This document shows, in pieces, positions 1 to 36,923 of a DNA stretch of 36,923 nt (the first letter of the stretch is position 1; each line of letters begins with the position of its first letter). The DNA is from an uncultured Methylococcaceae bacterium (GTDB lineage: Bacteria; Pseudomonadota; Gammaproteobacteria; Methylococcales; Methylomonadaceae), in assembly GCA_903945375.1 (NCBI GenBank), contig CAJAVP010000111.1, forward strand, positions 1-36,923, in the 5' to 3' direction. Under the pieces are notes generated by a model. It ran no database searches. It worked only from the letters and a program-made list of their open reading frames with translations, and was not told the origin of the DNA. The position numbers and the translations under genes were made by a program.

Positions 1-270
1 CGCCAAATAGTTGCTTCAATCGATACATGGTGTTTTCGGCAATACTTCGACGATGGTAACCTGACTCATCTTTCCAGGTCGCCAAGCCTTTTTCCTGAAT
101 TTGAGCCAATACCTCGTTACGTGGATGTCCGTCTTCCCAAGCCACCGCGTTGCTACGAGGCGGAACAACTCAGCTCGGCAAACACTTCGCAATCCGCCCA
201 CTCTGCCGTCGTGACGTCTACGCCCACCACGTCTTTGACATCCGCATCCACCGCTAAATGCACCTTAAAC
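1..270 (-). pseudogene. IS5-family (IS903-group-like) transposase, C-terminal remnant with internal deletion
   Basis: The minus strand reads two transposase blocks in different frames. The first, starting right at the antitoxin stop, gives FKVHLAVDAD then a DVTTAEWADCEVFAEL-like stretch. The second, from about 175 to the left edge, gives VVPPRSNAVAWEDG, then an ESGYHRRS-like block (here DESGYHRRSIAEN) and YRLKQLFG. These are the middle and C-terminal signatures of IS5/IS903-type DDE transposases. The stretch normally lying between them, with the second catalytic Asp (DGAYD region), is missing, so the frame breaks near 166-175. The 5' half is also missing. The element runs off the window. It cannot encode an active enzyme. 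Confidence 0.75.
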
Positions 271-501
271 TAAGTTTTTACGTTGAGCAATATCTTCTAC
301 TGCTTGCTGTAAATCTTTAGCATTGGCAGGTGAGCGTGTTAAATACTCGGTTTCTTGCCATGAATTAAAATCATCAAGGCTCACTAAAACAACGGCTTTG
401 TGATTTTCGTGCGTAATAATTAAAGGTTCGTGATTATCGCTGACTTTATCCATAAACAAGGTAAAGTTTTGAATTATTTGGTTGTAGGTAATTGCTTGCA
501 T
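265..501 (-). CDS. YefM/Phd-family antitoxin, orphan
   Basis: This about 78-residue protein has the YefM layout: an N-terminal MQAITYNQ DNA-binding strand and helix, a middle with PLIITHENHKAVVLVSLDDF, and a C-terminal toxin-neutralising tail containing ETEYLTRSPANA. YefM proteins repress their own operon and block the RNase toxin YoeB. An upstream ATG at 519 would add six residues; the internal ATG at 501 matches the family start better. The cognate toxin gene normally follows directly, but here the stop codon runs straight into the transposase remnant, so the toxin has probably been replaced or deleted. The family call is firm; loss of the partner is inference from position. Confidence 0.8.
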   Translation of the reverse strand: MQAITYNQIIQNFTLFMDKVSDNHEPLIITHENHKAVVLVSLDDFNSWQETEYLTRSPANAKDLQQAVEDIAQRKNLV

Positions 502-577
502 AATGTACTCGCTATTCATATTTGAAAAACTGCCCGACTTTTAAAAACTGGCAGTTGTTGCGTTTAAAAGACACAAT

Positions 578-727
578 TTATTTAAAATAGACTGCTCTAT
601 CATTGTTGGCTGTGGCTATATCAGCCCATTGACGTGCCAACCCTAAACTTATAGCTGTTCCTTCGGCAATACTCACTAAACCGCCCGCTTTGCTAACAAA
701 TTGTGCTATTTTTTGATAATACAGCAT
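578..727 (-). CDS. possible small ORF or frameshifted tail, 49 aa
   Basis: An ATG frame on the minus strand encodes a 49-residue peptide that contains AGGLVSIAEGTAISLGLARQ and ends in YFK. It overlaps the last 35 bases of the preceding mosaic ORF in another frame. Its composition (small residues, a weakly hydrophobic middle) looks more protein-like than random. It could be the real continuation of the LamG-type protein after a frameshift, or a separate small gene. I do not recognise a family and no convincing ribosome binding site is visible. Confidence 0.25.
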   Translation of the reverse strand: MLYYQKIAQFVSKAGGLVSIAEGTAISLGLARQWADIATANNDRAVYFK

Positions 728-2477
728 AACCACCTTTCGGTATTGAGAAAGTTACATTTAATTTTTCACTACTTCCCGCATCACGAGGGTCGAAAGTAGA
801 AAAATTATCGGTAATACTATTGTAGGTAGTCGTCCAGTGATCCCATATGTCACTAATAACGCTAGTTTCAGGACGATTGCCATTAAGTACAATAAAATCA
901 GTCCAATTACCTTGTTTGTCGTAAATATCTAGCATGGCATCAGCAGAACCTTGATTGTATAAGATAGGAATATCACTACTACTTGTCATGCCAAATATTT
1001 CAAATGTTGGGTGAACACACCAATTAGCATTATTTATACATTGGTCGGTATTACTAGAAACTCCATTTTTAATAGTTTTTGCAACCTGCTGATAAAGAAC
1101 TGTAATTTCTGAATCTGTTAGGGCGCGGTTGTAAATACGGGCTTCGTCAATTAATCCGTTAAAGTATCTATTCAACCCATTGACAGCACCAATTAATAGC
1201 GGTTTGGTATCTTGAAACATATTTGCAGATGAATATTCAACTTCTTGTATTTGAACACCATTCAAATTCACGTCGCCTCGCTGCACCAGTGCGCGATCAT
1301 ATTCAGGCCAGTTAGTCACTTTCCATTTACTTTTTGGCCGGCTTTCTTCGTTAGGAATGGCGTTTGTTCGGACTGGCTGGTCATGATAATTCTCCGGTAC
1401 GGTTGCTTTTGGGCGATAGTTTATAGCATTTGAGAGTTTATGCACCAACGCCAATTCATGTTCAACATCTTTTATTTTCATAACTGAAACCCGTTGTGAA
1501 AATTCAGCTAATGCGGTTTTAGCCTTATGTGCATAATCTAATGCACGATTATTTCCATCATCCTCCATAAAAGAGGCATGTAATTTGTCAAGTAACCGAG
1601 CGGTATCCATCGCCTCTCTTAAGTAATTTTTGATATTTTCTTTGTGTTGAGATACTTTTAAAATCGATTGCGCTTTTTTGTCTTGTTCTTTATTCAACTC
1701 TTCCAAACGTTGCATTAACAGACCTTCTTCCGGTGCCCTGGCAATATTAACACCAGCCGAATCAATTTTATGACTAACAGTTGTTAATTGATCTGCTAAG
1801 TCGGCTAAATACTTACCTTGCGTGTTAATGGCATTTAGGGCGGCTGCTTCAATTTTATTATGCAGAGAATCCGACACGTCATGTATTAATAGGGTGTTTT
1901 TTTCAGGCATTAATAACTCAGAAAACACTTCATTGATTTCTTTTTTGACATAGTTGAATACATCTTTATTCAAGGAGTGTATAAGACGATTTTCTAAAGC
2001 TATTATATGAGCTGATAGGAATTCTGCTGTTGTTTTTTTTATTTTAAATTCATTTTCAGTATGTAGCTGATGAAGACAGGATTGAACAAATTGAGGTGCG
2101 ATAAAAAAAGGAAAGCTACCTGAAAGACCCTCTCTAATTTGATTTTGGATGATTTCTTTTTCTTTGGAAAGTCCAGATAGATTTTGTATCTCTTGTTCAC
2201 GGGAAGCTGCCCATGCACCACCATGAGCATTCAAACTATTTGTCAGCTGGTCAATTTTTTTGGACGATTCAGATAAAATTATTTTGGCAGATTCATAAGC
2301 TTTCTGTTCTTGCTCAATGAGTTGTTCTTTTTCATACAATACTGATTCCAGTGTTTCTATTTTTGATCTAATATCTTCACTGGCTTCATTTTTGTTTAGC
2401 TGCCGAATAAACACAGTAATATCCCCGATCAATTTTTCAATCAGATCAAGGCCAATAAGTTTTTTTACCGAGTCCAT
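693..2477 (-). CDS. mosaic ORF: internal DndD fragment + IS transposase scrap + LamG-type C-terminal piece (likely pseudogene)
   Basis: The reading frame is open for 594 residues but joins three unrelated parts. Residues 1-365 are coiled coil and match the middle of DndD, the SMC-like ATPase of DNA phosphorothioation: GLDLIEKL near the start, then GGAWAASREQEI and a SGSFPFFIAPQF segment. The Walker A domain that should precede this and the Walker B/signature domain that should follow are both absent. Residues about 366-403 read as the N-terminus of an IS903-group transposase (KWKVTNWPEYDRALVQRGDV). From residue 404 the frame is a LamG-like end (RYFNGLIDEARIYNRALT) and an unknown Cys-containing tail. 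The ATG at 2477 lacks a ribosome binding site. It may be transcribed, but it cannot work as DndD. The DndD assignment rests on recalled family motifs. Confidence 0.6.
   Translation of the reverse strand: MDSVKKLIGLDLIEKLIGDITVFIRQLNKNEASEDIRSKIETLESVLYEKEQLIEQEQKAYESAKIILSESSKKIDQLTNSLNAHGGAWAASREQEIQNLSGLSKEKEIIQNQIREGLSGSFPFFIAPQFVQSCLHQLHTENEFKIKKTTAEFLSAHIIALENRLIHSLNKDVFNYVKKEINEVFSELLMPEKNTLLIHDVSDSLHNKIEAAALNAINTQGKYLADLADQLTTVSHKIDSAGVNIARAPEEGLLMQRLEELNKEQDKKAQSILKVSQHKENIKNYLREAMDTARLLDKLHASFMEDDGNNRALDYAHKAKTALAEFSQRVSVMKIKDVEHELALVHKLSNAINYRPKATVPENYHDQPVRTNAIPNEESRPKSKWKVTNWPEYDRALVQRGDVNLNGVQIQEVEYSSANMFQDTKPLLIGAVNGLNRYFNGLIDEARIYNRALTDSEITVLYQQVAKTIKNGVSSNTDQCINNANWCVHPTFEIFGMTSSSDIPILYNQGSADAMLDIYDKQGNWTDFIVLNGNRPETSVISDIWDHWTTTYNSITDNFSTFDPRDAGSSEKLNVTFSIPKGGYAVLSKNSTIC
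1269..1384 (-). mobile_element. 5' scrap of an IS5/IS903-group transposase inside the mosaic ORF
   Basis: Codons here spell KWKVTNWPEYDRALVQRGDV, the characteristic N-terminus of IS903-type transposases, which normally continue into a TLW motif. Here the next residues switch at once to LamG-type sequence. A nearby ATG at 1384 opens the +1 frame, so the original transposase start probably lay there and a base has been lost or gained in the A-run near 1340. The fragment has the same strand as the C-terminal remnant at 1-270 and precedes it in reading order. Confidence 0.65.
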
Positions 2478-2644
2478 TGGTATATAGGTAAAGACGTATG
2501 CTTTGATAACAATAGCCCTGTGATTTGATGTTTTGCAATAACTTAAACGCGATGATCTTTCCTTGCTACGCGACCATAAAATAACGATGACTTATCTAAA
2601 GGTGTTTGACTAGATTAGTTGTTACCTGTAAATTATTCAATATG

Positions 2645-2659
2645 TTTATTTAAAATAAA
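2645..2659. repeat. AT-rich perfect inverted repeat upstream of the HNH gene
   Basis: Seven-base arms TTTATTT and AAATAAA flank a single A, ending 14 bases before the HNH start codon. The position suits an operator or core promoter, but such AT palindromes also occur by chance. The rest of 2478-2673 holds no gene that I can support. Confidence 0.25.
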
Positions 2660-2673
2660 ATGCTATTGGGCTT

Positions 2674-3663
2674 ATGACAACAAAAAATCAGGATATTCAA
2701 TACTACATTCACTGCTTAAAAAATCTGCGCCGCGATAGGAAAAAAGGAGGTGCTCCCCATAAGCCAATTTTGTTACTTAGTGTTTTTCAGTTGATTGAAA
2801 GTGGGTACATTAAAAATAACAAAATTTATTTAACACCTGAATTAGTTAGCGTATTCAAAAGCAATTGGTCGCATTTAGTAGTTTCAGATTACAGTCACAT
2901 GATTTTTTCTTTGCCTTACTATCACATGAAAAGTGAACCGTTTTGGCGGCTAAAGCCAAATATCGGTTGTGAAAAATGGGTAGAGGCTAAATCTGCAATG
3001 AAAACTTTTGCAAATTTAAAAGAAGCGGTTAATTATGCAGAAATTGACATCGATTTATTTTTTCTTTTGCAAAACTTTGTAATATGCAATGAATTAAAGT
3101 TATTTTTGTTGGATCATTATTTTCCTGAAACAAAACAAAATTATCCACACGTTGTACGCTTTGATGATTTAGATGCAATTTCTAAGCAAATTATTCAAGA
3201 ATCTTCAGCGGATTATAAAAACAGAATTGAAGAACTAGAACAAACGTTAGATAAAGATGAATATGAACAAGAAATATTTGTAAGAAGTCATTTATTTAAA
3301 CGAGAGATTATAAAAATTTATAATAGCACCTGCTGTATTTCTGGTTTACGAATTGATGCCATTGATAATATTTCTATGATAGATGCGTGCCATATTGTGC
3401 CTTTTTCTGAAAGCCGTAATGATAGTATTACTAACGGCATTGCATTGTGTCCTAATTTACATCGAGCTTTTGATCGTGGTCTTATTGTGATTAATGATGA
3501 TTATCGAATCGTTATAAATCCCATTTTTACTGAGCCTTACCCAAGTGCATATAGCATTACCCAATTTTCAGGAACACAAATTCTATTGCCGACAAACCCA
3601 AAATATTACCCGGAACGGGTAAATTTGGCGCAGCATAGACAACAGTTTAACTTAGATTTCTAA
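2674..3663 (+). CDS. HNH endonuclease with sulfur-binding-like N-terminal domain (putative phosphorothioate-dependent type IV restriction enzyme)
   Basis: At 329 residues this matches the two-domain plan of ScoMcrA-like enzymes, which bind phosphorothioated DNA and cut nearby. The N-terminal part (about 10-110) has LRRDRKKGGAPHKPILLL, then LTPELVSVFKSNW and a PYYHMKSEPFWRL block, the layout of the sulfur-binding (SBD) domain. The C-terminal HNH domain has CCISGLRID (about 219), the His motif ACHIVPF (about 238) and NGIALCPNLHRAFDRG (about 255-268), so catalytic and metal-binding residues appear complete. The gene converges on, and overlaps by 17 bases, a SAM methyltransferase on the other strand. 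Low GC suggests horizontal acquisition. The HNH call is secure. Sulfur specificity is family-level inference, supported by the PT-linked neighbours. Confidence 0.85.
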   Translation: MTTKNQDIQYYIHCLKNLRRDRKKGGAPHKPILLLSVFQLIESGYIKNNKIYLTPELVSVFKSNWSHLVVSDYSHMIFSLPYYHMKSEPFWRLKPNIGCEKWVEAKSAMKTFANLKEAVNYAEIDIDLFFLLQNFVICNELKLFLLDHYFPETKQNYPHVVRFDDLDAISKQIIQESSADYKNRIEELEQTLDKDEYEQEIFVRSHLFKREIIKIYNSTCCISGLRIDAIDNISMIDACHIVPFSESRNDSITNGIALCPNLHRAFDRGLIVINDDYRIVINPIFTEPYPSAYSITQFSGTQILLPTNPKYYPERVNLAQHRQQFNLDF

Positions 3664-4240
3664 TTACTACGTTATGCCATATTAGGTTGCGCTTTTGCTC
3701 TATTTCAAATTCATGATGCAAAATAGACAATCCATTTACGCTAAAAAAATCTTGTAATTCTTTGTAGAGTATTAAATCGTATAACTTTCCATTCTCTCGT
3801 TGGTTGGTATTATTTGTACTACGAAATGAAATGATCAAGCTTCCATTGGGTTCTAGGAGAGTTATAAACCGTTGGTAAGCGATCATTCTGTCTGCTTGGT
3901 TTAAGTGCATTAAAACAGCCGAGCAAAGTATGTTTGCAAAGGTTTTTTCATTTAGTTCAAGAAGTTCAGGTAATGAATCCTCTATAAATTTCAAATCTTG
4001 ATGCAGTATTCTCGCTTGTTTTAGCATACCTTTAGACGCATCAACACCTAAAACTAAGTAGCCTTGTTGAGCTAACCATTCGGTATCGCGCCCAATTCCA
4101 CAACCAATATCAGCCGTTTCTGCATTAGGTATAAAAAACTCTGAAATCAATTCGTAAATGCGCTCAGGAATTAACGACTTATGTAACTGCGTAATAGATT
4201 TGGCTTCTTGGTTATATGTGATAATTGTTTGCTTATCCAC
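3647..4240 (-). CDS. class I SAM-dependent methyltransferase
   Basis: This 197-residue protein has the Rossmann methyltransferase fold. Motif I is ADIGCGIGRD (residues 43-52), the acidic end of strand 2 is LGVDASKGML, and the later motif is LEPNGSLIISFR. It looks like a small-molecule or nucleic-acid methyltransferase of the Methyltransf_11/25 type with no separate target-recognition domain. It is convergent with the HNH gene and shares its 3' end. Pairing with a restriction-type nuclease suggests it may modify or protect, but its substrate cannot be read from the sequence. The start follows an ACG-rich stretch with no strong ribosome binding site. Confidence 0.8.
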   Translation of the reverse strand: MDKQTIITYNQEAKSITQLHKSLIPERIYELISEFFIPNAETADIGCGIGRDTEWLAQQGYLVLGVDASKGMLKQARILHQDLKFIEDSLPELLELNEKTFANILCSAVLMHLNQADRMIAYQRFITLLEPNGSLIISFRSTNNTNQRENGKLYDLILYKELQDFFSVNGLSILHHEFEIEQKRNLIWHNVVIRNLS

Positions 4241-4333
4241 GTTTAATCCTTTTTTAAAAGTGCATCTTAACGGTATTTTACACTGGCCATAGATACCGGA
4301 AAAACAATTACTGCGTTACATGCGGCAACTAAA

Positions 4334-5581
4334 TTGGCACATCATCAAAAGCATTTAGTGTTAATAGTAGCCGTTCCCTACCAGAACTTGGCGGATCAAT
4401 GGTGTGATGTCATGTCTCTATTTTCGATGGATGCGATTAAGTGCTATATGTCTCGCAGCAGTTGGCATCTTGATTTACGCACAGCCATTGCAGATTTTCA
4501 ATTACAAATCAATAAGCCATTTTTATCAATTGTTGTGGTAAATAGAACCTTAACAAGCCAAGCCTTTCAGGATGAGATAGGCAAAATAAAGTCAGAAAAT
4601 ATATTATTTATTGGGGATGAATGCCATCATCATGCAAATAAAAACATAATAAAAAAGTTACCATTGGCGCGTTATAGAATAGGGTTATCCGCAACACCAT
4701 GGTCAAAAAATGAAGAAGAAAAAGAAAAGCTACTTAAGTCGTATTATGGAAATATTGTAGCCACCTATTCGATTGCGGAAGCGTTGCATGATGGTGTGCT
4801 TACACCCTATAACTATTTTATCCATCCTTTTTATCTTACGGAAGAGGAAACAGAAGCTTACATAGAAATTTCCTCTGAAATTGGAAAACTTATAGCAATA
4901 CGTGAACAAGGCGGAAAAATTAATGAAGATCAACTCACTGCCTTATTTATGAGAAGAGCCAGATTAATCGGGTCGGCAGAAAATAAATTTTTAAAATTAG
5001 AAAACCTGTTGGATAAATTACATATTGAAAAGCATACATTATTTTATTGTGGGGATGGTTCTGTCATTGAAGAATCCAACGGCAGTTCTAACAATGATGA
5101 AACCAATAGCAGTAAAAGAGATATAGAACGTGTAGCCAGTATTCTGCACAAAAAAGGCTGGAAATCATCTCGATTTACTGCCAGTGAATCCTTGAATGAA
5201 AGAAGATCAATTATAGATAACTTCAAAAATGGCTTTATAGATGCGATGGTATCTATTAGGGTTTTAGATGAAGGCATTGATATTCCCGTGTGTAAACAAG
5301 CCTTTTTGTTGGCTAGTTCAAGAAATGAACGGCAATTTATTCAACGTCGAGGCAGAATTCTTAGAAAATCATTGGGTAAAGAATTTTCAGTTATTTATGA
5401 TTTCATTGCTCTTCCATGCCTAGGCTTCGTTGATGAAAGTTTAAAAGGCCTAGTAAATAGCGAACTCGATAGAGTGTATGAGTTTGTGCATGTGGCAAGT
5501 AACAAAAATGAGGTGGCTCAAGAAGCTAAACAATTGGCTGAGGGTTATGGGCTTGACTGGTTATCAAGAGTGTATAAATAA
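4334..5581 (+). CDS. DEAD/DEAH-box helicase of the DNA phosphorothioation restriction-enzyme type, N-terminally truncated
   Basis: Superfamily 2 helicase motifs are clear: Walker B GDECHHHA, motif III RIGLSATPW, motif V-like RVLDEGIDIP and motif VI QRRGRILR. The overall sequence resembles the family annotated as DNA phosphorothioation system restriction enzyme (TIGR04095, from memory). The only usual start is TTG at 4334, which falls after Walker A. The same frame is open back to a stop at 4268-4270 and reads AIDTGKTITALHAATK, a Walker A motif (AxxTGKT) with no start codon before it. The family normally has an N-terminal segment before this motif, so the gene is probably beheaded at a junction near 4270. 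It is the first gene of a tight four-gene set ending at 8308. Confidence 0.75.
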   Translation: MAHHQKHLVLIVAVPYQNLADQWCDVMSLFSMDAIKCYMSRSSWHLDLRTAIADFQLQINKPFLSIVVVNRTLTSQAFQDEIGKIKSENILFIGDECHHHANKNIIKKLPLARYRIGLSATPWSKNEEEKEKLLKSYYGNIVATYSIAEALHDGVLTPYNYFIHPFYLTEEETEAYIEISSEIGKLIAIREQGGKINEDQLTALFMRRARLIGSAENKFLKLENLLDKLHIEKHTLFYCGDGSVIEESNGSSNNDETNSSKRDIERVASILHKKGWKSSRFTASESLNERRSIIDNFKNGFIDAMVSIRVLDEGIDIPVCKQAFLLASSRNERQFIQRRGRILRKSLGKEFSVIYDFIALPCLGFVDESLKGLVNSELDRVYEFVHVASNKNEVAQEAKQLAEGYGLDWLSRVYK

Positions 5582-5605
5582 ATCAAATCTTTCATGGAGC
5601 AACTA

Positions 5606-5821
5606 ATGGATTTCAAAGAAATTATGGAAACACTAAACGACATTAAGAAACATCCTGAAATAATTGACGAGCTTGATTCTGAAATGGATAAGGCTTTAAA
5701 AGATATTATTAAAATAGAACGACGACATCTCTATGGAGGACTCGATAGCACTAGTGTGGCAACGCGACGTAAAACCATACAAACTTATTTAGAAGATACA
5801 CTTAAAAATAGGGAAAGTTAA
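5606..5821 (+). CDS. small charged helical protein in PT-associated operon
   Basis: A 71-residue, helix-rich protein with alternating acidic and basic residues (MDFKEIMETLNDIKK, then ELDSEMDKALKDI). I do not recognise a named family. An ATG at 5594 in the same frame is possible, but GGAG at 5596-5599 is ideally placed for ATG 5606. It lies between the helicase and the SMC-like ATPase and ends one base before the ATPase start, so all are likely cotranslated. It may be an accessory or DNA-binding subunit of the same complex. That role is inferred from position alone. Confidence 0.7.
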   Translation: MDFKEIMETLNDIKKHPEIIDELDSEMDKALKDIIKIERRHLYGGLDSTSVATRRKTIQTYLEDTLKNRES

Positions 5822-5822
5822 T

Positions 5823-7844
5823 ATGCTGTTAGAAAAATTAAAATTAGTAAATTTTAGGCAATTTTACAACGAGACGGAAATAGAATTTTCAACTGATCCA
5901 CAAAAAAACATTACACTAATTCATGGTGAAAATGGTGTGGGAAAAACGACAATTTTGAATTCAATTCTGTGGTGTCTTTATGAAAAGCTAACGCATGATT
6001 TTGAGCAGCAAAAGGAGTTGATTTGTATACAAGCAATCAAAGATGGTGTGAAAAGTTGCAGGGTAGAATTATCTTTTCAGTACGAAGAGAAACATTATTT
6101 AGCCCAACGATCTCTTCATAATTCGAATCAATCGCTATTGAAGTTGTTCGAGATCAATAATAGTAATTATAAAGATGTACCTAATCCAACCGCATTTGTT
6201 AACAACATTTTACCCAGCGACATGGCAGAATATTTCTTTTTTCATGGTGAAGGTGTTTCTAATATTAATGCAACTAAGTCTGGTGAAAAATTTAGACGGG
6301 CAATACGGGATATACTTGGTTTTCGCTTAGCTGAAACTGCTATAAAGGATTTAAAAGAAATTAATGCTGTTTGGACAAAAGCACTTAATGAATTAACTAA
6401 TCTGAATTATGAACAAAATGAACTGGTAAAGAAAAAATCAATATATGAAGGTAAAAAAATAGGCTTGCTTGAAAAGTTACGCACTTTTAAAGAAGAAAAA
6501 GAAGATCATGAGACAAATCTTAATGAAGTTCTCGAAAAATTAAGGCAATGCTCTTCTGTAGATGCAAGAAAATTACAGAAAGAAATCGACGATTTAGTAG
6601 CAAAAAATTCGAAATTAGATACATCCATTAATAGAGCCAGGATGGATAGGCAGAACTTAATTAAAAAGTACGGATGGATCATATTTGGGCAAAAACTGGC
6701 TAATGAGGCATTGGATTTTATAGACGAGCAAAGCCTAAAAGCTAAATTACCTGCGCCTTATGATGCGAGTTTAGTCAACGATTTGATTGAACAGCAGAAA
6801 TGTATCTGTGGCAGAGAATTGAAAAGAGGAACTAGGGAATTTGAAAACGTAACTAATCTAATAGATAAAGCAGACAATGCTGTGATTCGATCAAAACTGT
6901 CAAAAGCCCGATCAGCGGGGTCAAATATTAAAAGTCGATTTTCTGATTTTTTAGTTGAATTGCAAAAAGTCGAAGAAAATTTACAGGAACTGGACGATGA
7001 TAAAAGAGATGTTGTTATAGCTTTAGAAACCAAACAATCCGAATTAAAAGATATTCCAGTTGAAGAGGTTCAGAAATTAGAATCACGTAAGAAGTTATGC
7101 AACGAAGCTCGTTCTAAAGCCGAGCAAAATATAGGTGCGTATAAAAGAAGCATAGAGCAGTGCGATAAAGATTTAATAGACATTGATTTAAAATTAAAAC
7201 GTTGTGGTGCTCAAGATACTCGAATCAACAAACTCACTCAATATCAGGACTATGCCTCTAACCTAATCAAACTATGCGAAAAAAATCTTAATCAATATGA
7301 AAAAGACTCCAAGTTAATCATTGCTCAAAATGTTAATAAAACTCTACAAGATTTTTCAAGAAAAGATTTTTACGTTAAAGTTGATGAAGATTTCGGCTTT
7401 CATTTGATTCGTGAAAATGGGCAAAAGGTAGCAAAAAGCAAAGGTGAAAATCTATTGCTTAATTTGTCATTTGTATCTGCATTGATTGAATTTGCTCAGA
7501 TGCGTAGTAGTGCAAGTGGTGATTTTCTTGTATCAGGCACAACCGCGCCATTTGTTATAGATGCTCCTTTTGGTGAATTGGATAATACCTATAAAAAAGC
7601 TTCTGCCGAATTTTTACCAAAAAGAAGTCGGCAATTGATTTTTCTTCTTTCTTCATCGCATTGGGAAGGGACGGTTGATGAAGCAATACGAGATAAAATA
7701 GGTTCAGAATATATTTTAATTTCTTCTAAAAACTCAGTCCAAGGAGAAAAGCCAAGCGATAAATTAACTATTAATGGAATAGAGTTTATACAGTCACTTT
7801 ATAGTCAAGAAAAAGAAGCAACATTTATTAAGAGGGTAAAATAA
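5823..7844 (+). CDS. DndD-like SMC/Rad50-type AAA ATPase
   Basis: The 673-residue protein has the split ABC-ATPase layout of SMC, Rad50 and DndD. Walker A is GENGVGKT (residues 35-42); a long coiled coil follows (about 180-500), interrupted near residue 327 by a Cys pair in KCICGREL that recalls a zinc hook. The signature-like motif is SKGENLLLNLSF (about 538), and Walker B plus D-loop is FVIDAPFGELD (about 577-587). In the family such proteins act as ATP-driven DNA clamps or sensors; DndD itself supports sulfur incorporation. This copy sits with PT-restriction-type genes, so it may belong to the effector side. Its stop overlaps the next start by one base. All ATPase motifs look intact. Confidence 0.85.
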   Translation: MLLEKLKLVNFRQFYNETEIEFSTDPQKNITLIHGENGVGKTTILNSILWCLYEKLTHDFEQQKELICIQAIKDGVKSCRVELSFQYEEKHYLAQRSLHNSNQSLLKLFEINNSNYKDVPNPTAFVNNILPSDMAEYFFFHGEGVSNINATKSGEKFRRAIRDILGFRLAETAIKDLKEINAVWTKALNELTNLNYEQNELVKKKSIYEGKKIGLLEKLRTFKEEKEDHETNLNEVLEKLRQCSSVDARKLQKEIDDLVAKNSKLDTSINRARMDRQNLIKKYGWIIFGQKLANEALDFIDEQSLKAKLPAPYDASLVNDLIEQQKCICGRELKRGTREFENVTNLIDKADNAVIRSKLSKARSAGSNIKSRFSDFLVELQKVEENLQELDDDKRDVVIALETKQSELKDIPVEEVQKLESRKKLCNEARSKAEQNIGAYKRSIEQCDKDLIDIDLKLKRCGAQDTRINKLTQYQDYASNLIKLCEKNLNQYEKDSKLIIAQNVNKTLQDFSRKDFYVKVDEDFGFHLIRENGQKVAKSKGENLLLNLSFVSALIEFAQMRSSASGDFLVSGTTAPFVIDAPFGELDNTYKKASAEFLPKRSRQLIFLLSSSHWEGTVDEAIRDKIGSEYILISSKNSVQGEKPSDKLTINGIEFIQSLYSQEKEATFIKRVK

Positions 7845-8308
7845 TGGCTGGTATTTGGCGAGATAGTAAATTCACAGATGTTGCAAAAAGGCTTGTCGAT
7901 GATCAGACAACATATTGTGGACAAAAAATATTTTCTACCTATCTGGAATTGATGGTATTTTCTGCAATGGTTGGGTTTTATGAAAACAAAAAAAAGGCTG
8001 TTGACTATAAAGATGCGTTCGAGGTGCGTCAATCAGTTTTTGAAAATCAAAATATGGATGCTTATGTTTATCTTTGTGCTTTACAAGATCAAAAATCAGG
8101 CGAAATCTTTAGGGAAAATAATGATGCTGAGTGCTGGAAAATATTTGAATCTTATGCCAATGCGGGTTTAGAAATTATTAGCAATTGGTTGCTTGATTCC
8201 CCGGGTGATATTGATGGTGTGGAAACAATTTTAAATGAGATGAAAACAATTGCCGCATCAATGAAGTCATTTGATGACTCACCTAATCCTCATGAAATTG
8301 AATTTTAA
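7844..8308 (+). CDS. Dnd system-associated protein 4-like
   Basis: A 154-residue protein with an N-terminal block that resembles small proteins encoded beside dnd genes (dnd_assoc_4, TIGR04062, recalled): IFSTYLELMVFSAMVGF, then a repeated RQSVFEN-type segment. No catalytic motif is visible. It is probably helical and cytoplasmic. The start codon shares its A with the ATPase stop, and GAGGG just upstream serves as ribosome binding site, so translation is coupled. It ends two bases before the convergent end of the large methyltransferase. Function unknown. Confidence 0.65.
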   Translation: MAGIWRDSKFTDVAKRLVDDQTTYCGQKIFSTYLELMVFSAMVGFYENKKKAVDYKDAFEVRQSVFENQNMDAYVYLCALQDQKSGEIFRENNDAECWKIFESYANAGLEIISNWLLDSPGDIDGVETILNEMKTIAASMKSFDDSPNPHEIEF

Positions 8309-8310
8309 AA

Positions 8311-10842
8311 TTAATTTGTTTTCTGGCATATTTTTCTCGGCATTACCTGTCCACTCCCCATTATCACCATCTCAATATAGTCCCCTTTAAAATCCTGCCC
8401 ATAGCTAACATGCACGGGGCGGTCTTCGCCATAAAAATATAGTCTGTCAAATGGCGTGTTGGTGGCTATCCAGTCAGCCACTTCACGCATATTTTCATCT
8501 TCAACGATAAAATCAACGGCTGCACCTAAACGTGGACAAATCAGATTTTTTTTGGTGTTGAGTTCATGTGCGGCATGTTGATCTAATTTAGGTGCCACCC
8601 TTTTTTTAATGTGTTTACCTAAGTCGTGTGAGCAAAAGCCGTAAGTCAGTTGAATCATGCCAAAGTAATCAATGATTGGGTCAAGGATGTTAATCGCTAG
8701 TTCATACAATGCTGTATAGCTTTCAGGCTGTTTAGGGCAATTGGGTAAGCCCGTCGTTTTTTGCGTTTCGCCGCATTCAATAAGCTGCCGATAGGTCAAA
8801 TAGCGACCACAAGCATTATCTAATTCAGGAATGCTGCGGCTACGGACTAATTCAAAACCATCAATTTCCCAACGAGCATTGGCGAGTATCTTCCGAAACG
8901 CCTCAGGTTTAGGGCCATATCCTGTTAAGTCAAACAAGGATAAGGCTTGTAGGTGTTCATCGAAGCCCAATTGTTCGGCATAATAAGGCAATTCTTCATT
9001 GATAAAACGTGATTTTAAATATAAATTCGTGGGTTCATATTCTTCACCATATTGATACAGGTCAAAGATTTGTTCACGCAGATTAATTTTTACGCGTTCC
9101 AGTAAGCGAGGTATTGGTTGATTTTGAAAATCATCGTAACGCATAAGACTGAGTTTGCCAGATTGACTATGGATTTTGATTAAATCAGCCTGCTCAATAT
9201 CACCATAAAGGATAGTTGCACAGCCGATGTAAATCCGTAATAGTGCTGGCAAGCGTTTGACCATGCTGGGATGCAGATGTAAGGCATTATCTGCGTTAAG
9301 ATAACCTAAGCCTTGCTCGGTGGCCTGCCGACTGGCATCAGCAATCAGCTCAACGTTGCTGATTTGGAATAAAACCGATTGAGCTGTTGCGACAGCGTTT
9401 TGATAATCGCCAAAAAAAGCTTTGATATCTTTTTGTAAACCTATTTCTAGGTGCTTATAGGCTTTTCGTTTAGAAAATGCCTGTAGGGCAAAGTAAGTCA
9501 GTAAATCGTCAATTCGGTTTTGTCTGGCAGTTTCTAAAAGTGCGGTATCAAACTGGTCTAGCATAAAGCGTAGGGCTTTTTTGATAGTGCCAAAGTTTTG
9601 CGTCAGCTCAATTAGGTTATTGATTTCAGTTTTATCGGGTAAGCGCCCTAGTTCTAAAGTTTGTTGCCAAAGCGGATCAACTAAGTGTTTAAAATTTAGA
9701 TATTTTTTCTCACTGCTAGATAATTTTGGTAATGACGGAATCAATGGCCGTTGTGATAAACGCAGAATATTCCGGTGACTACGTTGTCTGTTTAGTAAGA
9801 AGCGTTGTTCGGCATCAGGGTCTTTAAAGATGAAAAAAATACCAGGGGCAACTGGAATGGCATCCGTCTTTAATGTCTCACTTAAAAACGCTTTTAATTC
9901 TGTTTGTGTGAAATACTTTTGGAAAGTGTTGCGTTGAGTGATGACACCATCATTGAACACTTGGCCTTTTAAAGCATTTTGATTGAACAGCATTGCTGAT
10001 ACGACCAAAACTTGTAGGCATAAATCGTAAGCACCCCATAAGGCATCAATGCGTTCCTGATAGTTTTCAATCACATTGATAACAAAGCCCAGATTAACAA
10101 TGTCTGCTACTTGCTTGGGCTGATCAGGTGCGTAATGAGGATCCCAGCCAGACACGCGAATGGTATTGCCCGTCAGATTGCGAATATCATCACCTCTACC
10201 ACAACCATAATCGAACACAGAAAGTGTGCCGTCTAAAAAACCATGCCTTGCCAAACACTGCATCGGGGCGGATAAATTGCTGCGGGAAAGCGCGGTTAGA
10301 TGCCTTGCAATTGTAGCGTCTTCGCTTGCTTTTATGACAAGACTATCATCGAGTTCAAAATTACCGATAGGTACAAATTGATGATCAACCAATTGAAAGC
10401 CCTTTTCAATAATCAGGCTTTCCCATGTTTGCTTAAAGCCAATAGAAATTGGGTTTTCAAATAGTCCAAGCTGTTCAGCCGTCGCTGTCAGTTCGAGAAA
10501 CTGTGGGATGTGTGGGTCATCTTTACCGAGTAATAATTCTTTGCGGTGCAGAATGGGTGGGTTAAATGATGATTGATAAGTTCGCCTTTCTACACGTTTA
10601 GAGCTTAGATCAACACGATAACTTATTGCCAATGCCGGAAATGGATCGCTAAAAAAGCCGGGATACCACAACAAGGATAGCGCGTGTCCATTGATATCAT
10701 ATTTCACGACATTGTAATCAACATCAGCTTGCCGTCCTGCTAAAGCCTCAGCTTCGGCAATCTGTTGCTTTACTTCATCGTTTTGTATGGACGTTAGGCT
10801 GATGTGCCAATAAACAGTGTTGAGGACTTTTTTTCCTAGCAT
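8311..10842 (-). CDS. DNA phosphorothioation-associated putative methyltransferase, large form with M15-like C-terminal region
   Basis: The 843-residue product contains a methyltransferase domain from about 175. ARHLTALSRSNLS leads into motif I VFDYGCGRGDD (209-219) and GWDPHYAPD, the hallmark of the PT-associated methyltransferase family (TIGR04096, recalled). Residues 1-170 form an extra N-terminal domain without a recognised motif. Residues about 675-843 look different: YLTYRQL, then TYGFCSHDLG, then RLGAAVDFIV and FDRLYFYGEDRPVHVSYG. This order recalls zinc peptidases of the M15/VanY type or their inactive relatives. The gene is convergent with the four-gene helicase/ATPase set and has its own promoter side at 10,843-11,221. 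It looks complete. The substrate is unknown. Confidence 0.8.
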   Translation of the reverse strand: MLGKKVLNTVYWHISLTSIQNDEVKQQIAEAEALAGRQADVDYNVVKYDINGHALSLLWYPGFFSDPFPALAISYRVDLSSKRVERRTYQSSFNPPILHRKELLLGKDDPHIPQFLELTATAEQLGLFENPISIGFKQTWESLIIEKGFQLVDHQFVPIGNFELDDSLVIKASEDATIARHLTALSRSNLSAPMQCLARHGFLDGTLSVFDYGCGRGDDIRNLTGNTIRVSGWDPHYAPDQPKQVADIVNLGFVINVIENYQERIDALWGAYDLCLQVLVVSAMLFNQNALKGQVFNDGVITQRNTFQKYFTQTELKAFLSETLKTDAIPVAPGIFFIFKDPDAEQRFLLNRQRSHRNILRLSQRPLIPSLPKLSSSEKKYLNFKHLVDPLWQQTLELGRLPDKTEINNLIELTQNFGTIKKALRFMLDQFDTALLETARQNRIDDLLTYFALQAFSKRKAYKHLEIGLQKDIKAFFGDYQNAVATAQSVLFQISNVELIADASRQATEQGLGYLNADNALHLHPSMVKRLPALLRIYIGCATILYGDIEQADLIKIHSQSGKLSLMRYDDFQNQPIPRLLERVKINLREQIFDLYQYGEEYEPTNLYLKSRFINEELPYYAEQLGFDEHLQALSLFDLTGYGPKPEAFRKILANARWEIDGFELVRSRSIPELDNACGRYLTYRQLIECGETQKTTGLPNCPKQPESYTALYELAINILDPIIDYFGMIQLTYGFCSHDLGKHIKKRVAPKLDQHAAHELNTKKNLICPRLGAAVDFIVEDENMREVADWIATNTPFDRLYFYGEDRPVHVSYGQDFKGDYIEMVIMGSGQVMPRKICQKTN

Positions 10843-11221
10843 ATGGTGATTAAACGTATTCAGATTTTGCTGGTAGAGAAATTAGTGAACAAAAAACCAT
10901 TGTAAATCAGTGTCTAATTCTTAACATTTTCGTTGTAGCTATTAATTCTGTTTAGTGCCTAAAATTGATAATTCAATAGTTTATTGGACAAGCACTAAGC
11001 ACTTGCTTATGAACCATGTTGGCATAGGGGGCAACAATATCTCACCTGGATTCAACGATTGATAGCAAGAACAGCGGCGTCTGGGGCAAAATAGCATTCA
11101 TGCCATAAATACGGCAAAGCTTGGTGCTACACTGTGTCAAAAATCGCTTTCGATAAAGTGCACTATTTTCCCATACTTTCAAGGGGCTTATTTTTTGTCT
11201 GTCAGAGAGTTTTTAGAATTG
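10843..11221. other. intergenic boundary between PT island and core, no gene found
   Basis: This 379-base stretch separates the island from core genes. I find no tRNA, no direct repeat that would mark an attachment site, and no convincing terminator. A short minus-strand frame near 11,040-11,100 gives about 19 residues only. It must contain the promoter of the large methyltransferase at its left end, but no clear -35/-10 pair stands out. Confidence 0.5.
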
Positions 11222-11734
11222 TTAGCACGTTTCTTGATGATGTAATGCCTCAAGCACGCTCAAATAGTCTCTGCACTGGGGGCGGTATAAATAAAATCCT
11301 AAAGCCGCCATTCCCATAAACATCCATAAGCTGTTAATGGGATCGCCCAACATAAATAGAACGAAGCCAAAAATACCCACGGTTTCCATCATCGACATGG
11401 AAACTAAGATTGTTTGTAAATAGCGACGTTTGGCCGTTATAACGATTTGCGTCGACTCTTTTTCGCCCTCTAATGGCATGGTTTGACTCAATCGTAATTG
11501 CATATGCCTGAGTAAATTCGTCAACGGAAACAACGCTATCCCAATGCCATAAAACCACGAGCGAATCGATACTCGCTCTGCTTCAGCTAAAGCCTGCCGC
11601 CACGGCTCTGCGTAGTTTATGCCGAAAACGATTAAACCTAACAGCGCACTCAACATTAAACCAAGTGCAATCCAAGGTAATCGCAAACCGTCTGAATAGT
11701 GCGCGTTTTTTAAGCTAGGGGATAAATCAGACAT
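11222..11734 (-). CDS. inner-membrane protein of unknown function
   Basis: 170 residues with about four hydrophobic segments: WIALGLMLSALLGLIVFGI near the N-terminus, a segment around IGIALFPLTNLL, one around VGIFGFVLFML, and LWMFMGMAALGFYLY near the end. No known motif is visible. The start overlaps the stop of ppa by eight bases, so the two are probably translated together. This kind of membrane protein next to a pyrophosphatase could be incidental; I assign no function. Confidence 0.75.
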   Translation of the reverse strand: MSDLSPSLKNAHYSDGLRLPWIALGLMLSALLGLIVFGINYAEPWRQALAEAERVSIRSWFYGIGIALFPLTNLLRHMQLRLSQTMPLEGEKESTQIVITAKRRYLQTILVSMSMMETVGIFGFVLFMLGDPINSLWMFMGMAALGFYLYRPQCRDYLSVLEALHHQETC

Positions 11735-12341
11735 CGCGATAATGCTGTTGATAATCTGCTAAGGCGCGAGAAATCACCTCATGTGCTTCTTCTCGCCCAT
11801 AGACATTCGTAATCTCACAAACACCCTCATCACCTGGCAGATTTTTATAGGTCAAGAAATAATGTCTTAATCGATTAATATACGATTCAGGACAATCAGA
11901 CACATCATTCCATTGTCGATAAAACTCATCGCCTTTCATTACTGCAATAATTTTATCATCCGCCTCGCCGCGATCCAGTAAACGGAAACCGCCAATCGGA
12001 ACGGCTTGCAGAATAATATCGCTATGGGTAACCGTACGCTCACTTAATACGCAAATATCCAAAGGATCACCATCGCCTTTAGCAACGGTCTTACCCGATT
12101 TCAATGCCGCAAACTCCGCGACACGTTCCGCGCAGAAAGTTTGTGGAATAAATCCATACAGCGTTGGTACGGTGTTGGAAAATTTTTGTGGACGATCAAT
12201 TTTAAGATATCCCGTAGTTTTATCGAGCTCATATTTAATGGTATCTGTCGGTACCATTTCGATATAGGCGGTAACAATAGTCGGAGCTTTGTCGCCGAAA
12301 TAAATACCATGCCAGGGATGCGCTTTGTGTTGTAAATTCAT
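11727..12341 (-). CDS. ppa: inorganic pyrophosphatase (family I)
   Basis: This soluble enzyme hydrolyses pyrophosphate to phosphate and so drives biosynthetic reactions. The family signature DGDPLDICVL lies at residues 90-99, and the active-site lysine and tyrosine context is present in DTIKYELDKTTGYLKIDR and LYGFIPQTFC. The 204-residue length is slightly longer than the about 175 of E. coli Ppa. It starts at an ATG with only a weak ribosome binding site. It overlaps the membrane-protein gene downstream and follows thyA on the same strand. Confidence 0.93.
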   Translation of the reverse strand: MNLQHKAHPWHGIYFGDKAPTIVTAYIEMVPTDTIKYELDKTTGYLKIDRPQKFSNTVPTLYGFIPQTFCAERVAEFAALKSGKTVAKGDGDPLDICVLSERTVTHSDIILQAVPIGGFRLLDRGEADDKIIAVMKGDEFYRQWNDVSDCPESYINRLRHYFLTYKNLPGDEGVCEITNVYGREEAHEVISRALADYQQHYRDV

Positions 12342-12386
12342 AATAGGTTTTCTTAAAGAGAAAGGAGAGTGAAGGATAAATGAGTA

Positions 12387-13220
12387 TTACACTGAAATTG
12401 AGGCTTTGATAGCCTCATGCGCTTGATAATTGAGTATTTCAAAATCATCATAATCATAAGCAAATAGCGATTCTGGTTTGCGCTTTATCACTAAACGCGG
12501 TGTCGGATACGGTTCGCGTGTTAATTGTAACTTAGCTTGCTCCAAATGATTTAAATACAAATGTACATCGCCACCTGTCCAGATAAATTCACCCAATTCT
12601 AAATCCGCCTGTTGGGCAATCATTTGGGTTAATAACGCATAACTGGCGATGTTAAAGGGTAGTCCTAAGAAGGTATCACAGCTACGCTGATAAAGTTGGC
12701 AGGATAATTTTCCATCCGCCACATAAAACTGAAATAAGACGTGGCAAGGTGCTAAGGCCATTTTTCCTTGTGCAACATTGGCTTGTGGGCTAAGGCGTTC
12801 ATCGGGCAAATCGGCGACATTCCAAGCAGAGACCAGCAGACGTCGACTATTAGGATTCTCGCGCAATTGCTGCATCAGCTGTTGAATTTGATCGACACGA
12901 CGACCGTCTGGTGTTGGCCAAGAACGCCATTGCTGACCATAAACCGGCCCTAATTCCAATTGTTCATCCGCCCATTCATCCCAAATACTGACCTTGTTTT
13001 GATGCAAATATCCCAGATGAGTTTCGCCTTTTAAAAACCAGAGCAATTCGTGGATAATGGATTTTAAATGCACTCGCTTGGTCGTCACCAATGGAAAGCC
13101 ATCCGCCAATGAAAAGCGCAGTTGATGACCAAAAATGGATAAGGTGCCACTGCCAGTTCGATCTCCTTTGGGATGACCGTCTTGCAGGATTTTATTGAGT
13201 AGTGCTAAATATGGCTGCAT
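12387..13220 (-). CDS. thyA: thymidylate synthase
   Basis: Converts dUMP to dTMP using methylenetetrahydrofolate. The catalytic cysteine is in [12 protein letters not shown] (Cys159). Folate and dUMP contacts are seen in [35 protein letters not shown] and [10 protein letters not shown]. The 277 residues exceed the usual 264 because about 13 residues are inserted just before the catalytic loop (around [13 protein letters not shown]). GGAG six bases upstream supports the ATG. It lies between an asparaginase gene and ppa. Confidence 0.95.
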
Positions 13221-13243
13221 AGCGATCTCCTATAGTCTCGTAT

Positions 13244-14296
13244 TTACACGCCAATGTATTCGTGTGCAATATGACTAGCAAGGAATCTTTCAATCTCCAG
13301 CGCTTGTGTAAAATTACCGTAAGCCAGTAGCAATTTGACATAAGCCGCTTCTATCGTCATATTCCAAATGACATTTGCGCCGGCTGCGATTAACTGGTGC
13401 GTACTTAAATAAGCCGTATCTGATTTAATAATCGGCGCTAAATAAATTTTGACCGATTGCTGTTGACAGCGATCTATAAAATCCAATAGCGAATAATCCT
13501 CGCCCTCTTCCGAAGCAACACAGGCTGTACCGGAATGGTACAAATCATGGAGTACCACATCCACTTGATCCAAATTAAACGATTGATAATTTAAGCCAGG
13601 ATAGGGGCGGATCAATAAAACGCGCTTAGAAAATAGAGGCTTTAACGTAATAAGAGGATGAGTAGGCTTAGTCGACAATGGATTGATCGTCGTAAATTGC
13701 CTATTTTCATAACATAAAAAGCTTTTGTGCTGAATGCTAATAAAGTCATTGCTTAATGGTAAGCAAGAAATCAATCGCGTCCCCAAATGGACATAAGAGC
13801 TTTGCCCTGTATTACGGTAGGGAACAAATACCCCGGCGTGGGCGACTTGACTAATAAAGTCCACTGCACAACTAAAATTGCCCCATCCATTGGCTTTGGA
13901 ATCCGATAACGGATAATCGCTGGAAACCAGCAATAGAGGGACTTTTAGCGCATGAAAATAAAAGCTTAAAGCCGCCGCCGTGTAGCTTAGCGTATCCGTG
14001 CCATGTGTGATGATGATGCCATCGTATTGTTCAGGTTGCTCGGCAGTGATTGTCGTCAATAAATTCTGCCATACCGCAGGATGTAGATTTTCACTGAGCA
14101 GGTTGAGTGGACGAATGGTCTTAAACTGTACTCGCTGCGAATCTGGATAATGTGCATTGAACAACTGTAATAATACAGAGGAATTGCTATCCGTGGTTTT
14201 AATACAGCCATGGCTGACTAATGAACCAATCGTCCCGCCAGTAAATACTAAGAGGATTTTTTTGTTCATCTGGGCGGAATCAATTCTGCTGCTCAT
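13244..14296 (-). CDS. type I (cytoplasmic) L-asparaginase family protein
   Basis: Asparaginase-fold amidohydrolase, expected to split L-asparagine to aspartate and ammonia. The first catalytic Thr lies in FTGGTIGS (residues 18-25), and the second motif HGTDT is at 98-102 with the SDYPLSD segment after it. There is no signal peptide, so it is cytoplasmic. At 350 residues it is near the family length. ATG 14296, with AAGG upstream, overlaps the stop region of the kinase gene by 17 bases; an internal ATG at 14269 would avoid the overlap but has no ribosome binding site. Related tRNA amidotransferase-type or lysophospholipase roles are less likely. Confidence 0.88.
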   Translation of the reverse strand: MSSRIDSAQMNKKILLVFTGGTIGSLVSHGCIKTTDSNSSVLLQLFNAHYPDSQRVQFKTIRPLNLLSENLHPAVWQNLLTTITAEQPEQYDGIIITHGTDTLSYTAAALSFYFHALKVPLLLVSSDYPLSDSKANGWGNFSCAVDFISQVAHAGVFVPYRNTGQSSYVHLGTRLISCLPLSNDFISIQHKSFLCYENRQFTTINPLSTKPTHPLITLKPLFSKRVLLIRPYPGLNYQSFNLDQVDVVLHDLYHSGTACVASEEGEDYSLLDFIDRCQQQSVKIYLAPIIKSDTAYLSTHQLIAAGANVIWNMTIEAAYVKLLLAYGNFTQALEIERFLASHIAHEYIGV

Positions 14297-15122
14297 ATTT
14301 TTGCCTTATTGCCTCTGCTTCCGCTTCTCTAATTTCTAACAAAACACCTTTGACATCGGCACTCTTTTCACTGCTTTTGAATTGACCGGTTAATTGAACC
14401 TCCGGTTGCAGTAAGCCACTTTCAAACAGCTTCCAAATTTCCTTACCATATTGTGTGGTGAGTAGCTCAGGGGCAAATTGTCCAAAATAAGCACGGAGAT
14501 TGTCAACATCACGCGATAACATTCTAGCCGCATTATTATTCGCAGCGGCATCAACGGCCTGAGGTAAATCAATAATTACAGGGCCATGTGCATCTAACAA
14601 AATGTTATATTCTGACAAATCACCATGCACAATGCCCGCACAAAGCATTTTGACAACTTCTTTGATTAAACCATCGTGGTACATCAACGCTTCTGCTGGA
14701 CTTAATTCCAGATCGTTGAGTCGAGGTGCGGCATTCCCTGCACTATCGGTGACGAGTTCCATTAATAGCACACCACTGACAAAATTATACGGCTGAGGTA
14801 CGCGCACACCTGCGGCTGCTAAGCGATAGAGCGCATCAACTTCCGCATTCTGCCAAAGCTCTTCTTGTTGCTCTCGCCCAAACTTTGAGCCTTTATTCAA
14901 AGCGCGTTCTTGACGACTATTACGAACTTTACGCCCTTCTTGATATTGCGCTTGTTTATGAAAGCCCCTTTGCTTAAGGTCTTTATATACTTTGGCACAA
15001 CGGATTTCACCTTCTGACAGCACCACATAAACCGCCGCTTCTTTGCCGCTTTTTAAAGGACGAATAACCTCATCAACAAGCCCATCTTGCACCAGTGGCT
15101 CAAGGGGTTTTGGAATTTTCAT
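14280..15122 (-). CDS. RIO-type serine protein kinase
   Basis: A 280-residue atypical protein kinase of the bacterial RIO1-like group. The nucleotide-binding loop lies around LKSGKEAAVYVV (23-34) with the ATP-lysine in RCAKVYKDL. The catalytic loop is VHGDLSEYNILL (165-176), and the metal-binding motif is VIIDLPQAVD (182-191). Bacterial members autophosphorylate; their physiological targets are mostly unknown. AGGAAAAGG precedes the ATG. It is translationally coupled to the downstream asparaginase gene. The complete set of motifs suggests activity. Confidence 0.9.
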   Translation of the reverse strand: MKIPKPLEPLVQDGLVDEVIRPLKSGKEAAVYVVLSEGEIRCAKVYKDLKQRGFHKQAQYQEGRKVRNSRQERALNKGSKFGREQQEELWQNAEVDALYRLAAAGVRVPQPYNFVSGVLLMELVTDSAGNAAPRLNDLELSPAEALMYHDGLIKEVVKMLCAGIVHGDLSEYNILLDAHGPVIIDLPQAVDAAANNNAARMLSRDVDNLRAYFGQFAPELLTTQYGKEIWKLFESGLLQPEVQLTGQFKSSEKSADVKGVLLEIREAEAEAIRQKYEQQN

Positions 15123-15141
15123 AGCCTTTTCCTAATCGTTT

Positions 15142-16383
15142 TTAAAGTTCAGCGGATTGTAGCCAAGCCAATGCACCTAGTCCCGCTACATGACCACTTG
15201 CAAAGCAAGCACTAAGCAAATAGCCGCCGGTTGGGGCTTCCCAATCCAGCATTTCACCGGCACAAAAGACCCCGGGCATATTGTTTAGCATGAGTTGTTT
15301 ATTGAGCGCAGAAAATGCTACACCACCCGCACTACTAATCGCTTCAGCCAAGGGTCGGGGTGAAAGCAACGTTAAAGGCAAGGCTTTCAGCGTATGCGCC
15401 AAGCTCATGGCATTGTCGAATGCTACGGCACCTAACACCTCGCGCAGCAAGGCGGTTTTGATGCGATCTAAACCGACACGTTTGCGTAAATAATTACTGA
15501 GCGATTGTTTACCACGCGGCAAAGATAAGCGCTTGATTAGCCACGCTTCATCGTGATCCGGTGCTAAATCCAAAAGGATAGTTGCGCTACCGTTTGCGGT
15601 AATTTGCTCTCGCAACGGGCCGGATAGGCTGTAAATACGCCCCCCTTCAATGCCTGAAGCCGTTACCATCAGATCACCACGCTGCATAGGATAACCTGCG
15701 ACCGCTGCGGCTAAAGAAACATTGACCGATTTAATCGGCTGACCCGCACAATGACGTTTAAAATGGTCGCTCCAGGCGATATCAAAGCCACAGTTAGACG
15801 CTTGTAAAGGATTGACGACAATCCCGCGCTCAAGTAACCACGACACCCACGCCCCCGTAGCACCTAGTTGAGGCCAGCTCCCGCCACCCAACGCGAAAAT
15901 AACCACATCTGCCGTGATGATTTGTTGCCCCTGCGGCGTTTGAAAACGCAGGGCTTTTGTATTATCAGCCTCCCAACCTGTCCATACATGTCGGCAATGG
16001 ACATTAACCCCCGCCTCTCGCAATCGTCGTAGCCAATGTCGCAATAACGGTGCGGCTTTCATGTCGCTGGGAAACACCCGGCCTGATGAGCCCACAAACG
16101 TACGAATCCCCAAGTCATGCACCCATGCTTGTAAATCGGTCGGTGTAAACTGATGGAGTATAGGCGAGATATCAGCTTGACTAGAACCGTAGCGCGACAC
16201 AAAAACGTCATAAGCTTCGCTATGGGTAATATTTAAGCCCCCTTTGCCCGCCATGAGAAATTTCCGTCCCAAACTCGGCATGGCATCATAGATATTAATG
16301 AAGAGGTCTGCTTGCTGACTTAATACCTCGGCCGCCATTAAACCGGCAGGCCCGCCGCCAATAATAGCAACTGTTTTGCTCAT
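15142..16383 (-). CDS. BaiN/YhiN-like NAD(P)/FAD-dependent oxidoreductase (TIGR03862-type flavoprotein)
   Basis: The N-terminal dinucleotide-binding motif GGGPAG (residues 9-14) is followed by the family block SLGRKFLMAGKGGLNIT. The C-terminus has the FAD contact CAGEMLDWEAPTGGYLLSAC. These are hallmarks of the HI0933/YhiN flavoprotein family; the length (413) and the WASG-type variant fit the TIGR03862 subgroup. The exact substrate of most members is unknown. GGAGT upstream supports the ATG. The 204-base gap upstream, between this gene and the cysN stop, holds no gene that I can see. Confidence 0.88.
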   Translation of the reverse strand: MSKTVAIIGGGPAGLMAAEVLSQQADLFINIYDAMPSLGRKFLMAGKGGLNITHSEAYDVFVSRYGSSQADISPILHQFTPTDLQAWVHDLGIRTFVGSSGRVFPSDMKAAPLLRHWLRRLREAGVNVHCRHVWTGWEADNTKALRFQTPQGQQIITADVVIFALGGGSWPQLGATGAWVSWLLERGIVVNPLQASNCGFDIAWSDHFKRHCAGQPIKSVNVSLAAAVAGYPMQRGDLMVTASGIEGGRIYSLSGPLREQITANGSATILLDLAPDHDEAWLIKRLSLPRGKQSLSNYLRKRVGLDRIKTALLREVLGAVAFDNAMSLAHTLKALPLTLLSPRPLAEAISSAGGVAFSALNKQLMLNNMPGVFCAGEMLDWEAPTGGYLLSACFASGHVAGLGALAWLQSAEL

Positions 16384-16587
16384 TTTACTCCGGTAAATAT
16401 TGTGCGGTTAATGCTACGCGCTGTTTTGATGAAAGCAGGAGTTTGATTAGGTAACCGACGATGACCCTGATAGTTTAACAATACGCTAAACCTAAACGTC
16501 ATTATCAGTACTCGACTGGGAGCTCAGACCTCTTATCCACATCGGTGGTGTATAAAATGTCCGTGCTCACAGAAAATGAGCGAGGGC

Positions 16588-18219
16588 TTAATAAATAATT
16601 TTGCGCTCTTTTAAGAGAGTATAAATGTCATCAAGCGTTTGCTGGTCGGTATTAAAGTGAATATCAACCTGTTCTACTGGCATATTGAGACAAATAGCAA
16701 TTAAGCCCGCGTTTTTAATGATCGAGAGCAATTCAGTATCATTGGCAGCGTCTAATACCGTAGTTGAGTGACCATTATCAAATAATTTTCGTTCTAATTG
16801 ATACGCAACGGCTTGATTCGTCTCACCTGTTAATGCAATGGCAGTTGGCGTTTGACTAAATCTTGCCGCTCGCTCTTCGGTACTGACTGGGTTTTGTAAG
16901 TCATCATCATCTGATGCACCCGTAATCATGCCCGCCCCAACGGTGCTATTGCTTAAACGGTCAATGACGATGAATGAGCCCGTGCCACGGCTGGTTTTAT
17001 AGGCATCAAATACCACGGGGGCATTAACCGAAACGGTGCAGCAGCCAATTTCATTGAGGTTTAATTCATTCGCGTCATGATGTTCTAAGGTATTCACATC
17101 AATACGGTGATGGATCATGGCAATTGTGCCGGTGACACTGCGGGTTGCGAGTTTGAAAATATATTGACGACCTGGTGTTAACGCTTTTTCGGTCATCCAG
17201 ACGATTTTAGCTTTAAATTTATCGGCAACGGTTGCTGGCAACTGCTCGCTGCCAATCAGCATATCACCGCGACTGACATCAATTTCATCCGCTAAGGTTA
17301 AGGTCACTGCCATAGGCGGGAATGCTTCGGTAAGTTCGCCATCGTAAGTCACAATGGATTTTATCGTGCTAGTTTTACCCGAGGGTAGGGCGGTTACAGT
17401 GTCACCTGTGCGGAAAATACCCGAGGCAACCGTTCCACAAAAGCCTCGGAAGTCGAGGTTAGGGCGGTTAACATACTGTACCGGAAAACGGGCATTACTA
17501 AAGTTGCGGTCATTGGCAATGACCACTTGGTTGAGCGCATCCATCAGCGGTACGCCGGTAAACCAGGGCATACTTTCACTGACATTGACGACGTTATCAC
17601 CATCTAATGCGGACATGGGAATAAAACAAATATCATGCAAATCTAGCGATGTGGTAAAGCTTAAATAATCTTGCTTGATTTTGTTGAAAACCGCTTCACT
17701 GTAATCGACTAAATCCATTTTATTGACGGCAACAATAATGTGCTGAATGCCCAACAAGGAGGCAATAAAGCTATGGCGTTTAGTTTGTGTTTGTACGCCA
17801 TAACGCGCATCAATCAAGATAATCGCCATATCGCAGGTTGACGCACCAGTCGCCATGTTGCGCGTGTATTGTTCATGGCCTGGGGTGTCCGCAATAATGA
17901 ATTTGCGCGTCGCCGTAGAAAAATACCGATAAGCGACATCGATAGTGATGCCTTGTTCGCGCTCGGCTTGTAAACCATCCACTAACAGCGCTAAGTCAAT
18001 TTTACCTACGCCTGTCGTGCCGGATTTAACACTGTCGGCTTGAACGGCGGCGAGTTGGTCTTCGTAAATCATTTTAGAGTCGTGTAGCAAACGTCCAATT
18101 AAGGTGCTTTTACCGTCATCGACGTTGCCACAGGTTAAAAATCGGAGTAATTCCTTGCGCTCATGCTGCGCCAGATAAGCATTAATATCGGTACTGATTA
18201 AATCGGATTGGTGGGACAT
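16588..18219 (-). CDS. cysN: sulfate adenylyltransferase subunit 1 (CysN) with degenerate APS-kinase-like tail
   Basis: The GTPase subunit of ATP sulfurylase, which activates sulfate to APS with CysD. Residues 1-445 are the EF-Tu-like body: P-loop GNVDDGKST (31-39), DTPGHEQY and NKMDLVD. Residues about 446-543 align with the start of a fused CysC (APS kinase) domain: [17 protein letters not shown] and [16 protein letters not shown]. The kinase P-loop (normally GLSGAGKS) reads GETNQAV, the LGF and RRV blocks are deleted, and the protein stops soon after KNAGLIAI. The tail therefore cannot bind ATP in the usual way. No other cysC is in the window. It follows cysD closely, so the two likely form one operon. 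Confidence 0.92.
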
Positions 18220-18264
18220 AATAATTCTCTGCGTTCTGTTATGGGTTGCCGTGCTAGCGTCTGT

Positions 18265-19173
18265 TTAGAAATAGCCTTCGCGCTTTTTTTGTTCCATCGA
18301 ACCGGACTGATCATGATCGATCAAACGCCCTTGACGTTCAGAGGTTGTTGTCAGCAGCATTTCTTGGATAATTTCCGGCAGCGTTGTCGCCGTTGATTCC
18401 ACTGCACCCGTCAACGGATAACATCCCAAGGTTCTAAAACGCACCATTTTCATTTCTACTTTGTCATTAGGCCCAATGGGCATACGCGCATCATCAACCA
18501 TGATCAACATGCCATCTTTGTTGACCACTGGACGCTCTTTGGCAAAATATAAAGGCACAATCGGGATATTTTCCAAATGAATGTATTGCCAAATATCCAG
18601 CTCAGTCCAATTGGACAGAGGAAACACGCGGATACTTTCACCCTTATCAATTTTTCCGTTGTATATATTCCATAATTCAGGGCGCTGATTTTTAGGATCC
18701 CAGCGATGATTTTTATCGCGGAATGAATAGACGCGTTCTTTGGCGCGAGATTTTTCTTCATCACGACGTGCGCCACCAAATGCCGCATCGAACTGATATT
18801 TATCTAAGGCTTGTTTAAGACCATCGGTTTTCATGACATCCGTGTGTTTTTTGCTGCCATGTGTAAATGGCCCAATACCTTGATCAACGCCATCTTGATT
18901 AATATGTACCAACAATTCCCAACCTAAGTCTTTAACTATTTGATCTCGAAATGCGATCATTTCTTTGAATTTCCACGTGGTATCTACGTGCATCAATGGG
19001 AACGGGGGAATGCCAGGGTAAAACGCTTTTTTCGTAAGATGCAACATTACAGCAGAGTCTTTACCGACTGAATACAACATCACAGGACGTTCAAATTCGG
19101 CGGCAACTTCACGAATAATATGAATACTCTCAGCTTCCAGCTGTTTAAGATGGGTTAATTTATAGTCAGTCAT
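18265..19173 (-). CDS. cysD: sulfate adenylyltransferase subunit 2 (CysD)
   Basis: The catalytic ATP-pyrophosphatase subunit of ATP sulfurylase. The PP-loop reads [12 protein letters not shown] (residues 34-45), with further conserved blocks [15 protein letters not shown] and [11 protein letters not shown], and the end motif KKREGYF. At 302 residues it is full length. It is the first gene of a cysDN unit, with 45 bases before cysN. The ribosome binding site is weak. The upstream region contains a small palindrome at 19197-19209 that may be regulatory. Confidence 0.95.
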
Positions 19174-19196
19174 GGGTAATCCATTGGTTTTGAAAA

Positions 19197-19209
19197 GGTA
19201 CGGTGTACC
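19197..19209. promoter_or_regulatory. small palindrome upstream of cysD
   Basis: GGTAC and GTACC flank a 3-base spacer, 24 bases upstream of the cysD start. The place suits an operator for the sulfate-assimilation operon, but it does not match a consensus I know, and an element this short can arise by chance. Confidence 0.2.
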
Positions 19210-19379
19210 ATTTAGGTCGATAAAATCGGTTTGTTTACAAGTTTTACATCGCAGCTGACTTTATAACGCAATAGCAGCCGACAAACCGTGAGTAAACTTG
19301 GCAAAATCTGCGCCTATTCTAATTTGTAGGGATTGCCAATACCAGTTATCTCTGTCATTTTGCACGATTATCATGGTCT

Positions 19380-20732
19380 TTAAGCCAGCATATTCTGCAA
19401 CCGCTGATATATTCCCCCAAAACTCCCGTTACTCATCAGCACAATATGTCCGCCTTGAGCCATCTCATCGTGTAGACGAGCGACTAGTTCATCCAAGGTT
19501 TGATACACGTCGATAGCACTACCCTGTTTTTGTACCGCACTTAAATCCCAGCCCAGTTGTTCCGCTTGAAACAGAATAGCGAGATCGGCATGACCTAAGG
19601 AATCGGCTAAAGTGTCACGATGGACACCCAAACGCATGGTATTCGAGCGTGGCTCAACAACGGCAATAATTCGCTCATTCCCTACCTGTTCACGCAAGCC
19701 TGCTAAGGTGGTCGCAATGGCGGTGGGATGATGGGCAAAATCATCATAAATAGTCAGATTGGGCGATTTGGCAATAATTTCCATACGCCGCTTTACGCTT
19801 TTAAATTCCGCCAAAGCTGCTATCGCCTGGGCCGGATGGATGCCAATATGGTGTGCGGCGGCAATAGCCGCTAAGGCATTACTGGTATTATGTCGTCCGG
19901 TCAATGACCAATTGACACATCCTTGTAATTCCTGCTGATAAAATACTTCAAATTGACTGCCATCGCGCTTAAGCTCAAGCGCATTCCATAATGCGTTGGC
20001 ATTGATCGAGGTTTTTGCAAGTGCCGTCCAGCAGCCTCTATCCAGCACATCTTGCACCGCTGCATCGGATTCTGGATAGATAATCAAGCCATTACCGGGA
20101 ACGGTTCTGACCAAGTGATGAAACTGTTTTTTTATCGCTTCTAAATCAGGAAAAATATCCGCATGATCGAATTCAAGATTATTCAAAATAGCCGTCCGTG
20201 GACGGTAGTGGACAAATTTTGAGCGTTTATCAAAGAAAGCAGAATCGTATTCATCAGCCTCGATAACAAAGTAGTTTGAATCACCCAACCGTGCAGACAA
20301 ACCAAAATTAAGTGGAATACCACCAATTAAAAAACCGCAAGCGATGTCATTGCGCTCTAATATCCAACTCAACATACTGCTCGTGGTGGTTTTGCCATGA
20401 GTGCCCGCAACAGCTAAGACCCATTTATGCTGTAAAACGTGTTCGGCCAACCATTGAGGCCCTGATTGATAGGGAATCGCGCTGTTCAATACCGCTTCAA
20501 CTTCCGGATTTCCTCGTGATAAGGCATTGCCAATCACCACACAATCGGGCCTAATCGCTAAATTTTCAGCGCGATAGCCTTCCATTAACTGAATACCTTG
20601 TGCAGCTAATTGGGTGCTCATTGGCGGATAAACATTTTGATCCGAACCACTGACTTCATAGCCCAGTTCTCGAGCAATCAAGGCAATTCCGCCCATAAAA
20701 GTTCCGCAAATACCGATAATATGAATGTGCAT
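19380..20732 (-). CDS. mpl: UDP-N-acetylmuramate:L-alanyl-gamma-D-glutamyl-meso-diaminopimelate ligase
   Basis: Recycles murein tripeptide by attaching it to UDP-MurNAc. The N-terminal Rossmann motif is HIIGICGTFMGGIA, as in Mpl rather than MurC. The ATP loop is AGTHGKTTTSS (109-119). The substrate block YFVIEADEYDSAFFDKRSK is diagnostic for Mpl, and YDDFAHHPTAI lies in the C-terminal domain. The length of 450 matches the family. It stands alone between cysD and a lipoprotein gene on the same strand. Confidence 0.95.
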   Translation of the reverse strand: MHIHIIGICGTFMGGIALIARELGYEVSGSDQNVYPPMSTQLAAQGIQLMEGYRAENLAIRPDCVVIGNALSRGNPEVEAVLNSAIPYQSGPQWLAEHVLQHKWVLAVAGTHGKTTTSSMLSWILERNDIACGFLIGGIPLNFGLSARLGDSNYFVIEADEYDSAFFDKRSKFVHYRPRTAILNNLEFDHADIFPDLEAIKKQFHHLVRTVPGNGLIIYPESDAAVQDVLDRGCWTALAKTSINANALWNALELKRDGSQFEVFYQQELQGCVNWSLTGRHNTSNALAAIAAAHHIGIHPAQAIAALAEFKSVKRRMEIIAKSPNLTIYDDFAHHPTAIATTLAGLREQVGNERIIAVVEPRSNTMRLGVHRDTLADSLGHADLAILFQAEQLGWDLSAVQKQGSAIDVYQTLDELVARLHDEMAQGGHIVLMSNGSFGGIYQRLQNMLA

Positions 20733-20775
20733 GGGTAGAGTAATCGCTAAGAGAAAATAAATGACATTGTGTTGA

Positions 20776-20795
20776 AGAACACGTCCCTGTGTTCT
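20776..20795. terminator. hairpin between lipoprotein gene and mpl
   Basis: A perfect 7-bp stem (AGAACAC / GTGTTCT) with a 6-base loop lies about 50 bases past the lipoprotein stop, in the direction of transcription, and about 45 bases before mpl. No long U-tract follows on either strand, so it could be a weak terminator or a processing/attenuation hairpin. Confidence 0.35.
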
Positions 20796-20809
20796 GGCTG
20801 GTATAGCAA

Positions 20810-20829
20810 TTTTGATTTTAAAATCAAAA
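20810..20829. repeat. 20-bp perfect AT-rich palindrome
   Basis: TTTTGATTTT is followed directly by its exact complement, AAAATCAAAA, 16 bases beyond the stop of the lipoprotein gene. As RNA it forms a loop-poor hairpin, and as DNA it could bind a dimeric protein or act with the neighbouring hairpin in termination. Confidence 0.4.
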
Positions 20830-20844
20830 ACTATTCAGCATAGG

Positions 20845-21327
20845 TTATAAATGTTGGATAGGACGTGAGAAGTCTGGCTCATGGGGTGGCGTTTTTTCTT
20901 GCAAGCAGTGATAAGCGGCATTTTCATATTTAATGCGTAGCGATTGTGGATTTTCATGCTCGGTTAAAAACTTCTCCGCTTCTTGTGCGGTTAAATCTTT
21001 CATCATAAAAGTAGCAATGCAAGTGCACGGTTTAGCAAAACGTTCCTTATCGGACTCTTTGTTATCAGAGTTTTTTATCTCTCTGTTTACACATTGGTTG
21101 GCAAATTCGCGTTCAAAGCGTTGTTTTTCGGACTCAGTGACTTTCGCCTCGCCTGAATGGTCAAATGGATTAGGGTTATGTGTAGCGGCTGGTTTTGCTT
21201 TGCTAACAGACTGTGCTGCTGGTGTCGCTTGTGGTTTATCGTCAGAACAGGCACTGAGCGTGACGGCAAATACGCCGCCGATAGTTAAAACAAGTAAGCG
21301 TTTAGAAATAGCGTTTAATATTTTCAT
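20845..21327 (-). CDS. putative lipoprotein, periplasmic
   Basis: About 160 residues from ATG 21327. Longer upstream starts add 47 residues without a protein-like pattern, whereas 21327 gives a clean lipoprotein signal: MKILNAISKRLLVLTIGG, then a hydrophobic core and the lipobox LSAC. The mature part has a Pro/Ala-rich linker followed by a charged domain with conserved-looking cysteines in ANQCVN, KPCTCIATFMM and AAYHCLQE. Four such cysteines could form two disulfides. No named family is recognised. Confidence 0.75.
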   Translation of the reverse strand: MKILNAISKRLLVLTIGGVFAVTLSACSDDKPQATPAAQSVSKAKPAATHNPNPFDHSGEAKVTESEKQRFEREFANQCVNREIKNSDNKESDKERFAKPCTCIATFMMKDLTAQEAEKFLTEHENPQSLRIKYENAAYHCLQEKTPPHEPDFSRPIQHL

Positions 21328-21488
21328 GGTGATGGCATTAAAAAGGTTGTGTTGATCCGGTGATTGAATAGAAAGCCAATAAAACTTTATCATTTTCTTC
21401 AATGCCATTCCACTGCGTGGCAAGGATTCAGAGCTCCGGCTTATCTGTCCTGCTGGGACAGAGTGCAATCCAACGGTTTTTGTTTTAG

Positions 21489-22022
21489 TTAATGATCCGC
21501 GTCTTCAGGCGCATTCCAAATAGGGTTATCAAAATCTTCTTGGTCAAGTTTAACCGCATCAACCGGATAAATATGCCAGAACGATTTATCAATGGGCGCA
21601 TTACTGTAAGTTTCTTTTCTGTCATGACCAAACGGACACCACCAATTTTCAACAATTTTGACCAGATAGGCATGCCATTCAAACAAGGCGACACTATAAG
21701 GACAATACCATGTGCAATTAGCCACCCAAAACCATTTGTATTTTGACAACGCACCTTTAAATGAGGGCGTCATCGTGATTTGGTTTTGATAGTTGTAACG
21801 GTAGCTCGCCCGATTAGGGATAAAATCCCCCCAGGTTTTTAAGTTTTCAGCCCCCACAAAACGCAGGTGATAATAGGTCAAATAAGCACTTAAAATGACA
21901 AATGGCAAAGTTAATATCGGTAAATACACTAAAACCATACCGACAGCTCGTTTCCAAACCGGCATAGTATTATGGTTTTTACCAATTTCTACGCGACTAG
22001 CGCAGGTTTCGCAGGCTTTCAT
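21489..22022 (-). CDS. Cys-rich membrane protein of unknown function
   Basis: 177 residues starting with a short Cys pair (MKACETCASRVEIG) like a zinc knuckle, then one strong membrane segment (MVLVYLPILTLPFVILSAYL, about 29-48), then a soluble part rich in Trp and Tyr with NCTWYCPY and WWCPFGHDR. Its start overlaps the stop of the upstream small metal-binding protein by four bases (ATGA), so the two are translated together and probably work together. I do not recognise the family; a role in metal or redox handling at the membrane is inference. Confidence 0.7.
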   Translation of the reverse strand: MKACETCASRVEIGKNHNTMPVWKRAVGMVLVYLPILTLPFVILSAYLTYYHLRFVGAENLKTWGDFIPNRASYRYNYQNQITMTPSFKGALSKYKWFWVANCTWYCPYSVALFEWHAYLVKIVENWWCPFGHDRKETYSNAPIDKSFWHIYPVDAVKLDQEDFDNPIWNAPEDADH

Positions 22023-22219
22023 TGTTGCTTTTCCTCATGATGAGATGAATCAGTTAGGGATGTTGTCTCGTTGTTGCTATGGTGTAGTATCTGAAAAATG
22101 CTCAGACAACCCATGCAGCAAAATTTTTTAATGCCTTCTGTAGATTTGAGCGTAAAACCTTTTATTTTTACGGTTTGACCGCATAGCTCACAAGGTTCTT
22201 TAGATGTCTCGACAGCCAT
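22019..22219 (-). CDS. small zinc/heavy-metal-binding protein
   Basis: 66 residues with PCELCGQTVKIKGF and KKFCCMGCLSIFQILHH. The CxxC-x(n)-FCCxGC pattern matches the metal-binding domain found at the N-terminus of copper-type P-ATPases, here as a stand-alone protein followed by a His/Glu-rich tail. It probably binds zinc or copper. It is coupled by a four-base overlap to the Cys-rich membrane protein gene and lies just downstream of rlmI. Confidence 0.7.
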   Translation of the reverse strand: MAVETSKEPCELCGQTVKIKGFTLKSTEGIKKFCCMGCLSIFQILHHSNNETTSLTDSSHHEEKQQ

Positions 22220-22237
22220 ATAGATGCTCCAAAAGCG

Positions 22238-23434
22238 TCATAAGCTTGAAGAAACCATACAAAAATATGTTTTTAAATACTCGGTTTCTGGCAGCGCCGG
22301 CTCAATCGGGTGATCAGGCCCTTGTCCACCAGAAGCAAAAAATACCAAATGACGATCGATATGTCGCCCAGACGAACGCAGTATCTCATGCAAATTTTCA
22401 CGACTTAAATGAAACGAGCAAGACGCTGAAATCAGGATGCCGTTTTTTGACAAAATTTGCAAGGCAAGTTGATTCAAGCGACGGTAGGCTTCATAGCCTT
22501 GTTTAAAATCTTTTTTACGTTTAATCAGTGCTGGTGGATCTAACACAATGATGTCATAAAGTTGATTGTCTAGTCGCGCTTGCTTAAGAAAATCAAATAC
22601 ATCGCTACGAACAAAGTGCATACGGTCGGCAACTTGGTTGAGCTCAGCATTTTCTTGCGCCAGTGCTAAAGCGGCTTCAGAGGCATCGACACAACACACC
22701 TCTGTTGCTCCGGCTTTGGCGGCAGGAATACCCCATGCGCCCGTGTATGAAAATAAATCCAGCACACGCTGATTGTTAGCCATACTCGCCAATTGCGCCC
22801 GACTGCTGCGATGATCATAAAACCAACCGGTTTTTTGACCATTCAGAATATCAATTTTAAATTGAGCGCCATTTTCTTCAATGATAAGCGGATTAGGAAT
22901 TTCACCATAAACCAACTCATTGTCCGCGCTGAGTCCTTCTAATAGACGTTGATTATTGTCGTTTTTTAACACAATCGCTTGCGGCGATAATAGCTCGATT
23001 AACGCTTGAAACAAGGATGCTTTGCGTATCTCCATGCCCGCAGTGGTTATTTGCACCGATAGCACTGCGCCAAAACGATCGATGACTAATCCGGGCAAAC
23101 CATCACTTTCACCAAAAACCAGTCGGTAATAGGGTTTAGCAAACAACTTTTCTCGCAAACTCAGCGCGATACTAAGACGCTCTATAAAAAAATTGCGACC
23201 ACATTTGAGATTAGCTTTTCTCGATAACAAACGAGCGCAAACGAGGGTTTGCGGGTTGACATAGGCCGTGCCTAAGTTTTTACCATCGGCACTGAGTATT
23301 TGCGCCAAATCGCCAGCGCTAAAAGCCTCTAAAGGTGAGCGTTGGACATCTATTTCATTGCTAAAAACCCATAAATGACCGTTGCGAAGACGTCGATCTT
23401 CATTTTTTTTTAAATAGATTTCGGGGTGTGCCAT
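22238..23434 (-). CDS. rlmI: 23S rRNA (cytosine1962-C5)-methyltransferase RlmI
   Basis: A 398-residue class I rRNA methyltransferase. An N-terminal PUA domain (NEDRRLRNGHLWVFSNEI) is followed by the central block VFGESDGLPGLVIDRFG, motif I LDLFSYTGAWGIPAAKAGA, the target motif VLDPPALIKRKKDF and SASCSFHLS. These are specific to the RlmI/RlmK-C family. It begins one base before the DUF3426 gene stop and probably belongs to the same transcript. Confidence 0.92.
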   Translation of the reverse strand: MAHPEIYLKKNEDRRLRNGHLWVFSNEIDVQRSPLEAFSAGDLAQILSADGKNLGTAYVNPQTLVCARLLSRKANLKCGRNFFIERLSIALSLREKLFAKPYYRLVFGESDGLPGLVIDRFGAVLSVQITTAGMEIRKASLFQALIELLSPQAIVLKNDNNQRLLEGLSADNELVYGEIPNPLIIEENGAQFKIDILNGQKTGWFYDHRSSRAQLASMANNQRVLDLFSYTGAWGIPAAKAGATEVCCVDASEAALALAQENAELNQVADRMHFVRSDVFDFLKQARLDNQLYDIIVLDPPALIKRKKDFKQGYEAYRRLNQLALQILSKNGILISASCSFHLSRENLHEILRSSGRHIDRHLVFFASGGQGPDHPIEPALPETEYLKTYFCMVSSSL

Positions 23435-23435
23435 G

Positions 23436-24080
23436 TTAATACCTTAAGTCAAAGGTGTAGCCGCCAATGTGCGTTTGCATCGCCATAATTTCCAAATTAA
23501 CCGCCAAGCTTACGCCTGGGTTAATTTGACCAGCGGGTGCAAGGCTAGGTGCGTAGTCGTGCGGCTGAAAAATTCGATAAGAAAAAGGCTGACCATTAAA
23601 ATCCAGTAGAGTCAGTATGAGTTTGGGATAAGGCTGAGCAAACAACGCATGATTAACGATTTGCGCGGTCAATACATGGCGATCCGCCATAGCCGTCAGA
23701 TTGCCTTGTAATTCCAACTCTTCCGTTTGTTGATAGGTAGGCAATTCACAATCGAGAAAATGACAAACAGTCTCCAGACTCGGACGTAAATGCACATTTT
23801 GAAGCAATGCCGTGCTGTTAAAATAAGCGAGCTGCATGATGAGCAGCAACAAGCTAACTGATACGCCAATTTGCCAATGATTGCGTCGCGCTTGCAGCGT
23901 CCAAGGCAATAACTCCGTGGGCAAAATCAACCTCGCCACATCATCAGTGGTTTCGCTCAAGGTTTCTAGTGCATCAAATTTAATTGAGCAATATCGACAA
24001 AACGCGATACCACGCCCCATGCGTAGTTGTTCAGCGGTTACGGAAAGAACCTTTTGGCAATTAGGACAGCGGGCAAACAT
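23436..24080 (-). CDS. zinc-ribbon DUF3426 family membrane protein
   Basis: 214 residues: an N-terminal MJ0042-type zinc ribbon (MFARCPNCQKVLSVTAEQL, then IAFCRYC), a linker, one membrane segment (IGVSVSLLLLIMQLAYF, about 71-87) and a periplasmic DUF3426 domain. In gammaproteobacteria this gene is regularly placed directly after prmA, as it is here. Its molecular function is unknown. It is separated from prmA by only four bases, so an operon is likely. Confidence 0.85.
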   Translation of the reverse strand: MFARCPNCQKVLSVTAEQLRMGRGIAFCRYCSIKFDALETLSETTDDVARLILPTELLPWTLQARRNHWQIGVSVSLLLLIMQLAYFNSTALLQNVHLRPSLETVCHFLDCELPTYQQTEELELQGNLTAMADRHVLTAQIVNHALFAQPYPKLILTLLDFNGQPFSYRIFQPHDYAPSLAPAGQINPGVSLAVNLEIMAMQTHIGGYTFDLRY

Positions 24081-24084
24081 ACGT

Positions 24085-24963
24085 TCAGCGTTTAATACCG
24101 GCTAATCGAATCCAATCTTCTTGCTGTACGGCTGGCTCAAAATCAATATAAGGACGATATGCTTCAAGCACCGATTCGGTTTGTTCTGCAAGAATGCCAG
24201 ATAATATCAAGTGACCGCCGGTTTGTACGAGCTGAGCAATGGGTTTCGCCAAATCAATCAAGGGCTTTGCGAGAATATTGGCAACTACCACCGCACATGA
24301 CTCCGGCACAAATTGCTCTGGCAGATAAGCATGTACACGATCTTGAACCTTATTTTTTAGCGCATTATCTTGAGTGGCTGTTAAGGCTTGAGGGTCAATA
24401 TCCACTGCATGGGCCTGTTTTGCGCCTAATAATAGAGCTGCAACGGCTAAAATACCGGAGCCACAACCGTAATCAATAAGGGTTTTATCGGTAAGATCGT
24501 GACTAGCCAACCATTCTAAACATAAGGCGGTGGTAGGATGCGTGCCCGTACCAAAAGCCAAGCCGGGATCCAGCGTCAAACAAACGGTATGCGGCTCAAG
24601 CTGTTCTTGCCCCGTAGGACAAACCCACAGCTTATCTGCAAACTTCATCGGTTTATAAAATTCCATCCAAGCCCTTTCCCAGGCTTGATCGGCAATTTCT
24701 TCAACCAGCCATGTGGTCAAATCAAGCTTGGCAAAATGCCGTATCACGCGCTCTTTTATGGCAATCGGATCGGCATCTAGCTCAAATAGCGCAAGCACTT
24801 GGGTATTGCTCCAAATCTTGGTTTCACCCACCGCCGGTTCGTAGACCGGCTCGTCTTCTGCGTCCATGTACGTGACAGAAACCGCATCTAAGGCACTGAA
24901 AAAATCAGCCAGCTCAGGTGCAGTGTCCTCATTCGTGATGACAGAAATTTGATGCCAGCTCAT
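24085..24963 (-). CDS. prmA: ribosomal protein L11 methyltransferase
   Basis: Methylates lysines of ribosomal protein L11. The N-terminal substrate-recognition domain is present (WLVEEIADQAWERAW), followed by TLDPGLAFGTGTHPTT, SAM motif I LIDYGCGSGILAVAALLLGA and the catalytic-loop-like VVANILAKPL. Its length of 292 matches the family. It is in the conserved order accB-accC-prmA-DUF3426. Confidence 0.95.
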   Translation of the reverse strand: MSWHQISVITNEDTAPELADFFSALDAVSVTYMDAEDEPVYEPAVGETKIWSNTQVLALFELDADPIAIKERVIRHFAKLDLTTWLVEEIADQAWERAWMEFYKPMKFADKLWVCPTGQEQLEPHTVCLTLDPGLAFGTGTHPTTALCLEWLASHDLTDKTLIDYGCGSGILAVAALLLGAKQAHAVDIDPQALTATQDNALKNKVQDRVHAYLPEQFVPESCAVVVANILAKPLIDLAKPIAQLVQTGGHLILSGILAEQTESVLEAYRPYIDFEPAVQQEDWIRLAGIKR

Positions 24964-24981
24964 GCAATACCTTCTAAGTGA

Positions 24982-26325
24982 TTAATAGAGTCCCAGCTTT
25001 TTTTCTAAATAATGGATATTTTGACCACCGGTCGCAAACGCGCTGTCATTCATAATATCTTGTTGCAGTGGGATGTTGGTTTTTATGCCGTCAATGATGA
25101 TTTCGCTTAAAGCGGTGTTCATGCGAGCAATCGCACTATTGCGATTTTCCCCATGAGCAATCAATTTGCCAATCATTGAGTCGTAATAGGGGGGGACTTT
25201 ATAGCCATTATAAATATGCGTTTCACAACGAATGCCAGGGCCGCCAGGCATGTGAAACTGGTCGATTCGACCAGGACAAGGCATAAAGGTTTGTGGGTCT
25301 TCGGCATTCAAGCGGCATTCAATTGCATGACCTTGAATTTTGACTTGCTCTTGAGTAATTGACAAAGGCTGGCCACAAGCAATCCGCAATTGTTCTTTGA
25401 CGATATCAAAACCAGTGACCATTTCCGTGACGGGATGCTCAACCTGTACACGAGTGTTCATTTCAATAAAATAAAACTCGCCTTTTTCATACAAGAACTC
25501 AAATGTACCCGCACCTAAATAGCCAATATCAATACAAGCTTTAGCACAACGCTCCCCAATGAAGCGACGTTGTTCTTCGGTAATGCCGGGTGCTGGGGCT
25601 TCTTCGACCACTTTTTGATGACGACGCTGCATCGAGCAATCACGCTCGCCTAAATGGATAGCGTTGCCGTGTGAATCAGCCATCACTTGAAACTCAATAT
25701 GGCGAGGATCTTCTAAGAACTTCTCCATGTAAACCGTTGCATTGCCAAACGCACTGCCTGCTTCGGCTTTAGTCATCGCAATCGCATTGATTAATGCAGC
25801 TTCAGTATGCACGGTACGCATCCCCCGTCCACCGCCACCGCCTGCAGCTTTGATAATGACGGGATAGCCAATTTTTTGAGCCAGCTTAAGATTGGTTTTG
25901 TTGTCGTCAGATAGCGGATCATTATTGCCCGGCACACACGGAATACCGGCGGCAATCATGGCATTTTTTGCGGAAATTTTATCACCCATCATACGAATAG
26001 TTTCCGCATTGGGACCAATAAAAACAAAACCACTTTGTTTTACTTTTTCGGCAAAATCAGCGTTCTCTGATAAGAAGCCGTAGCCGGGATGAATCGCTTC
26101 AGCATCCGTAACTTCAGCCGCGCTGATGATCGCAGGGATGTTGAGATAGCTATCCGCCGATGCCGCCGGCCCAATGCAAACAGACTCATCGGCTAAGCGG
26201 ACATGTTTTAGGTCTCGATCGGCCTCAGAATGCACCGCGACGACTTTAACGCCCAGCTCTCGACACGCCCGCAGAATACGCAGCGCGATTTCACCGCGAT
26301 TAGCGATTACAATTTTATCAAACAT
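24982..26325 (-). CDS. accC: acetyl-CoA carboxylase, biotin carboxylase subunit
   Basis: Carboxylates the biotin on AccB, the first half-reaction of fatty-acid synthesis. The ATP-grasp glycine loop [11 protein letters not shown] (160-170) is intact, as are [15 protein letters not shown], the catalytic [15 protein letters not shown] segment and [16 protein letters not shown]. The length of 447 is typical. GGAGGGAG lies just before the ATG. It is 20 bases after accB in one operon. Confidence 0.97.
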
Positions 26326-26345
26326 GGCTCCCTCCTCGTGTCGGA

Positions 26346-26786
26346 TTATTCAATGACGAATAAGGGTTGACCGTATTCGACTGGCTCGGCATTTTCAACC
26401 AAAATTTGTTTGATCACGCCGCTTTTATCGGACTCAATCTGATTTAAAATTTTCATTGCCTCGATGATACACAGTGTGTCACCCGATTGTACGGCTTGAC
26501 CGACTTCGACAAAGGCTTTTGTTCCGGGTGATGCAGAACGATAAAACGTTCCGACCATCGGTGATTTAACAACATGCCCACTATAAGTAGGCTCATCACT
26601 GACAACTGGACTGGACGTTATTGCATTAGCAGAGGTCATGACGGCAACCGGCGCATTAACAATAGGCGTCGCCATGGAAGAGTAACGACTGATGCGAATG
26701 GACTCTTCGCCTTCTTTAACTTCTAATTCTGCAATGTCCGATGCTTTGATCATTTCGATCAGTTTTCTTATTTTTATAATATCCAT
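26346..26786 (-). CDS. accB: acetyl-CoA carboxylase, biotin carboxyl carrier protein
   Basis: 146 residues. The biotinyl domain lies at the C-terminus, with the biotinylation site in [14 protein letters not shown] (target Lys112). The N-terminal helix ([19 protein letters not shown]) and the Ala/Val-rich linker are as expected. A GAGAGG ribosome binding site precedes the ATG. It is between aroQ and accC, the classical gene order. Confidence 0.96.
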
Positions 26787-26789
26787 AGG

Positions 26790-27236
26790 TTATATCCTCT
26801 CGACTAAAATCTGATGAGCGGCCAATAAGGCCAATTCGTATCCAGTTGCACCTAAGCCCGAGATTACGCCTTTGGCGATATCTGAGAAATAGGAGTGTTT
26901 TCTAAAAGGTTCACGTGCATAAACATTGGACAAATGAACCTCAATAAAAGGAATTTGCGTTGCTAGCAAAGCATCTCGCATCGCTACGCTAGTATGCGTA
27001 AAAGCGGCTGGGTTAATAAGGATGAAATCGACTTTGGCATGATAGGCCTGATGAATCAGGGCAATGAGTTCATGCTCGGCATTGCTTTGATAGAATGCCA
27101 GTTGATGCCCTAAACTGAGGGCTTGATTTTCCAGCGATAACTGGATATCCGCAAGGGATTTATTGCCGTAATGCCCAGGCTCGCGTACACCAAGCAGGTT
27201 TAAGTTGGGTCCGTTTAATACGGTAATTGTCGCCAT
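26790..27236 (-). CDS. aroQ: 3-dehydroquinate dehydratase, type II
   Basis: Third step of the shikimate pathway. The protein has [17 protein letters not shown] at the N-terminus (catalytic Tyr), [18 protein letters not shown] in the middle and [20 protein letters not shown] with the catalytic His region. The length is about 148. The ATG at 27236 is preferred over a TTG one codon upstream. It is the first gene of the aroQ-accB-accC-prmA cluster. The 256 bases upstream, shared with a divergent gene, should hold its promoter. Confidence 0.95.
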
Positions 27237-27492
27237 CAAGGTGTTGTTTCAGTAGGATTAAGAAGCTATTTAACCCGATAATTTTACCGTGTTGCAGGAT
27301 TTTGTCCATCATTGTTTCTATTTGTATCTTATTGACCATGACGTGATACCACAACCATTACAATATTAATTTACAAAAAATGGTCGACTGTGTATGCTCA
27401 CTAGGTCGGTTTTAGACGCCGATATTTTCGTAAAAAATGTATTTTGAATAATCCGATTCAATTTTATTGTCCATACCACACTGGAGAGTTTT

Positions 27493-28047
27493 ATGAAGAA
27501 ATTAATTTGTCGTGCAGTATTTGCTTGTTTGTTTATACCGGTCTCTAGCTATGCGGTAATAGATATCGATCCTGTTAACATTGATTTAGGCGTCGATCCT
27601 ATTTTGATCTCTGCGCCAACCAACCCTGATCTTGTTGCTATTAACGGATTTTATGATTTGCTCAGCAATCAAGATACGGATGCTGCGATTTTGAAAGAAC
27701 ATGCAGCGCCTGTTGTTGCGGCAAAATGGGATGTCACACCTACACCACTTGGTGGTCCTGGTTTAGATGGTTTTGCGAAGACTTTTTCTACTTACCACAA
27801 AGCGATCCCTAATATGACGTGGAAGCCACAAAGTATTCTCAGATCAGGACATACTTACACCGTGCGTAGCATTGGTTCAGGAACACCGGTTTTTGATTTT
27901 CTAAAAATTGGCGCTAGCTTTATCCCAGGCAACAGTTTTGAGATCATAACCATTGATATTCATACCGTTAAAAAAGGCAAAATTGTTCGCACCTATCATG
28001 TTGAAGATTGGCGTGAAGCAATGCGTCAATTAAGCACTCCAAAATAA
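27493..28047 (+). CDS. secreted SnoaL-like (NTF2-fold) protein
   Basis: 184 residues with a Sec signal peptide (MKKLICRAVFACLFIPVSSYA, cut after about 21). The body is of the SnoaL/ester-cyclase type: AINGFYDLLSNQDTDAA, GGPGLDGFAKTF, IPNMTWKPQSIL, VRSIGSGTPVFDFL and IDIHTVKKGKIVRTYHVEDW. The fold forms a small cone-shaped pocket; many secreted relatives have no known substrate. GGAGAG upstream supports the ATG. It is the only plus-strand gene in the core block and ends in its own hairpin terminator. Confidence 0.82.
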   Translation: MKKLICRAVFACLFIPVSSYAVIDIDPVNIDLGVDPILISAPTNPDLVAINGFYDLLSNQDTDAAILKEHAAPVVAAKWDVTPTPLGGPGLDGFAKTFSTYHKAIPNMTWKPQSILRSGHTYTVRSIGSGTPVFDFLKIGASFIPGNSFEIITIDIHTVKKGKIVRTYHVEDWREAMRQLSTPK

Positions 28048-28062
28048 GTTTTTTCTTGTTTT

Positions 28063-28098
28063 AATTAAAGAGGTGGACGACAGCCCACCTCTTTAATT
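28063..28098 (+). terminator. rho-independent-type terminator after the SnoaL-like gene
   Basis: A perfect 14-bp stem (AATTAAAGAGGTGG and its complement) closes an 8-base loop 16 bases past the stop codon. The descending arm carries the T-rich stretch CTTTAATTTA, so it can act on the plus strand. It may also insulate from the convergent hydrolase gene. Confidence 0.8.
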
Positions 28099-28122
28099 TA
28101 ACGCAATACCGTCTACCTGATT

Positions 28123-29121
28123 TTAGGTCGGTATATGCCGCTCATGTAAAAACGCCGGAATTCGTTGTTCTAACCAATAGACTGGCTTAAAAGGAATCCT
28201 GCCAGCAATAAAGCCTACATGCCCACCCCGTTGTGCAAGTTCTAATTGCACCTGAGGAGATAGCTCATTTTCAGTGGGTATGACGGCTGGCGTCATAAAT
28301 GGATCATCTACTGCGTGAATGATTAAGCTCGGTACAGTAATGGATTTAAGATACTGCCGCGAGCTGGCGTGTTGATAATAATGATGTACATCGTTAAAGC
28401 CATGTAATCGGGCGACGACTTGCTCATCGTATTGCCAGAACGAATCAATTTTTGTTAAATCCCCTACGGTCGCAAGCTTTTTTGCTTCAGCATGATGACC
28501 AAGCTGTTCTAACTGCCGCTGTTTCAAGCTAATATATTGTTTTAATTCGCGTAACAAATTAGCACGATAAATTTTTGCAAAGCCGTTGTCCAATTTAGTG
28601 GCACAAATACTTAATACTAAGGGGACGGACACCGCAATCGCCGCAAATAAATCCAACTTATCGCCTTGTTCGCCCAACCATTTCAATAATACATTGCCTC
28701 CAAGTGAAAAACCTAGCGCAGCAAATGGCGTGTTAGGCTCGCGTTGGCGCAAGGTTTGATAAACAAAACCAATATCTTCTGTTTCGCCCGAATGATAACA
28801 CCTCGCCAAATGATTGCTTTCGCCGCTGCAACCCCGAAAATTCACGGTCACTGAACGAAATCCTTGGCTTAGTAAAATGTGTTGTAAGCCACAAATGTAA
28901 CCCGATTTTGAGCTGCCAGTTAAGCCATGCAACAAAATAACCAAAGGTTGCGAGCCGTGACCGCACCAGTCAATATCGAGAAAATCGCCATCGGGTGTAC
29001 TGAGTCGTTCCCGATGCCATGACGGGTGACGTGTTGTTTTCCGGAATAAAGCAGGGTAGATGGTTTGCAGATGAGCATTTTTTAACCACCAGGCGGGTTT
29101 AAATTGAGTTTGAGTCAGCAT
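28123..29121 (-). CDS. YheT-family alpha/beta hydrolase
   Basis: 332 residues with the YheT/ABHD1-3 pattern: AWWLKNAHLQTIYPALFR at the N-terminus, oxyanion block LLHGLTGSSKSGYI, nucleophile elbow AALGFSLGGNVLLKWLGE, the acid segment IHAVDDPFMTP and the His block AQRGGHVGFI. It is a cytosolic esterase-like enzyme of unknown natural substrate. It follows truA by nine bases on the same strand, so it is likely cotranscribed. Confidence 0.9.
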   Translation of the reverse strand: MLTQTQFKPAWWLKNAHLQTIYPALFRKTTRHPSWHRERLSTPDGDFLDIDWCGHGSQPLVILLHGLTGSSKSGYICGLQHILLSQGFRSVTVNFRGCSGESNHLARCYHSGETEDIGFVYQTLRQREPNTPFAALGFSLGGNVLLKWLGEQGDKLDLFAAIAVSVPLVLSICATKLDNGFAKIYRANLLRELKQYISLKQRQLEQLGHHAEAKKLATVGDLTKIDSFWQYDEQVVARLHGFNDVHHYYQHASSRQYLKSITVPSLIIHAVDDPFMTPAVIPTENELSPQVQLELAQRGGHVGFIAGRIPFKPVYWLEQRIPAFLHERHIPT

Positions 29122-29130
29122 AATTTTTTA

Positions 29131-29937
29131 TCAATAACGTTTAGCATCGACCGGTAATCGGGCAAAAATGGGATGAGGGCTTAAACCATAGTGAGCCGGA
29201 TAATAAACACCCGCTAAAAACAAACCTTGTGGCGGCGCAGTGACACTGGCTTTAGAGCGGTCTTTGAGTGCTAATAAATCCTCAGTCCACGTTAGCACTT
29301 GCTTATCTGAGCCAATCGCCATTAAAACACCGGCAATATTTCTCACCATATGATGTAAAAAGGCATTCGCGCAAATATCCATAATCACCTGATCGCCGTC
29401 GCGCCGCACGTCAATAAAATACATTGCCCGCATAGGGCTAAGTGATTGACAAGCTTGAGCTCTAAACGAAGAAAAATCATGATGACCAATTAAGCTTTGC
29501 GCCGCTTGCTGCATTTTATCGGCATCCAGCGGCAACGCAAACCAACTGGTTTGGCGATACAGCAGCGCGGATCGGATCGGTCGATTATAAATGATGTAAC
29601 GATAAAAACGCGCAATAGCACTAAAACGAGCATGAAAATCATCCACCGCGTAGTTAGCCCAAATAATCTTAACACCTGCTGGTAATTGACTATTGCCACC
29701 TAGCAGCCACGCGTCGAGTGAACGCTCAGACTCACTATCAAAATGCACCACTTGTTCAATCGCATGTACGCCCGAATCCGTACGACCGGCACAAACAACC
29801 GTCACCGGATGATTGGCCACTTTAGATAATGCCGTTTCGAGAGCTAGTTGAATACTCGGGCGATGAGCTTGCGCTTGCCAGCCATAAAAGTCACTGCCAT
29901 CGTACTCAATACCCAACACGATTCTTTGCTTAGTCAT
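29131..29937 (-). CDS. truA: tRNA pseudouridine(38-40) synthase
   Basis: Isomerises uridines 38-40 in the anticodon arm. It starts with TKQRIVLGIEYDGSDFYGWQ, has the catalytic Asp in VCAGRTDSGVHA (Asp54), then YRYIIYNRPIRSAL and AFLHHMVRNIAGVL. The start is set at ATG 29937, because the longer frame from 29973 adds 12 non-family residues. From 29937 it overlaps the L,D-transpeptidase stop by eight bases, which suggests coupled translation. Confidence 0.94.
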   Translation of the reverse strand: MTKQRIVLGIEYDGSDFYGWQAQAHRPSIQLALETALSKVANHPVTVVCAGRTDSGVHAIEQVVHFDSESERSLDAWLLGGNSQLPAGVKIIWANYAVDDFHARFSAIARFYRYIIYNRPIRSALLYRQTSWFALPLDADKMQQAAQSLIGHHDFSSFRAQACQSLSPMRAMYFIDVRRDGDQVIMDICANAFLHHMVRNIAGVLMAIGSDKQVLTWTEDLLALKDRSKASVTAPPQGLFLAGVYYPAHYGLSPHPIFARLPVDAKRY

Positions 29938-30418
29938 GAATAAAAACCTTAGTACCAACGGAAACATGCGCAAACAAATCTAGCACATCGGCATTTCTCA
30001 TACGAATACAACCATGCGAGTCAGGGTTTCCCGTCATTAACTCATCAGGGCAGCCATGAATATAAATATACCGCCAAGTGGTATCCACTTCACCATACCG
30101 ATTCTTGCCCGGCTCTAAACCACCCAGCCAAAGAATGCGCGTTAAAATCCAATCACGTTCCGGCTGGGCACTCGCCAACGCGGGACTATAAATTTCCCCC
30201 GTAAATCGTCTGCCCACCAAAACGGCGTATAAGGGCAAACCCTCACCTATTTTAGCCCGAATTACATGCCAACCCCGAGGAGTACAACCACTACCTCGCC
30301 GCTCACCCACGCCGTTTTTTGCTGTTGAGACGGAATAGTGGCTTGACACCTGATCGTGCTGTAAAACCTGTAATTGCTGATTTGCAATCGAGATGTCGAG
30401 AGTAAAATTAATCGTCAT
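29930..30418 (-). CDS. L,D-transpeptidase (YkuD domain), no visible signal peptide
   Basis: The YkuD catalytic signature is complete: IYIHGCPDE, then SHGCIRM with nucleophile Cys137 and the preceding His135. Such enzymes form 3-3 cross-links or attach proteins to peptidoglycan in the periplasm. Here the 162-residue protein starts MTINFTLDISIANQQLQVL with no hydrophobic leader, and no in-frame upstream start gives one, so export is unexplained. A cytoplasmic amidase-like or carboxypeptidase role is an alternative. It overlaps truA downstream. Confidence 0.88.
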   Translation of the reverse strand: MTINFTLDISIANQQLQVLQHDQVSSHYSVSTAKNGVGERRGSGCTPRGWHVIRAKIGEGLPLYAVLVGRRFTGEIYSPALASAQPERDWILTRILWLGGLEPGKNRYGEVDTTWRYIYIHGCPDELMTGNPDSHGCIRMRNADVLDLFAHVSVGTKVFIHD

Positions 30419-30457
30419 TACCGGAGTCCTGAATATATTCGCTCAATAACAAGTAGT

Positions 30458-31453
30458 TTATAAGTTATCCAAAGGGCTTAACACGCCTTTCCCACCCTTA
30501 TTCAGCACATGGGTATAAATCATTGTCGTACTAACGTCAGAATGCCCTAATAACTCCTGCACGGTGCGGATATCATAACCACCCTCCAGCAAATGTGTAG
30601 CAAACGAATGCCGAAACGTATGAGGCGTTGCCGGTTTAATTAAACCTGCATCACGCACCGCCTGTTTAACAGCCCGTTGCACGGCTTGTTCTTGAAGATG
30701 ATGACGGCGAACCGCATTAGTACGCGGATCGGTTGACAACTTAGCCGCAGGAAACACATATTGCCACCCCCATTCTTTGGCCGCATTGGGATATTTACGG
30801 TCTAATGCATTTGGCATATACACCGCGCCAAAGTCTTGCGCCAAATCACTCGCATGTAGCTCTTTCACCTTGATCAAATGTTCTTGCAACGCGGTAGAGA
30901 GCGAAACCGGCAACATCGTCACCCGATCCTTAAAGCCCTTCCCGTCACGAATCAAAATTTCATTTCTTTTAAAATCAATCGCATGCACACGTAACCGTAG
31001 GCATTCCATAATCCGCATCCCCGTCCCATATAACAAACTGGCAACCAGCCAATGCGTCCCCGTCAAGCGCGACAAAATCGCCTGAATCTCATCGCGATTT
31101 AACACGACGGGCAAGCGTTTAGGGGCTTTAGCCTGCTCGACATTATCCAGCCAAGGCAATTCAATCGCCAGAACTTCGCGATACAGAAACAGCAACGCAC
31201 ACCGTGCCTGATTTTGTGTAGAGGCCGCCACCTGCCCCTGCACTGCCAAATGCGTCAGGAACTGCTCAATCTCAGCCGCCCCCATCTCGCGCGGATGCTT
31301 CTTGCCAAAATGCAGAATAAAGCGTTTAATCCAATCCGTGTAAGCCTGCTCAGTACGGATGCTGTAATGTTTAAAACGGATTTTTGCTCTGACTTGATCG
31401 AGCAGTTTAGGCGCTTGTTGGGGCGGGATTTCTGGTGGTACAGTACATTCCAA
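30458..31453 (-). CDS. intI: integron integrase (IntI-type tyrosine recombinase)
   Basis: 331 residues. Catalytic residues are all present: Arg147 ([13 protein letters not shown]), His278 and Arg281 ([15 protein letters not shown]), His304 ([10 protein letters not shown]) and Tyr313 (MIYTHV). The extra segment that distinguishes IntI from other tyrosine recombinases is present at about 213-240 ([17 protein letters not shown]). The frame opens at TTG 31453 and no ATG precedes the conserved [12 protein letters not shown]. The start lies within the sequence resembling the outer repeat of the neighbouring IS, so the original start or promoter may have been displaced. It would recombine attI and attC sites. 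Confidence 0.93.
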
Positions 31454-31460
31454 TAGATAA

Positions 31461-32829
31461 ATGAGTCTGAAAAAGAGAAAAATTAAGACTTTTAACTCAG
31501 CCGCTTTTTAAGTCTCGTTCATTAATGGTTTTAAATAATTGAGAGCGTTCTTTTTGTAGTTGTTCAGCCGCCTGATCATCGTTTTGGCTCAGAGCGATTT
31601 TGTCGAGTATTTCAAAAGTGATGTCTGGTTTCAAATAATTTTTGGCGTTTTCAATGGATTTCAATTTGTCATAAGGTGTCATCATACCTTCATAAGGATA
31701 GATTTTCTTAACTTTACCCTTGCTATCGGTGATGATCTTGGGGAAATAGCAGGGACGATGGTAGTTAATGTAAGGAAACAGGGTGTTGCGATTGAATTCA
31801 TTGATTAACGATGCCCACTGCTGGGGGATATGTGCATAACCAAACAGTTTCCTGATCACGGAACCATTTTTGCTTTCGACCAAGGCATTGTCATTGGACT
31901 GTCTGGAGCGGGATTTGGTGAATTCAATTAGTAGTTTTGACAGTAGGGCCGCCACTTTGTAATTAATGTATTCCGAACCGTTATCTGAATGGAAGCCTTT
32001 AATAACAAAGGGAAAGCAATCCAGAAGTTGTTCAATAGCCGGTAGCAAATACAGTTCGCTGATTCTCTCAACCGTGCAGATCACCTCGAATTGGGTCACT
32101 TCATCAACGGCATTAATGTGGTAAACGCCCTTTTGTTTGTCCTGATCGCCCTGATGGACGGTGTCAATCCGAATAAAGCCCGGTTCACCATTGGTCCTTG
32201 GCTTTTTCCGTTCACCAATAAGAGCGACTTTAGGACGTGTTTTTTCAAAAGTGAAACGTTGCCTAAGATAACACTTTGATTTTCTAAGGTTATACAAGTG
32301 TGCAACGGAGATGCCCGCCAACCGTTGGTAGGGTGCTTGTTTAAAAATAGTAAAGGCACGTTCGCAAAGCTTTTTAGTGGCAGGCCCGCTAAGGGTGTCA
32401 TGCCGTTCATCAAGTGAGGCCAACAAGCGAATATCTTCAGCGGTATAGATGCGCTCAAACCCTTGATAAGGACGCTGTTGCCGTTCAATCTTGCCGGTGT
32501 CTCTGTATTGCTTAATCAGGCGTGTAATTTGCTGCCTTGAATAGCCGGTAATTTTAATAAGAAAGCGCATGACTACGCCTTTTGAGCGTTTATCCAGGCT
32601 GGGGTATCTGAACTTAACCAGAGTGCGCTGGATGTCCAGGTAAATATCAACCTGACCACTGGCAACCATAAAGTCGATGGGCTGAGTGCCGGTTAAAAAT
32701 TGTTCCAATTGCGTTATGGTTTTTAGATCGTTTATGTTCATGATTAGATTCATCCTCTTATCATGAACGAGGTTTAAGCGTCTGTCAGACTCATTTTCCG
32801 TTAGAAATAGGGGGCTCCTTCAGACTCAT
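31461..32829 (-). mobile_element. DD35E insertion sequence between intI and attI
   Basis: The element carries one transposase gene and is bounded by the inverted repeats ATGAGTCTGA (31461-31470) and TCAGACTCAT (32820-32829). The match can be extended outward on both sides (TTCCAATA-like), so the real ends could lie up to about 20 bases further out. No clear target-site duplication is visible. It separates intI from its attachment site by about 1.4 kb. Confidence 0.7.
31497..32753 (-). CDS. DDE (rve-type) transposase
   Basis: 418 residues. A helix-turn-helix-like N-terminal region ([20 protein letters not shown]) is followed by an integrase catalytic core with Asp197 (FIRIDTVH), Asp257 (FHSDNGSEY) and Glu293 (NALVESKNG), giving DD(35)E spacing as in IS3/IS481-type and retroviral integrases. 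I do not assign an IS family. The frame is uninterrupted and all three catalytic residues are present, so the element may be active. It is oriented like intI. Confidence 0.88.
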
Positions 32830-32831
32830 TT
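32785..32831. repeat. two tandem copies of the IS right-end repeat
   Basis: TCAGACTCATTT occurs at 32785-32796 and again at 32820-32831, 35 bases apart in the same direction. Only one copy is needed as the inverted partner of 31461-31470. The second may be a subterminal transposase site or the leftover end of an earlier insertion. Confidence 0.6.
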
Positions 32832-32939
32832 AGTATTGGAAGAGGCTGGTACTTGCATTTGTCTTAGGATATGCTAAATTATTGTACGTAAATGAATTAC
32901 AAATCATTTTACAGTTACATTTATTTTTAGACAACAGAT

Positions 32940-32990
32940 TGATGCAATGTTTTGCGTCAATTAGGCTGTCTAATTTACGTTAGGCTGTTC
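32940..32990 (+). other. attI-like recombination site
   Basis: The core site GTTAGGC (32979-32985) fits the GTTRRRY consensus and marks the start of the first cassette. Just upstream the 9-base TTAGGCTGT is repeated directly (32961 and 32980), like the direct repeats that IntI binds in attI. No paired RYYYAAC/L-box fold like attC is visible here, which argues for attI. Confidence 0.6.
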
Positions 32991-33003
32991 TAGTCCATTG
33001 CGC

Positions 33004-33009
33004 TATAAT
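33004..33009 (+). promoter_or_regulatory. -10 element just inside the first cassette
   Basis: A perfect TATAAT lies 18 bases past the attI core. A 17-18 base spacing puts the -35 at the weak TTAGGC/TAGGCT of the core itself. Transcription would begin at about 33016, the ATG of the first cassette gene, so a leaderless message is possible. Confidence 0.45.
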
Positions 33010-33015
33010 TTGCAA

Positions 33016-33261
33016 ATGGACTTTGAAATTATTGGCAACATCAGGCATCCCGAAACTTTTGCTCGTGGCTCAGGCATCAGAGAGTTACCGAGGCTTCGGA
33101 AAATTTATGGGCAGGGCTTGTGGCGTAAACGCAAAGGCTTTGCCACAGTGCGATTGTTGCAAGATGGGACGCTTCGCGAAGCCGAAGTTCATTGGTATGA
33201 AGCCTCGGGCATTGGCAAGCGAGAATTTAAAATTAAACGCTATATTGACATGCAACCATGA
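33016..33261 (+). CDS. small basic protein of unknown function, cassette 1
   Basis: 81 residues from ATG 33016; the longer TTG start at 32998 lies in the promoter and attI side. The protein is basic and looks like a compact folded domain: MDFEIIGNIRHPETFARGSG, then LRKIYGQGLWRKRKGFATV, and EVHWYEASGIGKREFKIKR. I believe similar proteins exist as uncharacterised bacterial families but cannot name one. Its stop overlaps the next start by four bases (ATGA), so the two small genes form a coupled pair within one cassette. Confidence 0.75.
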   Translation: MDFEIIGNIRHPETFARGSGIRELPRLRKIYGQGLWRKRKGFATVRLLQDGTLREAEVHWYEASGIGKREFKIKRYIDMQP

Positions 33262-33482
33262 ACAAACACGAATTTGCAATCTGCATCAATAACCGTGGCT
33301 ATGAAGTTTCACTAGAAACTCGCAAGCTTTATGAAATAGTAGTTGATGCTGACGCGGAAAAATATCATCAAATCAGGGTGATTGATGAGTCTGGTGAAGA
33401 TTATCTGTATCCGGCCTCCTTATTTGATCGTATCACGCTCCCTGCACAAATTGTCGAGCATGTGTTTCAAACTCAAGCTTAA
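33258..33482 (+). CDS. small acidic protein of unknown function, cassette 1
   Basis: 74 residues: MNKHEFAICINNRGYEVSLE, then KLYEIVVDADAEKYHQIRVI and DYLYPASLFDRITLP. It is acidic and begins inside the end of the preceding basic-protein gene. A coupled basic/acidic small pair resembles a toxin-antitoxin layout, but no known toxin motif is visible, so this remains a suggestion. It ends about 37 bases before an attC site. Confidence 0.7.
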   Translation: MNKHEFAICINNRGYEVSLETRKLYEIVVDADAEKYHQIRVIDESGEDYLYPASLFDRITLPAQIVEHVFQTQA

Positions 33483-33518
33483 GCTCGACTTTTTTAGTTT
33501 TGTTTGGCATCCTGCGGT

Positions 33519-33659
33519 GTATAACAGATTTGTTCACACAGGTTGATAACAAAAAATTTTTGGAATTCATTGCAAGAAAAATCCGGTTTTGTGCTTTTGT
33601 TATGCACACATCCGGGTGTAATTGACGACACCTAAAGAGGTGTCTACTTAACGTTATAC
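33519..33659 (+). other. attC site 1
   Basis: Opens with GTATAAC and closes with its exact complement GTTATAC, 141 bases in all, the length class of Vibrio-type repeats. Inner pairing includes a TAACAAAA/TTTTGTTA pair and a perfect local hairpin GACACCT-AAAG-AGGTGTC at 33627-33644. The inner L boxes are less clear than in the other sites. Confidence 0.6.
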
Positions 33660-33688
33660 ATCCAATTTAAACTTCAGAGATAAGACTG

Positions 33689-34357
33689 ATGCTGCCAAAA
33701 ATTGATAAAAATAAGTTGATTGCCAACATCATCAAGAACCAAACAAAAGATAGACTTGAGGAGTTTCGCCAATACACATCCGAAATCGAATCAAAGTTCA
33801 ACTCTGATAAAAATGCTTTATCAAACTCTTACAACAAAGCAATTAAAGGGCTATCAGAGGAGGAGACAAAAGAGGTTGATGACTATTTCTCTGACGATTA
33901 CTACATAATTGAAGAAATTCATGTTGGTTTGTACAGAAAATCAACATTGGTTTCTATTTATTCCTTCTTGGAAAATTCAATGAATAGCCTTTGCCGCCAT
34001 TTATATACAAGCTACGAATATCCTGTAAAAGTGGATGATCTTAAGGGGGATGGTATAGTCAGAGCAAAGGACTACCTTGAGAAACTGGCGAATGTGGATT
34101 TTAGTGCATTAAATGGAGAATGGAGTAATTTGATGACTCTAAATAAAATTCGTAACTGCATAGTACACTCTGAAGGGAATATAAAAGGCTCGAAAAGCAG
34201 TCCTCAGCTATTAAATATTATCGAGAGCAACCCCAATCTTTCCCTAAGAAATGAGCGGTATATTAAGGTAGAAAGAGAGTTCATTGACTTCTGCATAGAT
34301 AAAGTCGAAAACTTCCTTAATATGCTATATCAACAGGTTTTCAATTTAAAGACATAA
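33689..34357 (+). CDS. HEPN-motif protein, cassette 2
   Basis: 222 residues, mostly helical, opening with a coiled-coil-like stretch. The segment NKIRNCIVHSEG contains Arg155-Asn-x3-His160, the Rx4H motif (first x polar) of HEPN ribonucleases and toxins. Upstream helices include LVSIYSFLENSMNSLCRHLY, typical of the helix before the motif. HEPN proteins often cut RNA in abortive-infection or toxin-antitoxin systems; some are inactive. No partner antitoxin is in this cassette. The motif is visible; the activity is inference. Confidence 0.7.
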   Translation: MLPKIDKNKLIANIIKNQTKDRLEEFRQYTSEIESKFNSDKNALSNSYNKAIKGLSEEETKEVDDYFSDDYYIIEEIHVGLYRKSTLVSIYSFLENSMNSLCRHLYTSYEYPVKVDDLKGDGIVRAKDYLEKLANVDFSALNGEWSNLMTLNKIRNCIVHSEGNIKGSKSSPQLLNIIESNPNLSLRNERYIKVEREFIDFCIDKVENFLNMLYQQVFNLKT

Positions 34358-34363
34358 TATGGT

Positions 34364-34439
34364 GCTCAACCGGAGCGCGGTTATAATCCGGTTTTGTTTA
34401 TTCAGCTTTCTGGGCCGCGCCCGGTTAGCTACGTTAGAC
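34364..34439 (+). other. attC site 2
   Basis: GCTCAAC (RYYYAAC) opens and GTTAGAC (GTTRRRY) closes a 76-base element. The inner boxes CGGAGCGCGG and CCGCGCCCGG pair with few mismatches, giving the usual bulged attC hairpin. Confidence 0.85.
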
Positions 34440-34440
34440 C

Positions 34441-34570
34441 TTTCAACTTTAGATTACGGGGATATATGACAATGGTTTTATTTAACAAGGTGAATAAAGA
34501 ATTAGTATTGGTAGCAATAGCTTCAGTATTACTAACTGGTAACGCTCTGGCTGTTCCAAAACTTTCAGGC
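34441..34570 (+). repeat. first copy of a duplicated cassette head
   Basis: These 130 bases recur at 36794-36923 with two substitutions. The repeat covers the 5' untranslated leader and the start of a secreted-protein gene, and begins just after the attC core in both places. Confidence 0.95.
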
Positions 34571-35035
34571 AATTACATCATATCTTTGACGGACACCTGC
34601 CAAGCTACAACTACCTACAACAATAGTAGCGCAATGATCAATAATATACAGCCCGGTTATATTTCAGCTTCACTTTATAAATTGACGCTTACCCCTAATA
34701 GCACAGGGGTTGCCGGAATGCTTGTTATGTCTGGCTATAGGGAGAGTGGCAATAATTTACGTTCAGAGACCATGAGTTCAAATAACACTCTTCAAGAAAG
34801 TTCTTCAAGTAATCAGAATGCCACATACTCCAACACGGCAACAACTTTTACCATAACGGGTAGCAAGTCTAGCCAGTATCATGTGTATTACGGAAGCGTT
34901 GACAGCAGTAATGTCGCTCATTATGCAGCACTCATTCGATTAAAAGATGATAATAATGCTTATAAAAATTTTTATACTGGTATCATAAGCGTTCCAAACA
35001 AGTGTGCAGAACAAGGAACGCTCGTACGTCAATAA
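34466..35035 (+). CDS. secreted protein of unknown function, cassette 3
   Basis: 189 residues from ATG 34466, preceded by ACGGGGATAT as ribosome binding site; longer frames begin inside the attC. The signal peptide runs through LVAIASVLLTGNALA. The mature part is rich in Ser, Thr and Asn and has an opening SGNYIISLTDTC and a late NKCAEQGTL, so one disulfide is likely. It may be a beta-rich outer-surface or periplasmic protein. I recognise no family. A second, near-identical copy begins at 36819. Confidence 0.8.
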   Translation: MTMVLFNKVNKELVLVAIASVLLTGNALAVPKLSGNYIISLTDTCQATTTYNNSSAMINNIQPGYISASLYKLTLTPNSTGVAGMLVMSGYRESGNNLRSETMSSNNTLQESSSSNQNATYSNTATTFTITGSKSSQYHVYYGSVDSSNVAHYAALIRLKDDNNAYKNFYTGIISVPNKCAEQGTLVRQ

Positions 35036-35058
35036 CTCAAAGCCGCGTAACGCGATAA

Positions 35059-35099
35059 GATGCGCTACGCATAGGATGTGCTGAGGTACGAAGCGCATC
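35059..35099. repeat. REP-like imperfect palindrome in cassette 3
   Basis: GATGCGCTACG at the left pairs with ACGAAGCGCATC at the right across 41 bases. It lies between the gene stop and the attC and resembles the short palindromes dispersed through many proteobacterial genomes. It could act as a transcript-end hairpin. Confidence 0.65.
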
Positions 35100-35113
35100 A
35101 ATCGAGTTACCAA

Positions 35114-35178
35114 GTCTAACTTAACGCTCAAGCGGAGCTGCGCAAAAAGCGCGCAGCCCGCTTAGCTTAACGTTAGGG
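35114..35178 (+). other. attC site 3
   Basis: GTCTAAC opens and GTTAGGG closes a 65-base element. The inner boxes CAAGCGG and CCGCTTAG pair, with a central GCTGCGC/GCGCAGC stem, closely like the classical 59-base element. Confidence 0.85.
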
Positions 35179-35489
35179 GTTGCGAATGTCAGCGTGTCAA
35201 TCCGCTCAATCATCTCCGCCAGTTCGGCGCGCATGGCGTCGAACATCGGCTTCGATTTTGCATCAATCGCGCGTCCATAGTCCGGCATTTCGTGCATTTC
35301 AATCTCCGAATCAAGAGCATCACGCAAAGCAAACTGAGTTGATATTACAACTTCTTCGTTCCCATTCCCCCATGCAGCCATTGCATCGTCCAGTGATTCG
35401 TCTAATGCATCGCTGATGTGGATGAAAAGCTCAAGGCCGTTTGCGCCAAGTCTCGGGTGCAGCATTGTTTCTCTTCGTTCTATGTTCAT
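35121..35489 (-). CDS. acidic protein of unknown function, antisense-oriented cassette gene (cassette 4)
   Basis: About 122 residues from ATG 35489, chosen over 35531 because GGAGAG stands just upstream. The sequence is acidic and helical (LELFIHISDALDESLDDAMA, then MFDAMRAELAEMIERI). It runs opposite to the other cassette genes, and its last about 18 codons read through the preceding attC site into the neighbouring cassette before a stop. The C-terminus thus depends on which cassette lies upstream. No family is recognised. Confidence 0.65.
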   Translation of the reverse strand: MNIERRETMLHPRLGANGLELFIHISDALDESLDDAMAAWGNGNEEVVISTQFALRDALDSEIEMHEMPDYGRAIDAKSKPMFDAMRAELAEMIERIDTLTFATPNVKLSGLRAFCAAPLER

Positions 35490-35555
35490 TTCCGCTCTCC
35501 GTTGTAGTTTTTTTGTTAATTTCCATTGCAAAATCTTTTCTACTTATCAACCAAC

Positions 35556-35611
35556 CCCTAACCCGTCAATCCAGCGGGACGGCTTCGCCGCCCCTGATTT
35601 CTGCGTTAGTG
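35556..35611 (+). other. attC site 4
   Basis: CCCTAAC opens and GTTAGTG closes a 56-base element. CAGCGGGACGG and CCGCCCCTG pair around a TTCG loop. The last base of the right core departs from the GTTRRRY consensus. Confidence 0.75.
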
Positions 35612-35771
35612 CGCATATGCAGGAGGCGAGACATTGCTATTAGTTGTTGAACAGACCCGTTTGAAAGCAAAATCAATGGGGTCAGACTCGATTGATTTGC
35701 AGAAAAATGCCTAACATTGCGCTCAAGCCGACCCGCTTCCGCTACGCTCCAGCGGTCGGCTTAGCTCTACG
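35606..35771 (+). other. ORF-less integron cassette (cassette 5)
   Basis: Only 166 bases lie between two attC cores. The longest ATG frames have 8 and 12 codons. An AGGAGG sequence occurs at the left but is not followed by a usable start. The cassette holds a palindromic repeat, so it may carry a non-coding RNA or be a decayed cassette. Confidence 0.6.
35667..35700. repeat. palindromic repeat in the ORF-less cassette
   Basis: GCAAAATCAAT and ATTGATTTGC form nearly perfect 10-base arms around a 13-base GC-richer centre. The pattern resembles a REP/BIME-type unit and could fold as RNA. Confidence 0.6.
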
Positions 35772-35777
35772 TTGGAT
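35709..35777 (+). other. attC site 5
   Basis: GCCTAAC opens and GTTGGAT closes a 69-base element. CAAGCCGAC pairs perfectly with GTCGGCTTAG-type sequence, with a CGCT-rich central stem. Confidence 0.88.
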
Positions 35778-35795
35778 TTTTACTTTGGAGGAATT

Positions 35796-36191
35796 ATGAA
35801 AAGAATTATTCTGATTAGCTTTTTATTGGGATTAGCAACAACAGCAGAAGCGGCGTTTCCAGAAGGACAATGGGCAGTTGATACATATAAGGATAGTACA
35901 GGAACACTATATTCTACTGTTGGAATTTGTATTAAAGCTGGTGGCACATGGTATTTAACTACTCCTGTAGAAAGTACAGGCTCAGGTCATTGGTATATTA
36001 AAGGTAATGATGTACACTTACACGGAAATTTACACGCTAATGCAGAATTAAATGAATCTATTGAATTAACAAAAGTTAATTCAAAGCTTTTAACTGGTTT
36101 TTGGCAAGAATGGTTAGATGATGGTTCGTTTAATTTGTATAATACAACCAAATGGATATTTACTTCTGCAACTTGTCTTCCACCTGCTTAA
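35796..36191 (+). CDS. small secreted protein, cassette 6
   Basis: 131 residues from ATG 35796, with a strong TTGGAGG ribosome binding site; a TTG at the cassette junction (35772) is rejected. The signal peptide is MKRIILISFLLGLATTAEAA. The mature part is Trp- and Gly-rich (FPEGQWAVDTYKD, GGTWYLTTP, LLTGFWQEWLDDGSF) with one Cys pair, probably a small beta-sandwich or barrel. I recognise no family. No attC separates it from the following toxin-antitoxin pair. Confidence 0.75.
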   Translation: MKRIILISFLLGLATTAEAAFPEGQWAVDTYKDSTGTLYSTVGICIKAGGTWYLTTPVESTGSGHWYIKGNDVHLHGNLHANAELNESIELTKVNSKLLTGFWQEWLDDGSFNLYNTTKWIFTSATCLPPA

Positions 36192-36244
36192 TATACTAAT
36201 TTAAGCATTAATTTTACTATGTATAGTTATTTTAGGATTGAATT

Positions 36245-36445
36245 ATGATTGGTACAGAAGAACTTAAAGCGACAGTATCAAATCTCCCTCAAAATGAGCT
36301 TATGCAATTCTCGGAGTGGTTTGAAGAATTTATGGCTAATCAGTGGGATAAAAAGATTGAAGCCGATATTTTGTCTGGTCGTTTAGATACAATTGGTAAA
36401 TATGCTGATGATGAGTTTATTGCTGGTCGCACAAAACCTTTGTGA
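36245..36445 (+). CDS. putative antitoxin of a type II toxin-antitoxin pair
   Basis: 66 residues: LPQNELMQFSEWFEEF, then WDKKIEADILSGRLD and a basic FIAGRTKPL end. The layout fits small addiction-module components encoded just before RelE/ParE toxins: an N-terminal helical part and a C-terminal toxin-binding tail. AGGATTG precedes the ATG, and an AT-rich stretch with TATAGT upstream may be its own promoter. The stop overlaps the toxin start by four bases. Confidence 0.75.
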   Translation: MIGTEELKATVSNLPQNELMQFSEWFEEFMANQWDKKIEADILSGRLDTIGKYADDEFIAGRTKPL

Positions 36446-36699
36446 ATCATTTTGCAACATCTGAATTTTGGTTTTATTACCGACAACTTCCTGAGAATAT
36501 CCGCAATTTAGCAGATAAAAATTTTGAGTTACTTCGTAATAATCCTCGCCATTCTTCTTTGCGTTTGAAAAAAGTAGGTGTTTTTTGGTCAGTTCGTGTT
36601 GGCTTAAATTACCGTGCATTAGCAAAAGAAAGACAAGAAGGGCTTGTATGGTTTTGGATTGGTTCGCATTATAGTTATGACCAACTTATTAAATCTTAA
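36442..36699 (+). CDS. RelE/ParE-superfamily toxin
   Basis: 85 residues from GTG 36442. The pattern is of the RelE/ParE fold: FWFYYRQLPENIRNLADKNF, LLRNNPRHSSLRLKKV, WSVRVGLNYRALAKE and VWFWIGSHYSYDQLI. The conserved basic and His positions of mRNA-cutting members are plausible (Arg in the third block, His-Tyr near the end). It would cut ribosome-bound mRNA or poison gyrase. It is coupled to the antitoxin by a GTGA overlap. Confidence 0.85.
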   Translation: MNHFATSEFWFYYRQLPENIRNLADKNFELLRNNPRHSSLRLKKVGVFWSVRVGLNYRALAKERQEGLVWFWIGSHYSYDQLIKS

Positions 36700-36705
36700 A
36701 ATATA

Positions 36706-36792
36706 ATCCAACAAGGCGTTTAAGGCGAGCGGCTCTGATACGCGCGTGTTATCTATAAGCGTTCGTGCCGCCGCCTTAACTTGGTGTTAGGC
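36706..36792 (+). other. attC site 6
   Basis: ATCCAAC opens and GTTAGGC closes an 87-base element. TTAAGGCGAGCGGC pairs with GCCGCCGCCTTAA leaving one extrahelical base, the mark that sets strand choice in attC sites. Confidence 0.88.
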
Positions 36793-36793
36793 A

Positions 36794-36923
36794 TTTCAAC
36801 TTTAGATTACGGGGATATATGACAATGGTTTTATTTAACAAGGTGAATAAAAAATTAGTATTGGTAGCAATAGCTTCAGTATTAGTAACTGGTAACGCTC
36901 TGGCTGTTCCAAAACTTTCAGGC
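36794..36923 (+). repeat. second copy of a duplicated cassette head
   Basis: Matches 34441-34570 with only two substitutions in 130 bases and continues to the window edge. The different attC cores upstream (GTTAGAC versus GTTAGGC) show that two separate cassette junctions are involved. Confidence 0.95.
36819..36923 (+). CDS. secreted protein, second copy, partial (cassette 7)
   Basis: The first 35 codons are visible, with the same ribosome binding site and signal peptide as the gene at 34466. The two changes are Glu to Lys at residue 11 and Leu to Val at residue 23. It runs off the right edge, so the rest of the gene cannot be compared. Confidence 0.85.
   Translation, partial: MTMVLFNKVNKKLVLVAIASVLVTGNALAVPKLSG

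Follow-up and report, generated by a model that had tools for sequence, protein, structure and literature searches.

The window, i.e., the entire 36,923-nucleotide stretch of DNA from an uncultured Methylococcaceae bacterium analyzed here, carries a real island whose segment 1452-8308 is the remnant of a Dnd-Pbe island and not an intact effector set. The features are:

1268..1453, minus strand, dispersed repeat of 185 bp, in frame behind the dndD piece
1452..2477, minus strand, dndD fragment (positions 174-516 of 662 in a profile made in this study)
2674..3663, plus strand, intact SBD-HNH gene, 329 aa (PF13391, NF045808, PDB 8h0l)
3647..4240, minus strand, small class I methyltransferase (Pfam/NCBIfam-type domain calls)
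4277..5581, plus strand, C-terminal remnant of PbeA, helicase part (positions 285-713 of 734 in a profile made in this study)
5594..5821, plus strand, small PbeB-like ORF, 75 aa (by its position in the intact relative L004)
5823..7844, plus strand, PbeC, CxC-type ABC ATPase, full length (PDLC02722, 713 bits)
7844..8308, plus strand, PbeD / DndE-like (TIGR04062)
8311..10842, minus strand, TIGR04096 methyltransferase, 843 aa (595 bits; cut-off 150)

The ORF 693-2477 is a chimera that consists of the dndD piece, which forms its 5' part, the 185-bp repeat and a LamG-like end. The dndD piece lacks both the N-terminal ATP-binding part and the C-terminus. The repeat is present in two additional copies, with 98-99% identity, on contig C79 of the same genome; its translation presumably resembles the start of an IS transposase, and a Pfam search with this 49-aa transposase-like start yields no match.

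A guide to the original state of the locus is L004, from a Methylobacter MAG, a colinear intact relative with the gene order dndE-D-C-B followed by DUF262-pbeA-B-C-D, in the same order and on the same strands. The former island had dndB-C-D-E on one strand and DUF262-pbeA-B-C-D divergent from it. Compared with L004, the window lacks everything from codon ~180 of dndD through dndC, dndB and DUF262 to codon ~284 of PbeA, and the gap is filled by the intact SBD-HNH gene and the small methyltransferase gene.

The remaining Pbe genes differ in their state of preservation. The "helicase" of the preliminary description agrees with a match of 4334-5581 to TIGR04095 (368 bits, below the cut-off of 600) but covers PbeA only in its C-terminal part: its frame begins at residue ~285, with the TTG at 4334 as its first ATG/GTG/TTG start, whereas the helicase domain of L004 PbeA begins at residue 263, and the Walker A motif is altered (LAIDTGKT vs LATGAGKT in L004). 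Instead of an HKD nuclease joined to an SF2 helicase, the window encodes only the residues from ~285 on. The N-terminus of PbeA is an HKD nuclease according to PMC10853773; Pfam identifies no HKD domain even in two longer PbeA relatives, so that this label comes from that source alone. The PbeB-like ORF has no NCBIfam match but shares 55% identity with its positional counterpart in L004. The product of 5823-7844, previously taken for a DndD-like ATPase, is PbeC and not DndD, because its match to the PADLOC PbeC profile is strong (713 bits, positions 1-642 of 643, with the CICG motif present in the sequence) and that to TIGR03185 is weak (117 bits; cut-off 245.85). Full-length PbeC is accompanied by its PbeD / DndE-like partner, which just misses the TIGR04062 cut-off (71.5 bits, 8e-20; cut-off 74.25); the two proteins are 62% and 64% identical, respectively, to those of L004. 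Thus, among the four products that had been linked to dnd, the TIGR04096 protein exceeds its cut-off, and the TIGR04062 and TIGR04095 matches are found but remain below theirs. In relatives, the TIGR04096 gene is found in Ssp-type loci, adjoined by an SspA/DndA-like desulfurase in 17 of the 18 loci examined, and in several relatives the small methyltransferase gene is located near it.

The reported lack of dndB, dndC and dndE frames extends to the whole genome. A profile search detects no DndC, and a second search with the protein of a relative finds DndC in 38 of the 237 genomes of the family but not in this one. DndB gives no match to a profile that had no run on a dndB-positive genome, and DndE gives none to a profile that was silent in all controls of one run and, in another, positive in 5 of 6 genomes but not in this one. 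For DndD, the genome-wide search yields the previously described fragment only (profile positions 173-512 at 1449-2474). A complete dndBCDE set elsewhere in the assembly is accordingly rejected. The proposed decay of the island to its effector side comes close for the Dnd-Pbe part, except that the effector side is itself broken, PbeA being devoid of its first ~284 residues; with PbeA shortened in this way, what remains of Pbe probably does not function. The preliminary description had not recognized that HNH stands where the modification genes are missing, and that it does so in relatives as well.

These data bear on the view that PbeBCD, the short PbeA, HNH and the methyltransferases form one autonomous system that does without self-modification, which we regard as highly improbable. 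CxC/Pbe systems do occur independently of a DndD-centred system, as reported in PMC10853773 (so that such a reading, which had been put forward as new, is already in print); the frames of PbeC, PbeD and the PbeA remnant are open, and pN/pS relative to L004 amounts to 0.28-0.48 at nearly saturated synonymous sites. Against this, PbeA lacks residues 1-284 and has the altered Walker A motif, the TIGR04096 gene belongs to Ssp-type loci in relatives, and, in a DNA-level comparison with the 237 family genomes, only G032 besides the window matched across pbeA-D among the matches listed. Defence without self-modification therefore fails as a description of an intact PbeABCD but is nearly right for SBD-HNH alone, because, as a Type IV enzyme, it would need no self-modification and would be endangered by that of Dnd.

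The product of 2674..3663, correctly described as an intact sulfur-binding-like HNH nuclease, is a predicted phosphorothioate (PT)-dependent Type IV restriction endonuclease. A match of residues 16-155 to SBDHga1, a sulfur-binding domain of solved structure (PDB 8h0l), has an E-value of 3.5e-16, and PF13391 is matched at 1.6e-13. The NF045808 match (88.9 bits, 2.9e-25) does not reach the cut-off of 180, which is exceeded in none of the 237 family genomes. The pocket residues H29, K30 and P81 are kept and correspond to H116, R117 (or Lys) and P165 of ScoMcrA, an equivalence deduced from the HK and P motifs and the alignment with SBDHga1; Leu occupies the place of ScoMcrA Y164. The catalytic HNH residues H240, N254 and H263 are conserved in all 24 sequences compared. 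No SRA domain is detected in the window protein by NCBIfam or Pfam.

An SBD-HNH match is present in 15 of the 237 family genomes, the present one included, and removal of five matches to the HNH half only leaves 10, two of which (G192 and G196) are cut by contig ends. In 9 of these 10, the dnd locus that harbours SBD-HNH has lost dndC and/or dndD or carries them in broken form, and about six classes of junctions are found among the nine. In G229, homology to G222 from the same genus ends just before the end of dndC and restarts at the start codon of dndE-HerA; between these edges lies the HNH gene alone, which takes the place of dndD exactly. In G215, compared with G210 of the same genus, HNH replaces the terminal part of dndC together with the beginning of dndD. 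A single ancestral HNH insertion for the window, G146 and G192/G196 is rejected, unless erosion has been fast: beyond a few bases ahead of the start codon, the upstream sequences of these three groups do not align. In a tree with modest support at some nodes, the dnd-linked HNHs are spread over more than one clade; dN/dS is uninformative because most pairs are saturated, or nearly so, at synonymous sites.

Among the 38 dndC-bearing family genomes, dndC and dndD are both kept in none of the 8 with HNH and in 24 of the 30 without it (Fisher p 6e-5, which becomes 1.4e-3 when shared junctions are collapsed and every doubtful genome is scored as broken). The dnd genes were judged by profiles made from the loci of this analysis, and "intact" denotes long open frames of dndC and dndD that span almost all of the relevant profile, irrespective of dndB and dndE; G233 was scored as intact though a C-terminal piece of its dndC sits in another frame. 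The six HNH-free genomes that are not intact are G014, G031, G095, G133, G224 and G236. Two of them fit ordinary gene turnover at a defence hotspot, in which worn-out dnd genes give way to whatever restriction cassette arrives, SBD-HNH being a frequent one, and which requires no incompatibility; we give this account limited credence. In G224, dndC is truncated, and behind it lie a 112-aa ORF, DpnI (PF06044, 275 bits), a further ORF and the terminal part of a HerA-like gene, with no dndD found; with DpnI in the place of dndD, replacement is not specific to SBD proteins. G236 has a transposase-like ORF (HTH_Tnp_4) near a broken dndC, and the HNH gene in the window itself adjoins an unrelated methyltransferase gene. 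However, raw counts in the 38 dndC-bearing genomes are 8 broken loci with SBD-HNH and 1 with DpnI, and the losses in the family always affect dndC and/or dndD. According to published work, both genes are needed for modification.

Outside the family, the search matched 8 of 368 other genomes of the class (4 after removal of four single-domain matches) and 141 plasmid records, 20 of them with at least 80% coverage, all of whose loci were examined; among 50,697 phage records, 6 match HNH, none with 80% coverage. The plasmid proteins from H13 onward share just 18-27% identity with the window protein. Of the 34 SBD-HNH loci in total, 12 (9 in the family, 3 on plasmids) lie beside dnd or pbe genes, and in each of the 12 a dnd or pbe gene is truncated or missing. 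The other 22, G234 among them, have no dnd gene in the stretch examined, which was 6.5-10 kb on both sides in 20, with 372 bases on one side in G234 and 4.5 kb and 0.3 kb in L180. Location in dnd is thus not general in the SBD-HNH family. On two Picosynechococcus plasmids, SBD-HNH is located in a locus where dndC begins at profile position ~194; HNH itself is broken up in L155, a Picosynechococcus plasmid, where an IS1 transposase gene interrupts it, and in L176.

The Chlorohelix plasmid L161 counts against incompatibility between SBD-HNH and Dnd: here SBD-HNH, with the pocket His replaced by Tyr, adjoins an intact dndBCDE, and the truncated gene is pbeC, an arrangement that hotspot turnover would also accommodate. 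Partial NF045808 matches, to the SBD half or the HNH half, in 9 of the 24 family genomes with both dndC and dndD intact likewise count against incompatibility. The Chlorohelix arrangement equally favours the notion that SBD-HNH is a normal restriction partner of Dnd around which the dnd genes have decayed, as does the occurrence of wHTH+SAD+HNH proteins, with proposed restriction roles, in the Dnd locus of 698 taxa, as given in PMC10853773. We nevertheless judge such a partnership quite improbable: a full-length match to the window SBD-HNH is absent from all 24 of these family genomes, the window protein has no detectable SRA domain, and in G229 and G215 HNH replaces dndD instead of lying beside it.

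It appears reasonably probable that a PT-cutting enzyme displaced modification genes incompatible with itself. Similar swaps in relatives at different breakpoints suggest that the two functions, the cutter and the Dnd writer, may exclude each other. Under this displacement, the centre of the Dnd-Pbe island, from dndD codon ~180 to pbeA codon ~284, would have been replaced by SBD-HNH and the small methyltransferase. A working Type IV enzyme would dock its SBD on phosphorothioate in incoming Dnd-type DNA and cut nearby with its HNH domain, and would be viable because the host no longer writes Dnd-type phosphorothioates. Once SBD-HNH is expressed, the survivors would be mainly cells that have lost the dnd writer genes, and the most direct such loss would be a swap of dndC or dndD for the HNH gene itself. 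The gene content, the truncations, the lack of DndB, DndC and DndE matches and the comparable swaps with other junctions in relatives are observed; the activity of the enzyme, its sequence specificity and selection as the cause of the swaps are what we infer. A stronger version, which we consider unlikely, portrays SBD-HNH genes as locus-overwriting antagonists that repeatedly replace dndC/dndD in different dnd lineages, so that a writer locus would become an anti-writer locus in one step, in one case with the coupled start of the operon kept. In a bolder form still, cuts made by the enzyme in PT-marked chromosomes, including the dnd locus, might promote its own gain by recombination, i.e., homing guided by the modification that the target genes of the enzyme make. 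If displacement is the true explanation, an incompatibility between writer and reader can be seen in natural genomes and put to a direct test, and dnd-like genes alone would not justify calling PT modification.

Elsewhere in this genome, contig C69 encodes SspA (469 bits), SspB (290 bits) and SspC (1290 bits, vs 453 as BrxC) according to PADLOC, a part of an Ssp module not seen in the preliminary description. No SspD-like protein is found by PF01507 in this genome or by tblastn in the stretches of it examined, and only 341 bases separate sspC from the end of C69. Via Ssp, the host may write a different PT, and the cell is therefore not proven PT-free.

The closest known systems include the DndBCDE-PbeABCD (CxC) islands of Methylobacter L004 and NOR5-3 (L005): the dndD and pbeA-B-C-D remnants have the order and strands of L004, but the window lacks dndB, dndC, dndE and DUF262, its dndD and pbeA are truncated, and HNH and a methyltransferase lie in the gap. 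The SspABCD system (related to BREX type 4) is represented in the same genome by sspA, sspB and sspC, and TIGR04096 and the small methyltransferase co-occur in one Ssp locus of G003; in contrast to SspABCD, the set is on another contig, cut by its end, and SspD is not found. The window protein shares with EcoWI, SprMcrA and Ksp11411I (NF045808) the N-terminal sulfur-binding domain, the C-terminal HNH and the HK and P pocket residues but scores under the cut-off of that family. Lutz et al. (PMC7461809) predicted that SBD-HNH enzymes avoid dnd genes and found them near dnd in <3.6% of cases, whereas 9 of the 10 family members lie in broken dnd loci; for the ~65 neighbouring cases left unresolved there, with mutated dnd clusters as one possible reason, our data suggest an answer in the case of one clade, namely that HNH has replaced the writer genes of the dnd loci beside which it is found. 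Finally, when ScoMcrA (SBD-SRA-HNH) was put into Dnd+ S. lividans, 10 of 10 exconjugants examined had lost the 93-kb dnd island, according to PMC3009677, which supports displacement. In that laboratory case a PT-cutting SBD enzyme and dnd exclude each other, as they may here, but ScoMcrA has an SRA domain and the whole island was excised, whereas here HNH occupies the place of dnd genes.

The window is a complete contig of a 3.59-Mb genome assembled in 133 contigs, and the comparisons presented here give good support to the conclusion that an intact gene predicted to cut phosphorothioated (PT) DNA, encoding a sulfur-binding domain joined to an HNH nuclease (SBD-HNH), stands where PT-writing genes were. 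The genes concerned are the following.

Genes of the window
265–519, YefM-type antitoxin gene
693–2477, chimeric ORF
2674–3663, SBD-HNH gene
3647–4240, small methyltransferase
4277–5581, PbeA remnant (first start codon at 4334)
5594–5821, PbeB-like ORF
5823–7844, PbeC
7844–8308, PbeD
8311–10842, TIGR04096 methyltransferase
right of 10842, genes including inorganic pyrophosphatase and thymidylate synthase

To the left of the gene at 11222–11734, a short stretch (11050–11199) recurs at many sites in related genomes.

A PbeC scan of public genomes, with a reach limited to close relatives, identifies two loci, from a Methylobacter MAG (L004) and from NOR5-3. The Methylobacter locus carries dndE, dndD, dndC and dndB on one strand, back to back with DUF262, pbeA (split by a frameshift in this MAG), pbeB, pbeC and pbeD on the opposite strand. 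Lying between dndB and pbeA, the DUF262 gene (L004:5867–7627) combines the two GmrSD domains, DUF262 itself and the C-terminal domain of HNH type, as has been described for DndI and SspE. NOR5-3 possesses the same genes plus dndA and TIGR04096, in a different arrangement. On each side of the gap, the window shows the gene order and strands of the Methylobacter locus: its dndD corresponds to residues 180–520 of the Methylobacter protein, and its PbeA matches from residue 285 onward. The Methylobacter genes between these points are missing, and 1.8 kb with the HNH gene and the small methyltransferase are found instead.

In the window, the open frame of PbeA starts near 4277, at the Walker A motif (LAIDTGKT, compared with LATGAGKT in Methylobacter). 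Given that the helicase domain of the Methylobacter protein begins at residue 263, the window PbeA is devoid of the first part of the helicase and of all sequence before it. PbeA is described as a fusion of an HKD endonuclease with an SF2 helicase (PMC10853773); two PbeA relatives yield no Pfam match to an HKD domain, so that the HKD label is that of the cited work. The matches to PT-associated profiles named in the preliminary description are real but come with reservations, among them scores below the cut-off for TIGR04095 (368 of 600 bits) and, narrowly, for TIGR04062 (71.5 of 74.25 bits). Of the proteins listed there as a helicase, a DndD-like ATPase and associated protein 4, PbeC and PbeD are complete but PbeA is truncated, and for this reason the set is not classed as a PbeABCD system.

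At the left edge, the dndD piece stops at 1452 and runs in frame into a 185-bp repeat (1268–1453) that has two further copies, with 98–99% identity, on another contig of the same genome (C79). The translated repeat resembles the start of an IS transposase, with no Pfam match; it is followed in the ORF by a LamG-like end (PF13385). We read the chimeric ORF as a scar rather than a new gene. Because the repeat is dispersed, the left edge may contain an assembly error, which leaves the HNH gene unaffected.

Profile searches of the whole genome detect no DndC, DndB or DndE, as the preliminary description had claimed for the window frames, and a second DndC search, with a relative's protein, also gave none. 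Because none of the first controls gave a signal with the DndE profile, it was run on genomes with known dnd loci, where it was positive in 5 of 6 entries, with the genome studied here negative; this positive control does not extend to the DndB profile. The DndD profile matches two places in the window and, weakly, a 1151-aa frame; the other dndD, already described as a fragment, indeed spans only positions 174–516 of a dndD profile built in this analysis.

Among the 237 genomes of the family, HNH matches are present in 15, this one included; five of these consist of the HNH half only and were dropped, and 9 of the remaining 10 SBD-HNH genes are located at broken dnd loci.

State of the dnd genes at the nine broken loci (positions on profiles built from loci of this analysis)
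Window: dndD 174–516 only
G192: dndE and dndD full, dndC 356–489 only; contig end cuts HNH
G196: dndC 349–432; contig end cuts HNH; junction is that of G192 (86.5%, 252 bases)
G146: scraps of dndC
G040: dndC 18–56 and 98–164
G072: dndC 20–272
G103: dndC 21–287
G215: dndC 17–322, dndD 453–657
G229: dndC with a frameshift near its end; no dndD between dndC and the dndE-HerA gene

In the tenth genome, G234, the 12 kb examined contain no dnd genes, but only 372 bases separate its HNH gene from a contig edge. The nine loci fall into six junction classes (the window; G192 and G196; G146; G040, G072 and G103; G215; G229), with those of G040, G072 and G103 possibly reflecting one event followed by erosion. 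Two same-genus pairs show the replacement most clearly. Between G229 and G222, homology extends through dndC to its last few codons and resumes at the dndE-HerA start codon, with dndD between these points in G222 and HNH alone in G229; the HNH stop overlaps the dndE-HerA start codon by four bases, as does the dndD stop in G222. Between G215 and G210, homology breaks in dndC and returns inside dndD, with HNH between and an additional internal gap in dndD. The foreign segment in each pair comprises little beyond the HNH gene and contains no transposase frame.

Across the 38 family genomes with dndC, both dndC and dndD are intact (long open frames over nearly the whole profile) in none of the 8 with HNH versus 24 of the 30 without. 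The Fisher p values are 6e-5 for all 38 genomes and 2.5e-6 without four doubtful HNH-less genomes (G014, G031, G095, G133), or, with shared junctions collapsed, 1.2e-4 (doubtful genomes dropped) and 1.4e-3 (counted as broken); the genomes being related, these values serve only as a guide. A partial match to the NF045808 profile is present in nine of the 24 intact genomes, to the SBD half in G129, G145, G163 and G233 and to the HNH half in G027, G049, G115, G164 and G222, so that what intact genomes are without is the full SBD-HNH form. The main rival explanation is ordinary turnover at a defence hotspot, without incompatibility. A replacement specific to SBD enzymes is at odds with G224, where DpnI occupies the place of dndD: its locus (L107:6924–10701) contains a truncated dndC, then DpnI (above the Pfam cut-off), then the terminal part of a HerA-like gene, with no dndD found. 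The 112-aa ORF preceding DpnI, which resembles a methylase piece, has no Pfam match. Loss of the dnd writer genes caused by SBD-HNH is the best explanation, and a moderately probable one.

Residues 16–155 of the window protein match SBDHga1 (PDB 8h0l, E 3.5e-16). In ScoMcrA, sulfur is contacted by H116, by R117, where most homologues have Lys, and by P165 (PMC6224610), and we take H29, K30 and P81 to be the counterparts of these pocket residues. All 24 SBD-HNHs in an alignment conserve P81 and the HNH residues H240, N254 and H263; the H29 position holds His in 14, Tyr in 2, Asn in 7 and a gap in 1, and the K30 position Lys in 21, Gln in 2 and a gap in 1.

A class-level set of 369 genomes (own included) contains 4 further full-length SBD-HNHs, none with dnd genes within 6.5–8.6 kb on each side. 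On plasmids, 3 of 20 well-covered records adjoin dnd genes. Both Picosynechococcus plasmids retain dndC only from about profile position 194 onward; in one (L154), dndD and dndE follow, and in the other (L155), dndD is represented by its start alone and an IS1 transposase gene interrupts HNH. In the SBD-HNHs of these plasmids, the pocket Lys is replaced by Gln. This substitution weakened ScoMcrA (PMC6224610), which fits reduced enzyme activity no less than incompatibility. The Chlorohelix plasmid (L161:5165–16113) is the one clear coexistence, with SBD-HNH beside intact dndBCDE and a second DndB-like gene; pbeA is in pieces and PbeC is cut to its first 64 positions. Here Tyr replaces the pocket His; the H116I change cost ScoMcrA 94% of binding (PMC6224610), and the effect of Tyr may differ from that of Ile.

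A second kind of PT writer may be present in this genome. Contig C69 (L168:7786–13761) encodes an SspA-like desulfurase, a DUF4007 protein (SspB) and an SspC ATPase, with PADLOC scores of 469, 290 and 1290 bits, respectively, and ends 341 bases after sspC. A genome-wide search for the PAPS reductase family found the window gene 18406–19086, two others and one weak match, none of them SspD-like, and the SspD proteins of two relatives have no match among the stretches of this genome compared; Ssp-type phosphorothioates are therefore a possible, not a certain, product of this genome. SBD-Spr recognises GpsGCC, GpsATC and GpsAAC and does not bind CpsCA (PMC7470945), so that an SBD-HNH could coexist with Ssp, as the window enzyme may. 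BREX type 4 has homologues of SspB, SspC and SspD (PMC12839542), and the C69 module could therefore be related to it; the PADLOC scores favour Ssp.

A DndA/SspA-like desulfurase adjoins TIGR04096 in 17 of 18 fetched loci (the exception is L009), and G003 (L135) shows the order desulfurase, TIGR04096, 107-aa gene, small methyltransferase, DUF4007 (SspB), SspC, 270-aa gene, SspD and SBD-DUF4007 protein. These contexts suggest that both window methyltransferases are Ssp-locus genes rather than Pbe parts; the NOR5-3 TIGR04096 gene, which adjoins dnd genes, is a counter-case. Two proteins with an SBD-like N-terminus (NF045808) occur in Ssp-type loci and are possible PT readers inside Ssp systems; the first (L135:10989–12320) carries DUF4007 and the second (L136:1049–3400) SspF-like sequence.

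No report of SBD-HNH in place of dndC or dndD was found in the open-licence literature, a search restricted to such papers and hence weak evidence of absence. HNH proteins in Dnd loci have been listed as likely restriction parts (Rakesh et al., PMC10853773). Avoidance between SBD-HNH and dnd was predicted by Lutz et al. (PMC7461809), who place dnd clusters in the immediate vicinity of such enzymes in less than 3.6% of cases and offer non-functional clusters as one reason for the neighbouring ones, and incompatibility was shown in Streptomyces by Liu et al. (PMC3009677).
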